From NCBI RefSeq assembly GCF_003590945.1, contig NZ_QYUK01000011.1, positions 1,392,001 through 1,456,000 on the forward strand: a stretch of DNA of 64,000 nt. Reading direction: 5' to 3'. A program made the translations under genes and the position numbers. How positions within the stretch are numbered: the stretch's first letter is position 1; every line of letters begins with the position of its first letter. This document shows positions 1-64,000 of the stretch, one piece after another. This DNA comes from Oleomonas cavernae. Its GTDB lineage: Bacteria; Pseudomonadota; Alphaproteobacteria; Zavarziniales; Zavarziniaceae. The notes beneath the pieces were generated by a model. It ran no database searches. It saw nothing but the letters and a program-made list of their open reading frames with translations, and was not told the origin of the DNA.

Positions 1-146
1 TTTTCGATGCGCATCATCAGCACGGTATGGCCGAGCGAATCCCAGCCCTCGACGTCGTCGGCGATGGTGTCGTCGCCGATCGCCGCGGCATCAGCGCCGA
101 AACACTCGGTAATCGCCCTGACCACGCCTTCCCGCACGCCACTCAT
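1..146 (-). CDS. Acyl carrier protein, 5' part only (cut by window edge)
   Basis: The minus strand reads from an ATG at 146 to the window edge, giving about 48 residues that start MSGVREGVVRAITECFG. It contains GWDSLGH, the 4'-phosphopantetheine attachment motif, with the modified serine in DSL. This is the N-terminal half of a free-standing acyl carrier domain, usually about 80-90 residues in all. Its ATG overlaps the stop of the upstream acyl-AMP ligase gene (ATGA), so the two are probably translated together. Inference: the ligase activates a fatty or aryl acid and loads it on this carrier, at the head of a lipid or polyketide-like pathway lying to the left of the window. Confidence 0.8.
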   Translation of the reverse strand, partial: MSGVREGVVRAITECFGADAAAIGDDTIADDVEGWDSLGHTVLMMRIE

Positions 147-1810
147 GACCGGCTCCCGACGAACTTCTTGATGTTTTCAGACCGGCTGGTCTTGCCCGCC
201 GTCGACTTCACCAGCCAGCCGGGCGGCATCACCTCGACCTTGCGCAGGCTCAACTCCAGCACGTCATAGACCGCCTTCTTGACCAGCCGCTTGAGATCGC
301 GCACGCCGATCGTATCCGCAATCTCGGACTCGACGATGACCACGGCTTCCTCGCTGCCGGTCTCGCCGTCGTAGAGCGCGAAGGCGACGCAGCGGCCGGG
401 CTTGACCCCCGGCACCTGGTTGATCGCATGTTCGATGTCGTTGGCATAGAAATTACGGCCGTGGATGACCAGCATTTCCTTCTTGCGGCCGCAGATGAAA
501 ATCTCGCCGTCGAGCAGGAAGCCGATGTCGCCGCTGTGGTACCAGCCGTCCTTGTCGAAGGCGCCCATCGTCGCGTCGACATTCTTGTAGTAGCCGTCGA
601 ACAGGAAGGTGGCGCGAATGCAGACCTCGCCGACCGCGACGCCGTCCAGATCATCCCGCTCGGCATCTTCGGGGGCCGGCGCGATCTTGATCTCCAGCCC
701 GTCGATCGGCTTGCCGCAGGACATGAAACCCTCGGCCCCGGCGCCGGTGTGCGCGACCGGCACCGCCCGCCGGCGGGTGCGCAGGATCTCGCGGTCGACA
801 TAGAGGGGCCGGGCCGGCACGCCGTATTCGCCCTGGGTCGAGGCAAAGACGTTCTCGGCCATGCCATAGCTGGTGATGACCTGTTCGGGGCGCAGGCCGT
901 TGGGCGCGAAGGTCGCCATGAAATGGGCGAAGGTCTCGGGCTTGCAGGGTTCCGAGGTCGAGATGAAGGCCTTCATGCTGGACAGGTCGACGGTGAAATC
1001 CGCCGGCCTGGTGCGCGCCATGTGGGCCAGGGCGAAATTGGGCTGCCAACTGTAGTTGGCCTTGTGGCGCTCGATGAGCTTCAGGATCGACATGGGCTCG
1101 CCGACCCATTCGAACGGGTCCATGGCGACGACGCTGGCGCCGAACTGCAAGGGCATCAGGAACGAGGTGATCAGGCCCATGTCGTGATAGAGCGGCAGCC
1201 AGCTCGCCACGATGTCGTCCAGGCCGAACTGGACCGAGCGGCCATAGGCGGTCAGGTGGCGCTCGATCTGGCCATAGGTCAGCATCACGCCTTTTTTCAG
1301 GCCCGTGGTGCCGGACGAATGCTGCAGCAGGGCCAGTTCGTCCTGCTTGGGCAGGACATTGGGCACCCCGTCGTCGGTCCGCGGCACCCCTTGCGCATCG
1401 GCGACGATGACCGGACAGCCGACCGGCGCCGCGATCCCGTCCAGCGCCGCTGCATTCTCGGCATAGGTCACGGCGACCGCCGGACGGATGCGCTCGAACA
1501 GGGTCGCATGGGCCTGCCAGTAGAGCTTGGGATCCTGCTTAGGGGTCGGGAAGGGCAGGTAGGACGGCAGGAGGCCCGCCAGCATCGCGCCCAGGAACGA
1601 GGTGTAGAGGTCGGTCGACTGCTTGAGGACGATCACCACCACGCTGCGCGCCGGCACGCCCTGAGCCCGATAGGCCGTCGCCCAGCGCCGGGCGCCCTCC
1701 ATCAGATCGAGATAGCTCAGGATCTTGAAGCGATCGCCTTCATAGAGCACCAGGAACGGCTTGTACGGTCGCGCAGCCACATGCTGCTCGAAGCTTGCGA
1801 GTAACGACAT
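143..1810 (-). CDS. Fatty acyl-AMP ligase (AMP-binding superfamily)
   Basis: A 555-residue ANL-superfamily adenylating enzyme. The ATP-binding loop SSGTTGLKKG lies near residues 165-174. SYGMAENVFAS and the hinge/C-terminal block HSGDIGF...GRKKEMLVIHGRNFYANDIE follow, and the C-terminal lysine is in STAGKTSR. The GRNFYANDIE form and the coupled acyl carrier protein favour a fatty acyl-AMP ligase, which passes the acyl adenylate to a carrier, over an acyl-CoA synthetase. I chose the ATG at 1810 (MSLLASFEQH), where homology to the family begins. In-frame ATGs at 1858 and 1855 would add about 16 residues without family features. The gene ends in a 4-base overlap with the carrier gene. The native acyl substrate cannot be read from the sequence. 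Confidence 0.85.
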   Translation of the reverse strand: MSLLASFEQHVAARPYKPFLVLYEGDRFKILSYLDLMEGARRWATAYRAQGVPARSVVVIVLKQSTDLYTSFLGAMLAGLLPSYLPFPTPKQDPKLYWQAHATLFERIRPAVAVTYAENAAALDGIAAPVGCPVIVADAQGVPRTDDGVPNVLPKQDELALLQHSSGTTGLKKGVMLTYGQIERHLTAYGRSVQFGLDDIVASWLPLYHDMGLITSFLMPLQFGASVVAMDPFEWVGEPMSILKLIERHKANYSWQPNFALAHMARTRPADFTVDLSSMKAFISTSEPCKPETFAHFMATFAPNGLRPEQVITSYGMAENVFASTQGEYGVPARPLYVDREILRTRRRAVPVAHTGAGAEGFMSCGKPIDGLEIKIAPAPEDAERDDLDGVAVGEVCIRATFLFDGYYKNVDATMGAFDKDGWYHSGDIGFLLDGEIFICGRKKEMLVIHGRNFYANDIEHAINQVPGVKPGRCVAFALYDGETGSEEAVVIVESEIADTIGVRDLKRLVKKAVYDVLELSLRKVEVMPPGWLVKSTAGKTSRSENIKKFVGSRS

Positions 1811-1858
1811 CCCCAACACCCCGACCGACTCCGCCCGGTCTAACGCCTCACACATCAC

Positions 1859-2188
1859 AGCCTAGCGCCGTCCGGTGCGGCGCAACCACAAAAGTTTTGT
1901 CCCAGGACGGAGGCTTTCGACGGGATTTCATATCCCATTTGGTTGGGATGGCCCGACGAAGCATCGGCGACCAGTCGGGATGGCCGCGGCGCCGGCTGCC
2001 GACGACAGCGCAATGCTAGACCATCATCTGATGAAATTACCGTTAAACATCTGATAAAAATGAAAACTCCGCTTCAGGAGAGAGGCCGGTTCTGTCGGTA
2101 AAGATCTCTCATTAATTTCCATAATATATATTATGCGACTGATGGATGTCTCGTCTGTATGAGAATGGTCACTCCTGACCCAATACGG
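1859..2188. other. 330-bp non-coding, AT-rich upstream region
   Basis: No convincing gene. Base composition drops to AT-rich between about 2020 and 2170, unlike the flanks. It contains the octamer CATCTGAT twice as a direct repeat (2025-2032 and 2048-2055) and a perfect 16-bp AT palindrome at 2120-2135. It lies 5' of the acyl-AMP ligase gene and 3' of the TetR gene, both on the minus strand. It therefore most likely holds the promoter and operators of the ligase/carrier operon, perhaps with termination signals for the TetR gene. Confidence 0.5.
2120..2135. promoter_or_regulatory. Perfect 16-bp AT palindrome (CATAATATATATTATG)
   Basis: The 16 bases read the same on both strands. The site is about 310 bp upstream of the acyl-AMP ligase start and 54 bp past the end of the TetR gene. 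A dimeric-regulator operator is plausible, and the adjacent TetR protein is one candidate. There is no T-run to suggest a terminator. Confidence 0.3.
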
Positions 2189-2851
2189 TCATGCGCGGTG
2201 ATCACCCTCACCGAAGCCGACACTCGACAAGGTGATTGATGACAGCAGCTCGAGCGTTTTCTCGATCAATCCTTGAATCTTCTCAGGGCGCGCGCCAAAC
2301 GCTGGAAGAGCCGTCGACAGCAATGCACGGACCCGCTTTTCCTCGCTCAAGCAGTCGAGATTGACCCGTTCCTCCACCAGCGCCGACAGGACGCCGGCCA
2401 AAACCAGGGTGGCAATGAAGAATCGCTCTTGGTCCCAGCTATCGAGGACGCCGCCCAGGAGCAACTGATGACGCTGCGTGGCGACACGCAGAAGCGCCTC
2501 GCTGATCTTCCAGGACCCATAGGCCACGGAAAACAGTTCGGCCAAACGCCGGTCCGTGGAGATCAGCCGGACAAGGAACGCCCACTTCAGCGAGAGACCG
2601 AGATGTGGGTCCCGGTAGCGCGCCGCCGCACTCGCCGCTGCTTGCAGCGTTCCTTCGAAGACCTCCAGCGTCAGATGGAGGAAGACGCCCTCCTTGTCCG
2701 AGAAGAAGTGGTAGAGGCTCCCGGACGACACGCCCGACGCGACCGAAATCTCTCGGATCGTCGTTTGTTCATACCCCCTCTCGATGAACAGCCGGCGGGC
2801 CGCGTCGAGCACCCTGCTCCGCACATCGTCATTTTGACTGTCTCTGCCCAT
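2189..2851 (-). CDS. TetR/AcrR-family transcriptional regulator
   Basis: A 220-residue one-domain repressor type. The N-terminal helix-turn-helix covers about residues 12-60, with RVLDAARRLFIERGYEQTTI followed by ASGVSSGSLYHFFSDKEGVF, the classic TetR recognition helix. The C-terminal 150 residues form the variable ligand-binding domain, so the ligand cannot be named. The gene is divergent from the SMP-30-like lactonase gene with 98 bp between the starts. That spacer holds an imperfect inverted repeat, so control of the lactonase/hydrolase pair and of itself is the simplest inference. Confidence 0.85.
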   Translation of the reverse strand: MGRDSQNDDVRSRVLDAARRLFIERGYEQTTIREISVASGVSSGSLYHFFSDKEGVFLHLTLEVFEGTLQAAASAAARYRDPHLGLSLKWAFLVRLISTDRRLAELFSVAYGSWKISEALLRVATQRHQLLLGGVLDSWDQERFFIATLVLAGVLSALVEERVNLDCLSEEKRVRALLSTALPAFGARPEKIQGLIEKTLELLSSITLSSVGFGEGDHRA

Positions 2852-2870
2852 GGTGATTCTTGCGACCGGA

Positions 2871-2889
2871 TTTGGTTGACGTAACCTAA
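2871..2889. promoter_or_regulatory. Candidate TetR operator in divergent spacer
   Basis: The 19-bp sequence TTTGGTTGACGTAACCTAA has arms TT.GGTT and AACC.AA around a 5-base centre, matching at 12 of 14 arm positions. It overlaps a possible -35 box (TTGACG, 2876-2881). A weak -10 (TAGAAC, 2899-2904) follows at 17-bp spacing and faces the lactonase gene. Size and position fit a TetR-dimer operator, but no binding evidence is available. Confidence 0.4.
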
Positions 2890-2949
2890 ATCATATTCTA
2901 GAACACGTTTTAATGCGAGCAATTCCATACCAGGGCCAGGAGACGCAAC

Positions 2950-3969
2950 ATGCCGGACAACCCACTGCGTGGATGGCGCGTGGATCGCGACCAGGTCTCG
3001 TTCGTGGGCACGGCCCTCCAACGCCCCGAATGCGTGCTGGCCGAGAAGTCGGGCGACCTGTGGGTGGCGGATGCGCGTGGCGGCGTCGTCCACATCGCCC
3101 CGAGCGGCGAGCAACGGCTGATCGCTCACCAAGCCGAGGTGGAACGTTCACCGACAGAAGGCCTGGAGGCCCGGCTCGCATCCGGCACCTTGCCCAACGG
3201 TCTGGCCTTCGATGCACACGGGGACATTCTCATTGCCAACTTCGGCACCGATCGCCTGGAGGTGATGAGCCGCAAGGACGGCACAACACGCGTCCTGCTC
3301 GACCTGATCGACGGCAAACCGATCGGCAAGGTCAACTTCGTGCTGCCGGACACGCGCGGGCGGCTCTGGATCACCGTATCGACCCGGGTGAACCCCTGGA
3401 TGGACGCGCTGCGGCCCGATCTGGCCGATGGCTATATCATCCTGATGGACAACCAAGGCGCGCGGATCGTCGCCGACGGCCTGGCGTTCACCAACGAGAT
3501 CCGCTTCGACCGGCAAGAGGAGTTTCTCTACGTCGTCGAGACCATGGGCAACCACATCACCCGGTTCAAAGCACACGAAGACGGAACGCTGTCCAATCGC
3601 GAGGTGTTCGGCCCCCCTGCCCTGGGACCTGGCGCACCGGACGGGATCGCCTTCGACGCCTACGGCAATCTCTGGGTCACCATGATCATGGCGGACCGGT
3701 TGCTCGCGATCACGCCTGAAGGCGACCTGCTCGAGCTTCTGGACGACGGCAACCCGGCGGCAACGGCGCAGATCGAGCGCACGGCATCAGGGGGAAGGCC
3801 CAACTTTGGGCAGATGCTGGAGGCAAAGGGCACGCTGGCCCCATGGATGGCGAGCATCACCTTTGGCGGCGAAGACCTGAAGACGGTCTACCTCGGCAGC
3901 CTCCTCGGCACTTCCCTCGCGGTTTTCCGGTCGCCGGTCGCAGGGCTGCCGATGCTGCACTGGAAATAG
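2950..3969 (+). CDS. SMP-30/gluconolactonase/LRE-family protein
   Basis: A 339-residue six-bladed beta-propeller of the SMP-30/gluconolactonase family. These enzymes are metal-dependent lactonases or, in some members, esterases. Putative metal or substrate ligands at the family positions are Glu27 (RPECV), Asn129 (KVNFV), Asn182 (FTNEIRFD) and Asp231 (PDGIAFDAYGNLWVT). No signal peptide, so cytoplasmic. The ATG at 2950 follows an AGGAG-type site (2938-2942). A 60-bp gap separates it from the alpha/beta hydrolase gene downstream, so the two probably share a promoter controlled by the divergent TetR. The pair suggests opening of a lactone or ester ring in catabolism of an organic compound. The substrate is not evident. 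Confidence 0.85.
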   Translation: MPDNPLRGWRVDRDQVSFVGTALQRPECVLAEKSGDLWVADARGGVVHIAPSGEQRLIAHQAEVERSPTEGLEARLASGTLPNGLAFDAHGDILIANFGTDRLEVMSRKDGTTRVLLDLIDGKPIGKVNFVLPDTRGRLWITVSTRVNPWMDALRPDLADGYIILMDNQGARIVADGLAFTNEIRFDRQEEFLYVVETMGNHITRFKAHEDGTLSNREVFGPPALGPGAPDGIAFDAYGNLWVTMIMADRLLAITPEGDLLELLDDGNPAATAQIERTASGGRPNFGQMLEAKGTLAPWMASITFGGEDLKTVYLGSLLGTSLAVFRSPVAGLPMLHWK

Positions 3970-4029
3970 CCCCCTCCTGAAATCGAGCAGCAAGAGATCT
4001 TCGCGATCTTCCAAACAGAGGCGACCATC

Positions 4030-5142
4030 ATGTTCACATTCGACCTGTCCCCGTCCGACCTCTTCGAGGAACGCAGCAAGCAGTTCGTTGCCTGGGGCAT
4101 CCCGGAAAAGACGATCCGAAACGTTCAAGCGCGGGTCGTCGATACATGGGCCGACGGGCCCGGCGGCTGGACCTACGAGTGGATGCAAGAGGCGACGCGG
4201 GCCAAGGCAGCCGCGGATTGGCTGCTGGCGTCATCCTTGTTCGGAGCTGCCCGGTTTCCCTGCCTGGCCAAACCGAACCGAGTGGCGGCCCTCGACGAGC
4301 AGGTTAAGTGTTTCCTCAAGGCGTCATCCCGCTTTCCAGGGCAGTTCGAGCGCCGCCTTATTCAGTGCAATGTGCATGGCGAGATCGTCGGCGTGCCCGT
4401 TCACATATACATGCCAAAGGGTACTTCGGCGTTACCGACGGTTCTTCTGTCAGGCGGCGTCGACACAGGAAAGATGGAACTGCATCGGATAGCGCTTATG
4501 TTGAGCAAATTGGGCGGCCTCCGGGTCGTCGCGATGGACATGCCCGGCACCGGAGAGAGCAACCTGCCGCTGACCGATGAGGTGGACAGCGTCTACAGGA
4601 CGGTCCTCGACACATTTCGAGGCCAAGGCAAGATCGGCATTCTCGGCGTCAGTTTCGGCGGGCACTGGGCAGCCAAGCTCGCCCTTCGCCGCGATGTCGA
4701 CGTTGCGGTCAACTTCGGCGGGCCTATCGGGGCCAATGATATCGATGGCGCCTATATTGCGGGCCTGCCCAACGGCATGCCGGGCATCATCGGGAACGCC
4801 ATGAGGCTCAAGGCCTATCCAGATGCGGCTGTTGCCGACCGGATGCTGCAGGGATTCTCCTTGCGGGACCAGGGCCTTCTGGATCAGGCGGACTGTGCTC
4901 GCATGTTGGTGGTCAACGGCAGCGCCGATCCCTACATTCCGCTCGCCGACGTCGAGGTTTTCCGGCGTTATCCATCGGCCGAGGTATGGCTGCTTCGTGG
5001 GCTGGGGCATTGCGCCGCCGAGAAGATCGCGCGGGTCGTACCGGGGATGATCACCTGGCTGCGAAAGGAACTGCACGGGGAATCGGTCGGCAATCGTCTC
5101 TTCCATGGCGTGGCTCTGATGCTGCGGCCCGAGACCTGCTGA
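4030..5142 (+). CDS. Alpha/beta hydrolase (FrsA/DHPON-hydrolase-like)
   Basis: 370 residues. An N-terminal helical part of about 120 residues precedes a C-terminal alpha/beta hydrolase domain. The nucleophile elbow is GVSFGG (Ser208), the acid is probably Asp300 (NGSADPYIP) and the base His327 (GLGHC), so the triad looks complete. Length and layout resemble the family of FrsA, Ayg1 and 2,6-dihydroxypseudooxynicotine hydrolase, which cleave C-C or ester bonds in polyketide or heteroaromatic substrates. No signal peptide. It lies directly after the SMP-30-like gene and 46 bp before the arginase-family gene. The exact reaction is unknown. Confidence 0.8.
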   Translation: MFTFDLSPSDLFEERSKQFVAWGIPEKTIRNVQARVVDTWADGPGGWTYEWMQEATRAKAAADWLLASSLFGAARFPCLAKPNRVAALDEQVKCFLKASSRFPGQFERRLIQCNVHGEIVGVPVHIYMPKGTSALPTVLLSGGVDTGKMELHRIALMLSKLGGLRVVAMDMPGTGESNLPLTDEVDSVYRTVLDTFRGQGKIGILGVSFGGHWAAKLALRRDVDVAVNFGGPIGANDIDGAYIAGLPNGMPGIIGNAMRLKAYPDAAVADRMLQGFSLRDQGLLDQADCARMLVVNGSADPYIPLADVEVFRRYPSAEVWLLRGLGHCAAEKIARVVPGMITWLRKELHGESVGNRLFHGVALMLRPETC

Positions 5143-5188
5143 CCATATCCATCACCCTCAATCAGCCAATCATCGGGATCATCAGGAA

Positions 5189-6100
5189 ATGAGCGCCTCG
5201 CCTTCCTTCCTCGGCTTTCCCGATCGCCTCGCCGAAGGCCGCGGGCCCCGGGCGGTGATCTTCGGCGCCGGTCACGGCAGCACCTATCCCGGCAAGGACA
5301 GCAGCGGCTTTGCCTTGGCCGCCGACGCCGTCCGCGCGGCGAGCCAGGACGATGCCGGGCTTATCGAGCACTGGGATTTCGATCTCGGCGGCCCGCTGTT
5401 CGACGGCAAGCCGGTCTGCTGCATCGACGCCGGCGACATCCCGACCACCATGCACGACAATGCTGGCAACCGGGCCCGGATCGAGGCGAAGACGCGCGAG
5501 GTCCTGGCCTTGCCGGCGGTACCGATCCTGCTCGGCGGCGACGATTCCGTGCCCATTCCCTTCATCGCCGGCTTTGGCGATCACGGGCCGGTCTGGATCC
5601 TGCAGATCGACGCCCATTTGGACTGGCGCGACGAGGTGCATGGCGAACGCTACGGCTATTCGAACCCGATGCGCCGGGCCAGCGAGATGGCGCATGTCGC
5701 CGGCATGGTCCAGGTCGGCCTCCGCAGCGTCGGCAGCGCCCGCCTCGCCGAAGTCGAAGCGGCGCGGCACTATGGCAGCCGCCTGGTGACCGCCCGCGAG
5801 GTTCATGCCCTGGGGGTCGATGCCGCTCTGCGACATATCCCGGAAGGCGCGCGGGTCGTCGTCACCCTCGATTGCGACGGCCTCGATCCCGGCATCATGC
5901 CGGGCGTGGCGGCGCGCACGCCCGGCGGCCTCACCTACACGCAAGCGATCGACCTGATCGCGGGCCTGGGCCGGCGGGCCCGGATCACGGGCTTCGACCT
6001 GGTCGAGCTCTATCCTCCCGCCGACATCGACGGCCTGTCGGCCTCGGTCGCCGCGCGCCTTCTCGTCAATGCAATCGGCACCATCGTCCGGCAGACATGA
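5189..6100 (+). CDS. Arginase/agmatinase-family ureohydrolase
   Basis: 303 residues of the binuclear-manganese ureohydrolase fold, which releases urea from a guanidino compound. Metal-ligand motifs are DAHLDW (Asp141, His143, Asp145) and TLDCDGLDP (Asp228, Asp230). The first motif reads GGDDS (Asp at 119) where classical arginases and agmatinases have GGDHS. This variant is also seen in uncharacterised 'agmatinase' relatives, so substrate assignment is unsafe; agmatine, guanidinobutyrate or other guanidino acids are all possible. Cytoplasmic. The next gene starts 13 bp after its stop, suggesting co-transcription. Confidence 0.85.
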   Translation: MSASPSFLGFPDRLAEGRGPRAVIFGAGHGSTYPGKDSSGFALAADAVRAASQDDAGLIEHWDFDLGGPLFDGKPVCCIDAGDIPTTMHDNAGNRARIEAKTREVLALPAVPILLGGDDSVPIPFIAGFGDHGPVWILQIDAHLDWRDEVHGERYGYSNPMRRASEMAHVAGMVQVGLRSVGSARLAEVEAARHYGSRLVTAREVHALGVDAALRHIPEGARVVVTLDCDGLDPGIMPGVAARTPGGLTYTQAIDLIAGLGRRARITGFDLVELYPPADIDGLSASVAARLLVNAIGTIVRQT

Positions 6101-6113
6101 TAGGAGCTACACA

Positions 6114-6710
6114 ATGGTTTCCGATGAGGGGCTGCGCCGCACGGTGCGCCTGGTGGCATTGTTCAACCTGGCCTATTTCGGTGTGGAGTTCGCGGTCGCC
6201 CTCTCGATCGGCTCGGTCTCGCTGTTTGCCGACAGTGTCGACTTTCTCGAAGACGCGGCCGTCAATTTCCTGATCTTCGCCGCCCTGGGCTGGAGTGCTA
6301 CCAGGCGTGCCAAGGTCGGCATGGCGCTGGCGGCCATCCTGCTGGCGCCGGCCCTGGCCCTGCTGTGGACGCTGTGGCAGAAGTTCGACGTTCCGGTGCC
6401 GCCAGCACCCCTGCCCTTGTCGCTGGCCGGCGGCGGCGCGCTGGCGGTCAATGTCTTCTGCGCCTTCCTGCTGGCCCGCTACCGGCACCACGGCGGCAGC
6501 CTCACCAAGGCGGCCTTCCTCTCGGCCCGCAACGATGCCTTCGCCAATGTCGCCATCATCGCCGCCGCCCTGGCGACCGCCTACACCCACTCGATATGGC
6601 CCGATGTGATCGTCGGGCTGGGCATCGCCTATATGAATGCCGATGCCGCCAAGGAGGTCTGGGCCGCCGCCCGGCAGGAGCATCGCGAGGCCGGCGCGGC
6701 CCAGGCGTGA
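6114..6710 (+). CDS. Short cation-diffusion-facilitator-like membrane protein
   Basis: 198 residues with six likely membrane segments and no long C-terminal cytoplasmic domain. The paired acidic motifs DSVDFLED (segment 2) and ARNDAFANV (segment 5) sit where CDF metal/proton antiporters carry their metal-site residues, so a metal-efflux role is likely; the metal is not known. I chose the ATG at 6114 because a TAGGAG site lies 8 bp upstream and the earlier in-frame start overlaps the arginase gene. Shortness relative to the usual roughly 300 residues marks it as a minimal, membrane-domain-only family member. Confidence 0.7.
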   Translation: MVSDEGLRRTVRLVALFNLAYFGVEFAVALSIGSVSLFADSVDFLEDAAVNFLIFAALGWSATRRAKVGMALAAILLAPALALLWTLWQKFDVPVPPAPLPLSLAGGGALAVNVFCAFLLARYRHHGGSLTKAAFLSARNDAFANVAIIAAALATAYTHSIWPDVIVGLGIAYMNADAAKEVWAAARQEHREAGAAQA

Positions 6711-6824
6711 CGGGAGGTTACCCGGCCTGGCGCCGCATCCGCGACGGTGCCAGCCGGACATGGGCCGGTTGACCGGACAGCGGCAAAGTGGCCATGATCA
6801 AACAAGAATGTCTAAATTAGGCAG

Positions 6825-7445
6825 GTGTGTTCGGTGAGGGGCAGTGCAGCGCAGAAGCGCATTCACAAGGCGGCGCTGGAGCTTTTCGCCGAGAAGGGCA
6901 CCGCGGCGGTCACGGTCAGCGAGCTTGCCGCCGCCGCCGGCGTGGTCAGGGGGACCATCTACAAGAACCTGGCTTCGCCCGAGCGACTGTTTGAAACAAT
7001 CGCGGCGCAACTGGCCGAGGACATGGATCTTCGGGTCGCGTCGAGTTACACCGGGGCCGAGGATCCGGCCATGCGCCTGGCCATCGGGATCAGGCTCTAT
7101 GTCAGGCGCGCGCACGAGGAGCCGCATTGGGGGCGGTTTCTCGTCCAGTTCGCGATGACCAACAAGTCGCTGCGGGAGATATGGGCGGGGCCGCCGGTTC
7201 AAGATCTTGTGCGCGGCATCGAGAGCAAGCGCTACGACATCCAGCCCGGCCAGGTGGCGGCCGCGCTCGCCGTCATCGCCGGCTCGACGCTTTCGGCGAT
7301 CGTCCTCGTGCTGGACGGGCAGCGCACCTGGCGGGATGCGGGATCCGATGTCGCCGCGCTGGTCCTGCGCGCCCTGGGCCTCGACGCGGCGGAGGCGACG
7401 ACGCTGGCGACCGCCCCCCTGCCCGACCTGGCAGAAGGCATCTGA
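6825..7445 (+). CDS. TetR/AcrR-family transcriptional regulator
   Basis: 206 residues. The helix-turn-helix is at about residues 10-56: HKAALELFAEKGTAAVTVSE, then AGVVRGTIYKNLASPERLFE. The C-terminal domain is of the TetR ligand-binding type and has no recognisable ligand signature. The start is a GTG, either 6825 or 6834; no ATG is available in frame. It lies 114 bp after the cation-efflux-like gene and 168 bp before a large RTX gene on the same strand. It could regulate either one, but no operator repeat was identified. Confidence 0.8.
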   Translation: MCSVRGSAAQKRIHKAALELFAEKGTAAVTVSELAAAAGVVRGTIYKNLASPERLFETIAAQLAEDMDLRVASSYTGAEDPAMRLAIGIRLYVRRAHEEPHWGRFLVQFAMTNKSLREIWAGPPVQDLVRGIESKRYDIQPGQVAAALAVIAGSTLSAIVLVLDGQRTWRDAGSDVAALVLRALGLDAAEATTLATAPLPDLAEGI

Positions 7446-7613
7446 CGCCCACCGTCGGCGTTGAATTTCATGGACTGGCGCATTGTGCCGCGCGTAACAT
7501 CCGCCCGGGGATTTCGCATTTAGGTTCATGACGGTTCGCGCTCGCGGCCATGTCGGCTCGCGTCCGCGACGACGGCCGCGTCACCGTGCTCGGCGACTAT
7601 CGGGGAATGAATA

Positions 7614-10271
7614 ATGGCCGTTGACGTGTCCTACTCCCTGGTCCAGCAGGGGAACACCGAGTTTCTTTCCTTCGGCACATCGGCCAATGCGGATGTGGTC
7701 GGTTATGCCGATGGCGGCTTTGCCGTCGTGGCGGATTTCCCCGGCACTGCCGAGTCGACCCTCGTCACTTACAGCAGCCTCGGCAACCCGAGCGGCCAGT
7801 TCTTCCTCGACATGCTCGATCCGGCGGTGTCCCGGCTCGGTAATGGCGACGTCGTCATGGCGGCGGCGACCACGACGGACATCCAGGTCCTGATCGGCGA
7901 GGCGAACGGCGGCGCCATCGTCACCAGCGGTTCCATCAGCTTCTCGGGCGGCAGCGCCACGGACGTCGCCGGCCTCAAGGACGGCAGCAACCGCTATGTC
8001 GTCGCAAACCAGATCGAATTCGGCGGCTCGGACCGCGACATCCGGGTGACCATCGTCGACGGCATCAGCGTCGTCCTCAGTTTCCAGGTCGACGCCTCGA
8101 CGGCCGATGACCGGGCCCCCAGCATCGCCGCCCTGAACGACGGCGGCTTTGCCGTCGCCTGGGAGCGTCATGCCGGCGCCGAGACCGAGGTCTGGTACGC
8201 GGTCTACGAAGCCGGCGGCGCCGTCCGCAAGGCGCCGACGCTGCTCGATACCGATGGCACGATCAACCAGCATCCCAGCGTCACCGCGCTGGCCTCGGGC
8301 GGCTTTGTCGTTGCCTATGAGGACAACGAGTTTTTCGGCCAGCCCATCGGCATCAATCACCTGCAATTCTCGGCCGCAGGCGATGCCGTGGCCAGCTATC
8401 TCGGCGGGTCGATCTTCGCCGACAGCACCGATCCCAGTGCCACCACCCTGTCCAACGGCCTGCTGCTGACCAGCTTCACGGCGGCGGGGAACATCAGGGC
8501 CAGCCTCTTCGATCCGGCGGCTGGAAACCCGTTCCTGACCGATCTCGTCGATCCCTTCGTGATCGCGGGCAGCGGGGATGCCGAAACCCAGTCCGCCGTC
8601 TCCGCCCTGAACCTTGCGCGTGTCGTCGCGACCTACAAGTTGAACGACACTTTCATTGCCGAAGCCGTCTTCCAGCTGGAACGCACCACCTCGGGCGACG
8701 GGGATGCCAATGTGCTTGCGGGCGACGAGGCGGTCGACCGCATGTTCGGCGGCGGTGGCAACGACACGCTGGACGGCGGCGCCAACAATGACCGGCTCGA
8801 CGGTCAGGCCGGCGCCGACACGATGACCGGCGGCACGGGCGACGACGAATATGGCGTCGACGATGCCGGCGATGTGGTCGTCGAGGTTTCGGGCGGCGGC
8901 GACGATACGGTCAGGAGCGCCATCGACTACACGCTAGGCGCCAATCTGGAGCGTCTGATCCTGGAGGGCGGCGCCCTCGAGGGCATTGGCAACAGCCTGG
9001 CCAACGCCATCACCGGCAATGCCCTGGCCAATATCCTCAATGGCGGGCGCGGCGCCGACACCATGTCCGGCGGCAGCGGCAACGACATCTATGTCGTCGA
9101 CAACCTGGGAGACCAGGTCGTCGAGGGCGCCGGCGAGGGCATCGACCTCGTGCAGAGCTCGGCCACCCACACGCTTTCCGCCAATGTCGAGAACCTGCGC
9201 CTGACCGGCACTGCCTCGACGACCGGCACGGGTAACGCGCTCGATAACGGCATGACCGGCAACACCGCCGCCAACCGCCTGTTCGGCCTGGCCGGCATCG
9301 ACACGATCGGCGGCGGGGCCGGCAACGACACGCTCGAGGGCGGCGACGACGACGACGTTCTTTCGGGTGACGCGGGCGACGACACGCTGCTGGGGCAGGC
9401 CGGCAACGATACGCTCGATGGCGGCACCGGCAACGACAGCATGCGCGGCGGCACCGGCGACGACATCTACATCGTGGATTCGGTCGGCGATACGATCACC
9501 GAGGCCGGCGGCGGCGGCTTCGACACGGTGCGCAGCACCGTCAGCTTCACCCTGGGGAGCGGCCTGGACACCCTGGAACTGGTCACCAGCCAGGCGGTGG
9601 ACGGCACCGGCAACAGCCTTGCCAACACCATCACCGGCGGCGCCGGCGCCAATGTCCTGTCGGGCCTGGGCGGGGCCGACGCGCTGATCGGCAATTCGGG
9701 CAGCGATACGCTGGACGGCGGCACGGGTGCCGACACGATGACAGGCAATGCCGGCAACGACACCTATGTGGTCGACAATGCGGGCGACGCCGTCATCGAA
9801 GGGGCGAGCGGCGGCACCGACACGACCCGCGCCGGCATCAGCTACACCCTCACCGCCAATGTCGAAAACCTGGTGCAGACCGGCGCCGGCAACATCGCCG
9901 GCACGGGCAACAGCCTGGCCAACAGCCTCACCGGCAACAGCGGCGCCAACGCCTTGAACGGCGCCGACGGCAAGGACACGATCGACGGCAGGGCCGGGGC
10001 GGACACCCTCACCGGCGGGGCCGGCAACGACGTGTTCGTCTTCGAGGCGGAGCAGGCGAACGGCGATACGGTGATCGATTTCGACGGCAACGGCGCCTCG
10101 GCCGGGGACAGCCTGCGTTTCACCGGCTACGGCACGGCCGAGGATGGCGCTCTCTTCATCCAGCTCAATGCCACGCAATGGCTGATCGTCTCCTTCGGCG
10201 GCGGCATCCAGGACACCATCACTTTCGCCAACGCCGCCGCCATCCACGCCAGCGACTTCGTCTTCGTCTAA
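7614..10271 (+). CDS. RTX calcium-binding secreted protein
   Basis: 885 residues. Residues 1 to about 350 form a repetitive beta-rich domain with repeats like DGGFAVVADF, NDGGFAVAWE and SGGFVVAYEDN. Residues about 360-840 carry many glycine/aspartate nonapeptides of the GGxGxDxLx type (for example GGGGNDTLDGG, GGSGNDIYVVDN). These alternate with YTLGANLERL-like segments typical of bacterial RTX proteins. Such repeats bind calcium outside the cell, and the C-terminus (DTITFANAAAIHASDFVFV) resembles a type I secretion signal. There is no N-terminal Sec signal, as expected for that route. No catalytic domain was recognised, so it may be a surface-layer, adhesion or matrix protein. No type I exporter genes are nearby. 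An ATG with a GGGGA site 8 bases upstream sets the start. Confidence 0.85.
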   Translation: MAVDVSYSLVQQGNTEFLSFGTSANADVVGYADGGFAVVADFPGTAESTLVTYSSLGNPSGQFFLDMLDPAVSRLGNGDVVMAAATTTDIQVLIGEANGGAIVTSGSISFSGGSATDVAGLKDGSNRYVVANQIEFGGSDRDIRVTIVDGISVVLSFQVDASTADDRAPSIAALNDGGFAVAWERHAGAETEVWYAVYEAGGAVRKAPTLLDTDGTINQHPSVTALASGGFVVAYEDNEFFGQPIGINHLQFSAAGDAVASYLGGSIFADSTDPSATTLSNGLLLTSFTAAGNIRASLFDPAAGNPFLTDLVDPFVIAGSGDAETQSAVSALNLARVVATYKLNDTFIAEAVFQLERTTSGDGDANVLAGDEAVDRMFGGGGNDTLDGGANNDRLDGQAGADTMTGGTGDDEYGVDDAGDVVVEVSGGGDDTVRSAIDYTLGANLERLILEGGALEGIGNSLANAITGNALANILNGGRGADTMSGGSGNDIYVVDNLGDQVVEGAGEGIDLVQSSATHTLSANVENLRLTGTASTTGTGNALDNGMTGNTAANRLFGLAGIDTIGGGAGNDTLEGGDDDDVLSGDAGDDTLLGQAGNDTLDGGTGNDSMRGGTGDDIYIVDSVGDTITEAGGGGFDTVRSTVSFTLGSGLDTLELVTSQAVDGTGNSLANTITGGAGANVLSGLGGADALIGNSGSDTLDGGTGADTMTGNAGNDTYVVDNAGDAVIEGASGGTDTTRAGISYTLTANVENLVQTGAGNIAGTGNSLANSLTGNSGANALNGADGKDTIDGRAGADTLTGGAGNDVFVFEAEQANGDTVIDFDGNGASAGDSLRFTGYGTAEDGALFIQLNATQWLIVSFGGGIQDTITFANAAAIHASDFVFV

Positions 10272-10275
10272 GTGT

Positions 10276-10308
10276 CCGCCGCCAAACGGGGACCACCCCT
10301 TGCGGCGG
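10276..10308 (+). terminator. Stem-loop just after the RTX gene
   Basis: Arms CCGCCGC (10276-10282) and GCGGCGG (10302-10308) enclose a second small stem (GGGG/CCCC), beginning 5 bases after the RTX stop. There is no following T-run, so it is not a textbook intrinsic terminator. It may act as a 3' stabilising or Rho-assisted end. Confidence 0.35.
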
Positions 10309-10482
10309 GGGTCAATCAGGATTAATCGATTCCGTAACGGCGTGCGTCGTTGCGGTGTCGGATCACCGGGCAACCCGTCGCGTAAAGCTCAACTATCGCG
10401 CGACCCGCGCTGACACCTTCCGCCGAATGCCCTCGGAAAGCGCCCAGCCGAACCATCGTGCGTGTTCAATTCGGGGGAAATC

Positions 10483-10857
10483 ATGACCAGATTCATGGCA
10501 CTGGGGCTCGGCGCCCTGGTTTCTTTCGCCGTCGCCGCGGCCGGCTCGGCCGCCGGCGCGCAGGAGGCCGGTAAACCGATCCTGAGCGGGATGGTCGCCG
10601 AGAACGACCCGCCGGTCCAACTGGTGCGCGACGCCTTGACCTCGTTCCAGCGAACCCACGGCCGCTGGCCGTCCAGCCTCGACGAGCTGGCCGCCTATGC
10701 CGGCGAGCGCGGTCACCCGATCGACTTCGCCGCCTTCTCGGCAACCCGCTATGCGGTGCAGCAGGCCAATGGCGCCTTGGTTGCCCTGTTCGAGTTCACG
10801 GCGGCCGGCTCGAACGCCAGCGGCGCCTTCGCCGTCGCCGTCTACGATATCCGTTGA
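10483..10857 (+). CDS. Small exported protein of unknown function
   Basis: 124 residues. The N-terminus MTRFMALGLGALVSFAVAAAGSAAGAQ is a Sec signal peptide with a likely cut after AGA or GAQ, so the mature protein of about 100 residues is periplasmic. The mature part contains DALTSFQRTHGRWPSSLDEL, a pattern seen in pseudopilin-like and other small exported proteins, but no family could be assigned. I chose the ATG at 10483, 5 bases after a GGGGGAA site, over a GTG at 10462. A lipoprotein gene starts 12 bp downstream, so the two are probably co-expressed. Confidence 0.65.
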   Translation: MTRFMALGLGALVSFAVAAAGSAAGAQEAGKPILSGMVAENDPPVQLVRDALTSFQRTHGRWPSSLDELAAYAGERGHPIDFAAFSATRYAVQQANGALVALFEFTAAGSNASGAFAVAVYDIR

Positions 10858-10868
10858 AGGAGGCCGCC

Positions 10869-11501
10869 ATGCGCATCGGCAAATTCGGGCGCTTCAGCGC
10901 GCCCTTGTTCGCGGCGACTGTCCTCGCCAGCTGCATCGAACCGCCGGCCTCGCCACCGGCGCCACCCCCACCGCCGCCGCCCCCGGCGGTCGAAGCGCCG
11001 CCGGCCAAGCCGCTGAACCTGGACGCGGTGGACAAGGCGGTCTCGAAGGCTTCCAGCGATACCGGCGGCACCACGATCTACACCAATGTCTTCAACTTGT
11101 CGGGCGGCAGCTGCGTGGAGGCCTCGACCCGGCGCGGCCAGGCGATCGCCAACAATCTCCAGACCCTGAAGAACAATGGCGACATTCCGGCCGACCACAC
11201 CATCAAAGTCTATACCTACAGCGGTTACCGCGTGCCCGGCTTTGCCGACGCCAGCATCCACACCTACACGGTGACGCAGATTCAGGGGCCGAACGGCAGG
11301 CCCGTGGCGACCTGGATCTCCGACAACTACCTGGGCCCCAATTCGGTGACCCGGAAGCCGGGCGACGGCGGTTACAGCGACTGGACCGATACCATGACCC
11401 AGGACGTGACGCCGCCCACGCCCGGCGGCGGCCCGCCACCCCGGCGGGACGGCGGCGGGGGTGGCGGTGGGGGCGGCGGCGGTGGGGGCGGCGGTGACTG
11501 A
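10869..11501 (+). CDS. Putative lipoprotein with Pro-rich and poly-Gly segments
   Basis: 210 residues. A lipobox (TVLASC, Cys22) ends a hydrophobic signal, so lipid anchoring is expected. A proline-rich spacer of about 25 residues follows, then a globular part of about 130 residues (NVFNLSGGSCVEASTRRGQA, VYTYSGYRVPGFADASIHTY) with no known family. The C-terminus is an uninterrupted run of about 15 glycines ending in Asp. The ATG follows a strong AAGGAGG site (10857-10863). The 3' end overlaps the GTG of the DUF1513-like gene by 8 bases. The glycine tract is encoded by GGN runs that could slip during replication, so the tail length may vary or be mis-sequenced. Confidence 0.65.
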   Translation: MRIGKFGRFSAPLFAATVLASCIEPPASPPAPPPPPPPPAVEAPPAKPLNLDAVDKAVSKASSDTGGTTIYTNVFNLSGGSCVEASTRRGQAIANNLQTLKNNGDIPADHTIKVYTYSGYRVPGFADASIHTYTVTQIQGPNGRPVATWISDNYLGPNSVTRKPGDGGYSDWTDTMTQDVTPPTPGGGPPPRRDGGGGGGGGGGGGGGGD

Positions 11502-12793
11502 CCCCGTCCCGCCTCCTGCCTTCACCCGCCGGGCGGCACTGAAAGCGGCGGCTGGCCTTGGCGCCACGGCCCTGGGCCTGGGGGGAGCGGCCCGCAGCCT
11601 TGCCGGGGCCGCCCGCCCCGCCTGTACGTGCCGGGCTACCGGACGGCGCAAGCGGCGGAGGACGGCCGCCTGATCGTCGATCTGCCGGGCGTGTCCCGGG
11701 TGCCCGCGGGCTGGACCGGGCCGCGCACGCTGTTGTCGGTGGTCGACCTGGCCTTCCCGAGGCACCGCCGAAACGGGCGGCGTTTCCGGTGCGCGGGCAT
11801 GGCGTCACCCTGATGCCGGCGGCTGGCGTGGGCATCCTCGCCGGCATGGAAGGCGACACGGTCGTCAGCTTCGACCTGGAGACCCTCGACCTTGTCGCCA
11901 TGGTGCGTCCGGCCCGGCCCGGCTGGCTCTTCGGCGGCCATCCGATCCCCCTGCCCGACGGCCGCCACGTCGCCGTCGCCGAGCGTGCGCCAGCCGATCC
12001 GGCCACGGGCGACACCGGCGCCGACCTCGCCCGCCTTGCCGGCCGGGTGGTCATCCGCGATGCCGCCTCGCTGGCCCCGGTTAGCGATTTTTCGAGCTAT
12101 GGCCTGCGGCCGCACGACATGCAGGTGACGGGCGACCACCGCCATCTGGTGATCGCCAACTACGGCAGTACCGTCGCCGCCGATGCGGTGGCAGGCCAGC
12201 CGGTCATCCCCCACGTGGTCGCCCCCTGCGCGACGATCGTCGAGCTGTCGTCCGGCCGGCTGGTCGATCGCATCGCCGGCGCCGATCCGGCCGTCGAGTT
12301 GCGTCACCTGGTGGCGCCCTCGCTCGACCGCATCTTCGGGGTGACGGCCAGGGTGGTTCCGGCCGCCCCCGGCGCGGGCAGCGAGCGCGACCCCGCCGCC
12401 GAGCCGGGCCTCGACTATGCCCCGGCCCTGCCACTGAAAATCGTCGGCCGCCAGGCCCGCCCGCTGATGGCCGATCAGGCGGACCTGGCCCGCCACGGCC
12501 TCTCGATCGCCGCCAATCCGGCCGCCGACGAAATCCTCGTCACCTTCCCTGCCCGCCATCTGATCGCGGTTTTCGACGGCGCGACCGGCAACACCAGGAA
12601 GCTCATCCGCACCGATGCGCTGGGCCTGCATTGGCCCTGCGGCCTGGCCCTGTCGCCCGACGGCGGCAGTTGGTACGTTACCGGTTACTGGGAGGGCATC
12701 ATGACCCTGCGCGCCGACAACCATGCCCTGGCGGGGATTGCCGCCCTGCCCGCCTGGTGGGGCCACAGCCACATGGTGGTGGCCGGCGCCTGA
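11494..12793 (+). CDS. DUF1513-like Tat-exported protein (two apparent frameshifts)
   Basis: About 433 residues once two single-base losses are allowed for. The first frame (GTG at 11494) gives a twin-arginine signal, FTRRAALKAAAGLGATALGL. The next frame (about 11627-11760) gives LYVPGYRTAQAAEDGRLIVD and following residues. The third frame (about 11760 to the stop at 12793) holds the body, with FGGHPIPLPDGRHVAVAER, LRPHDMQVTGDHRHLVIANY and WPCGLALSPDGGSWYVTGYW. The last three are beta-propeller-like repeats that resemble DUF1513 proteins, whose function is unknown. The breaks map near 11610-11625 (GCCCGCCCCGCC) and 11758-11765 (TTCCCGAGG). Both need one added base, which fits sequencing error. 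The GTG overlaps the upstream lipoprotein stop, so the genes are coupled. Confidence 0.6.
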
Positions 12794-12800
12794 GCGCCGG

Positions 12801-13607
12801 TCAGGCCGTCCGGGCCACGATGATGCGGACCAGCGAGCGGCCGTTGGGCCGGTGGCTTTGCACATCACCGAAACCGGCCCGGCGGAGGTGAGCGACGGCA
12901 TCGGCATCGGTGGCAAAATGAATGGCAGCCCCGCTGCGGGAGATGACGCGCAGCCCCGCAGCCCCCGCCCTGGCCACCAGCCGCATCAGCGCCCGGTCCG
13001 GCACGGGGTAGGTTTCGGTCAGATAGGTGCCGGCCGGGAAGTGCTTCAGCGCGGCTACCAGGCGGCGCCAGAATCCGTCTGCGACAGGCAGCTGGAAATA
13101 GTTCATCAGGCCTTCGGTGATGACGGCGATCGGCCGGCCTCGGTCGAAGGCGGCGGCCAGCACCGCCTCCAGGCTGTGCTGACCCTCGGCCGCCAGGATG
13201 TCGATCGGCACCACCTTGTGTTCGGGCGACAGGCCTTCGACCTTGGCGAGCAGGGCCGATTTGGTCGCGGCCATCCGGGGCAGGTCGGCCTCGACATAGC
13301 GGATGCCCGGATGGCTTTGCGAGAAGCGATAGCCGCGGGCGGACAGGCCGCAGGCGATCTCCAACACCTGGGTTGCCGGCGCGCCGTCGAGGATCTCGCC
13401 CAGCAGCCGGTCCATGGTGGTGTGGCGCTCGACCAGCATGGCGTGCAGGTTGGTGCCCAGCAGCACCCTGCCCGCCCGTTCCGCCGGCGCCATGGCGCGG
13501 TACATGGCCTCGCCGGCACCGGTCTTCAGTTGCGGCAGGGAGAGCCCGTGTTCCTGCCAGGTCTGCGCCGTGTAGTGCGCCGTGAAACTGATCGACGAAC
13601 TGTCCAC
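12801..13607 (-). CDS. Class I SAM-dependent methyltransferase, LCM-like
   Basis: 268 residues. The SAM-binding motif I is VLEIACGLSARGYRFS (residues about 91-106). It is followed by the acidic loop YVEADLPRMAATK and the post-motif AVITEGLMNYFQL. These match the leucine carboxyl methyltransferase/Tcmp-type group in which motif I is followed by an ARG-like turn. Bacterial members of this group methylate various carboxyl or hydroxyl groups, and the substrate is not deducible here. Cytoplasmic. It ends 7 bp from the stop of the DUF1513-like gene (convergent) and is divergent from the VOC gene. Confidence 0.7.
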   Translation of the reverse strand: MDSSSISFTAHYTAQTWQEHGLSLPQLKTGAGEAMYRAMAPAERAGRVLLGTNLHAMLVERHTTMDRLLGEILDGAPATQVLEIACGLSARGYRFSQSHPGIRYVEADLPRMAATKSALLAKVEGLSPEHKVVPIDILAAEGQHSLEAVLAAAFDRGRPIAVITEGLMNYFQLPVADGFWRRLVAALKHFPAGTYLTETYPVPDRALMRLVARAGAAGLRVISRSGAAIHFATDADAVAHLRRAGFGDVQSHRPNGRSLVRIIVARTA

Positions 13608-13682
13608 CCTTGCTCTCCCCGGGTCTGTTGCGGCCGCTGCCGAAGGCCATCAAGCTAAAGCCAACAAGCCCGGGAGCCCAGG

Positions 13683-14063
13683 ATGATCGATCACGTTTCC
13701 ATCGCGGTCAGCGACCTTGCCAGGAGCACCGCCTTCTACGAGCAGGTGCTGGCGCCGCTGGGCCTCACGCTGATGGTTCCCTTCGAGGACAGGTCGGGCT
13801 TCGGCAAGCGCTATCCCGAATTCTGGCTGAACCTGCGGCCGGGCCTTGCCCCGGTGCCGCGCGACACCGGCATCCACATCTGCCTGCGCGCGCCCTCGGA
13901 CGAGGCGGTCAGCGCGTTCCACGCCGCGGCGCTGGCGAATGGCGGCGCCGATGCGGGCGAGCCCGGCCCGCGGCTAGCCGCCATGACCACCTATTTCGGC
14001 GCCTTCATCTTCGACCCCGACGGCAACAAGCTGGAAGCCGTGTGCTTCCCGAAGGCCGAATGA
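13683..14063 (+). CDS. VOC/glyoxalase-family protein
   Basis: 126 residues forming a single vicinal-oxygen-chelate unit: MIDHVSIAVSDLARSTAFYE at the start, a central HICLRAPS strand and the terminal FDPDGNKLEAVCF. His4, a mid-chain His (HICLR) and Glu near the end (LEAV) are the usual metal ligands of this fold. It belongs to the broad glyoxalase/bleomycin-resistance/dioxygenase group, so the reaction cannot be fixed. An ATG after CCAGG sets the start. mazG begins 31 bp downstream on the same strand. Confidence 0.75.
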   Translation: MIDHVSIAVSDLARSTAFYEQVLAPLGLTLMVPFEDRSGFGKRYPEFWLNLRPGLAPVPRDTGIHICLRAPSDEAVSAFHAAALANGGADAGEPGPRLAAMTTYFGAFIFDPDGNKLEAVCFPKAE

Positions 14064-14094
14064 CATGGCGGGACCATGCCGATAATCTAGCGCC

Positions 14095-14892
14095 ATGTCC
14101 GAGTCCGATCCCGCCAAGGCCCTGGCCGACCTTCTCGCCCTGATGGCGCGCCTGCGCGATCCCAAGGACGGTTGTCCGTGGGATGCGGTGCAGACGTTCG
14201 AAACCATCGCGCCCTATACGATCGAGGAGGCCTATGAGGTGGCCGACGCGATCACCCGGGGCGACATGGGCGAGCTCAAGGAAGAATTGGGCGACCTGCT
14301 GTTCCAGGTCGTCTTCCATGCCCGCATGGCGCAGGAGGCCGGGCATTTCGCGTTCGCCGACGTGGCCCAGGCGATCACCGCCAAGATGGTCGCCCGCCAC
14401 CCGCACGTCTACGGCGACGCGCAAGCCCACGATGCCGCCCTGTGGGAGGAGCGCAAGGCGGCGGAGCGGGCGGCAAAATCCAAGGGCGGCCTGCTGGACG
14501 ATGTCCCCCTGGCCCTGCCCGCCCTGCTGCGCGCGGTGAAACTGCAGAAGCGGGCCGCCCGCATCGGCTTCGACTGGCCCGACCTCGTCCCCGTCCTCGA
14601 CAAGCTCGAGGAGGAGATCCAGGAGCTGAAGGCCGAGATCGCCGCCAAGGCGCCGGTCGCGCGCCTGGAGGACGAGTTGGGCGACGTGCTGTTCGTCATC
14701 GCCAACGTGGCGCGGCACTTAGGCGTGGAGCCGGAATCCGCCCTGCGCTCGACCAATGCCAAGTTCGAGCGGCGCTTCCGCCATATCGAGATGCGCCTGG
14801 CCGAACAGGGCCTGGCCGGGCGCCAGGCCCTCGACCTGCTCGACGCCCTGTGGGACGAGGCCAAGGCCGAGGAACGCAAGGCCGCGGAATAG
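14095..14892 (+). CDS. mazG: Nucleoside triphosphate pyrophosphohydrolase MazG
   Basis: 265 residues, the normal length for two-domain MazG, which hydrolyses (d)NTPs to NMP and pyrophosphate. The N-terminal domain has CPWDAVQTFETIAPYTIEEA and ELKEELGDLLFQVVFHARMA, including the magnesium-binding EExxE...D arrangement. The C-terminal copy has FDWPDLVPVLDKLEEEIQEL and LEDELGDVLFVIANVARHLG. It is a housecleaning enzyme in the cytoplasm. In many alphaproteobacteria mazG is next to hflX. Here an RTX gene, a GST gene and a hydrolase gene lie between them. The stop is only 5 bp from the convergent RTX gene. Confidence 0.92.
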   Translation: MSESDPAKALADLLALMARLRDPKDGCPWDAVQTFETIAPYTIEEAYEVADAITRGDMGELKEELGDLLFQVVFHARMAQEAGHFAFADVAQAITAKMVARHPHVYGDAQAHDAALWEERKAAERAAKSKGGLLDDVPLALPALLRAVKLQKRAARIGFDWPDLVPVLDKLEEEIQELKAEIAAKAPVARLEDELGDVLFVIANVARHLGVEPESALRSTNAKFERRFRHIEMRLAEQGLAGRQALDLLDALWDEAKAEERKAAE

Positions 14893-14897
14893 GCCGC

Positions 14898-16706
14898 CTA
14901 AGCGAAGATGAAATCGGCGCTGGTCAGGTTGGCCGGCAGGAAGTTCTCCAGCCGCACGGAATCCCCGGCCGTGTTGAAGGTGATCAGCGTATCGCTGTCG
15001 CCGTGGTATTCGCCGCCGGCCGCGGTCATTTCCGCCAGGGAGTGATAGCCGAAGCCGGAGACGTCGATCTTGTCGTGACCATCCGTGAAGTCGAAGATCT
15101 TGTCGCGGCCCGAGCCGGCCGCGAAGGTGAAGACATCGTTGCCGCCGCCGCCGGTGAACTCGTCCGCCCGGATGCCGCCGGTGATGCGGTCGGCGCCCGA
15201 ACCGCCGGTGATGGTGAAGATCTTGATCCGGCTGAGGTGCAGGGTGCCGTCGCCGCCATTGACCGAGACGTCGAGAACGGTGCTGCCCACGCGCGTGAAG
15301 ACGACGGGTGTCGTATAGGCCGAAAGATCGATGATCCCGTGGTCGCTGCCGCCGCCGCCGTCCCAGGAATGATGGCCGGTGGGCAGTTGCATGAAGGTGA
15401 TGTCGTCATCTCCCGCACCGGTGCGCAGGCGCAGCACCTCGATATTGGTGAAGCTGGTGCCACCGACCAGGTGATTGACGATCCCCGCACCGAACTGGAC
15501 GGAGAGGATTACATCCTCGACGCTCGCGGAAACGTCGAGATCCAGTTCCTCCCTGCCCGTACCGCCGTCGATCGTATCGCCAAGGTCCGTACCGAAGGAA
15601 AAGCCGTCGTCCCCGGCACCGCCGTTCAGCACATCGGCCCCGCCTTCGCCGTCGAGCGAATCGCCGCCGTCGCCGCCGTTCAGCACATCGTCGCCGTTGC
15701 CGCCGCGCAGCAGATCGCCGCCGCCGCGGCCCTCGATCACATCGTTGCCGGCATAGCCCAGCAGGTAATCGCCGGCATTACTGCCGATCAGGGTATCGTC
15801 GCCGCCATGGCCGTGCAGCCAGATCGTACTGGCAGAAAGGTGACCGTCGAGGTAATCGTCGCCGGAGCCGGTTTCGAGATAGAGGCCGTCGAAGTTCTTG
15901 AACGTGGTTCCGTCCTGCAACTGGTTCAACTTGCCTGACGCGGGGTTGTAGACCAGGGTCAGGTCGATGGTGACATTCCAGCGGTAGAGCTCCAGAAAAT
16001 TGCCGCCGCGGCCGCCGTTGAGCACGTCGACGCCGCCGATATCGTGGATCAGGTCGTCGCCGTCGCCGCCGTTGATGTTGTTGTCGCCGCCATAGTCGGA
16101 AATGAAATCGCCGCCACCCCCGCCATTGATAATGCTGCCACTGCCCTCGACCCGGATATCGTCGCCGTACCTGGTACCGGTCAGGGTAACGGCCTCGATG
16201 CCCACGAGCTGGGTCACCTCCTCGTTGCCGATATAGCCGATGCCGCTTTCGAAATAGAGGCCGGCGCTGGCCTGCCCGTAGTTGAGGATGGCGCGGTCGA
16301 AGCCGTCGCCCCCGTCGTAGATGTCGCGGCCGCCCCGGCCATCCAGCACGTCGTCCCCCGCCCCGCCGAAAAGCTGATCGTCCCGCGTGCCGCCGATGAT
16401 GGTATTGTTCAGGTCGTTGCCGGTGAAGAAGCGGTTGCCCGACTTCGTGGCCGTCAGGTTTTCGACGTTTGCGCCCAGCGTATAGGTCAGCAGGCTGGTC
16501 TTGACGGTGTCGACGCCGGTGCTCGTCTCGTTTACGGTGTCGCCGGCATTGTCGACGATGTAGATGTCGTCGCCGCTGGCGCCGTAGAGCGCATCGGCCC
16601 CCTTGCCGCCGTCCAGCGTATCGTCGCCGGAGAGGCCGCGGAGGATGTCGTCGCCATCCGTGCCGGTCAGGAGATCGTCATCCCCGGTTCCATTGATCAC
16701 GGCCAT
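14898..16706 (-). CDS. Second RTX calcium-binding protein
   Basis: 602 residues from the ATG at 16706 (MAVINGTGDDDLLTG), which follows a GGGGGAA-like site. An in-frame ATG at 16808 would add 34 non-conserved residues. The protein is RTX nonapeptides almost from end to end (TGTDGDDILRGLSGDDTLDGG, GGAGDDVLDGRGG, GGNGDDVLNGGDGG and others), broken by short beta segments. The C-terminus (DSVRLENFLPANLTSADFIFA) is of the type found in type I secretion substrates. No enzyme domain was recognised. It differs from the first RTX protein by lacking the long N-terminal repeat domain. It is expected to be extracellular and calcium-folded, exported by a system outside the window. Confidence 0.85.
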   Translation of the reverse strand: MAVINGTGDDDLLTGTDGDDILRGLSGDDTLDGGKGADALYGASGDDIYIVDNAGDTVNETSTGVDTVKTSLLTYTLGANVENLTATKSGNRFFTGNDLNNTIIGGTRDDQLFGGAGDDVLDGRGGRDIYDGGDGFDRAILNYGQASAGLYFESGIGYIGNEEVTQLVGIEAVTLTGTRYGDDIRVEGSGSIINGGGGGDFISDYGGDNNINGGDGDDLIHDIGGVDVLNGGRGGNFLELYRWNVTIDLTLVYNPASGKLNQLQDGTTFKNFDGLYLETGSGDDYLDGHLSASTIWLHGHGGDDTLIGSNAGDYLLGYAGNDVIEGRGGGDLLRGGNGDDVLNGGDGGDSLDGEGGADVLNGGAGDDGFSFGTDLGDTIDGGTGREELDLDVSASVEDVILSVQFGAGIVNHLVGGTSFTNIEVLRLRTGAGDDDITFMQLPTGHHSWDGGGGSDHGIIDLSAYTTPVVFTRVGSTVLDVSVNGGDGTLHLSRIKIFTITGGSGADRITGGIRADEFTGGGGNDVFTFAAGSGRDKIFDFTDGHDKIDVSGFGYHSLAEMTAAGGEYHGDSDTLITFNTAGDSVRLENFLPANLTSADFIFA

Positions 16707-16868
16707 CACACGTTCCCCCGAACACGGCGCGCCCCGGCGCAACCAAGGCGCGATACTATAATCACAAGAGGTGCCCGAGGACAGAAGAACCAGAAGAGCC
16801 TGGATCACGTCGACGCTTGACGACCGGCGAAAAGAGTTCTTATTTTGTTCCTAACGGAGGAAGCCGAG

Positions 16869-17471
16869 ATGAAACTCTATTACGCGCCCCACTCCCGCGC
16901 CGTCAGCATCCTGTGGCTGCTGGAGGAAATCGGCCAACCCTACGAGCTGGCCCGGGTCGACATCCGCAGCGGCGACGTGGGCGCCGCCTACCGGCAGGTC
17001 AATCCGATGGGCAAGGTGCCGGCGCTGGAGGACGGGGATTTGCGCATGGCCGAGGGGGCGGCGATCGCAACCTACCTGGGCGACCGCTTTCCGCAAGCGG
17101 GCCTCGCCCCGGCCATGGGCGATCCGGCGCGCGGGCGCTATCTGCAATGGCTGTTCTTTGCCGCCGGCTGTATCGAGCCGGCGATCGCCGAGAAGCTCCA
17201 CGGCTGGGCGCCGGACCGCCTGCGGCACGCCTGGGGCGATTTCGACAGCGTCATCGCCACCTTGGACAAGGCCGTCGCGGCCGGCCCCTGGCTGCTGGGC
17301 GACCGCTTCACCACCGCCGACGTGATGATCGGCATGGGCGTTCACTGGGGCCTCATGTTCGGCGGCTTCCCCAAGGGCGGTGCGATCGAGGCCTATCACG
17401 GCCGCCTGGCCGCCCGTCCCGCCCTGCAACGGGCCCTGGCGATCGACGAGCGCGAAGCCCAGGCCGCCTGA
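16869..17471 (+). CDS. Glutathione S-transferase family protein
   Basis: 200 residues with the two-domain GST layout. The N-terminal thioredoxin-like domain begins MKLYYAPHSRAVSILWLLEE and carries the cis-proline region NPMGKVPAL and the glutathione-contacting EGAAIATYLGDRF. An all-helical C-terminal domain follows, ending in the N-capping motif FTTADVMIGMGVHW. The ATG at 16869 is used because an AGGAAGCC site precedes it. Typical roles are glutathione conjugation or peroxide handling; the class is uncertain. The next gene, an epoxide-hydrolase-like enzyme, starts 4 bp after its stop. The pair suggests electrophile detoxification. Confidence 0.85.
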   Translation: MKLYYAPHSRAVSILWLLEEIGQPYELARVDIRSGDVGAAYRQVNPMGKVPALEDGDLRMAEGAAIATYLGDRFPQAGLAPAMGDPARGRYLQWLFFAAGCIEPAIAEKLHGWAPDRLRHAWGDFDSVIATLDKAVAAGPWLLGDRFTTADVMIGMGVHWGLMFGGFPKGGAIEAYHGRLAARPALQRALAIDEREAQAA

Positions 17472-17475
17472 CCCC

Positions 17476-18372
17476 ATGGCCGTGATCAGGCATATAAGCA
17501 CCCGGTTGCTGGACGTCGCTTATGAAGAACATGGCCCGGCCGACGGCAATCCGGTCCTGCTGCTCCATGGTTTTCCCTATGATCCGCGCTGCTACGACCG
17601 GGTGGCGGCGGCCCTGGCCGCGCAGGACTACCGGGTGATCGTGCCCTACCTGCGCGGCTATGGGCCGACCCGCTTCCTGTCGGGCGACACGATGCGCTCG
17701 GGCCAGCAGGCGGCCCTGGCGCAGGACCTGCTGGATCTGATGGATGCGCTGTCGATCTCGCGCGCGGCGCTGGCGGGCTACGACTGGGGCGGCCGGGCGG
17801 CCTGCATCGTCGCCGCGCTGTGGCCGCAGCGGGTGCGCTGCCTGGTCACCGGCGACGGCTACAATATCCAGGATATCGCCGGCTTTGCCGTGCCGGCGGC
17901 GCCGGAGACCGAGCATCGCAACTGGTATCAATACTATTTCCACACGCCCCGGGGCGCGGCCGGCCTGGCAGCAAACCGCTTCGCGTTGGGCAGGCTGCTG
18001 TGGCAACTCTGGTCGCCGTCCTGGCGCTTCGACGAGGCGACCTATGCCCGCACCGCGGCCGCCTTCGACAATCCCGATTTCGTCGATATCGTGATCCACT
18101 CCTATCGCCACCGCTATGGTTACGCGCCGGGCGACCCGGCGCTCGAAGATATCGAGCGTGCCCTGGCGCGCGGGCCGATGATCACCGTACCGACGATTTC
18201 CCTGTGCGGCGCCGATGACGGCGTCTCCCCGCCCAGCGCGGCGGACGAGGATGCCGCGCATTTTTCCGGTCGCTACAAGCGGCGCCTGCTGCCCGGCATC
18301 GGCCACAACATCCCGCAGGAAGCCCCCGAGGCGGTGGTCAAGGCCCTGCTCGACCTGATGGCGCCGGCCTGA
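17476..18372 (+). CDS. Alpha/beta hydrolase, epoxide hydrolase-like
   Basis: 298 residues. The oxyanion motif HGFP is at 31-34. The nucleophile elbow is GYDWGG with Asp103 in place of serine, as in epoxide hydrolases and haloalkane dehalogenases. The catalytic His is probably His277 (GIGHNIPQE), with a downstream acid near CGADDGVSP. The ATG at 17476 lies 5 bases after the GST stop, so the genes are almost certainly co-translated. Its stop TGA and the opposite stop of hflX share the hexamer TGATCA. Whether it opens an epoxide or removes a halide cannot be settled from sequence alone. Confidence 0.8.
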   Translation: MAVIRHISTRLLDVAYEEHGPADGNPVLLLHGFPYDPRCYDRVAAALAAQDYRVIVPYLRGYGPTRFLSGDTMRSGQQAALAQDLLDLMDALSISRAALAGYDWGGRAACIVAALWPQRVRCLVTGDGYNIQDIAGFAVPAAPETEHRNWYQYYFHTPRGAAGLAANRFALGRLLWQLWSPSWRFDEATYARTAAAFDNPDFVDIVIHSYRHRYGYAPGDPALEDIERALARGPMITVPTISLCGADDGVSPPSAADEDAAHFSGRYKRRLLPGIGHNIPQEAPEAVVKALLDLMAPA

Positions 18373-19722
18373 TCAGCCCTGCCGGCGTTTCTCGAAACGG
18401 CCGCGGTCGGCGGGGTCGAGGCCGACGGTCAAGTGCGCGATGCCGTCGCGATCGTCACGGGCGATGACTTCGCCATTGGCGTAGAGCCAGGCGATGGCAG
18501 CGCCGTCGGCGAGGTCGACGGCCAGTTCGATGAACTCGCGCTGGCGGCCCAGTTTCTCGTCGAGCAGGGCCAGCAGGCGATCGGTCCCCTCGCCCGTCAG
18601 GGCCGACAGAGGCAGGACCTCGGGAATGCGCTGGGCCCGGTTGCTCAGGCGCAGCCGCTCCTCCTCGCCGAGCAGGTCGATCTTGTTCAAGACCTCGATC
18701 ATGCGCTCGTCGACCTGGGGCTGATCGACGCCCAGGTCGTCCAGCACCGCCATCACGTCGGCCTTCTGGGCCTCGCTTTCGGGATGCGCCACGTCACGCA
18801 CATGGACGATGATGTCGGCCTCCAGCACCTCCTCCAGGGTCGCGCGGAAGGCGGCGACCAGATGGGTCGGCAGGTCCGAGACGAAGCCCACAGTGTCCGA
18901 CAGGATGATCTGCCGGCCGCTGGGCAGCCTGATCCCGCGCATGGTGGGATCGAGGGTCGCGAACAGCAGGTCGGCCGCCAGCACCTCCGCCTTGGTCAGG
19001 CGGTTGAACAGCGACGACTTGCCGGCATTGGTGTAACCGACCAGGGCCACGATGGGGTTGGGTACCTTGCGGCGGCTGCGGCGGTGCAGCTCGCGCGTCC
19101 GCGTAACGCCTTCCAGCTCGCGCTTCAGGCGCACGATCTTCTCGCCGATGATGCGCCGGTCGGTCTCGATCTGGGTCTCGCCGGGGCCACCCAGGAAGCC
19201 GGCGCCGCCGCGCTGGCGCTCCAGGTGGGTCCAGGAGCGGACCAGCCGGCCCTTCTGATAGCTCAAATGCGCCAGTTCGACCTGCAGCCGGCCCTCGCGG
19301 GTGGCGGCCCGCTCGCCGAAGATCTCCAGGATCAGGCCGGTGCGGTCGATGACCTTGGTCTTGAGCTCGCGCTCCAGGTTGCGCTGCTGCACCGGCGACA
19401 GCGCGCAGTTCATCACCACGACATCGATAGGGTCGAGTTCGACCAGCAGCCTGATCTCGTCGACCTTGCCCGAGCCCAGCCAGGTCGCCGGGCGGATACG
19501 GTCGACCGAAGCCTCGATGGCATCGACCACCTGCAACGAAATCGCCGCGGTCAGGCCCACCGCCTCGGCCAGGCGGGCGGCGGGCAGGCGCATGGAAGCA
19601 CCGCCCGGCTCGTCGGAAGCCGGGGCGCCGCGAAGATAGGGATGAACGACGATCGCCCGCCCCGATCCGCCTTCGGCCGGACGGGCCGGGGACGGAACCG
19701 GGGGCTTTTGCGGTTCGCTCAA
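18373..19722 (-). CDS. hflX: GTPase HflX, ribosome-associated
   Basis: 449 residues. The N-terminal HflX domain ([20 protein letters not shown]) and a coiled linker lead to the G domain: G1 [10 protein letters not shown]3 [11 protein letters not shown]4 NKID. HflX binds the 50S ribosome E-site region and rescues or splits stalled ribosomes under stress. Its ATG overlaps the hfq stop by the ATGA arrangement, the usual coupling of these two genes. It ends immediately beside the convergent epoxide-hydrolase-like gene with no intervening base. Confidence 0.95.
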
Positions 19723-19979
19723 TGGTCGCGCGCGGCCTCGGTGCTGGGCGTTTGCGGGTCGAACAACTGGATCGGCGCTGCCGGCATCACCGTCGAAATC
19801 GCATGCTTGTAGACAAGCTGGATATGACCGTCACGGCGCAGCAGGACGCAGAAATTGTCGAACCAGGTGATAACGCCCTGAAGCTTCACGCCGTTGACCA
19901 GGAATACGGTGACCGGTGTCTTGTTCTTACGGACGTAGTTCAGAAACACGTCCTGAACATTTTGAGAGCGCTCGGACAT
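19719..19979 (-). CDS. hfq: RNA chaperone Hfq
   Basis: 86 residues. The Sm1 region holds [18 protein letters not shown] and the Sm2 region has YKHAIST, the RNA-binding signature of Hfq. The acidic/proline C-tail is short, as in alphaproteobacteria. The hexamer pairs small RNAs with mRNAs; here, next to ntrBC/ntrYX, it fits its known role in nitrogen-related regulation. A 260-bp upstream region likely holds its own promoter, separating it from the PepSY operon. Downstream it overlaps hflX by 4 bases. Confidence 0.97.
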
Positions 19980-20146
19980 AGCAAAACCTTCTTCTTCTTG
20001 TTGCGTCTGATTTTATTTTCGACGCCTCGGCCACCCGCGCGAGGTGACCATAAACACGGCAGCGACACACACACTTTGCTGCACTGCACAATTATATCGC
20101 AGGGGAAGTTTTCAATCGCAAGGAAAATCGGCGGCCAAGGAACAAA

Positions 20147-20176
20147 CGCCGCACAGGGCCGAAATCCTGTGCGGCG
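20147..20176 (-). terminator. Probable terminator of the PepSY operon
   Basis: Perfect 11-bp arms (CGCCGCACAGG at 20147-20157 and CCTGTGCGGCG at 20166-20176) with an 8-base loop. On the minus strand the stem is followed by TTTGTTCC. It starts 64 bp after the stop of the 52-residue gene and lies before hfq, so it probably insulates hfq from the PepSY transcript. The T-tract is weak. Confidence 0.55.
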
Positions 20177-20239
20177 CGCACCCACATATAGGGTTAGCGG
20201 TGGCAATACAACACCAAGGGAGGCGATGGCGCCTGGCGA

Positions 20240-20398
20240 TCAGCGTGTCCAGTGCCAGCCGATCAGGGCGACGGGCAGGCCCAGGGCCGCCCAAGACAGG
20301 GCATCGAACGCCCCATCCCCGATCAGGGCCGAGAGCAGCCCCGCCGCGCTGACGAGGCCGATCGCGGTGGGCACGCGAAAAATGCGGCTGGCGGTCAC
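20240..20398 (-). CDS. 52-residue membrane peptide coupled to PepSY gene
   Basis: Starts with GTG at 20398, which overlaps the PepSY stop as GTGA. The peptide begins VTASRIFRVPTAIGLVSAAG and has two hydrophobic stretches (TAIGLVSAAGLLSALIG and LSWAALGLPVALIGW), so it should be a two-pass inner-membrane protein. Short membrane proteins are often seen beside PepSY iron-reductase-like genes, but I cannot place this one in a named family. The translational coupling and fitting hydrophobicity make it likely real; its job, perhaps as a partner or small subunit of the PepSY protein, is inference. Confidence 0.6.
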   Translation of the reverse strand: MTASRIFRVPTAIGLVSAAGLLSALIGDGAFDALSWAALGLPVALIGWHWTR

Positions 20399-21555
20399 GA
20401 TGGGCGCCCCTCCGCCCCTGGCATCGAGCGGCTGAGCTCGGCCAGGCGCGATTCGATGGACGAGGTCCGCCGCCGGCCCAGCCACAGATAGAGGCCACTG
20501 CCCAGGACGATGATGGTCACGAGGTCGAGCAAGGCCCAGACGATCTTCAAGGGCAGGCCGCCATAGTCGCCGAAATGCAGGGGCTGCGAGATGAACAGGG
20601 CCTGCACGTACCAGGGCATCTCGCGCATGTCGGTCAGGGCGCCGGTCCCGGCGTCGATCAGGGCCGGCTTCAGCAGCTTGCTGGTCAGCGGCGTGTTGCC
20701 GGTCATGAACACGGCATAGTGATGCCTGCTGGAGAACGGCGTCCCCGGGAAGGCGACGAAGGACGGCACCATGTCGGGCGCGGCGGCCCTGGTGGTGCCG
20801 ACGGCGGCATCGACCGAGCCCAGGCGCGCCAGCGGCGGCGCATTGGCATAGGGCGCCGTCATCTCGGCCAGTTGGCCCATCTGCCACAGGGCGCGGATCG
20901 GCGTGGCCAGGGTGTTGATCACGCCGGTGAGGCCCACCACCATCACCCAGACGATCGTGACGATGCCCAGCAGGTTGTGCAGGTCCAGCCATTTGACCCG
21001 GGTGCTGCGCCTCTTGCGCACGGTGCCGAACTCGAGCTTGCGCATGAACGGGCCATAGACCACCACGCCGGAGACGATCGAGGCCGCCAGCAGCAGGCCC
21101 ATGAGCCCTAGGAACAGCTCCCCGGGCAGGCCGGTGAACATGTCGACATGCAGGCGGAACAGGAAATACATGACGCCCTCGGTGAACTTGGGCGTCGCCA
21201 GCCTGTCGCCGGTGCGCGCATCGAAGGCCAGGAACCGCGCTTCGTCCGGTGCCGCGTCGACCGTGCGGGCGGTGGTCAGGTAGATGATCGGCTCGTGATC
21301 GTCGAAGCCCAGGTACAAGGCAACGTCGCCCTTGTGCGCTGCCAGCCCGGCCGCGACCACCCGGTCGAGGTCGGCTGGTCCTGCGACCGCGACCGCCTCG
21401 GGCACTTCGATCGCATTGCCCGTAATCTCATCGATCTCGTGATAGAAGATCAGCGGCAGGCCGGTGAGGCACAGCATCAGCAGGAAGACGGTCGAGATCA
21501 GGCTGGTCCACTTGTGCACCAGGTACCAGGTCTTGACGGTTTTGGCCGTAAGCAT
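20395..21555 (-). CDS. PepSY-associated transmembrane protein
   Basis: 386 residues of the PepSY_TM family. It begins MLTAKTVKTWYLVHKWTSLI, with the conserved HKW of the first membrane helix. A large periplasmic PepSY-containing part (about 40-145) follows, then membrane helices at about 148-168 (ELFLGLMGLLLAASIVSGVV), about 190-212 and near the C-terminus (LLDLVTIIVLGSGLYLWLG). Proteins of this type are often next to TonB siderophore receptors and are thought to work as ferric-siderophore reductases. No receptor is in the window. A perfect 18-bp palindrome lies 75 bp upstream. It interrupts the usual ntrX/aminotransferase-hfq neighbourhood. Confidence 0.8.
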   Translation of the reverse strand: MLTAKTVKTWYLVHKWTSLISTVFLLMLCLTGLPLIFYHEIDEITGNAIEVPEAVAVAGPADLDRVVAAGLAAHKGDVALYLGFDDHEPIIYLTTARTVDAAPDEARFLAFDARTGDRLATPKFTEGVMYFLFRLHVDMFTGLPGELFLGLMGLLLAASIVSGVVVYGPFMRKLEFGTVRKRRSTRVKWLDLHNLLGIVTIVWVMVVGLTGVINTLATPIRALWQMGQLAEMTAPYANAPPLARLGSVDAAVGTTRAAAPDMVPSFVAFPGTPFSSRHHYAVFMTGNTPLTSKLLKPALIDAGTGALTDMREMPWYVQALFISQPLHFGDYGGLPLKIVWALLDLVTIIVLGSGLYLWLGRRRTSSIESRLAELSRSMPGAEGRPS

Positions 21556-21629
21556 GCGTGCTACCCATCAGTGATCCGCTCGATCGCCCAGGGCAATCGT
21601 CCGACCAGATACCGATGTTGTTAATGCGA

Positions 21630-21647
21630 ATCAATATTAATATTGAT
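21630..21647 (-). promoter_or_regulatory. Perfect 18-bp palindrome upstream of PepSY gene
   Basis: ATCAATATTAATATTGAT reads identically on both strands and lies in the 104-bp spacer between the aminotransferase stop and the PepSY start. AT-rich palindromes of this size are typical of Fur/Irr-type iron regulators, and PepSY proteins are commonly iron-controlled. This makes an iron operator likely. The match to a canonical Fur box is only partial. Confidence 0.5.
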
Positions 21648-21659
21648 CGTGTTACAGGA

Positions 21660-22517
21660 TCATACAGACCGGCGGATGTGATCCAGATAGAGGGCGCGCA
21701 GGGTCAGCGCGACGCTGCCCGCCGCGCCATTGCCGATGGCCGCCTCGTCGATCCGCACCACGGGGGTCACGAAGGCGGTGGCGCTGGTGATGAAGGCTTC
21801 GCGGGCGGCCTTGGCCTCGGCGACGGTGAAGGACCGCTCGACAATCGTGATGCCCGCCGCCCTGGCCGCGGCCATCAGGCTGGCGCGGGTAATGCCCGGC
21901 AGGATCGCGTTGGAGAGGCTGCGGGTGATCACCCGGCCCTCGGCGTCGACGATCCAGGCGTTGGTCGAGCTGCCCTCGGTGACATGGCCTTGCGCATCGA
22001 CCAGCCAGGCCTCGTAGGCGCCGGCCTCCCGCGCCGCCTGCTTGGCCAGGACATTGGGCAGCAGGGCCACGGTCTTGATGTCGCAGCGGCCCCATCGGAT
22101 GTCGGGCATGGTCATGACCGCCACCCCCTGCCCCGCCTTGGCCTCCAGCGCCGCCAGGTTGACCGGCCTGGCGGTCATGACCAGCGACGGCCCTGCCTGG
22201 GCGGGAAAGGCGTGGTCGCGCCGGGCGACGCCGCGCGATATCTGCAGATAGACCAGGCCGTCGCGCAGCCGGTTGCGGCGAACGATCTCGCGCATCACGA
22301 AGGTCAGCGGCCGGCGCGCCATGGGGGCTGCGATCCGCAACTCGCGCAGCGAGCGCTCCAGCCGGTCGAGATGGCCGTCGAGGTCGACCAGCCGGCCGTC
22401 CAGCACCGCCGCCACCTCGTAGACGCCGTCGGCGAAATGGAAGGCACGGTCGTCGATCGAGACCCGGGCCTGGTCGTGCGCCACATAGCGGCCGTTGACA
22501 TAGGCGATGCGCGACAT
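21660..22517 (-). CDS. dat: D-amino-acid aminotransferase (class IV, PLP)
   Basis: 285 residues of fold-type IV aminotransferases. The PLP lysine is Lys148 in CDIKTVALLPNVLAK, and GSSTNAWIVDAEG and the C-terminal phosphate-binding stretch follow. The sequence pattern (GVYEVAAVLDGRLVDLDGHL, RSLRELRI) is that of D-alanine transaminase, which makes D-Glu/D-Ala for peptidoglycan. Branched-chain or aminodeoxychorismate activities belong to the same fold and cannot be fully excluded. It begins 4 bp after the ntrX stop, so it is the last gene of the ntr operon. Confidence 0.8.
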   Translation of the reverse strand: MSRIAYVNGRYVAHDQARVSIDDRAFHFADGVYEVAAVLDGRLVDLDGHLDRLERSLRELRIAAPMARRPLTFVMREIVRRNRLRDGLVYLQISRGVARRDHAFPAQAGPSLVMTARPVNLAALEAKAGQGVAVMTMPDIRWGRCDIKTVALLPNVLAKQAAREAGAYEAWLVDAQGHVTEGSSTNAWIVDAEGRVITRSLSNAILPGITRASLMAAARAAGITIVERSFTVAEAKAAREAFITSATAFVTPVVRIDEAAIGNGAAGSVALTLRALYLDHIRRSV

Positions 22518-22521
22518 GGGA

Positions 22522-23922
22522 CTAGATGCCGTTCTGGCCGCGATCGTTGACCGCGATGCCCAGCGACTTGAGCTTGCGGTGCAATGCCGAGCGTTCCATG
22601 CCGATGAAGGCGGCGGTGCGGCTGATGTTGTTGCCGAAGCGCGCCACCTGGGCCAGCAGATAGTCCCGCTCGAACGCTTCCCGCGCCTCGCGCAGGGGTA
22701 GCGCCATGATCACCTCACCGCCGTCAGCGCGCAAGGTGGCCGGGCCCGAGCCGCCCACTTCGGCCGGCAGCATGTCGGCGCTGATCGCCTCCTCGGCATC
22801 GTCGGTGGCCAGGATCAGCAGGCGCTCGCAGACATTGCGCAACTGGCGGACGTTGCCCGGCCATTCATAGGCCTGCATCACCGCCATCGCCTCGTTCGAG
22901 ATGGCGCGCGGCGGAATGCCGTTGGACTGGCTGATGCGGGCGATGAAATGGGCGCAGAGGTCGGGAATGTCCTCGCGCCGGTCGGCCAGGCGCGGCACGC
23001 GGATCGGCACCACGCTGAGGCGGTGGAACAGATCCTCGCGGAAGCGGCCGCCGGCGATTTCCGACAGAAGATCGCGGGAGGAGGCGCTGACCACGCGCAC
23101 ATCGACCTGCACCCGGCTGCGCCCGCCGACCCGCTCGAAGGTCTGGTCGACCAGCACGCGCAGGATCTTGGCCTGGGTCTCCAGCGGCATTTCCGCCACC
23201 TCGTCCAGGAACAGGGTCCCGCCATGAGCCTCCTCGAACAGGCCGACGCGGGCCTGGCCGTCGGCACTGGCCGCGGCTTCGACGCCGAACAGTTCAGCCT
23301 CCATGCGCTCGGGCGCCATGGTCGCGGCGTTGATCACGGCAAAGGGCCCCTCGGCCCGCCGCGACATGCGGTGGAGCAGGCGCGCCGCGACTTCCTTGCC
23401 GGCCCCGGGCGGCCCCATGATCATGACCCGGCTGCCCATCGGCGCCGACTTCTCGAGCATGGCACGCACGGCGTTCATCGCCGAGGAACGGCCGACCATT
23501 TCATCATCGAGCTGCGAGCGCGCCTTCAGCGCCCGGTTCTCGCGCTTGAGCTGGGCCGCCTCGATCGCCCGCTGGACCAGCAGGAGCAGCCGGTCGGCCT
23601 TGAACGGCTTCTCGATGAAATCATAGGCCCCGCGCTTGATGGCGCCGACCGCGGTTTCGATCGTGCCGTGGCCTGAGATCATGACCACCGGCATGTCGGG
23701 GTGGGCACGCTTGATCTTGTCCAGGATCTCGAGCCCGTCCATCCGGCTGCCCTGCAGCCAGATGTCGAGAATGACCAGGGACGGCAGGCGGGCATCGATC
23801 GCGGCAAAGGCTTCGTCCGCGTTGCCCGCGGTGCGGGTGGCATAGCCTTCGTCGCCCAGGATGCCGGCGACGAGATCGCGGATATCCGCCTCGTCATCGA
23901 TCACCAGTACTTCACGAGCCAT
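22522..23922 (-). CDS. ntrX: Nitrogen response regulator NtrX
   Basis: 466 residues: receiver domain with phospho-acceptor Asp53 (SLVILDIW), AAA+ domain with Walker A GPPGAGKE and Walker [13 protein letters not shown], and a C-terminal Fis-type helix-turn-helix (NISRTAAFIGMERSALHRKL). Where NtrC proteins have GAFTGA, the sigma-54 contact loop, this protein has GVEAAASADGQARVGL. The loop is therefore absent, as known for alphaproteobacterial NtrX, and it probably does not drive sigma-54 promoters in the normal way. Its start overlaps the ntrY stop by 11 bases. Partner kinase is NtrY; the system responds to nitrogen or redox/envelope cues. Confidence 0.95.
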   Translation of the reverse strand: MAREVLVIDDEADIRDLVAGILGDEGYATRTAGNADEAFAAIDARLPSLVILDIWLQGSRMDGLEILDKIKRAHPDMPVVMISGHGTIETAVGAIKRGAYDFIEKPFKADRLLLLVQRAIEAAQLKRENRALKARSQLDDEMVGRSSAMNAVRAMLEKSAPMGSRVMIMGPPGAGKEVAARLLHRMSRRAEGPFAVINAATMAPERMEAELFGVEAAASADGQARVGLFEEAHGGTLFLDEVAEMPLETQAKILRVLVDQTFERVGGRSRVQVDVRVVSASSRDLLSEIAGGRFREDLFHRLSVVPIRVPRLADRREDIPDLCAHFIARISQSNGIPPRAISNEAMAVMQAYEWPGNVRQLRNVCERLLILATDDAEEAISADMLPAEVGGSGPATLRADGGEVIMALPLREAREAFERDYLLAQVARFGNNISRTAAFIGMERSALHRKLKSLGIAVNDRGQNGI

Positions 23923-26170
23923 GCGCGAGCCTCACTTCCGCTTGTGTTACCGCTTCCGCGACGCCGCGCCGCCATGGGAAGCTCAACGTCACGACCGCGC
24001 CACCGCCGGGATTGTCCCCCAGGGCGATGGTGCCGCCGTGTTCTTCGAGAATTTTGCGCACGATCGCCAGGCCCAGGCCGGTGCCCTTGGTCCTGGTCGT
24101 CACATAGGGTTCGGTCAGGCGGTCGCGCTCGCCCACTGGAAGGCCGCGGCCATTGTCCCTGATCTCGATCCGGATCATGCCGTCCTCGAGCCCCAGGCTG
24201 GTGACCACCTTGCCCGGCTCCAGCGGCACCCCGTCGGGATCGGGCGTGCGCCCGTCGATCGCCTCGGCTGCGTTCTTCAGCACGTTGGTCAAGGCCTGGC
24301 CCAGTTGGCGCGAATCGATCAGCGCCGATATCGGCTCGGCGGGCACCTGGGTCTCGAACTGGATGCCCGGCGCCGCGACATGGCGCAGGAACACGGCCTG
24401 GCGAACCTGCTCGCCCACATCCTCCATGTGGAACACGGCGGTCGGCATCCGGGCAAAGGCCGAGAATTCATCGACCATGCGCCCGATATCGCCGACCTGG
24501 CGGATGATCGTGTCCGTGCATTGGGTGAACACTTCCGGGTCGGTCGCGATCTCGCGGCCGTACTTGCGCTTCAGCCGTTCGGCGGACAGTTGAATGGGCG
24601 TCAGCGGGTTCTTGATCTCGTGGGCGATGCGCCGCGCGATATCGGCCCAGGCCGCCGTGCGCTGGGCCGAGACCAGGTCGGTAACGTCGTCGAAGGTCAC
24701 GACGAAGCCGCGCACGGCGCGGCCGGTCTGCTCGCCCACCACCCGCACCATGAAGTGGCGGGTGGCGCCGCCCCGGGTCAGGTTGACCTGGGCCTGGACG
24801 GCGCGATCGGGCCGCTGCCGGGCTTCGGCCAGCAGGCCGGCCATCTCGGGCACCACGTCGTCGATGATCTCGCCCACCAGGTGTTCGGCCGACAGGCCCA
24901 GAAGCTCCAGGGCCGAGCGGTTGGGCAGGGTGATCCGGCCCTGGGTGTCGACGCCGATCACGCCGGCGGAGACGCCGGCCAGCACCGCCTCGGTGAAGCG
25001 GCTACGCTCGTCGAGTTCGCGGTTGGCATCGCGCAGGGCGCCGTGCTGGGCCTCGATCTGTCCTGCCATGCGGTTGAAGGCGCGGCCCAGCGAGGCCAGT
25101 TCGTCGTCCGAGGTGCCGGTGGTGACACGGGCCGCAAGGTCGCCCTCGCGCAGCCGCTCGGTCGCGCCGAACAGCCTGCCCACCGGCTCGACCAGTCGTG
25201 TGGCCACCCACAGGCCCAGGAGGACGGCCGCCAGCAGGATCAGCAGGCCGACCAGCACGAAGACGATGGCGAAATTGAGCTGAATGCCCCAGCGCCGCTT
25301 CTGCAACTCGTTGTATTCGGCCACCGCCGCCTGGGTGCGCTCGACATAGGCGATCACGCGGGGGTCCACGAAGCGGCCGACGTAGAGATAGGCATCGAGA
25401 AAGGAATCGAGCCGCACCAGCGCGCGCACGCGGTCGTCCTCGGTGGTGATGATCACCACCTCGCCCTGGTTCGCCTTTTCCAAAGCCTCGGTGGGCAGGC
25501 GATCGAACTCCATGCCGAAGCTCAGCGCGGTGCGCGCCTGCACGCGGCCCGACGCGTCGATGACGATCGCCTCGGCCAGACCGCGCACGGCGGACTGGGA
25601 TTCCAGCATGCGGTTGAAACGATCCGGGTTGCTGTCGAGGACGCTGCCGTTGCGATTGATGTCGTTGGCCATGGCGCGGATGACCGCTTCGATGCTCTTG
25701 CGGTGCTCCTCGACATAGGCCTGGGCGATGGTCTGCGAGTCCTGCACCGCGTTCAGCACCCGGTCGCTGAACCAGGTCTCGACGATCAGGTTGAAGAACA
25801 GGGCCGAGGCGACGCCCAGAAAGATCGTCGGCACCGCTGCGATGGCGCCGAACAGGGCAACGATACGGACATGCAGCTTGGCCCCGGCGAGCCCCGAGCG
25901 CCGCGCCCACCACAGGCGGACGACGCGGATCGCGACCAGGACGGTCAAGGCCAGGACCAGGACCAGGTCCAGCAGCAAAAGCGGGATGATCAGCGCGGTA
26001 TGGCCGTCCTGGACGGAGGGGTCGCGCAAGGCCAAGTAGGTTGCCGTCCCCGAAGCCGCCGCCAGCAGCACGACGGTGATCACCAGCCCGCGGCTGATGT
26101 GGCTCCGGCTGATCCAGGCTTCCAGGCGAGCGGCGCGACCGACGCGGGAATTCTCGACAGACTCGGTCAA
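23912..26170 (-). CDS. ntrY: Nitrogen sensor histidine kinase NtrY
   Basis: 752 residues. Several N-terminal membrane segments (LVITVVLLAAASGTATYLAL, LILLLDLVLVLALTVLVAI-like stretches and a third near residue 100), an extracytoplasmic part and a fourth segment at about 290-315 lead into a HAMP linker (RLVEPVGRLFGATERLREGD). A PAS domain (VSAGVIGVDTQGRITLPNRS) follows. The kinase core has H-box [21 protein letters not shown]-box and G-boxes (DNGRGLP, TKGTGLGLAI). It phosphorylates NtrX. A 109-bp gap containing a hairpin separates it from ntrC, so it may have some independent expression. Confidence 0.95.
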   Translation of the reverse strand: MTESVENSRVGRAARLEAWISRSHISRGLVITVVLLAAASGTATYLALRDPSVQDGHTALIIPLLLLDLVLVLALTVLVAIRVVRLWWARRSGLAGAKLHVRIVALFGAIAAVPTIFLGVASALFFNLIVETWFSDRVLNAVQDSQTIAQAYVEEHRKSIEAVIRAMANDINRNGSVLDSNPDRFNRMLESQSAVRGLAEAIVIDASGRVQARTALSFGMEFDRLPTEALEKANQGEVVIITTEDDRVRALVRLDSFLDAYLYVGRFVDPRVIAYVERTQAAVAEYNELQKRRWGIQLNFAIVFVLVGLLILLAAVLLGLWVATRLVEPVGRLFGATERLREGDLAARVTTGTSDDELASLGRAFNRMAGQIEAQHGALRDANRELDERSRFTEAVLAGVSAGVIGVDTQGRITLPNRSALELLGLSAEHLVGEIIDDVVPEMAGLLAEARQRPDRAVQAQVNLTRGGATRHFMVRVVGEQTGRAVRGFVVTFDDVTDLVSAQRTAAWADIARRIAHEIKNPLTPIQLSAERLKRKYGREIATDPEVFTQCTDTIIRQVGDIGRMVDEFSAFARMPTAVFHMEDVGEQVRQAVFLRHVAAPGIQFETQVPAEPISALIDSRQLGQALTNVLKNAAEAIDGRTPDPDGVPLEPGKVVTSLGLEDGMIRIEIRDNGRGLPVGERDRLTEPYVTTRTKGTGLGLAIVRKILEEHGGTIALGDNPGGGAVVTLSFPWRRGVAEAVTQAEVRLAHGS

Positions 26171-26243
26171 ACACGGGCTCCCTTGATCCGGAGGACCGCG
26201 CCCGCCCGACGGCCTGCGCGCTGGTTGTCTTCGGATTCGCTCT

Positions 26244-26265
26244 GCTGTGGTCAGAATACCACAGC
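26244..26265 (-). promoter_or_regulatory. Intercistronic hairpin between ntrC and ntrY
   Basis: Perfect 8-bp arms GCTGTGGT (26244-26251) and ACCACAGC (26258-26265) with a 6-base loop lie 14 bp past the ntrC stop and 73 bp before the ntrY start. There is no T-run on the minus strand. It could be a 3' end or stability element for ntrBC mRNA, or a regulator site for ntrYX. Confidence 0.4.
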
Positions 26266-26279
26266 GTGTCGCGATTGCA

Positions 26280-27749
<1,470 letters not shown>

Positions 27750-27764
27750 CGATGGTACTCGCAA

Positions 27765-28882
27765 TTACTCGGAAGCGACGGGCAGCAGCACACGGAACAC
27801 GGTGCGTCGCGGCTCGGATTCGCACTCGACCATGCCGCCATGGTCGCCAATGATCTTCGCGACCAGGGCCAGGCCTAGGCCGGTGCCGCTGGATTTGGTG
27901 GTCACGAAGGGCTCGAACAGATGCGGCTTGAGGTCGGGGGGACGCCCTCGCCATTGTCGCGCACGGTCACTTCCAGGGGCAGCCGCAGGCGCCGCCTGGT
28001 GCCCGGCACGGCCATGCGCACGCCGTGGCGATAGGCGGTGCTGAGCGAAATCTCGCCGCCCTTGGCCGGGGCCGCCTCGGCGGCGTTCTTGACCAGGTTC
28101 AGGAAGACCTGGATCAACTGGTCGCGGTCGCCCGGCACCGAAGGCAGCGACGGGTCGTAGCTTTCGTTGAAGCGCAGGCCCTTGGCGAAGCCGGCCAGCG
28201 CGATCTTCTTAACGTGTTCCAGCACCTGGTGGATGTTCACCGGCTCGTGGGACAGGGGGCGGCCCTCGTTGAAGGCCTCCATGCGGTCGACCAGGCCGCA
28301 GATGCGATCGGTCTCGTCACAGATCAGGCGGGTCAGCTCGCGGTCGGACTCGGCCGCGTTCTGTTCCAGCAACTGCGCGGCACCGCGAATGCCCGACAAT
28401 GGATTCTTGATTTCGTGGGCCAGGATCGCCGCCATGCCGGTGACCGAGCGCGCGGCGCCGCGGTGGGTCAACTGGCGATCGATGCGCTGGGCGATGGCGC
28501 GTTCCTGCAGCGACACCAGCATCAGGCCCGATTGGTCGGCCAGCGGCGTCACCTGCATGTCGACCGGGCGGTGGCCGATCTTGGGCGAGCCGAAATCGAC
28601 CTCGTATTCGAACACCGAAATGCCGCCCTGGCGCACCTGCTCGACCACCGCCAGCAAGGGATGGGCGAAAGGCGTTACCTGGTCGAGGCGAAGCCTGGTC
28701 AAGACCGTGGCACCGGTGGCAAAAAACGCCTCCGCCGCGGCATTGGCGTAACGGATCATGCCCTCGCTGTCGATCAGCAGGACCGCCTTGCCCAGGGCAT
28801 TGAGCACGACTTCGAGATCGATGGCGGGGACGGCGGCGCGGCCCTTGCCGGAAACGGCCGGGGCAGCCGATGATTTTGCCAT
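27765..28882 (-). CDS. ntrB: Nitrogen sensor kinase NtrB (one apparent frameshift)
   Basis: About 372 residues after restoring one base. A PAS domain ([20 protein letters not shown]) is followed by H-box [21 protein letters not shown]-box LVKNAAEAA and G-box DNGEGVPP. The frame breaks in the G6 run at 27936-27941 (C6 in the coding strand). The other frame resumes with [20 protein letters not shown] and ends LLPVASE at 27765. One extra C restores the normal kinase. NtrB is a soluble kinase/phosphatase of NtrC controlled by PII. Its ATG shares one base with the dusB stop (TAATG), the classical dusB-ntrB-ntrC operon. Confidence 0.9.
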
Positions 28883-29886
28883 TACGCGGCCTTTCGATCG
28901 AGGAAGGGCGCGTAGAACGCGTTGATATGGGCCTTCACGGCGGCCGGCTCCTCGATGCGGTTGATTTCGGCGCGGAACGCCGCAGAGCCGGGCAGGCCCG
29001 ATGAATACCAGGCGACATGCTTGCGCGCCATGCGCATGCCGGTCACGTCGCCATAGTGTTCGAGCATGGCGTCGTAATGTTCGAGCAACAGGGCCAGTTG
29101 CACCTCGATCGGGGGATCGGGCAGGCGCTCGCCGGTCTTCAGGAAGTGGATCACCTGGTTGATGAACCAGGGCTTGCCATAGGCGCCGCGCCCGACCATG
29201 ACGCCATCGGCGGTCGACTCGGTCAGGATCTGCCGGGCTTCCTCCAGCGTCGTCACGTCGCCATTGGCGATCACCGGGATCTTCACCGCGGCCTTTACCG
29301 CGGCAATGAAATTCCAGTCGGCCCGGCCGTTGTAGAGCTGGCAGCGGGTGCGGCCGTGGACCGTGACCATCTTGATCCCGCAATCCTCGGCGATGCGGGC
29401 GAGTTCCGGCGCGTTGCGGCTGTCGTGATCCCAGCCGGTGCGCATCTTCAGGGTCACCGGCAGGCTGACCGCCTTCACCGTCGCCTCGATCAGGCTGCGG
29501 GCGTGGGCAAGGTCGCGCATCAGGGCGGAACCGGCGTGGCCGTTCACCGCCACCTTCTTCACCGGGCAGCCCATGTTGATATCGATGATGGCGGCCCCCC
29601 GATCGGCGTTCAGCTTCGCCGCCTCGGACATGGAACCGGCCTCGCAGCCGGCAAGCTGCACCGCCATGGGAAATTCCTCGGCGCAGTTGCTGGCCATTTT
29701 CAGCGATTGGCGGGACTGGCGGATCATCGCTTCCGATGCGATCATCTCGGACACGACGAGGCCCGCGCCCAACCGCTTCACGAGGCGGCGGAACGGCATG
29801 TCGGTGACGCCCGACATCGGTGCCAGGATCACGGGATCCGCAATCTGCACGGGTCCGATAGCGATAGGGGCAATCGCGCTGGTCAT
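28882..29886 (-). CDS. dusB: tRNA-dihydrouridine synthase DusB
   Basis: 334 residues, formerly NifR3. FMN-dependent TIM barrel with [29 protein letters not shown] (catalytic Cys), [21 protein letters not shown] and the FMN phosphate-binding [10 protein letters not shown]. It reduces uridine in the D-loop of tRNA. It is the first gene of the ntrBC operon, overlapping ntrB by one base, and is divergent from ispDF across a 156-bp spacer that must contain both promoters. Confidence 0.95.
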
Positions 29887-30042
29887 TCTTTGGGCACTTT
29901 ACCGGGCTGCACTATAAACGTGCAATCTAGGCCCAACGCTTGTGCACCGCAATGCCCATCGCGTCGCAGGGGGCATGCCATTCGGCCCAGTGTGGCGAAG
30001 CAGCCACTAGGCCGCAATCGGGCGCCCGGCTAGTGTCCGGGC

Positions 30043-31218
30043 ATGAGCGAGTCACCCTCAATTGCCCGCGTCGCGGTCATCCTGGCAGCCGCCGGCAGCG
30101 GCAGCCGGGCGGGGCATGGCCTGCCCAAGCAATACCGCGCGCTGGCGGGCAAACCGCTGATCCGCTGGACGGTGGAGGCGCTGCGCCGCCACCCGCAAAT
30201 CGGCGATATCGTCGTGGTCGTCGACCCCGCCCTTGCAGCGGTGGCCGCCACCCTTCTCGACGGCACGGCCGCCGGACCTTTCGTGGCCGGCGGCAGCGAT
30301 CGCCAGGCCAGCGTGCTGGCCGGGCTCGAAAGCCTGGCGGCCCTGGCAATACCGCCCGATCTGGTCCTGATTCATGATGCGGCCCGGCCCTCGACCAGCC
30401 CGGCAACCGTGGACGCGGTCATCGCCGCCCTGGAACGTGCCGATGGCGCCATCCCTGCCCTGCCCGTCGTCGACACGCTGAAGCAGGGCGGCGGGGGCAG
30501 GATCACCGGCACCGTGCCGCGCGAGGGGCTGTTCCGTGCCCAAACCCCCCAGGGCTTTCGCTTTCCCGCCATTCTCGAGGCCCATCGCCTTGCCGCGGGC
30601 CGGCTGCTGACCGACGACGCCGCGGTGGCCGAAGCCGCCGGGCTGACCGTCGCCCTGGTCGCCGGCGAGGAGGAGAACTTCAAGGTGACAAGCGCGCAGG
30701 ATCTGGTCCGGGCCGAACGTGCTTTATTGAACCGCCTGCCCGACATCCGCACCGGCCAGGGCTTCGATGTCCATGCCCTGGGCGCCGGCGACGGCGTGTG
30801 GCTGGGCGGCGTCAAGATCCCCGCCGATCTTTGCCTGATCGGCCATTCCGATGCCGATGTCGCCTTGCACGCACTTACCGATGCGCTGCTGGGTGCCATC
30901 GGCGCCGGCGACATCGGCCAGCATTTCCCGCCCTCCGATGCGCAATGGCGCGGTGTCGCGTCGTCCCGCTTTCTGGCCCATGCCGCAAGCCTCGTCGCCG
31001 CCAGGGGCGGTGCCATCGCCCATGTCGACCTGACGATCATCTGCGAGCGGCCCAAGGTCGGCCCGCATCGCGCCGCCATGGTCCAGCGCATCGCCGAGAT
31101 CCTGTCGATTGGGCCCGAGCGCGTCAGCGTGAAAGCGACCACCACCGAACGCCTCGGCTTCACCGGCCGCGGCGAGGGTATCGCCGCCCAGGCCATCGCA
31201 ACCGTGAGATTGCCCTGA
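30043..31218 (+). CDS. ispDF: Bifunctional IspD/IspF (MEP isoprenoid pathway)
   Basis: 391 residues. Residues 1 to about 228 are IspD (CDP-ME synthesis), with [20 protein letters not shown] and [17 protein letters not shown]. Residues about 235-391 are IspF (MEcPP synthase), with [20 protein letters not shown], the zinc-binding [18 protein letters not shown] and [12 protein letters not shown]. The fusion joins non-consecutive steps of the MEP pathway and is typical of alphaproteobacteria. The stop overlaps the pgpA start by one base (TGATG). Confidence 0.96.
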
Positions 31219-31679
31219 TGCTTCCTCTCTGGCACCCGGCCCGGATCATCTCGACCGGTGTCTACGTCGGCCATCTGCCCGGCCCGGCCGGCACCTGGGG
31301 CTCGGCCGCGGCGCTGGTCCCGGCCTGGTTCATCCGCGACGCCGGCGGCCCCTGGGCCTTGGCGGCGGCGGCGGTGCTGATCACCCTGATCGGCATCTGG
31401 GCCTCGGGCCTCTATGCCGGCGCCATGGACATGAAGGATCCCGGCAGCGTGGTGGTCGACGAATTCGCCGGCCAGTGGTTCACCCTGATCGTGGTGCCCA
31501 ACGAGCTGGCATGGTTCGCCGTCGCCTTCGCCCTGTTCCGCCTGCTCGACATCACCAAGCCCTGGCCGGCAAACTGGGCCGACCGCACCCTGCCCGGCGG
31601 CTTCGGCATCGTCATCGACGATGTCATCGCCGGCCTGATGGGGCTGGTTTTCATGGGGGCCTTGATCGAACTATGGTGA
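31218..31679 (+). CDS. pgpA: Phosphatidylglycerophosphatase A
   Basis: 153 residues. The N-terminal motif [19 protein letters not shown] and the acidic motif [12 protein letters not shown] carry the family's conserved residues, and the hydrophobic segments fit an inner-membrane enzyme that dephosphorylates phosphatidylglycerophosphate. The ATG at 31218 overlaps the ispDF stop. It ends 7 bases inside the following CinA-type gene. The three form a tight operon. Confidence 0.9.
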
Positions 31680-32191
31680 CCACCCTGTTCCCCGCCGCCC
31701 TGGAGACCCGCGCCGCCGCCCTGATCGCGGCTGCCGCCGCCAAGGGCTGGCTGATCGCCACGGCCGAAAGCTGCACCGGCGGCCTGATCGCCGGCCTGCT
31801 GACCGAAATCGCCGGCTCCAGCATCGCGGTGGATCGGGGCTTCGTGACCTATTCCAACGAGGCCAAGATGGAGATGCTGGGCGTGCCGGCCGCGCTGCTG
31901 GACGCCTATGGCGCCGTCTCGGAACCGGTCGCCCGTGCCATGGCCGAAGGCGCCTTGGCCCGCAGCCGCGCCCATGTAACCGTTTCAGTCACCGGCATCG
32001 CCGGCCCCGGCGGCGGCAGCGACGCCAAGCCGGTCGGCCTCGTCCATTTCGCCTGCGCCCGCCGCGACGCGCCCACTGTCCACATCGAACGCCGCTTCGG
32101 CGACATCGGCCGCTCGCCCGTGCGGATGGCGACGATCGACCAGGCAATGCAACTGCTCGAACTCGCAGTCGCCCAGCCAATGACGGCCTGA
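31673..32191 (+). CDS. CinA C-terminal-type nicotinamide-nucleotide amidase
   Basis: 172 residues, the stand-alone CinA C-terminal domain (PncC type), which deamidates NMN in pyridine-nucleotide recycling. Motifs: [20 protein letters not shown] (Ser/Lys-type active site region), [16 protein letters not shown] and [17 protein letters not shown]. There is no N-terminal molybdopterin-like domain. It overlaps the pgpA stop by 7 bases and ends 13 bp before a palindromic repeat shared with the convergent macro-domain gene. Confidence 0.88.
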
Positions 32192-32204
32192 CGCCTCCAC
32201 CGTC

Positions 32205-32301
32205 GTCATTCCGGCGAAGGCCGGAATCCATCGCTGTCCAGTGCCAGATCCTCGGCACTACGCGCGACCCCAGCATGGATCCCGGCCTCCGCCGGGATGA
32301 C
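32205..32301. repeat. Composite palindromic repeat, family A copy 1
   Basis: Begins GTCATTCCGGCGAAGGCCGG and ends with the inverted counterpart ATGGATCCCGGCC...GGGATGAC. The unit is itself palindromic. It lies between the convergent cinA-type and macro-domain genes. Further copies are at 35659-35736 and 45409-45522. A REP/BIME-like role at transcript ends is likely. Confidence 0.85.
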
Positions 32302-32318
32302 GGCGGTGAAACTTCGTT

Positions 32319-32837
32319 TCAAGCCGGCAGCCGGGTTGAATAGGCTTGAAAAATCTCGTCTGAGAAGGCGACGAAAGTCACCTTCTCGGGCAGGTCATTC
32401 ACCGAGAGGAATTTCAGCGTCTCCGCCATTGCAATCTCGGTTGCCTGTTCGATGGGGTAGCGATAGATGCCGCAACTGATCGCCGGGAAGGCGATGGTGC
32501 GCAGGCCGTGCTCGGCCGCAAGGCGGAAACTGTTGGCGTAGCAGGCGGCAAGCAGGGCCGGCTCGCCGTGATTACCGCCGTTCCACACCGGGCCTACGGT
32601 ATGGATGACGTGCTTGACTTGCAGCTTGTGCCCGCCGGTGATCTTGGCCTGACCTGTCTTGCAGCCGTTGAGCATCCGGCATTCCAACGCCAGCCCCGGC
32701 CCGGCAGCCCGATGGATCGCACCATCCACACCGCCGCCGCCCAGCAGCGACGAATTGGCCGCGTTCACGATCGCATCGACAACAAGCTTGGTGATATCCC
32801 CTCGCCGCAATTCGATACGGTCGGCGACGGACATCAT
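32319..32837 (-). CDS. Macro-domain O-acetyl-ADP-ribose deacetylase-like protein
   Basis: 172 residues with the macro-domain signature VDAIVNAANSSLLGGGGVDG, then AIHRAAGPGL and the phosphate-loop region FPAISCGIYRYPIEQATEIA. This places it with YmdB/MacroD-type hydrolases that remove acetyl or ADP-ribose groups from ADP-ribosylated substrates. The ATG at 32837 overlaps the ratA stop (TGATG); a second ATG follows at 32834. Being last in the pdh-lip-ratA run is unusual and may indicate co-translation with RatA only. Confidence 0.9.
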   Translation of the reverse strand: MMSVADRIELRRGDITKLVVDAIVNAANSSLLGGGGVDGAIHRAAGPGLALECRMLNGCKTGQAKITGGHKLQVKHVIHTVGPVWNGGNHGEPALLAACYANSFRLAAEHGLRTIAFPAISCGIYRYPIEQATEIAMAETLKFLSVNDLPEKVTFVAFSDEIFQAYSTRLPA

Positions 32838-33292
32838 CACGCCGCCGCGCTCGGCTCGCCGTACAGGGCGTGGGCGCGGGTCTCGAAGGCGGAGACCATG
32901 CGGCGGGCGGCGTCTTCGAAGACGCCGCCGATCATCTGGGTGTAGACCTTGTTGCGGAATTCGAAATCGACCAGGAAGTCGATCACGCAGCCGGCGCTGC
33001 CGTCGGGCATCGGCATGAAGCGCCAATGGTTCTTCAGGTAGGCGAAGGGCCCTTCGGTGAAGGTCACGTCGATATCGTAGGGCGGCTTCAAGGTGACGGC
33101 CGAGGTGAAGCGTTCGCGGAAGGCCTTATAGCCGATGATCAGGTCGGCGATGATCAGGCTCTGCGAGCGCGCACGGATGCGCGAGCCCACGCACCACGGC
33201 AGGAACTCGGGATATTGGGCGATGTCGGCAACTAGGTCGTAGAGCTGCCCCGGACTGTAGGGCAGCGTCTTGACTTCAGCGTAGCGTGGCAT
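32837..33292 (-). CDS. ratA: RatA/Coq10-family START-domain protein
   Basis: 151 residues of the polyketide-cyclase/START fold: [20 protein letters not shown] at the start, PWCVGSRI and FKNHWRF-like strands, then [20 protein letters not shown] and the C-terminal helix. The family includes E. coli RatA and Coq10, which binds ubiquinone and supports respiration. In alphaproteobacteria it follows lipA, as here, where a Coq10-like role is favoured over a toxin role. The start overlaps the lipA 3' end by 17 bases. Confidence 0.85.
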
Positions 33293-34232
33293 GGGCGGCG
33301 AGCTGCGCCTCCCGGGCGGCTTTCAGGCGGGCGAAATCCTCGCCCGCGTGGTGCGACGAGCGGGTCAGCGGCGAGGCCGAGACCATCAGGAAGCCCTTGG
33401 CCCGGGCCATGATCGCATAGTCGGCGAATTCCGCCGGGGTCACGAAGCGATCGACCGGGGCATGCTTGGGCGTCGGCTGCAGGTACTGGCCGATGGTGAT
33501 GAAGTCGACCTCGGCCGAGCGCAGGTCGTCCATCACCTGGTAGACTTCCGCCTTGGTCTCGCCCAGGCCGACCATGATGCCGGATTTGGTGAACACCGTC
33601 GGGTCCAGTTCCTTGACCTGCTGCAGCAGGCGCAGGGAGTGGAAATAGCGCGCGCCCGGCCGGATCGTGGGGTAGAGCCGCGGCACGGTTTCCATGTTGT
33701 GGTTGTAGACGTCGGGCCGGGCCGCCACCACCGCCTCCACCGCGCCATCCTTGCGCAGGAAGTCGGGAGTGAGAATCTCGATCGAGGTTCGCGGCGCCGT
33801 CTCGCGCAGGCGCGCGATCACCTTCACGAACTGGCTGGCGCCACCGTCGGCCAGGTCGTCCCGGTCGACGGAGGTGATGACCACATGCTCCAGGCCCATC
33901 TCGCCGACCGCGACCGCGACATGGTCGGGCTCGTCGGGATCGGGATGCATCGGCATGCCGGTCTTGATGTTGCAGAAGGCGCAGGCCCTGGTGCAGGTGT
34001 CGCCCAGGATCATCACCGTGGCGTGCTTCTTCTTCCAGCACTCCCCGATGTTTGGGCAGGCCGCCTCCTCGCACACCGTGTTCAGCTTCAGCCGGCGCAT
34101 CATGGCGCGGGTCTCGGCATATTCGGGGCTGGTCGGCGCCTTCACCCGCAGCCAGTCGGGCTTGGGCTTGCGTGTCGGCGCGGCCACCTGGGTGGGGGTG
34201 GCGGTGCCCGCGGGGAGATCGGTCATCGTCAT
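33276..34232 (-). CDS. lipA: Lipoyl synthase LipA
   Basis: 318 residues, radical-SAM enzyme that inserts sulfur into octanoyl groups. The auxiliary cluster motif is [12 protein letters not shown], and the radical-SAM motif is [24 protein letters not shown] and [10 protein letters not shown] follow. It acts on the lipoyl domains of the pyruvate dehydrogenase subunits encoded just upstream. Its start is 3 bp after the lpd stop, so it belongs to the same operon. Confidence 0.97.
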
Positions 34233-34235
34233 GGC

Positions 34236-35633
34236 CTAGATGTGAATGGCCCGGCCGTAAGCGTCAAGCACTGCCTCGTGCATCATTTCCGACAGGGTGG
34301 GATGCGGAAACACCGTGTGCATCAATTCTTCCTCGGTGGTTTCCAGCCCCATGGCGACCACAAAGCCTTGAATCAACTCGGTAACTTCGGCCCCGACCAT
34401 GTGTGCGCCCAGCAGTTGCCCGGTCTTGGCGTCGAATATGGTCTTCACCAACCCCTGGTCCTCGCCCAGCGCAATCGCCTTGCCGTTGCCGGTGAAGGGG
34501 AAGCGGCCGACCTTGACCGCGTAACCGGCTTCTTTGGCCTTCTTCTCCGTGAGGCCCACCGAGGCGATCTGCGGGTGGCAATAGGTGCAGCCGGGAATCT
34601 GCTCCTTCTTCATCGGGTGCGGGTTGAGGCCGGCGATGGCCTCGACGCAGATTACGCCCTCGTGCTCGGCCTTGTGGGCCAGCATGGGCGGGCCGGCGAC
34701 GTCGCCGATGGCATACAGACCGGGCACATTGGTGCGGCCGAAACCGTCGATCTTGATGCAGCCCTTCTCGGTCGCGACGCCCAAGGCCTCGAGCCCCAGG
34801 TTCTCGATATTGCCGACGACGCCGACGGCGGAGATCACCCGGTCGACGGTGATTTCGCTCTTGCCGCCCTTGGCATCCTCGATCGTGGCGGTGACGGTGT
34901 CGGCACCCTTCTTGAGGCCCAAGACCTTGGCGCCGGTCAGCACCTTCATGCCCTGCCTCTCGAAGCGCTTGCGGGCATGGGCGGCGATTTCCTCGTCCTC
35001 CACGGGCAGGATCTGCGGCAGGACTTCGACCACCGTCACTTCCGCCCCCATGGTGCGGTAGAAGCTGGCGAATTCGATGCCGATGGCACCCGACCCCACG
35101 ACCAGCAGCGACTTCGGCATGGCCTCGGGCACCATGGCCTCGAAATAGATCCAGACCAGCTTGCCGTCGCCCTCCAGGCCGGGCAGGTTGCGCGGGCGTG
35201 CGCCGGTCGCCACGATCAGGTGCTTGGCAGCGTAGTCGCCGACCGGCTTGCCATCCTTGGTGACGGAAACGCTGGTCGCGGCGGTCAGCTTGGCCTCGCC
35301 GTCGATCACCGTGATCTTGTTCTTCTTCATCAGGAAGGTGACGCCGCTGTTGAGCCGCTTGGCGACCCCGCGGGAGCGTTCGACGACCTTCTTGATGTCG
35401 AAGGAGACCTTCTCGGCCGACAGGCCGTAGTCGCCGGGATGGTTCATGTAATGAAACACCTCGGCCGAACGCAGCAGGGCCTTGGTCGGGATGCAGCCCC
35501 AATTGAGGCAGATGCCGCCCAGGTGCTTGCGCTCCACCACCGCGGTCTTGAGGCCCAGTTGCGCGGCGCGGATCGCCGCGACATAGCCGCCCGGCCCGCC
35601 GCCGACGACGATGACGTCGAATGTCTCAGCCAT
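34236..35633 (-). CDS. lpdA: Dihydrolipoyl dehydrogenase (E3)
   Basis: 465 residues. FAD-binding GGGPGGYVAAIRAAQLGLKT, redox disulfide GGICLNWGCIPTKAL, NAD-binding VVGSGAIGIEFASFY and the C-terminal interface HAHPTLSE-like stretch (VFPHPTLSEMMHEAVLD) with catalytic His. It reoxidises dihydrolipoamide in pyruvate dehydrogenase. A family-A palindromic repeat in the 113-bp gap separates it from pdhC, which may tune its level relative to E1/E2. Confidence 0.96.
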   Translation of the reverse strand: MAETFDVIVVGGGPGGYVAAIRAAQLGLKTAVVERKHLGGICLNWGCIPTKALLRSAEVFHYMNHPGDYGLSAEKVSFDIKKVVERSRGVAKRLNSGVTFLMKKNKITVIDGEAKLTAATSVSVTKDGKPVGDYAAKHLIVATGARPRNLPGLEGDGKLVWIYFEAMVPEAMPKSLLVVGSGAIGIEFASFYRTMGAEVTVVEVLPQILPVEDEEIAAHARKRFERQGMKVLTGAKVLGLKKGADTVTATIEDAKGGKSEITVDRVISAVGVVGNIENLGLEALGVATEKGCIKIDGFGRTNVPGLYAIGDVAGPPMLAHKAEHEGVICVEAIAGLNPHPMKKEQIPGCTYCHPQIASVGLTEKKAKEAGYAVKVGRFPFTGNGKAIALGEDQGLVKTIFDAKTGQLLGAHMVGAEVTELIQGFVVAMGLETTEEELMHTVFPHPTLSEMMHEAVLDAYGRAIHI

Positions 35634-35658
35634 CTCTCAGTCCTTCTCTATCTCGGGC

Positions 35659-35736
35659 GTCATCCCGGCGAAGGCCGGGATCCATCGTCGTCCAACGCGC
35701 GACGGCCCAATGGATTCCGGCCTTCGCCGGAATGAC
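35659..35736. repeat. Composite palindromic repeat, family A copy 2
   Basis: GTCATCCCGGCGAAGGCCGG at the left, ATGGATTCCGGCCTTCGCCGG...ATGAC at the right, inverted relative to each other. It lies between pdhC and lpdA on the same transcript, where the RNA would form a long stem. Confidence 0.85.
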
Positions 35737-35746
35737 GGTTGAAGAA

Positions 35747-37023
35747 TCACAGCATCATGGTGATGGGGTCTTCGATCAGACCCTTGAAGGCGGCCAGCAG
35801 TTGCGAGCCCACGGCGCCGTCGACCACCCGGTGATCGCACGACAGGGTGACGGTCATCAGGGTGGCGATGGCCAGGGCCCCGTCCTTCACGATCGGCCGC
35901 TTCTCGCCCATGCCCACGGCCAGGATCGCGCCATGGGGCGGGTTCACCACGGCGGCAAATTCCTTGATCCCGAACATGCCGAGGTTGGAGATCGAGAAGG
36001 TGCCGCCCTGGTATTCCTGGGGTTTCAGCTTGCGCGTGCGCGCCCGCTCGGCCAGGTCCTTGGTCTCGGTCGCGATCGCCGCCAGGCCCTTGGCCTCGGC
36101 ATTGAAGACGATCGGCGTGATCAGGCCGCCATCGATGGCAACCGCCACCGCCACGTCGGCGTGGCGGTGGCGCAGGATCGCCTCGTCGGTCCAGCTCGCA
36201 TTGGCCGCCGGCACCTTCTTCAGGGCCAGGGCGCAGGCGCGGACGATGAAGTCGTTGACCGAGATCTTCACCGGCGACTTGGCGTTAAGGTTGGTGCGCA
36301 GGGCCAGCAAGGCGTCCAGCTCGCAGTCGATCGTCAGATAGAAATGCGGGATGGTCTGCTTGGCCTCGGACAGGCGCCGCGCCACGGTCTTGCGCATGCC
36401 GTCGTTGGGGACGACGTCGTAGGAGCCTTCGGGGAACGGCAAGGCGGCCGGGGCCGGCTTGGGGGCCGCCACGGGTGCCGGTGCCGCGGCAAGTGCCACC
36501 GCGGGCGCTGGGGCGCGCGGTGCCTTGGCCGCTGTCTCGACATCGGCCTTCACGATGCGGCCGTGCGGGCCGGAGCCCTTCACGGACGCCAAGTCGACGC
36601 CGGAATCCCTGGCGATCCGCCGGGCCAGCGGGCTGGCGAACACGCGCGTGCCTGTCGCCGGCGCCGGGCGGCCACGACCGGTGCTGCCGGTGCTGCAACG
36701 GGGGCCGCCGGTGCCGCTTCGGCCGCCTTGGGTGCCGGTGCCGCCTTGGCAGCCGGGGCGGTAACCGCCTTGGCGTCCTCGCCTTCCGCGGCGATCAGGG
36801 CGATGGGCGTATTCACCGCGACATTGTCAGTGCCTTCGGCCACCAGGATCTTGGCGAGGGTGCCTTCATCCACCGCCTCCACTTCCATGGTGGCTTTGTC
36901 GGTTTCGATCTCGGCGATGATGTCACCGGCTTTGACGGTGTCGCCTTCCTTGACCAGCCATTTGGCGAGCTTGCCCTCCGTCATGGTGGGCGAAAGCGCC
37001 GGCATCAGGATTTCGATGGCCAT
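35747..37023 (-). CDS. pdhC: Pyruvate dehydrogenase E2 (one apparent frameshift)
   Basis: About 425 residues after restoring one base. The N-terminal lipoyl domain (lysine in ETDKATMEV), Ala/Pro linker, peripheral-subunit-binding domain ([20 protein letters not shown]) and acyltransferase domain with the HxxxD active site (SCDHRVVDG) are all present. The frame changes near 36645-36665 (CGCCCGGCGCCGGCGACAGG on the coding strand) inside the linker, and one added base joins both halves. It transfers acetyl from lipoamide to CoA. The lipoyl domain is nearly identical to that at the start of PdhB. Confidence 0.9.
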
Positions 37024-37038
37024 TTGTCTGCTCCCCCG

Positions 37039-38403
37039 TCAGGCGCGGTAGAGGACGGCCTTGGCCGCCGCCACGATGTCGCCCGCATTGGGCAAGGCCA
37101 GTTTCTCGAGATTGGCGGCATAGGGCATGGGCACGTCTTTGCCCGCTACCCGCAGCACCGGGGCATCGAGATAGTCGAAGGCCTGTTCCATGATCAGGGC
37201 CGAGACCTCCGAACCGATACCGCAGGCGGCCCAGCCCTCTTCCACCGTCACCGCGCGATTGGTCTTCTGGACCGAGCGCACCACCGTCTCGATGTCGAGC
37301 GGGCGGACCGAGCGCAGGTCGATCACCTCGGCGTCGATCCCCTCGCCCGCCAGAATCTCGGCCGCGGCCAGGGCATGCATGACGCTGATCGAGAAGGCGA
37401 CCAGGGTTACATCCTTGCCCGGCCTGGCAATGCGCGCCTTGCCGATGGGCAGGACGTAATCGGCCGTCGGCACCTCGAAGCTCTTGCCATAGAGCATCTC
37501 GTTTTCCAGGAAGACGATCGGGTTGCGGTCGCGGATCGCGGCCTTCAGCAGGCCCTTGGCATCGGCGGCGCTATAGGGCACCACCACCTTCATGCCCGGG
37601 CAATGGGCGTACCAGGAGGCATAGCATTGGCTGTGCTGGGCGCCGACGCGCGACGCCGCGCCGTTGGGGCCGCGGAAGACGATCTGCGAGATCTGCTGGC
37701 CGCCCGACATATAAAGCGTCTTGGCGGCGGAATTGATGATGTGATCGATCGCTTGCATGGCGAAGTTGAAGGTCATGAATTCGACGATCGGCTTCAGCCC
37801 TGCGAAAGCCGCGCCTACCCCTAAGCCGGCAAAGCCGTATTCGGTGATCGGGGTATCGATCACGCGGGTGGCGCCGAATTCGTCGAGCAGGCCTTGGGTG
37901 ACCTTATAGGCACCCTGGTACTGCGCCACTTCCTCGCCCATCACGAAGACGTCGGGGTCGGCGCGCATTTCCTCCGCCATGGCATCGCGCAAGGCTTCGC
38001 GCACGGTCATGGTGACGGTGGGGCCGGCGGGCAGGTCGCCGGCCGGGTTGGCCTCGCCGCCCGTCGAGATCGGCGCCGCCGGGACCTTCGGGGCCTCCGC
38101 GGCCGGTGCGGCCACCGGTGCCGGCGCCGCCTTGGGGGCCGGTGCGGCCGAGGCATCCTCGCCTTCCGCGGCGACGATGGCGATGGCGGTGTTCACCGCC
38201 ACATTGTCGGTGCCCTCGGCGATCAGGATCTTGGCGATCTTGCCCTCGTCGACCGCCTCGACCTCCATGGTCGCCTTGTCGGTCTCGATCTCGGCGATGA
38301 CGTCGCCGGCCTTGATGGTGTCGCCTTCCTTCACCAGCCATTTGGCGAGCTTGCCCTCGGTCATGGTGGGCGAGAGCGCGGGCATCAGAATTTCTACGGC
38401 CAT
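37039..38403 (-). CDS. pdhB: Pyruvate dehydrogenase E1 beta with lipoyl domain
   Basis: 454 residues. An N-terminal lipoyl domain ([29 protein letters not shown]) and an Ala/Pro linker precede the transketolase-type E1 beta domain ([50 protein letters not shown]). The added lipoyl domain is characteristic of alphaproteobacterial PdhB. It pairs with PdhA to decarboxylate pyruvate. It lies 20 bp after pdhA and 15 bp before pdhC. Confidence 0.96.
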
Positions 38404-38423
38404 TTTCTTTTATCCTCGCCCGC

Positions 38424-39428
38424 TCAGCGCAGAATGTCGGTCATGAGCTCGCTCTCGGGCGGCTCGGGACTGGTTTGGGCAAAGTCGGCGGCCTCGGCCA
38501 CGACCTGCTTCACGTCCGCATCGATGGCCTTCAGGCCGGCCTCGTCGCTCAGCTTGGTGGACAGGATCAGGTCGCGGGCACGGTCGATCGGGTCGTGTTC
38601 GGTCCGCATCTTCTGCACCTCTTCCTTGGTGCGGTACTTGGCAGGATCGGACATGGAATGGCCGCGGTAGCGGTAGGTCTTCATCTCCAGCAGGATCGGC
38701 CCCTTGCCGCCACGGGCCCAGGCCACCGCCTCTTCGCTGGCGGCCTTCACCGCCAGCACGTCCATGCCGTCGACCAGGCGGCCGGGGATGTTGAAGCTGT
38801 CGCCGCGGCGGTGAAGCTGGGTCTGGGCCGAGGCGCGGGCAACGGCCGTGCCCATGGCATACTGGTTGTTCTCGATCACATAGACGATGGGCAGGCCCCA
38901 CAGCTCCGCCATGTTGAAGCTCTCATAGACCTGGCCCTGGTTGGCGGCACCGTCGCCGAAATAGGCGATGCAGACATTGTCCTGCTTGCGATACTTCATG
39001 GCGAAGGCCACGCCGGTGCCCAGCGGCACCTGGGCGCCGACGATGCCGTGGCCGCCGTAGAACTGCTTCTCGGCACTGAACATGTGCATCGAGCCGCCCT
39101 TGCCCTTGGAATAGCCGCCGATGCGGCCCGTCAGTTCGGCCATCACCCCCTTGGGGTCCATGCCGCAGGCCAGCATGTGGCCGTGGTCGCGGTAGCCGGT
39201 GATGACCGCGTCGCCCTGTTTCAGCGCCGCCTGCATGCCGATGACCACGGCTTCCTGGCCGATATAGAGGTGGCAGAAGCCGCCGATCAGGCCCATGCCG
39301 TACATCTGGCCCGCCTTCTCCTCGAAGCGGCGGATCAGGAGCATTTCGCGATAGTAGTGGAGGAGTTCAGGCCCTGGCGTGGCGTTGACCGGTTCGTCTG
39401 CCGGCTTCTTCTGCGCGCTCTTTGCCAT
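38424..39428 (-). CDS. pdhA: Pyruvate dehydrogenase E1 alpha
   Basis: 334 residues. Thiamine-diphosphate motif GDGAANQGQVYESFNMAELW...ENN, substrate region YRDHGHMLACGMDP and phosphorylation-loop-like YRYRGHSMSDPAKYR. First gene of pdhA-pdhB-pdhC-lpdA-lipA-ratA-macro. The upstream 400 bp contain a perfect 16-bp palindrome 103 bp before the start and the IS-interrupted repeat, so promoter and control sites should be close to the start. Confidence 0.96.
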   Translation of the reverse strand: MAKSAQKKPADEPVNATPGPELLHYYREMLLIRRFEEKAGQMYGMGLIGGFCHLYIGQEAVVIGMQAALKQGDAVITGYRDHGHMLACGMDPKGVMAELTGRIGGYSKGKGGSMHMFSAEKQFYGGHGIVGAQVPLGTGVAFAMKYRKQDNVCIAYFGDGAANQGQVYESFNMAELWGLPIVYVIENNQYAMGTAVARASAQTQLHRRGDSFNIPGRLVDGMDVLAVKAASEEAVAWARGGKGPILLEMKTYRYRGHSMSDPAKYRTKEEVQKMRTEHDPIDRARDLILSTKLSDEAGLKAIDADVKQVVAEAADFAQTSPEPPESELMTDILR

Positions 39429-39645
39429 CGGCGTCTCCTGCTGTCGTCGGCCCTTGATGGCCGCTCCGGGATCTGATGGAAGCGCAGATTAGTGAAACGC
39501 GCATGACGGACAACCGATTAAACGGCCACCCATGCAAATTTGCATGACTTGCTGCAGCGCAGCGTGCAGCACCATGCGGATCTCGGGAAAAAACTGTCAG
39601 ATCACCCTGTAGTCGCCCTCAGATCACCCCCGCCGCCCCCCTGTC
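39429..39645. other. Upstream region of the pdh operon
   Basis: No gene. It holds the 16-bp palindrome at 39531-39546. Just beyond it, arms TGCTGCA and TGCAGCA (39550-39571) face each other across 8 bases. The sequence TGCA recurs several times here, which suggests binding sites for a regulator of pdhA. Confidence 0.4.
39531..39546. promoter_or_regulatory. Perfect 16-bp palindrome upstream of pdhA
   Basis: CATGCAAATTTGCATG is fully self-complementary and lies 103 bp upstream of the pdhA ATG. It resembles the TTTGCA-type sites of short-chain-acyl-responsive HTH regulators, but the match is not exact. It is probably an operator for central-carbon control. Confidence 0.45.
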
Positions 39646-39742
39646 GTCATGCCCGGGCTTGTCCCGGGCATCCACGTCGGGACAGTGCAAGCTCGTTGAC
39701 GGAAGAGGCAGCTTGCCGACGTGGATGGCCGGGACTTCGCCC
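39646..39742. repeat. Composite repeat, family B copy 1, left part (interrupted by IS)
   Basis: Begins GTCATGCCCGGGCTTGTCCC and runs through GACGTGGATGGCCGGGACTTC to the IS boundary. The remaining GGCCATGAC is at 41026-41034 beyond the element. An uninterrupted copy at 46873-46978 shows the original sequence. Confidence 0.85.
39731..39742. repeat. Target-site duplication, left copy
   Basis: GGGACTTCGCCC directly abuts the left IS end and is repeated exactly at 41014-41025. The intact family B copy has this sequence only once. Confidence 0.9.
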
Positions 39743-41013
39743 ACGGCTGTCCGGTTTAGTTTTAGTGGACTGGTTGCACGGTGTTGATTCTACTCATGTT
39801 CAGACGTTGGCGCGTCTCCTGGACATGAAATCGGAGCAACACCGTGCGACACCACAATAGCGTTTTCCACGATCTGCTGAAGTGGGTTCCTTGGGATCGG
39901 TTCGAGCAACTGACCGCGGCGCATCAGGCCGATCGCCGGGTCCGGCGGCTGCCGACCAAGAGCCAGTTCATCGCCCTGCTGTACGGGCAATTGTCCGGCG
40001 CGAGCAGCCTGCGGGAGATCGTCGCGGGCCTGGAGAGCCATGCCGCGCGGCTCTATCACGTCGGCGGGCGTACGGTGTCGCGTTCGACCCTGGCCGACGC
40101 CAATGCCGGGCGCCCCAGTGAAGTGTTCAGCGCGTTGTTCGCCGCCATGGTCGCCGGTGCCGGGCGCGGCCTGCGCCGGGCCGTGGGTGAAGCCACCTAT
40201 CTCATCGACTCGACCAGCATCCGCCTGACCGGCGTGGCGGCAGAGTGGGCGCGCTTCTCAGCCAATGCCTGCGGCGCCAAGGCCCATGTCATCTACGACC
40301 CCGATGCCGACCGGCCGATCTATGCGGCGGTCACCCCGGCCAAGGTCAACGACATCACCGCGGCCCAGGCCATGCCCATCGAAGCGGGGGCGACCTATGT
40401 CTTCGACCTGGGCTACTACGACTACGCCTGGTGGGCCGGGCTGGACGCCGCCGGGTGCCGCATCGTCACGCGCTTCAAGTCCAACACGCCCTTGACGGTG
40501 ACCGCCGAACGGCCGCTGCCCGAGGGCGCTGCCAACATCCTGTCCGACCGCGTCGGCCTGCTGCCGCGGCGCCAGGCCACGAACCGCAAGAACCCGTTCT
40601 CCGCCCCCGTCCGCGAGGTCTGCATCACGATCGAAACCGGCAAGGTGCTGCGCCTCCTGAGCAACGATCTCGATGCCAGCGCCCAGGAAATCGCCGACCT
40701 CTACAAGCGGCGCTGGGCCATCGAGCTGTTCTTCCGCTGGGTCAAGCAGACCTTGAAGATCCGCCGCTTTCTCGGCACCAGCGAGAACGCGGTCCGCATT
40801 CAGGTTGCCGTCGCCTTGATCGCCTTCCTGCTGTTGCGCCTGGCCCAGGCCGCCCAGCAAACGGTTCAAAGCCCGCTCGCCTTCGCCCGCCTGGTGCGCG
40901 CAAACCTCATGCACCGCCGACGGCTCGACCGGCTAATCGGGGCCGAGCCAAGACAACGCATCGACCCCAACCAGATGAGCTGGCTATGAGCGTAATCTTA
41001 ACCGGACAGCCGT
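39743..41013 (+). mobile_element. IS4-family insertion sequence, 1271 bp, complete
   Basis: The ends are 14-bp perfect inverted repeats: ACGGCTGTCCGGTT at 39743-39756 and its complement AACCGGACAGCCGT at 41000-41013, with weaker similarity inward. A 12-bp direct repeat GGGACTTCGCCC flanks it (39731-39742, 41014-41025). One transposase gene fills it. Intact ends, intact gene and perfect duplication suggest a recent insertion that may still be mobile. It landed in a palindromic intergenic repeat and disrupts no gene. Confidence 0.92.
39844..40989 (+). CDS. IS4-family transposase
   Basis: 381 residues. An N-terminal DUF4372-type region (SVFHDLLKWVPWDRFEQL, RRLPTKSQFIALLYGQLSGA) precedes the DDE domain. 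The first Asp is in TYLIDSTSIRL, the second in YVFDLGYYDYAWW, and the Glu lies in the YREK-type motif YKRRWAIELFFRWVKQTLK. GTG start with a GGAG site 8 bp upstream. The reading frame is complete, so the protein is probably active. It catalyses cut-and-paste movement of the 1271-bp element. Confidence 0.93.
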   Translation: MRHHNSVFHDLLKWVPWDRFEQLTAAHQADRRVRRLPTKSQFIALLYGQLSGASSLREIVAGLESHAARLYHVGGRTVSRSTLADANAGRPSEVFSALFAAMVAGAGRGLRRAVGEATYLIDSTSIRLTGVAAEWARFSANACGAKAHVIYDPDADRPIYAAVTPAKVNDITAAQAMPIEAGATYVFDLGYYDYAWWAGLDAAGCRIVTRFKSNTPLTVTAERPLPEGAANILSDRVGLLPRRQATNRKNPFSAPVREVCITIETGKVLRLLSNDLDASAQEIADLYKRRWAIELFFRWVKQTLKIRRFLGTSENAVRIQVAVALIAFLLLRLAQAAQQTVQSPLAFARLVRANLMHRRRLDRLIGAEPRQRIDPNQMSWL

Positions 41014-41025
41014 GGGACTTCGCCC
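41014..41025. repeat. Target-site duplication, right copy
   Basis: GGGACTTCGCCC directly follows the right inverted repeat of the IS. GGCCATGAC of the broken family B repeat continues after it. Confidence 0.9.
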
Positions 41026-41083
41026 GGCCATGACGAAGAGAGCAGTGCGTAAAGGAGGCTCGGCGGCCCGACAGGCGCCGCCA

Positions 41084-41398
41084 TCACTGCGGATTGAGGA
41101 TGACCACGTCGTTCTCGTGGGCGAAGCCCAGGGTGACGCGCGCCCGCTCCTCGATCATGTCGCGATCGAGGCTTTCGGGGCGCAGCAGGGACACGCGGCG
41201 TTCCAGCGCCTCCCGCTGCTCGGAAACCTGCGCCAGTTGCGCCTTGGTCTCCTCGATCTCATGGCTGAGGCGCAGCCACGACACCAGCCCATAGTCGCCC
41301 TGCACCAGGTGATAGCCGAAATACCCGGTCACACAGATCGCCACCACCGGCACGATGGCCTGGCGCGTCCGACGGCGAAGTTCATTGGCGAGAGTCAT
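41084..41398 (-). CDS. ftsB: Septum formation initiator FtsB/DivIC
   Basis: 104 residues. A single membrane segment (QAIVPVVAICVTGYFGYHLV) is followed by a coiled coil (RLSHEIEETKAQLAQVSEQR, EALERRVSLLRPESLDRDMI) and the short C-terminal motif EERARVTLGFAHENDVVI. FtsB links FtsL/FtsQ to the divisome. The usual position between eno and pdhA is kept, but an IS lies on its pdhA side and other genes on its eno side. Its ATG overlaps the stop of an atypical membrane-protein gene by ATGA. Confidence 0.88.
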   Translation of the reverse strand: MTLANELRRRTRQAIVPVVAICVTGYFGYHLVQGDYGLVSWLRLSHEIEETKAQLAQVSEQREALERRVSLLRPESLDRDMIEERARVTLGFAHENDVVILNPQ

Positions 41399-42300
41399 GG
41401 GCGGATTGAATCATGAGCGGATTCAGCGGTCAATTGATTCCGCCATCTTACAAACAAACTATAGACGATCGTGACAATCGCAGTGACTGGAAGCATTACC
41501 AGCGCCGTCTCCTTAAAATTAAAACCAACCCAAAACAGAATCTCGCCGGGGATGTGTGTATGGGGGAATGCGTGCTCCCAGGGGTACCTGAGTGAATGCA
41601 ATAGGATTGCAAGCACATGTATCATTACCGCCGCCATAAACGCTGCAAGCAAGGCTTTCTGAATCCCAGGCCCCGGCTCATTCCAGAATACACCGAGCCA
41701 CACGACCGCCGGCATAGTAAGCAACGAAATCCACACTGATTCTTGATTTGTATTATGGATAACAAAATAATCGTCAAATATGTTGGCCGTCAAACCAAGG
41801 GAAAGGCCGAGCAGCAGTCCGTAGATGACCGCATTTCGTAACAGTACCGTTAATGAAAATGGGAATATTTCCCTACTTATCTCGCTTAAGGCCTGCTTTC
41901 GTCTTACCAGAAATGAGCAACCAAAGGCGATCAACGCAAGGAACGGAAGCGCGCGCGACACATCTCTAGCCACAAAAAGGACCTCATACAAAATGCCATG
42001 GTGTGCATCGGCAGGCGTCAGCAGCCATGTTAACCAAAGGAAGATCGCTGGCGTAGCAATTGCCGCGGCGGCACCGATGATCAGCGATCGCTGCCAAGGC
42101 TGGTTTACCGGCGACGCAAACGCAAACCAGCAGAACAAACCCGCTAGGAAGCACGGTACAAACGCTTTGAGAGGTGTGCTCCAATGCGGGTGACCGCCAG
42201 CAAAAAGATAAACTGCCACCAAGAAGCCGATAGTAGGCAATACCGCAAAAAGTAATCCAAAGATGGCGCTGTCGAACAAGTGCCTAGCGATACTGCGCAT
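41395..42300 (-). CDS. Multi-pass membrane protein of unknown function, atypical composition
   Basis: 301 residues with about seven to eight hydrophobic segments (FGLLFAVLPTIGFLVAVYLF, AFVPCFLAGLFCWFAFA, SLIIGAAAAIATPAIFLWLT, FLALIAFGCSFLV and more). I recognise no family or motif. The DNA is clearly less GC-rich than its neighbours, and many codons end in A or T, so recent acquisition is likely. Its last four bases overlap the ftsB start (ATGA), which implies that ftsB translation is coupled to it or that it landed precisely between ftsB and its former promoter. No transport or enzyme function can be claimed. Confidence 0.65.
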   Translation of the reverse strand: MRSIARHLFDSAIFGLLFAVLPTIGFLVAVYLFAGGHPHWSTPLKAFVPCFLAGLFCWFAFASPVNQPWQRSLIIGAAAAIATPAIFLWLTWLLTPADAHHGILYEVLFVARDVSRALPFLALIAFGCSFLVRRKQALSEISREIFPFSLTVLLRNAVIYGLLLGLSLGLTANIFDDYFVIHNTNQESVWISLLTMPAVVWLGVFWNEPGPGIQKALLAAFMAAVMIHVLAILLHSLRYPWEHAFPHTHIPGEILFWVGFNFKETALVMLPVTAIVTIVYSLFVRWRNQLTAESAHDSIRP

Positions 42301-42570
42301 CTTTTACCTCGTGACCCGCTGCCCAACGGTCGCCAGCAACTACGGCAAGATCAAGGCCAGGTGAGCGCAGAAAATTCTTTCGCGCGCCAACGGGTTGAAA
42401 CCCGCCGATCACCGCCGCCGATCGTTCAGGGCGCATGTCGCATCCGTTCAATCTGCTGCACCGCACTATTCAAATAATGCCTGGAATATGCGCAAGCGGC
42501 GCCAGGGGCGGACATGAGCGACATTTTTTGGGCAGATCCCTGCCCCTGCCGGATGGCTTGAGGGGGAACG

Positions 42571-43608
42571 GTGGTCGGGACACAGATGCCTCGCGTCAAG
42601 ATACGCGGCCTGACCAAGATCTTCGGGACGAAGATCGATCCCGCCCTGCGCCTGGTCGATGACGGCGCCTCGCGCGCCGATATCCTGGCCGCCACCGGCT
42701 GCGTCGTCGGCCTGCGCAATGTCAGTTTCGATGTCGCCGAGGGCGAGATCCTGGTGGTCATGGGCCTGTCGGGCAGCGGCAAGTCGACCGCGCTGCGCTG
42801 TATCAACCGCCTGATCGAGCCGACCAGCGGCGGCGTCACCGTCGGCACCCAAGAGGTGATGGCACTGGATCCCAAGGCCCTGCTGGCCTTCCGCCGCAAG
42901 ACATTCGGCATGGTGTTCCAGCAGTTCGCCCTGTTTCCCCACCGCAGCATCCTGCGTAATGCCGAATACGGCTTGGAGATCCAGGGGGTGGCGCCTGAGA
43001 TCCGCAAGGCCAAGGCCCTGGCCGCGCTCGAACAGGTCGGCCTCAAGGGCTGGGAAGACCGCTACCCCTCCCAGCTTTCGGGCGGCATGCAGCAGCGCGC
43101 GGGCCTGGCCCGGGCGCTGGCGGTCGACACCGACATCCTGCTGATGGACGAGGCCTTCTCGGCCCTCGACCCGTTGATCCGGCGCGACATGCAGCAGGAA
43201 CTGGTCACGTTGCAGAAGAAGTTGAAGAAGACGATCATCTTCGTCTCCCACGATCTCGACGAGGCGGTGGCCCTGGGCGGGCGGATCGTGCTGATGCGCG
43301 ACGGCGAGATCGTCCAGGACGGCACCGCCATCGACCTGCTGACCAGCCCGGCCGACGACTATGTCCGCCGCTTCACCAGCCACCTCGACGTGCTGGGCGT
43401 GATCACCGCCGGCGCCATCATGCGGCCCCTCAACGGTGTCGCCGCGGCCCCGGCGACGCGCGTGGCCGCGGCCATGACCCTGCACGAGGTGCTGGGCGCC
43501 CTGGACACCGCCGGCGGCGAGATCGGCGTGCAGGACGGCGGGCACCTGGTCGGCCTGATCGGTGCCCACGACTTGATCACCGCGCTGGCTGCGCGCGGCC
43601 AGGCATAG
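42571..43608 (+). CDS. proV: Glycine betaine/proline-type ABC transporter ATP-binding protein
   Basis: 345 residues. Walker A GLSGSGKST (65-73), Q-loop QQF (117-119), signature LSGGMQQR (169-176), Walker B LLMDEAFSALD (190-200) and H-loop His227. N- and C-terminal extensions match the ProV/OpuAA/ChoV group for quaternary amines. The GTG at 42571 follows AGGGGGAA; an ATG at 42586 has no such site. First gene of a three-gene importer. It is divergent from the atypical membrane gene over a 270-bp spacer in which I saw no further gene. Confidence 0.9.
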   Translation: MVGTQMPRVKIRGLTKIFGTKIDPALRLVDDGASRADILAATGCVVGLRNVSFDVAEGEILVVMGLSGSGKSTALRCINRLIEPTSGGVTVGTQEVMALDPKALLAFRRKTFGMVFQQFALFPHRSILRNAEYGLEIQGVAPEIRKAKALAALEQVGLKGWEDRYPSQLSGGMQQRAGLARALAVDTDILLMDEAFSALDPLIRRDMQQELVTLQKKLKKTIIFVSHDLDEAVALGGRIVLMRDGEIVQDGTAIDLLTSPADDYVRRFTSHLDVLGVITAGAIMRPLNGVAAAPATRVAAAMTLHEVLGALDTAGGEIGVQDGGHLVGLIGAHDLITALAARGQA

Positions 43609-43617
43609 GAGCGGGTG

Positions 43618-44478
43618 ATGGACTGGACCGTGCCGAAATTCCCGCTCGACGAGCTCAGCGACCAGGCCCTGGACTGGTTGACCACGCAGTTCTCAGGGCT
43701 CACCCGCGCCATCTCCCACATCGTCGCCGACTGGATCGATGTCGCGAGCACCGCCATCGCCGGCCTGCCGCCCTGGGCCACCATCCTGGTGATCGCGGCC
43801 GTGGTCTGGCGCCTCACCACCTTGCGCATCGCCGTGCTCACCCTCGCCGGCTTCCTGTTCCTGTGGAACCTGGAATTGTGGCGCGCCACGGTGCAGTCGC
43901 TGGTGCTGGTGCTGTTCTCCACCGCCGCGGCCCTGGCGATCGGCATTCCCATCGGCATCTTCGCAGCGCTCAACCGCCGGGTCTGGCGCACGATCAGCCC
44001 CCTGCTGGACATGATGCAGACCATGCCCAGCTTCGTGTACCTGATCCCGGCCATTCCCTTCTTCGGCCTGGGCGCGGTCTCGGCCGCCTTTGCCACCATT
44101 GTCTTCGCCATGCCGCCGACCATCCGCCTGACGGCGCTGGGCATCATCGAGACGCCCACTGCCTTGGTCGAGGCGGCGGACGCCTTCGGTTCCAGCCGGA
44201 TGCAGAAGCTGGTGAAGGTGCAACTGCCCCTGGCCGTGCCCACCATCCTGGCCGGCGTCAACCAGACCATCATGCTGGCCCTGTCGATGGTGGTCATCTC
44301 GGCCATGATCGGCGCCGGCGGCCTGGGCGGCGAGGTCTGGCGCGCCATCCAGCGGCTGGAGGCCGGCAAGGGCTTCGAGGCCGGCATCGCCATCGTCATC
44401 CTCGCGGTCATCCTCGACCGCGTTACCCAGCACGTTGCCAAGCGCATGCGCGGCGACAGGCAGACCCAAGAGTCCTGA
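43618..44478 (+). CDS. proW: Glycine betaine/proline-type ABC transporter permease
   Basis: 286 residues with a cytoplasmic/periplasmic N-terminal part and about six membrane helices. The binding-protein-dependent permease core includes LVLVLFSTAAALAIGIPIGI and the EAA-type loop EAADAFGSSRMQKLVKVQLP. The ATG at 43618 is favoured over GTG 43615 because AGGAG is at the right distance. It lies 9 bp after the ATPase gene, and the binding-protein gene starts 26 bp later. Confidence 0.9.
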   Translation: MDWTVPKFPLDELSDQALDWLTTQFSGLTRAISHIVADWIDVASTAIAGLPPWATILVIAAVVWRLTTLRIAVLTLAGFLFLWNLELWRATVQSLVLVLFSTAAALAIGIPIGIFAALNRRVWRTISPLLDMMQTMPSFVYLIPAIPFFGLGAVSAAFATIVFAMPPTIRLTALGIIETPTALVEAADAFGSSRMQKLVKVQLPLAVPTILAGVNQTIMLALSMVVISAMIGAGGLGGEVWRAIQRLEAGKGFEAGIAIVILAVILDRVTQHVAKRMRGDRQTQES

Positions 44479-44504
44479 CCCACCCAACCCCCAAGAGGCC
44501 TGCA

Positions 44505-45359
44505 ATGCTGAACGGAATGCTGAAACGACTTTCTGCCGCGGCGCTGGGCCTCGGCCTGCTCGCCGGTGCCACTGCCGCCCAGGCGGCGGACAAGTCCCTG
44601 ACCATCGCCTATGTCGAATGGTCGGATGCGGTCGTCGCCACCAACGTCATCAAGACGGTGCTGGAAGACAAGGGCTACAAGGTCAAGATCGTGCCGCTGT
44701 CGGGCGCCGCCATGTGGCAGGCCGTGGCCACGGGCGAGGCCGATGCCATGGTCGCCGCCTGGCTGCCCGCCACCCACCAGGCCTATTTCGAGAAGCTGAA
44801 GGACAAGGTCGTCGACCTGGGCCCCAACGTCACCGGGGCCAAGATCGGCTGGGCCGTGCCGACCTACCTGACCGACATCAACTCGATCGAGGACCTCAAG
44901 GGTCACGAGGACGCGGTGGGCGCCAAGATCATCGGCATCGATCCGGGCGCCGGCCTCATGCGCGCCTCGGAAAAGGCGATCAAGGACTATGACCTGAAGG
45001 TGAAGCTGGTCGAGGGATCGGATGCCACCATGGTCGGCGCGCTGAAGGATGCCTATGCCAAGAAGGAGCCGATCGTCGTCACCACCTGGACGCCGCATTG
45101 GATGTTCGCGACCTGGCAGCTCAAGTACCTGGCCGATCCCAAGGCCTCGTTCGGCGGCGAAGAGACGGTGAACACGGTGGTGCGCCTGGGCCTCGACAAG
45201 GACCAGCCGGAAGCCTACGCCATCCTCAACGCCTTCGCGCTTAGCCTCGACGACGAGCAGAAGGTCATGGTCTGGAACAACGAAGCCGGCGCCGACCCGG
45301 CCGCCACCGCCCGCAAGTGGGTGGACGAGAACAAGGACAAGGTCGCCGCCTGGAAGTGA
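44505..45359 (+). CDS. proX: Glycine betaine/proline-type substrate-binding protein
   Basis: 284 residues. A Sec signal peptide (LSAAALGLGLLAGATAAQAA, cut after AQA) is followed by an OpuAC-type binding fold with YVEWSDAVVATNVIKTVLED, AAWLPATHQAYFEKL and VVTTWTPHWMFATW. Several aromatic residues fit a cage for a quaternary ammonium group, so glycine betaine, choline or proline betaine are likely ligands. It delivers ligand to the permease/ATPase encoded upstream, probably for osmoprotection or as a nutrient. A strong terminator follows. Confidence 0.88.
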   Translation: MLNGMLKRLSAAALGLGLLAGATAAQAADKSLTIAYVEWSDAVVATNVIKTVLEDKGYKVKIVPLSGAAMWQAVATGEADAMVAAWLPATHQAYFEKLKDKVVDLGPNVTGAKIGWAVPTYLTDINSIEDLKGHEDAVGAKIIGIDPGAGLMRASEKAIKDYDLKVKLVEGSDATMVGALKDAYAKKEPIVVTTWTPHWMFATWQLKYLADPKASFGGEETVNTVVRLGLDKDQPEAYAILNAFALSLDDEQKVMVWNNEAGADPAATARKWVDENKDKVAAWK

Positions 45360-45375
45360 CCGGGCGCTGAAACGC

Positions 45376-45408
45376 AAAAGGCCGGGCGAACTGCCCGGCC
45401 TTTTCTTT
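45376..45408 (+). terminator. Intrinsic terminator of the ABC transporter operon
   Basis: Arms AAAAGGCCGGGC (45376-45387) and GCCCGGCCTTTT (45393-45404) are perfectly complementary over 12 bp with a 5-base loop, followed by CTTT. The A/T ends allow use from the opposite strand for eno as well. Confidence 0.9.
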
Positions 45409-45522
45409 GTCATCCCGGCGAAGGCCGGGATCCATCGGCGTGGAGATCGAGATCCACGAGAAAGAAATGCCGGCGAGACCCCGCGCTTCCCTTCAATGGA
45501 TTCCGGCCTTCGCCGGAATGAC
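45409..45522. repeat. Composite palindromic repeat, family A copy 3
   Basis: GTCATCCCGGCGAAGGCCGG at one end and ATGGATTCCGGCCTTCGCCGG...ATGAC at the other, inverted. It lies between the convergent binding-protein and eno genes, just after the terminator. Confidence 0.85.
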
Positions 45523-45528
45523 GATTGA

Positions 45529-46818
<1,290 letters not shown>

Positions 46819-46872
46819 TCAATTGTGCCGTGTCATCTCTCGGCGCGAGGGCGCTGATCGGGAAAAACCATC

Positions 46873-46978
46873 GTCATGACCGGGCCTGTCCCGGTCATCC
46901 ACGTCGGGACAGTGCACGTCCGTTGACGGAAGAGGCAGCTTGCCGACGTGGATGGCCGGGACTTCGCCCGGCCATGAC
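46873..46978. repeat. Composite repeat, family B copy 2 (intact)
   Basis: Starts GTCATGACCGGGCCTGTCCC and ends GATGGCCGGGACTTCGCCCGGCCATGAC. It lies between pyrG and eno and gives the uninterrupted form of the repeat struck by the IS. Confidence 0.85.
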
Positions 46979-47049
46979 GGAGAAAGGGTTATTCTCCCAA
47001 CCAACGCCAGAAACCCCGACCGGGCATGACACAGGTCGGGGGCCGTATA

Positions 47050-48705
<1,656 letters not shown>

Positions 48706-48741
48706 TTACTCAACGACGGCGCGTTGAACCAAGGGTTTCCG

Positions 48742-49134
48742 TCAGTTCGCCGGGGTCGGCGGGGCCGAACCGGGCACGGGTGCCGGTGCGGGTACTGATT
48801 CGGTCGGTGCCGGGGTGCTCGGCGTCGTCGTGGCCGGCGCCGGCACGGCGGGCTCGCTGGGCACCAGAACCGGGGCCTGCTGCTGCTCGATCCGATCGAC
48901 GATCGAGCCTTCGCCGCCCGTGCGGGCCAGCATGGTCAGGGCCAGCGAACTGATCATGAACAGGCCGGCCAGGATGGCGGTCGCGCGGGTCAGCAGGTTG
49001 GCTGCGCCGCGCGCCGACATGAAGCCGCCGCCGCTGCCGCCGATCCCCAGGGCCCCGCCTTCCGACTTCTGGACGAGCACGACGCCGATCAGGGCAACGG
49101 CAAAGATGAGGTGCAGGACGAGCAGGAAGTCCAT
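48742..49134 (-). CDS. secG: Preprotein translocase subunit SecG
   Basis: 130 residues. Two membrane segments (FLLVLHLIFAVALIGVVLV and TRATAILAGLFMISSLALTM) flank the conserved QKSEGGALGIGGSGGGFMSA. A Pro/Ala/Thr-rich C-tail of about 50 residues is typical of alphaproteobacterial SecG. Part of SecYEG in the inner membrane. It lies between tpiA and pyrG. Confidence 0.92.
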   Translation of the reverse strand: MDFLLVLHLIFAVALIGVVLVQKSEGGALGIGGSGGGFMSARGAANLLTRATAILAGLFMISSLALTMLARTGGEGSIVDRIEQQQAPVLVPSEPAVPAPATTTPSTPAPTESVPAPAPVPGSAPPTPAN

Positions 49135-49276
49135 GTCGGTTCCGATTTCGGATGGGATAGGGGCGATGCGCGCACCGAGTTGCCGCGCTTATTACACGAT
49201 GGTGGGCGCGGATGCCAGTTTCCCGGCGCCGCACTACCGTGCGTGTTGTTCATAGCAGGGTCAGGCCAGGGCAGGA

Positions 49277-50029
49277 TCAGGCCGCGGCCTCGACGATCGG
49301 GGCAAAGTCCGCCGCCTTCAGGCTGGCGCCGCCGACCAGGGCGCCGTCGACATCGGCGAGCTTCAGCAGAACCGCCGCATTGCCCGGCTTGACCGAGCCG
49401 CCGTAGAGCAGGCGGATGCCGCCGGCGACTTCCGCGCCCAGCCTGGCGGCCAGTCGTTGGCGCATGAAACTGTGGACTTCGACAATTTCACCTTCCGTGG
49501 GCGTGCGGCCGGTGCCGATGGCCCAGACCGGCTCGTAGGCGACCACGGTGTTGGCGGCGGTGGCCGCGGCCGGCACCGAACCGTCGAGCTGGCGGCCGAC
49601 CACGTCCAGGGTCTTGCCCCCGTCCCGCTCCGCTTCCGTCTCGCCGACGCAGATGATCGCGATCAGCCCGGCGCGCCAGGCGGCCTCGGCCTTGGCCTTG
49701 ACCACATCGTCGCTCTCGCCATGGTCGGTACGCCGCTCGGAATGGCCGACGATGACGAGGGTCGCCCCGGCATCCGCCAGCATTTCCGCCGCCACGTCGC
49801 CGGTGTGGGCGCCGCTGACCTTGGCATGGCAATCCTGGCCACCGATCGCGATCGGCGTGCCCTTGGCACGGGCGGCGGCCGCGCCGACCAGGGTCGCCGG
49901 CGGGCAAATGGCGACATCGACCTTGGCCGAAAGGGCGCCGACCTTGGCCGCCAGGCTGTCCAGTTCACCGAGCGACGCCGCCACCCCGTTCATCTTCCAA
50001 TTGCCGGCGACGAGGGGACGGCGAGCCAT
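49277..50029 (-). CDS. tpiA: Triosephosphate isomerase
   Basis: 250 residues from the ATG at 50029 ([15 protein letters not shown]). Catalytic residues: Lys in NWKMNG, His in IVGHSERR, Glu in [16 protein letters not shown], phosphate loop [11 protein letters not shown]. Interconverts dihydroxyacetone phosphate and glyceraldehyde 3-phosphate. Upstream it is normally divergent from ppiD; here two nucleotide-sugar genes have been inserted. Confidence 0.97.
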
Positions 50030-50126
50030 GACGGTTCCTTTCAATGAATTGCGCGGGTTCGTCTAGCAAAGTGCGGGGGTTGGGGGAAGGCTTTGCTTGG
50101 GGACACACGGTGTCGATGCCAACGCC

Positions 50127-51131
50127 CTAATTGTTCCCGTGATACTGCCGGTACCAGGACACGAAGGCCTCGACCCCTGCCTTCACCGGGGTCGACGGCT
50201 TGTAGCCGGTCAGCTTTTGCAGCAGATCGGCGGCCGCGAAGGTGTCGGTGACGTCGCCCTTCTGCATCGGCAGCATGTTGCGCCTGGCCTTCATGCCCAG
50301 CGCAGCCTCGATCGCTTCGACAAAATCGAGCAGGGCCACCGGCTGGCCGCCGCCGATGTTCACCACCCGGAAGGGCGCGGCCGGGCTTTGGGAGTCGACC
50401 GCGTCGGTGGGAGCGCCGGCGACGGGGATGCAGCCGACCAGGCGGACCATCGCCTCGACCAGATCCTCGACATAGGTGAAGTCGCGCGACATCCGGCCCT
50501 GGCCGTAAATATCGATGGCGCGGTCGTTCATGATCGCGTCGACGAACTTGAACAGCGCCATGTCCGGCCGGCCCCAGGGCCCATAGACCGTGAAGAAGCG
50601 TAAGCAAGTGGTGGGGATCTGCCACAGATGGGCATAGGAATGCGCCATCAGCTCGCCCGCCTTCTTGGTCGCGGCATAAAGCGTGATGGGATGGTCGGCC
50701 ATGTCGGTTTCACGGAACGGCATCACCTCGTTGGCGCCGTAAACCGAACTGGTCGAGGCCATGATCAGGTGCTTCGGCGCCAGTAGCCGGGCGATCTCCA
50801 GGATGTTGAAGGTGCCGACCAGGTTGGAATCGACATAGGCCCGCGGGTTTTCCAGGCTGTAGCGCACGCCCGCCTGGGCCGCGAAATGGAAGATCACGTC
50901 GGGGGCGGCCTCCCGGGCCACCGCGGTCAGGCGCTCGGCTTCCTCGAGCATCAGGATCTGCGCCCGGAAGTTCGGCGATTCGGCCAGGATGGCGTGCCGC
51001 CGCTCTTTCAGGCGCAGATCGTAATAGGGTGTCATGCCGTCGATGCCGACCACCTGATGGCCATCGGCCAGCAGGCGTTTGGCCAGGTGAAAGCCGATGA
51101 ACCCGGCCGTACCGGTAATCAAGAACCGCAT
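50127..51131 (-). CDS. NAD-dependent nucleotide-sugar epimerase
   Basis: 334 residues of the extended short-chain dehydrogenase family: NAD motif [39 protein letters not shown] and the catalytic Tyr/Lys in [20 protein letters not shown]. The pattern is closest to UDP-glucuronate 4-epimerases (capsule protein CapI-like). It starts 16 bp after the UDP-sugar dehydrogenase gene. The pair could make UDP-GlcA or UDP-GalNAcA-type sugars and epimerise them for a surface polysaccharide. Confidence 0.85.
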
Positions 51132-51147
51132 TTTTCAGATTTCCTGC

Positions 51148-52464
51148 TCACGGCCGCCACAGGGTGACACCCGGCGGACACAGATCGCGGTCGAGGACCG
51201 CCTTGACATCGAGAACGATCCCCTGCCCGCCGCCCAGCGCCGCCAGCACCGCGCCCCAGCCGTCCGTTAGGAAGGCCCGGTGCGGCACGGCCAGGATCAC
51301 CGCGTCGCAGGGGCCAAGGTCGGACAGCGGCGCCAGCGTGATGCCATGTTCGTGCCGGCTGGCCTGGGCATCGGCCACGGGATCGCAAACCCGCACGTCC
51401 ATGCCGAATTTGCGCAGCTCGGCAACGATGTCCGCGACCTTGGAATTGCGAACATCGGGCACGCCTTCCTTGAAGGTCAGGCCCAGAATGCCGACGCGGT
51501 TTCCCGCCGCGCGCCCCTGTAGCATCAGGCGGACGCATTCATGGGCGACCATGACCGGGTAGTCGTCGTTGATGCGGCGGCCGGCCAGGATCACGTCCGA
51601 GTGATAGCCCAGTTTTTCGGCGCAGTGGGTCAGGTAATAGGGGTCGACGCCGATGCAGTGTCCCCCCACCAGGCCCGGCGTGAAGGGCAGGAAATTCCAC
51701 TTGGTCGAGGCCGCGCCGATGACATCATAAGTATCGATGCCGAGGCGGCGGCAGATCGACGACAACTCGTTCATGAAGGCGATGTTGATGTCGCGCTGGG
51801 CATTTTCGATCACCTTCGCCGCTTCCGCCACCTTGATCGACGGCGCCCGGTGAAGCCCCGCCGTCACCACCGAGCCATAGACCGCGGCGACAACCTCCAG
51901 GGTGGCGGCATCCTGGGCCGAGACGACTTTGACGATGGTCTCGAGACGGTGCCTGCCGTCGCCGGGATTGATTCGCTCCGGGCTGTAGCCGACGGTGAAA
52001 TCCCGCCCGCACACCAGGCCCGAGGCCTGTTCCAGGATCGGCACGCATTCATCCTCGGTCACGCCGGGGTAGACCGTCGATTCGAACACCACGATCGCGC
52101 CCGGGGACAAGGCGGCGCCGACCAGCCGCGACGCCGAAAACATGGCCCCCAGATCCGGGCGGTGGGCCTCGTCGATCGGGGTCGGCACGGTGACGATGAA
52201 GAAATCGGCCTGTCGCAGGCTGGCGGGATCGTCGCTGAGTTCGAGCCGCGGATGGGCCAGCAGTGCGATATCGACCTCGCCGGTACGATCGATGCCCCGG
52301 CGCAGTTCGGCGATGCGCTGGCTGTCGATGTCGAAGCCGATGACGGAAGCCCCGGTGCCGGCGAAGGCCGTGGCGATCGGCAGCCCGACATAGCCCAGCC
52401 CGATGACCGCGATATGCCGGCCGTGAGTCGGCGGATTCGGTGCGGCAGGGGTCGAAACCGTCAT
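51148..52464 (-). CDS. UDP-sugar 6-dehydrogenase (UDP-glucose/GDP-mannose DH family)
   Basis: 438 residues. NAD-binding IGLGYVGLPIATAFAGTG, FESTVYPGVTEDECVPIL, central AAKVIENAQRDINIAFMNEL and the active-site Cys in GLVGGHCIGVDPYYLTHCAE, with the C-terminal domain GLTFKEGVPDVRNSKVADIV. The spacing and GGHCIGVDPYYL form fit the WbpA/TviB group acting on UDP-GlcNAc or UDP-GalNAc derivatives, though UDP-glucose is not excluded. It forms a two-gene unit with the epimerase. The surrounding housekeeping block suggests insertion. Confidence 0.85.
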   Translation of the reverse strand: MTVSTPAAPNPPTHGRHIAVIGLGYVGLPIATAFAGTGASVIGFDIDSQRIAELRRGIDRTGEVDIALLAHPRLELSDDPASLRQADFFIVTVPTPIDEAHRPDLGAMFSASRLVGAALSPGAIVVFESTVYPGVTEDECVPILEQASGLVCGRDFTVGYSPERINPGDGRHRLETIVKVVSAQDAATLEVVAAVYGSVVTAGLHRAPSIKVAEAAKVIENAQRDINIAFMNELSSICRRLGIDTYDVIGAASTKWNFLPFTPGLVGGHCIGVDPYYLTHCAEKLGYHSDVILAGRRINDDYPVMVAHECVRLMLQGRAAGNRVGILGLTFKEGVPDVRNSKVADIVAELRKFGMDVRVCDPVADAQASRHEHGITLAPLSDLGPCDAVILAVPHRAFLTDGWGAVLAALGGGQGIVLDVKAVLDRDLCPPGVTLWRP

Positions 52465-52674
52465 TTTCTAACCGCACCTGTCATGAAACTGCGCCCTGGC
52501 GTCCGTTACCCGGGCATCTCTACGCAAATTTCACCCCCCGCGCCAATGGCCTGTTGAGGGCCAAGGTCGCACCCGGCATGCGATCCGCCCCCAAACCTTG
52601 CGACCGTCGAGGCTGCCCCCTAATATGCGCCGCCCGCCGGACCGGCGGGGCCTACCCGAGGATTTCGTCGTATC

Positions 52675-54587
52675 ATGCTCCAGACTCTTCGCAAGGGCGC
52701 CTCGACCTGGGTCGTTCGCATCTTCCTCGGTATCTTGATGGTGAGCTTCGGCATCGGCATCTGGCAGGGCAACACGCTGTTCAGTTCGGCCGCGGATACG
52801 ACGGTCGCGACAGTCGGTGATACGGAGATCTCGTCCCAGGCCTTCACCGTCGCCCTCGACCGCGAAGTGCGCCGGCTTCAGCAGCAGTTGGGCGCCGGCT
52901 TCACCCGCGAACAGGCGCTGGCCTTCAATGTCCAGGGCGGTGTACTGAGCCAGTTGCTGTCGGACGCGACCGTGGCCGAAGCCGCCCGCAGCTTCGGCCT
53001 GCGCGTGCCCGACGAACTCGTCGCCCGCGAAATCGCCGCCATTCCGGCCTTCCAGGATTTCACCGGCAAGTTCGACGCCGCCCGCTTCCAGGCCGTGCTG
53101 CGCCAGGCCCAGATGACCGAGGCGACGCTGACCCAGCAGATTCGCGCCGAACTGGTCCGCGCCCAGCTTTACGGTCCCGCGGCCGGCGGCGCCCGCACGC
53201 CGACCATCGTCGCGCAGACCCTGTACGCCCATCGCAACGAGCGCCGCGTCATCGACTATTTCACCCTCGCCCCGGCAGCCCTGGGCCCCATCCCGCAACC
53301 CGACGAGGCCGCGATCGACGCCTATTACAAGGCCAATCCGCAGGCCTTCACGGCACCGGAATTCCGCGCCATCACCCTGCTGATTGCCGATCCGGCCGAA
53401 ATCGCCAAGACCACCGCCCCGACCGAAGACGCCATCGCCGCCGCCTATGAGGAGCGCAAGGGCGAATTCGGCACGCCCGAGAAGCGTGAAATCGTCCAGA
53501 TGGTCCTGAAAACCCAGGCCGAAGCCGATACGGCGGTGAGCAAGCTCAACAGCGGCGGCGATTTCGTCGCGGTCGCCAAGGAACTGGCCAACCTGTCCGA
53601 GGCCGACACCAAGCTGGGCACGGTGACCAAGGGCACCCTGCCCGCCGCCCTCGACGAGGCGGCCTTTGCCGCGGCGGAAGGCGCGATCGGCGGGCCGGTG
53701 GAAACGCCGCTGGGCTGGCATGTCTTCAAGGTGGTCAAGGTCGAGGCCGCCTCGGTCAAGCCTATGGCCGAGGTGCACGACACCCTGCGCGATGCTCTCG
53801 CCCTCGACGCGGCGCAGAGCCAGATCACGCAGATCCAGAAATCCCTGCAGGACGAGCTGGCCGGCGGCGCTTCGCTCGAGGATGCGGGCCAGCGCCTGAA
53901 CCTGTCGGTGCGCAAGGTCGCCGCCGTCGATGCCGGCGGCAAGGACGAGGCGGGCAAGCCGGTCGAGGGCCTGCCCGAGGCCCCGCCGCTGCTGCCCGGC
54001 CTGTTCCAGGCGGCCACGGGGCGCAACGGCGACATGATCGACACGGACGGCGGCGGCTTCGTCATCGGCCGGGTCGACACCATCAGCCCGGCCGCCTTGC
54101 GTCCGCTCGACCAGGTCCGGGGCCAGGTGATCGCCGGCTGGCAGGCGGCCGAGACACAGGATCGCCTGGGCAAGCTCGCCGCTGAAACGGTCAAGGGCAT
54201 CAACGACGGCAAGGATATCGCGGCCGCGGCCAAGGCGGCCGGTGCCACGCCGGGCACCGTCGGCCCGGGCCTGCGCAGCGGCGATGCGATCTTCGTCGCC
54301 CTGCCCCCGGCCCTGGTCACCGCCTTGTTCGAGGTCGACAAGGGCAAGGCCGCCAGCGCCCCCGCGGCGGACGAGACCGGCATCATCATCGGCGCCGTCA
54401 GGGGCATCGAGGCGGCAGACCCGGCGGCCGATGCCGAAGGTGTCAAGAAGCTGGCCGAGACCCTGCGCGAGGATTTCGCCGGCGACCTGGCCGGCGTCTT
54501 CGAGGCCGATCTGCGCGCCCGTTTCGGCATCAGCATCCACGAGCAGACCTACAACAGCCTGATCGGCCAACGCGGCCGGAGCGAACA

Positions 54588-54591
<4 letters not shown>
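52675..54591 (+). CDS. PpiD-like periplasmic folding chaperone
   Basis: 638 residues. One N-terminal membrane anchor (WVVRIFLGILMVSFGIGIW), a SurA-N-like chaperone region with TVGDTEISSQAFTVALDREV, and a central parvulin-type domain (EIVQMVLKTQAEADTAVSKL ... GGPVETPLGWHVFKVVKVEA). A long C-terminal helical region follows. Inner-membrane-anchored, facing the periplasm, helping proteins leaving the Sec channel. It overlaps trpE by ATGA, the common alphaproteobacterial arrangement. Confidence 0.9.
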
Positions 54592-56101
<1,510 letters not shown>

Positions 56102-57383
56102 TGCCCACCGCCTCGATCGCCTCGCCCGAACGCCTGGCGATCACGGCCGAGACCGGCACGAAGACGATCCCCCGGGCCTTGGCCTGGGGGATGAAGCGGC
56201 GCAGGGCCTCGATCGTCGCGGCATGCGGGTGGCCGATGGCGATCGCCATGCCCTTCTCGCGCGCCTTGCGCTCCACCAGCACCAGTTGCGCCTCGATGGC
56301 GCTGGCACCGATCTCGTTGTCGAGGAAGACGTCACGCGAGGCAGTGGGAATGCCGGCGGCGCGCGCCGTCTCCTCGCCGACGCTGGTCGCCGCGGTGCGG
56401 GAATCGAGGAAGGCCAGGCCGCGGCCCTTCAATTCCTCGATCACCACCTTCATGCCCGCCGCATCCGATGAAAACCGGCTGCCCATGTGGTTGTTGATGC
56501 CGACGAAGCCGTCGTGACGATCGAGGTGCCAGCGCAACCGTGCCCGGATCTCGGCCGGGCTCAAGTCGACGGTCAAGGCCTTGGTGCCGGGGTCGGCCTT
56601 GCCCTGCGGTTCCATGGGGACATGGACCAGCAGTTCATCGCCCAGCGCCCGCGCCCGCCTGGCATAATCCGTCATGCCCTCGGCATAGCCCATGATCGAC
56701 AGGGTGATCGGCGCCTCCAGCGACAGGAGTTCCTCGGCCTCCTTCTTGTTCAGGCCGTCATCGTCGATGACGATGGCGATGGCCGGGCGCTTGCCCACCA
56801 CCGGCGAGGCGGCGGCAAAGCGCTGCCAGGCCGGGCGCGCGTCATAGGGAATTTCGTCGGCCGTTACCGGCGGCGGCGGCGCCACGACGGCGGTTTCGCG
56901 CGGCCGCGGGGCGGGTTCGACCGGGGTGCGCGGCGTCTGGGCCAATTGCTCGGCCGGGCTGGGTGACGGCGCGGCAGCGACGGCCGACGGCGCCGGGCGG
57001 GCTGCCGGCGTTTGCCGCGCCACCGTGGTCTCGTCCATCGAGCGCATCAGCAGGAAACCGACCGCGACCGCCACGATGGTCGCCCAGCCGAACACGATCG
57101 CCCGGCGCACCCCCGGCCGGCCGACAAAGGGACGCTTGCGGCCGCCGGCCTTGCGGCGGCCGTTGCCTGTCTTCACCCGCTTGCGCTGTCCGCCACTGCT
57201 GGCCATCGGTGCCCGATTCGCGATCCTTAACCAGAAATAGCGCTGCTTGGGCCCGGGAGCCACCATCGCGACATGACTCACATGCCTTGCCGCACTTGAC
57301 GATTGCACGGCCACGGGGTTGGATCGGCGTTCCGCCGCGACAGGAGGTTGCGGCGCGTTCTCTCGTGTCTGGAACCCAAGCCG

Positions 57384-59008
57384 ATGATCGCGTTGATCGA
57401 CAACTACGACAGCTTCACCTACAACCTCTACCACTTCCTGGGCGAGTTGGGTGCGTCTGTCGAGGTCTGGCGCAACGACGCGATCACGGTCGACGAGCTG
57501 GAAGCCAAGAAGCCCCGCGCCATTGTGCTCTCGCCCGGCCCCTGCGACCCTGATCGCGCCGGCATCTGCCTCGAAACCGTGAAACGCCTTGGCCCCAAGA
57601 TCCCGATTCTGGGCGTGTGTCTTGGCCATCAGGCCATCGGCCAGGCCTATGGCGGCCGCGTCGTGCGGGCGCAGACCCTGATGCACGGCAAGATCAGCGC
57701 GGTCAGCCATCGCGGCAAATCGGTCTTCCAGGGCCTGCCGACCCCGTTCAAGGCCACGCGCTATCACAGCCTGGTGGTCGCTCGCGAGGACCTGCCGGAG
57801 ACCCTCGACGTGACGGCCGAGACCGAGGACGGCCTAGCCATGGGCCTGGCCCACAAGGTCCATCCGGTCCACGGCGTCCAGTTCCACCCGGAAAGCATCG
57901 CCAGCGAGCACGGCATGGTGCTGCTGGAAAACTTCCTGGTGCTGGCCAATGCCCTGCCCGGCAACCAGCGCAAGATGCGCGCCCCCACCACCAGCGCCTT
58001 CAAGTCGGTCCTCACCGAAGTCGCCACCGGCAAGCCGCTGAGCCGGGCCGTCGCCCGCGACGCCTTCGAACTGATGATGTCGGGCGATGCCAGCCAGGCC
58101 CAGATCGGCGCCTTCCTGATGGCCCTGCGCATCCGGGGCGAGACCGTCGACGAACTGGCCGCCGGGGTCGAGACCATGCGCGCCAAGATGCGCAGGGTGA
58201 AGGCGCCGGCCGATGCGATCGACGTCTGCGGCACCGGCGGCGACGGTGCCGGGACCTGGAACATCTCCAGCGCCACCGGCTTCGTCCTGGCGGGCCTGGG
58301 CGTGCCGGTGGCCAAGCACGGCAACCGCGCACTGTCCTCGCGCTCGGGCTCGGCCGAGGTGCTGGCCGCCCTGGGGGTGAAGCTGGACCTGGAGCCCGAC
58401 GCGATCAGCCGCTGCATCGCCAAGGCCGGCATCGGCTTCATGTTCGCGCCCAACCATCACAGCGCCATGCGCTTCGTCGCCCCCGTGCGCACCGAACTGG
58501 GCACCCGCACCCTGTTCAACCTGCTGGGCCCCTGTCCAACCCGGCGGGCGTGAAGCGGCAGTTGATCGGCGTCTTCGCCCCGGCCTGGGTCCGTCCGGTG
58601 GCGGAGGTGCTGAAGGTCGTGGGGACCGAGAAGGCCTGGGTCGTCCATGGTTCCGACGGCCTGGACGAGGTGACCACCACCGGCCCGACCCATGTTGCCG
58701 CCCTGGAACCCGACGGGACGATCCGCGAATTCGATGTAACCCCGGAAGGGGCAGGCTTGCCCCGTGCCCAGCCGGCGGACCTCAAAGGCGGCGACCCGCA
58801 GACCAACACGGTGGCCATCCGCGCCCTGTTCGACGGGGCCAAGGGTGCCTACCGCGATGTCGTGTGCCTGAACGTCGCGGCCAGCCTGATCGTGGCCGGC
58901 AAGGTCGAAACCCTCAAGGAGGGCGTCGCCCTGGCTCAAGCCTGCATCGACGACGGCCGGGCGAAGAAGGCGGTCGAAATGCTGGTCAAGGTATCGAACA
59001 AGCCATGA
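57384..59008 (+). CDS. trpGD: TrpG-TrpD in one frame (fusion; one apparent frameshift)
   Basis: About 541 residues after restoring one base. Residues 1-193 are the TrpG amidotransferase: [20 protein letters not shown], Cys79 in [10 protein letters not shown], His168/Glu170 in GVQFHPES. With only about ten linking residues the frame continues into TrpD phosphoribosyltransferase ([56 protein letters not shown]). The frame breaks at the C4 run 58529-58532. The other frame gives [20 protein letters not shown] through to VSNKP. Most alphaproteobacteria have separate trpG and trpD, so the fusion needs confirmation. The sequence AAGATGCGC at the joint could be a damaged AAGTGATGCGC stop/start. The 3' end overlaps trpC by ATGA. 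Confidence 0.85.
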
Positions 59009-59802
59009 GCGATACCCTTGCCCGGATCTGCGCCTACAAGCGCGAGGATGTCACCTTCCGCAAGCTGACGCGGTCCTTGAGTGTGGTCGAGGACGCCGCC
59101 CGCGCGGCGGAGGCGCCGCGCGGCTTCGCCCGTGCCCTGGTGGCCAAGCACCAGGCCGGCGCCTTCGCCCTGATCGCCGAGGTCAAGAAGGCCAGCCCCT
59201 CCAAGGGTCTCATCCGGGCCGATTTCGATCCGCCCAGCCTCGCCCGGGCCTATGAGGCGGGCGGCGCGGCCTGCCTGTCGGTGCTGACCGACGGCCCGTC
59301 GTTCCAGGGCGATGACTCCTACCTGACGGCGGCGCGCGGTGCCGTCGCCCTGCCCGCCCTGCGCAAGGATTTCATGGTCGACACCTACCAGGTGCCGGAG
59401 GCCCGCGCCCTGGGGGCCGATTGCATCCTGGTGATCATGGCCGCGGTCGACGACGGCCTGGCGCGGGAACTGGTCGGCGCCGCCCATGACTGGGGCATGG
59501 ATGCGCTGATCGAGGTTCACGATGGCGAGGAATTGGACCGCGCGCTCAAGCTGCCGTCGCGCCTGATCGGGATAAACAATCGCAATCTCAAGACCTTGTC
59601 GGTCGATCTTGCGACGGCGGAGCAATTGGCGCCGCGGGTTCCAAAAGATCGGATCTGTGTTGGCGAAAGCGGTCTTGAGCGTCACGAAGATTTGCAGCGC
59701 CTGGCAAAGGTGGGTGTTCGCACCTTCCTTGTGGGTGAATCTCTGATGCGCCAGAGCGATGTTGCCCTCGCCACCCGGCGCCTGCTGGGGCTGGCAGCGT
59801 GA
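59005..59802 (+). CDS. trpC: Indole-3-glycerol phosphate synthase
   Basis: 265 residues, a TIM barrel with [75 protein letters not shown] and the terminal phosphate-binding [20 protein letters not shown]. Stand-alone, not fused to TrpF. Converts CdRP to indole-3-glycerol phosphate. Coupled to trpD (ATGA) and to moaC (GTGA). Confidence 0.96.
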
Positions 59803-60271
59803 GCAGGCTCAGCCATCTCGACGCGCAGGGCCGGGCGTCGATGGTCGATGTCTCGGCCAAGGGCGAGACGGCACGATCGGCGACGGCCCGGGGCAAGGTC
59901 GTGCTGCGGCCCGACATCCTGGGCGACATCGCGGCGGGGCAGATGCCCAAGGGCGATGTCCTGACCACCGCCCGCCTGGCCGGCATCATGGCGGCCAAGC
60001 GGACCGACAGCCTGATCCCGCTGTGCCACGGCCTGCCCCTGTCCCATGTCGCGGTCGATTTCAGCCTCGACCATGACACCGGCACCATCACCATCGAGGC
60101 GACGGCCAAGACCACGGCCACGACCGGCGTCGAGATGGAAGCCCTGACCGCGGTCAGCGTCGCCGCCCTGACCATCTACGACATGGCCAAGGCGGCCGAC
60201 AAAGGCATCGTCATTGCCGACATCCGCCTGATCGCCAAGAGCGGCGGCAAATCGGGCGACTGGTCGGCGGC

Positions 60272-60275
<4 letters not shown>
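59799..60275 (+). CDS. moaC: Cyclic pyranopterin monophosphate synthase MoaC
   Basis: 158 residues: [72 protein letters not shown] and [13 protein letters not shown] are the full family signature, including active-site Lys and His residues. Second step of molybdenum-cofactor synthesis. GTG start overlapping the trpC stop. Its own stop overlaps the moeA ATG by 4 bases. Confidence 0.96.
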
Positions 60276-62433
<2,158 letters not shown>

Positions 62434-62460
62434 GGGCTGTGCGCTCTTGACGCTCAACCA

Positions 62461-62475
62461 GAACCAAAATAGAAC
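62461..62475. promoter_or_regulatory. SOS box 1 upstream of lexA
   Basis: GAACCAAAATAGAAC is GAAC-N7-GAAC, the complement of the alphaproteobacterial LexA site GTTC-N7-GTTC. It lies 63 bp before the lexA start. Confidence 0.85.
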
Positions 62476-62483
62476 AGAAAAGT

Positions 62484-62498
62484 GTTCAGGTAATGTTC
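62484..62498. promoter_or_regulatory. SOS box 2 upstream of lexA
   Basis: GTTCAGGTAATGTTC is GTTC-N7-GTTC, an exact match to the alphaproteobacterial LexA site, 40 bp before the lexA start and opposite in orientation to box 1, 8 bp away. The two imply tight self-repression. Confidence 0.88.
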
Positions 62499-62523
62499 CT
62501 GTCTTGATTCCAAGGGGCTGGCA

Positions 62524-63228
62524 GTGCTGACCAAGAAGCAATACGAGCTGCTCGTCTTCATCGACGCCCGCCTGCGGGAGAAGGGCGTGTCCCCGTCGTT
62601 CGACGAGATGAAGGATGCCCTGAACCTGAAATCCAAGTCTGGTATTCACCGCCTGATCACCGCCCTGGAAGAGCGTGGCTTCATCCGCCGCCTCGCGCAC
62701 CGCGCCCGCGCCCTGGAAGTCACCCGCCTGCCCGATCCGATCAAGGGCACCCGCGGCCCGCGCATCGCGACCTCCGAAGGCAAGGTCATCACCGGCACCT
62801 TCACCACCCCCCTGCCCGCCGCCCGCACCGACGAGTCGCTCACGGCGGTATCCCTGCCGTTGCACGGCCGGATCGCGGCCGGCACGCCGATCGAGGCGCT
62901 GGCCGACAATTCCCGTTCGATCGCCGTGCCCGCCACCATGCTGGGCAAGGGCGAACACTATGCCCTCGAGGTGCAGGGCGATTCCATGATCGATGCCGGC
63001 ATTCATGACGGCGACATCGCCATCATCCGCCGCGCCGACACGGCCGAGAATGGAACCATCGTCGTCGCCCTGATCGACGATGCCGAGGCGACCTTGAAGC
63101 GCCTGCGCCGCAAGGGCAACGCCGTGGCGCTGGAGGCTGCCAACCCGGCCTACGAGACCCGCATCTTCGGCCCCGACCGGGTGAAGGTGCAGGGCAAGCT
63201 GGTAGGCCTGTTCCGGCGCTATCACTAA
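62524..63228 (+). CDS. lexA: SOS repressor LexA
   Basis: 234 residues. The N-terminal winged helix covers about 1-65 ([40 protein letters not shown]). The autocleavage bond is Ala119-Gly120 ([10 protein letters not shown]), and the Ser/Lys dyad is Ser154 (QGDSMIDAG) and Lys192 (ATLKRL). All residues needed for RecA-stimulated self-cleavage are present. GTG start at 62524. It represses DNA-damage genes and, by the two upstream boxes, itself. Confidence 0.97.
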
Positions 63229-63296
63229 AAGCCCTCAATTTACCTCGTCATCCCGGCGCAGGCCCAAGGTGTCTGGGACCAGGTGCACCTTTTGCC

Positions 63297-63403
63297 GTCA
63301 TGGCCGGGCGAAGTCCCGGCCATCCACGTCGACAAGCTGCCTCTTTCGTCAACGGACTTGACTGTGTCCCGACGTGGATGCCCGGCACAAGGCCGGGCAT
63401 GAC
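63297..63403. repeat. Composite repeat, family B copy 3
   Basis: GTCATGGCCGGGCGAAGTCC at the left and CGACGTGGATGCCCGGC...GGGCATGAC at the right: the reverse orientation of the copies at 39646 and 46873. It lies between the convergent lexA and comEC genes, with a degraded family A fragment just before it (about 63246-63265). Confidence 0.8.
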
Positions 63404-63450
63404 GATCGAGAGGGGATCCAAGGTTCCAGCCCACGAGCCGGACAGGCCTC

Positions 63451-64000
63451 TCAATGTTCGCCCAACCAATAGGCCGGGGTCCATGGTCGCAGGCCGCGGG
63501 TTTGCTCGACGCTGATCAGGCGCAAGCGGTCGCCCTCGCCGGCCTCGACCACGAAGCTGCCGGTGCGCGCCAACCGCTCGCGGTCGATCACCAGTTTCAG
63601 GCCCTCGCAGTCCCATCGGCGGGGCAGCGAGGTCCTTGGGGCGATGACGATGGTCGCGCAGGGCAGTGTGTCGGTGGCGCGCGCGATCACCACGACGCTG
63701 CGGCCGTCCGCGAGATCCATTCGGCACAAGCCGTCCCGGCAAGCGGACTCGCGCGCCAGGATCTGCGCCTCGAGCAGTCCCAGGCGCTCCGTCCATTGCT
63801 CCACGACGAAACCCGGGCTTCCCGGCGGCAGGAGGCGCAGCCGATCCCCCGCCGGTGCCGCCACCGCCCGGCCTTCCTCATGCGCCAGCAGCACAGGCGG
63901 ATCGCCGATGTCCACGGCCCAGGCCACCGCCGCGGCCGCCAGCAGGGGCAAGGCGGTCAGGCGCAGGCGGCCCCGCCACAGACAAAGGCAAAGCCCGGCG
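63451..64000 (-). CDS. ComEC/Rec2-family protein, C-terminal part (cut by window edge)
   Basis: The frame is open from the window edge to the stop at 63451, about 182 residues. A hydrophobic stretch (ALPLLAAAAVAWAVDIG) is followed by a soluble domain with LAHEEGRAVAAPAGDRLRLL, ARESACRDGLCRMDLADGRS and RRWDCEGLKLVIDRERLART. This ending is typical of alphaproteobacterial ComEC DNA-uptake channel proteins, which usually lie convergent to lexA. Identification rests mainly on that context plus the domain pattern. Confidence 0.65.
   Translation of the reverse strand, partial: AGLCLCLWRGRLRLTALPLLAAAAVAWAVDIGDPPVLLAHEEGRAVAAPAGDRLRLLPPGSPGFVVEQWTERLGLLEAQILARESACRDGLCRMDLADGRSVVVIARATDTLPCATIVIAPRTSLPRRWDCEGLKLVIDRERLARTGSFVVEAGEGDRLRLISVEQTRGLRPWTPAYWLGEH

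Follow-up and report, generated by a model that had tools for sequence, protein, structure and literature searches.

The window, a stretch of 64,000 nucleotides from Oleomonas cavernae, contains three consecutive genes with export signals, and they raise the question of whether these genes act as one unit and what that unit might do. The initial annotation had described a 124-residue Sec-exported protein (P1), a lipoprotein with a proline spacer and about 15 terminal glycines (P2), and a single Tat-exported DUF1513-like propeller protein (P3), with gaps of 12 bp or overlaps between them, and had suggested an envelope complex. The first two descriptions hold: P1 is an open reading frame (ORF) beginning with a signal peptide, and P2 carries the lipobox LASC22 and ends in 15 glycines, an aspartate and a stop codon (Table 1). 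P2 and P3 do overlap, and the P1-P2 gap is 11 bp in the sequence and the ORF list, not 12 bp. The export signals agree with a location in the envelope, with the caveat that the Tat signal in the window is out of frame with the propeller domain. A promoter scan found no sigma-70-like site.

Table 1. Features of the trio, in positions of the window
Feature	Position	Strand	Description	Basis
P1	10483..10857	+	exported, 124 aa; globular domain predicted to be pilin-like; lacks a class III prepilin leader	ORF
P2	10869..11501	+	210-aa lipoprotein; proline spacer, conserved core ~48-182, 15-Gly tail	ORF
Glycine tract	11451..11495	+	15 Gly codons, GGC/GGT/GGG mixed, end of P2	read from sequence
P3 fragment 1	11494..11673	+	Tat-like signal peptide; frame stops at 11673	ORF
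P3 fragment 2	11616..11762	+	first ~47 mature-domain residues, second frame	match to Z. marina
P3 fragment 3	11763..12793	+	remaining DUF1513 domain, third frame	ORF 11558-12793

Comparison with other genomes showed that the trio recurs. It is complete and contiguous in Zavarzinia marina (L015), between gltB and a nucleoside deoxyribosyltransferase-like gene, and a Zavarzinia MAG (L016) carries gltB, P1, P2 and the start of a P3 that runs off the contig, with a P3 end at the end of another contig. In the window genome no trio separates gltB from the deoxyribosyltransferase gene immediately after it, so the block occupies a different site there; its flanks are an RTX-repeat protein gene and a methyltransferase gene that has mazG as its neighbour in five Zavarzinia genomes. 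Gene order is the same in the Zavarzinia genomes that have the trio, in two genomic contexts, and recurrence of the block at two sites argues more strongly for a functional unit than proximity within a single genome would. The proposal that the three genes belong together is thereby supported, and they were seen apart only among distant DUF1513 relatives.

The trio is an export operon restricted to the genus, and not all Zavarzinia species have it. It is absent from two near-complete Zavarzinia relatives (G002 and G004), and none was seen in a third that is 74% complete (G003). Relatives of P2 outside the genus were absent from 385 genomes of the class, 398 of the phylum, and the genome collection beyond the two Zavarzinia; P1 was likewise not found outside the genus, apart from one borderline match. 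DUF1513 relatives are widespread, and the closest outside relative of P3 seen (G168, 38%) has neither P1 nor P2 alongside.

Two outside matches were set aside: that to P2 in G048 (41%) spans residues 154–207, mostly the low-complexity tail, and the borderline match to P1 in G194 (E 1e-3) lies inside an unrelated 410-aa protein and was taken as chance. A mobile or viral origin was also considered and rejected, no P2 relative being present in viral contigs or plasmids. The P3 relative in G168 (L059, G168 C48, 145–615 and 833–1831) follows an ORF that by eye resembles a FecR-type domain. Large proteins with RTX-type repeats are encoded on both sides of the trio region (7614–10271 and 14898–16808), the first of which matched HemolysinCabind. 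A glyoxalase-family gene (13683–14063) separates the methyltransferase gene from mazG in the window; the pair is directly adjacent in Z. marina and other Zavarzinia.

The description of P3 as one Tat-exported DUF1513 protein does not survive in the window, where a single ORF of this kind is ruled out: the Tat-like peptide, the first domain residues and the remainder of the domain lie in three successive frames, and the earlier reading joined what the sequence does not join. From the GTG at 11494 the first frame reads TRRAALKAAAGLG; its motif TRRAAL corresponds to ITRRRLL of Z. marina and to PSRRQLL of the MAG. The second frame reads RLYVPGYRTAQAAEDGRLIVDLPGVSRVPAGWTGPRTLLSVVDLAFP and spans 11607–11758 by coding-frame scan; its RLYVPGYR...LLSVVDLAFP aligns with RLLVPGYR...LLSVLDLAAP of Z. 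marina. The frame 11558–12793 matches PF07433 (DUF1513) with E 6.5e-16 and 58.7 bits, and the intact Z. marina protein with 73.4 bits, both exceeding the curated Pfam cut-off of 27 bits.

In Z. marina, P3 is one frame of 447 codons (L015:8097-9440) in which the Tat signal is joined to the DUF1513 domain. A search with this protein placed its residues 45–106 at ~11568–11762 of the window (60% identity) and, in an overlapping second frame, residues 69–446 at ~11642–12781; its Tat region aligns in a third window frame. Fragment 3 is ~60% identical to the Z. marina protein, and substitutions in this C-terminal part relative to Z. marina fall at the first, second and third codon positions at 0.28/0.26/0.48. 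No solved structures related to P3 were found.

Two frame breaks within ~160 bp relative to Z. marina might mean that P3 is a true pseudogene in the window strain and that the operon is decaying. We regard this as improbable, because the rest of P3 retains third-position-biased substitutions and comparable breaks occur elsewhere in the same assembly. The trpE gene (window 54588–56098) matches TIGR00564 positions 1–281 in one frame and 281–454 in another, with the break near 55530. In the trpG-trpD region (window 57300–59005) the first frame ends early and trpD resumes in another, between TIGR01245 positions 175 and 176, near 58530. Two genes beyond the window are affected as well: the frame of gltB changes near the 3' end (G000:C8:49922-50913, L042), and that of another DUF1513 gene breaks between profile positions 126 and 129 (G000:C11:2110160-2111085; L018 3143–4290, - strand). 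Frame changes in several core biosynthetic genes indicate assembly indels, and P3 is most likely split over its three frames by one-base sequencing errors. We therefore regard P3 as intact in the organism. The assembly carries frame errors, and frame-based claims anywhere in it require checking against relatives.

Two observations were made at these other loci. In the window, trpG continues into trpD in a single frame (57300–59005), a match to a bifunctional TrpGD model. The second DUF1513 gene clusters with genes that, named by eye from their translations, are imelysin-like, di-haem oxidoreductase-like and iron-binding-protein-like.

At the P2/P3 junction the 15 glycine codons, the last of which shares bases with the candidate GTG start at 11494, are followed by GAC-TGA. 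Both the window and Z. marina have a GTG within the final P2 codons that is in frame with P3, and the MAG also offers an ATG in the P3 frame, immediately past the P2 stop. Translation of P3 is plausibly coupled to that of P2 through the overlapping stop and start, and the GGN codons of the tract may plausibly double as the ribosome-binding (Shine-Dalgarno) sequence of P3.

The initial annotation had further suggested that slippage at the tract could alter both proteins. The overlap with the P3 start on which this suggestion drew is present. A phase-variable switch, in which slippage would change the P2 tail and fuse or separate P2 and P3, is nevertheless very improbable. Tract length does vary between species (15 glycines in the window, 5 in Z. 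marina and 10 in the MAG), and in both the window and Z. marina its codons overlap the start of P3, but the differences are of whole glycines with one sequence per species, and the codons are a mixture of GGC, GGT and GGG whose longest G run is 5 in the window, 3 in Z. marina and 4 in the MAG. Tract length is itself to be treated with caution, since it comes from an indel-prone assembly.

P2 is 56–64% identical to its relatives, and its substitutions fall at the three codon positions at 0.24/0.22/0.37. As in the C-terminal part of P3, they are mostly at third positions, the pattern of proteins under selection. By inspection the lipobox (LASC22 in the window) is LGGC and LAGC in the relatives, as in bacterial lipoproteins. 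The residue after the lipidated cysteine is not aspartate in any of the three proteins, so that by the E. coli rule sorting to the outer membrane would be expected. In all three proteins C82, within the motif NLSGGSCV[ED]A, is the sole cysteine of the mature part besides the lipidated one, and H131 and D152 are also invariant.

An AlphaFold model of P2 from the three sequences has a mean pLDDT of 65 and a pTM of 0.54; blocks of the core reach pLDDT 70–93, except for 44–45 at residues 71–80 and 121–130. Values drop under 50 in the loop that precedes C82 and in the turn leading to H131. The model contains a helix (79–102) and four strands (111–122, 125–139, 145–152 and 160–164); C82 falls at the start of the helix, H131 lies within strand two, and D152 closes strand three. 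Proteins of the papain-like superfamily have the cysteine at the N-terminus of a core helix, the histidine on strand 2 and a polar residue on strand 3 (PMC10318531), and the Cys-His-Asp order in this modest-confidence model agrees with that description. The model thus suggests that P2 probably adopts a papain/transglutaminase-like fold.

Structural comparison gave rows that all lie below the tool's trustworthy level. The best are histidinol-phosphate and inositol monophosphatases (Z 6.7). Three lower-scoring kinds of row have the papain-like arrangement. Vasohibins give Z 4.2–4.8 over at most 123 residues; the MOA protease domain gives Z 4.6, with 53–179 aligned to 189–293, a range that takes in Cys215, His257 and Glu274 of MOA; staphopain C gives Z 3.5. 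Foldseek gave nothing at E below 0.001 for P2 against the PDB, nor did a comparison with the viral structure library. A profile search matched P2 to no family model, including any peptidase or transglutaminase family. A vasohibin profile found nothing in the window genome, and the controls were likewise blank. An assignment of P2 as a phosphatidylinositol phosphodiesterase was rejected, since hmmsearch gave E 0.16 or worse over 78 residues, which is chance level.

These results bear on whether P2 is an enzyme. It could be a non-enzymatic envelope lipoprotein whose conserved cysteine, histidine and aspartate have structural roles, with the trio serving as a module for structure or binding, a reading that has a real but lesser chance of being right. 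Two results fit it: the top structural rows are unrelated phosphatases with a similar helix-sheet arrangement, and no peptidase or transglutaminase profile matches P2. An unpaired invariant cysteine at a helix start, together with an invariant histidine and aspartate at papain-like positions, would however be unusual for a structural role in a periplasmic protein. That P2 is an active enzyme is a reading to which these modelled positions lead us tentatively, at not quite even confidence.

P1 is 46–49% identical to its counterparts in the two Zavarzinia genomes. In the model of the Z. marina protein, residues 41–120 form a block of pLDDT 86–95, folded as two helices, the second of them short, and three antiparallel strands. 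Its weak structural matches include several type IV pilins and pseudopilins, the best being PilA4 (Z 5.8), and Foldseek against the PDB gave nothing at E below 0.001. Pilins and pseudopilins are recognized by a class III leader (Gly/Ala before Phe/Met, with Glu at +5) and a hydrophobic N-terminal helix kept in the mature protein. By inspection P1 has an ordinary signal peptide in place of that leader, so any role resembling that of a pilin head would be as a soluble periplasmic domain.

Taken together, the observations suggest an export operon of Zavarzinia built around P2. P2 would be a lipid-anchored thiol hydrolase of the periplasm, or derived from such an enzyme, in which Cys82, His131 and Asp152 have the papain/transglutaminase-like arrangement; its core would lie between a flexible proline spacer and a glycine-rich tail, and the protein would be sorted to the outer membrane. 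P1, a small exported protein of pilin-like fold, and P3, the Tat-exported DUF1513 propeller, may each be a partner or substrate of P2 in the periplasm. The overlapping stop and start would couple translation of P3 to that of P2, with the GGN codons also acting as ribosome-binding sequence. As a whole, this proposal is a possibility we hold somewhat short of belief. A bolder version, in which P2 would be the first member of a new family of papain-like hydrolases anchored by lipid and would form, with the pilin-fold partner and the DUF1513 propeller, a dedicated envelope-modifying machine in Zavarzinia, seems unlikely on present evidence, and to call the trio a new type of system would be premature. 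DUF1513 is by name a family of unknown function, and no paper in the library searched names it; the trio gives it a second conserved gene neighbourhood and, in P2, a testable candidate enzyme as partner.

Among known systems, P2 most resembles the papain/transglutaminase-like thiol hydrolases, such as the vasohibins (PMC4866520), CPR-C4 of Candidate Phyla Radiation bacteria (PMC9108980) and the MOA protease domain (PMC8244254). It shares with them the predicted succession of a helix with the cysteine at its start, a strand, a strand with the histidine and a strand with Asp/Glu/Ser, as well as a single unpaired cysteine. It differs from them in having no profile match and in being a genus-restricted lipoprotein with proline and glycine linkers, its putative active-site geometry coming from a weak model. 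P1 is like the type IV pilins and the major pseudopilins of type II secretion in its predicted helix and three-stranded sheet and in its best structural rows, and unlike them in its cleaved ordinary signal, in the lack of adjoining pilus or secretion genes and in a Z of 5.8 at best. P3 belongs to a known family, DUF1513 (PF07433), which it matches above the cut-off, and within that family it stands as a divergent subfamily, having an N-terminal segment of its own and, in P1 and P2, different neighbours.

Follow-up and report, generated by a model that had tools for sequence, protein, structure and literature searches.

The window analysed here is a 64,000-nucleotide stretch of the Oleomonas cavernae genome in which the cell-division gene ftsB is preceded, on the same strand, by an open reading frame (ORF) for a polytopic membrane protein, here called X (Table 1). 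An initial annotation of this DNA described X as an unrecognised, likely foreign, 301-residue membrane-protein gene that overlaps the ftsB start codon and may control ftsB translation. The coordinates of the ORF, and of the overlap between its stop codon and the ftsB ATG, were confirmed. The same annotation placed an insertion sequence beyond ftsB, on the side away from X, and an IS4-family transposase gene does lie there. The IS4-family element (window 39725-41031; imperfect inverted repeats 39725-39762 and 40994-41031) sits between pdhA and ftsB. A dispersed, partly palindromic repeat of about 100 bp was also observed at window positions 39644-39742, 46871-46969 and 63306-63405, and again in L071, L075 and L076, with most copies being 88-94% identical. 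The gene names eno, pdhA, proVWX, parC-like, M48-like, lpd-like and xerC-like used below were read off the translations.

Table 1. Features of the ftsB locus in the window, and the membrane-protein arrays of two congeners
Feature	Position	Strand	Basis or remark
ftsB (DivIC family)	41084..41398	-	Pfam PF04977, E 1e-16, 60.9 bits against a cut-off of 28.9
ATGA stop/start overlap	41395..41398	-	X TGA 41397-41395; ftsB ATG 41398-41396
Four GANTC (CcrM-type) sites, at -42, -26, -14 and +2 from the ftsB ATG	41392..41440	-	Background of 1.34 sites per kb in the window
Predicted ftsB promoter core, TTGACC-N3-GAATC-N7-GATTC	41408..41433	-	Within the last 12 codons of X
X, AT-rich gene for a 301-residue polytopic membrane protein	41395..42300	-	ORF list, composition, model
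proVWX-like ABC transporter genes, divergent	42571..45359	+	ORF translations; remaining part of the 4.1-kb eno-ftsB interval
eno	45529..46803	-	Likely ancestral upstream neighbour of ftsB
Array of three same-strand membrane ORFs, Z. marina	L035 7635-8114, 8203-9072, 9069-9989		Directly upstream of ftsB
Array of tandem membrane ORFs (141-163 residues), G002	L121:5493-6879		Between lpd-like and xerC-like genes

Results

Composition and predicted product of X

Base composition and codon adaptation were computed for a 464-kb sample consisting of the window and a further 400 kb out of the 5.64-Mb genome. X has a GC content of 0.501 (GC3 0.543) against a sample mean of 0.662, which is the lowest value among the 283 ORFs longer than 200 codons, and a GC content as low was reached in only 1 of 4451 sliding windows. 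Its codon adaptation index is 0.304, compared with 0.715 for ftsB and 0.793 for eno. X is therefore as atypical in both respects as had been claimed. Two further AT-rich ORFs of the same genome (L080:13355-14236 and 8580-9872; GC 0.505 and 0.547) were noted in a stretch with several low-GC genes, perhaps an island.

The description of X as unrecognised also held, as no family in Pfam, NCBIfam or PADLOC scored above its curated cut-off and the best PHROGs match had an E-value of only 0.1. Searches of the PDB, plasmids, phages, IMG/VR and GTDB contigs returned no relative, and no close relative was found among 40 related genomes when X itself was the query. A single-sequence structure model of low confidence (mean pLDDT 53.8) contains eight helices. 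X is probably an inner-membrane protein and is probably built of two four-helix units; this layout comes from the weak model and from alignment of single-unit relatives, with no repeat behind it, and the two halves of X aligned to each other with a Z score of 0.14, i.e. with no detectable internal repeat.

Distant relatives of X in two congeners

Distant relatives of X were found, as tandem arrays, in two congeners, Z. marina (G001) and G002. Local alignments were scored against shuffles that preserve the pattern of hydropathy classes. The second ORF of the G002 array (r2) gave a Z score of 9.2 that none of 500 shuffles reached, with a BLASTP E-value of 4e-7 as a single comparison; the first and third ORFs of that array gave 2.7 and 0.6. 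The Z. marina members G001c and G001b gave Z scores of 5.2 and 4.5 (scores reached by 1 and 0 of 500 shuffles, respectively), and all seven control membrane proteins remained below 1. Comparison of X with its Z. marina relatives by hhalign gave an E-value of 2.5e-4. Thirty sources yielded 2028 stop-to-stop ORFs with a minimum length of 130 residues; the 49 hydrophobic ones were locally aligned with X, and the four best non-self scores belonged to G002 r2 (94), G001c (87), G001b (75) and G001a (59), the last of which leads the next score (56) by a small margin. When phmmer was run with X over all 2028 ORFs, only the G002 ORF stood out (E 3.4e-4), and the Z. marina ORFs (E 0.4 to 5.5) ranked after two others, L033:14625-15098 (E 0.054) and window:34585-35058 (E 0.24). 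These two were set aside, as they look like reverse-strand shadow ORFs of the pdh region and have no Pfam match. The link between X and the G002 array is therefore firm, and that to the Z. marina proteins is carried by shuffle, profile and positional evidence taken together. More hydrophobic and possibly broken ORFs lie beside the G002 array (L121:3798-5306).

A profile that combined X with the larger two of its Z. marina relatives was searched against overlapping sets of 60, 385 and 398 genomes. Clear matches were restricted to this genome and G001; short, weak matches occurred in G050, G046, G040 and G003 (set of 60), G132 and G223 (set of 385) and G408 (set of 398). The profile missed the G002 array at an E-value of 0.1, the array having been reached via a weak match to X alone (E 0.0115), and members in other genomes may therefore have escaped detection. 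As seen so far, X would belong to a fast-diverging, tandemly duplicating family known only from this genus (Zavarzinia, after its named congeners).

Identities to X are only about 17-27% (approximately 22% for the Z. marina counterpart); a seven-row alignment, which is badly gapped, was consulted solely for identities and a few invariant positions. Core proteins within the genus are 87-93% identical, with values of 87-89% between this genome and four congeners and of 92.2% for G005, in which eno alone was compared. Because of this disparity, simple vertical descent of X is doubtful. The proposal that X is foreign agrees with its atypical composition and its lack of a known family, but it is weakened by the existence of relatives in two congeners, in one of which the array lies directly upstream of ftsB. 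Vertical inheritance beside ftsB, which had been named as evidence against a foreign origin, was found in a weak form only, given that one of the four congeners with a readable ftsB locus shares both the family and the site. A foreign origin is plausible, although it is not the whole story.

The interval between eno and ftsB

The Zavarzinia MAG G003 has eno right next to ftsB, at a distance of less than 200 bp, and the same adjacency occurs in two other families (G022 and G007); eno is likely the ancestral upstream neighbour of ftsB. The interval has a length of 4.4 kb in Z. marina, where it ends in the three membrane ORFs, and of 4.1 kb in this genome, where it holds the proVWX-like genes and X. 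About 25 kb separate eno from ftsB in Z. aquatilis (G004), where they share a strand, and about 54 kb in G002, where they lie on opposite strands. Directly upstream of ftsB are eno in G003, a parC-like gene in G004, an M48-protease-like gene in G002 and a member of the X family in G001. The DNA immediately upstream of the ftsB promoter region appears as a repeated breakpoint, with neighbours differing between species (G000, G001, G002, G004).

A conserved promoter-like element at the end of X

The 40-45 nt before ftsB are kept across the congeners, although the genes upstream are entirely different. Within the genus, this element consists of TTGAC (TTGAT in G004), an inner GAATC in most genomes, and a GATTC that starts 13-15 nt before the ATG; in the window the core starts 35 nt 5' of the ftsB ATG. 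In order to survey its distribution, the pattern TTGA[CT]-N15-19-GATTC was sought at -34 to -40 of the ATG in alphaproteobacterial ftsB loci, the ATG closest to the aligned start serving as start codon, such that a few motif distances may be off. The motif was present in 17 of 30 loci of a first set (30 of 36 ftsB matches) and in 14 of 23 loci of a second (the 23 best-scoring new loci of 163 matching genomes), i.e. 31 of 53 in all, with G045, in which it falls just beyond the accepted distance, scored as a miss. An inner GANTC accompanies it in 11 of the 17 motif-bearing loci of the first set. The motif is not universal, being missing from 22 of the 53 loci, and those of the first set that lack it often belong to small genomes. 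The 464-kb sample of this genome contains the core at two places and the form with two GANTC sites at one, ftsB.

None of AGGA, GGAG or GAGG is found within 20 nt before the ftsB ATG, either here or in any of the 17 motif-bearing loci. Because no Shine-Dalgarno sequence is present, the ftsB message is probably leaderless, and the placement of a -35-like hexamer at -35 and a -10 element near -14 would likewise put the transcription start close to the ATG. A consensus promoter scan did not report the site, no Rfam family was found near it, and there is no tRNA in the window. Taken with its conservation, the element suggests that the last 12 codons of X form a predicted sigma-70-type promoter for ftsB that is much older than X and very probably works without it.

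The three reading frames through this element reach their first stops at -34, -27 and +1, which leaves the frame of X as the only open one, ending at the ATGA. The overlap thus follows from the promoter sequence itself, and any gene that enters from upstream in the open frame is bound to stop at the same point as X. The last ORF of the Z. marina array, with its stop at -14 and its end 11 nt short of ftsB, is likewise in the latest-stopping frame. The ATGA overlap gives no support to an evolved coupling.

GANTC sites, CcrM and GcrA

Three of the GANTC sites (-42, -26 and -14) fall within the core promoter region, taken as reaching about 50 bp upstream of the start, and are conserved in relatives; the background for the window is 1.34 sites per kb. 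GcrA (PF07750) is encoded in all six genus genomes, including this one. CcrM was scored by its RAMA domain (PF18755) rather than by the full protein, and this domain was detected in five of the six, again including this one, the exception being a 75%-complete genome. Together, the sites, GcrA and the CcrM-type domain suggest that ftsB transcription is clocked by methylation.

According to PMC4287350, 96 cell-cycle-regulated starts carry GANTC within 50 bp upstream. PMC7987155, citing Haakonsen et al. 2015, describes GcrA as acting with sigma-70, as its cofactor, where promoters are methylated, and gives for Caulobacter the motif YGAKTCG, which it says was not recovered in Brevundimonas. YGAKTCG is not matched at the ftsB site of the window, which reads TGATTCA and TGAATCC, and TGATTCG is found at some other ftsB loci (e.g. 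G043, G091 and G086). Table 1 of PMC3973325 lists ftsZ, ftsN, mipZ and ftsW, not ftsB, among essential CcrM-responsive genes of Caulobacter, and a term search of PMC3667746 and PMC2877005 returned nothing on ftsB. A GANTC promoter at ftsB was not reported in the open-access literature searched; supplementary tables, which lie outside that search, may hold such a report.

Discussion

We consider it likely that X belongs to a family whose gene here ends inside an older ftsB promoter, that ftsB is clocked and leaderless, and that the overlap is a by-product. X sits in a variable interval between eno and ftsB, and its 3' end would have run into the much older promoter, which would also serve as the final 12 codons of X. 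In this scheme, ftsB would be transcribed from a sigma-70-type promoter with GANTC sites, its timing would probably be set by CcrM methylation and GcrA, and it would be translated from a leaderless message; the ATGA would have arisen because X occupies the only frame open through the promoter. The broader proposal stands at about even chances: that across the Alphaproteobacteria ftsB is widely conserved as a leaderless gene clocked by methylation, with promoter GANTC sites (often paired at a spacing of 11-12 bp) that keep a fixed distance to the start codon, and that in Zavarzinia the X family abuts a promoter that encodes a protein tail.

The closest known counterparts are the CcrM/GcrA-dependent sigma-70 promoters of Caulobacter (ctrA P1, mipZ, ftsZ and ftsN), which the locus resembles in that the genus carries genes for GcrA and a CcrM-type domain. 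Unlike those promoters, the predicted ftsB promoter coincides with the 3' end of another coding sequence, would leave no leader and does not match YGAKTCG. In Hyphomonas neptunium, ftsB is also under a cell-cycle regulator, but that regulator is CtrA, and the passage on ftsB in PMC7200025 does not mention GANTC sites.

Two other explanations retain some standing, each with the odds clearly against it. It is possible that ftsB has its own clocked promoter and in addition receives a constant share of transcription by read-through from X, with re-initiation at the ATGA. The two genes lie on the same strand without a gap, and terminator-like sites are no more frequent than chance (3 found, 2.2 expected). 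However, the stretch scanned upstream of X contained no sigma-70 consensus promoter, and X may accordingly be transcribed only weakly; a single promoter-like site within X is no more than chance would give. It is similarly possible, though doubtful, that X has stood beside ftsB since the ancestor of the genus, diverging fast and being lost in several species, with its AT-richness a trait of the family rather than a mark of transfer. A Z. marina family member does occupy the same site in the same orientation, and the three ORFs of the Z. marina array likewise show reduced GC (0.588-0.604, against 0.654 for the stretch) and reduced codon adaptation. Against this stand the low identity to the Z. 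marina counterpart compared with 88% for core proteins, the adjacency of eno and ftsB in G003, and the different points at which X and the Z. marina gene meet the promoter.

The view that X is a recently acquired foreign gene on which ftsB depends for translation, through ribosomes that finish X at the ATGA, is improbable. The overlap, the lack of a Shine-Dalgarno sequence before ftsB and the AT-rich, poorly adapted coding sequence of X would fit it. However, a native promoter-like element is kept inside X, ftsB lacks a Shine-Dalgarno sequence also in congeners where no gene overlaps it, and the Z. marina family member stops short of the ATG. The initial annotation had cited an independent ftsB promoter within X as grounds for abandoning its proposal, which is largely what the conserved predicted promoter provides, and control of ftsB translation by X is not supported. 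That X is a chance open frame in AT-rich DNA is highly improbable, despite its lack of matches in the family, structure, plasmid and phage searches, as the frame would be open by chance with P of about 3e-6 at X's own composition, a Shine-Dalgarno-like GAGGT (42310-42306) lies just 5' of its ATG, and X aligns along its length with membrane proteins of congeners.

As for what X does, our best guess, which we would not expect to hold, is a protective membrane protein of the immunity type, because the family is patchy, tandem and fast-changing, with no conserved catalytic residue seen. Orphan immunity proteins occur in tandem, fast-diverging and patchy arrays with low codon adaptation. The X family shares these features, a likeness of style only, and unlike such arrays it has no toxin and no homology to a named immunity family.

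We regard the conserved promoter at which X ends as a more interesting object than X. If the broader proposal is true, selection on the ftsB promoter would have written the last 12 residues of X. On the promoter reading, the locus would show how a gene can settle beside an essential one and leave it undisturbed, its end lying inside a promoter that is kept intact, and it cautions that an ATGA overlap alone is poor ground for inferring translational coupling. Cell-cycle control of ftsB has been little described in Alphaproteobacteria, and if the promoter is read correctly, this divisome gene gains a control site that is open to direct testing and shared by many families.
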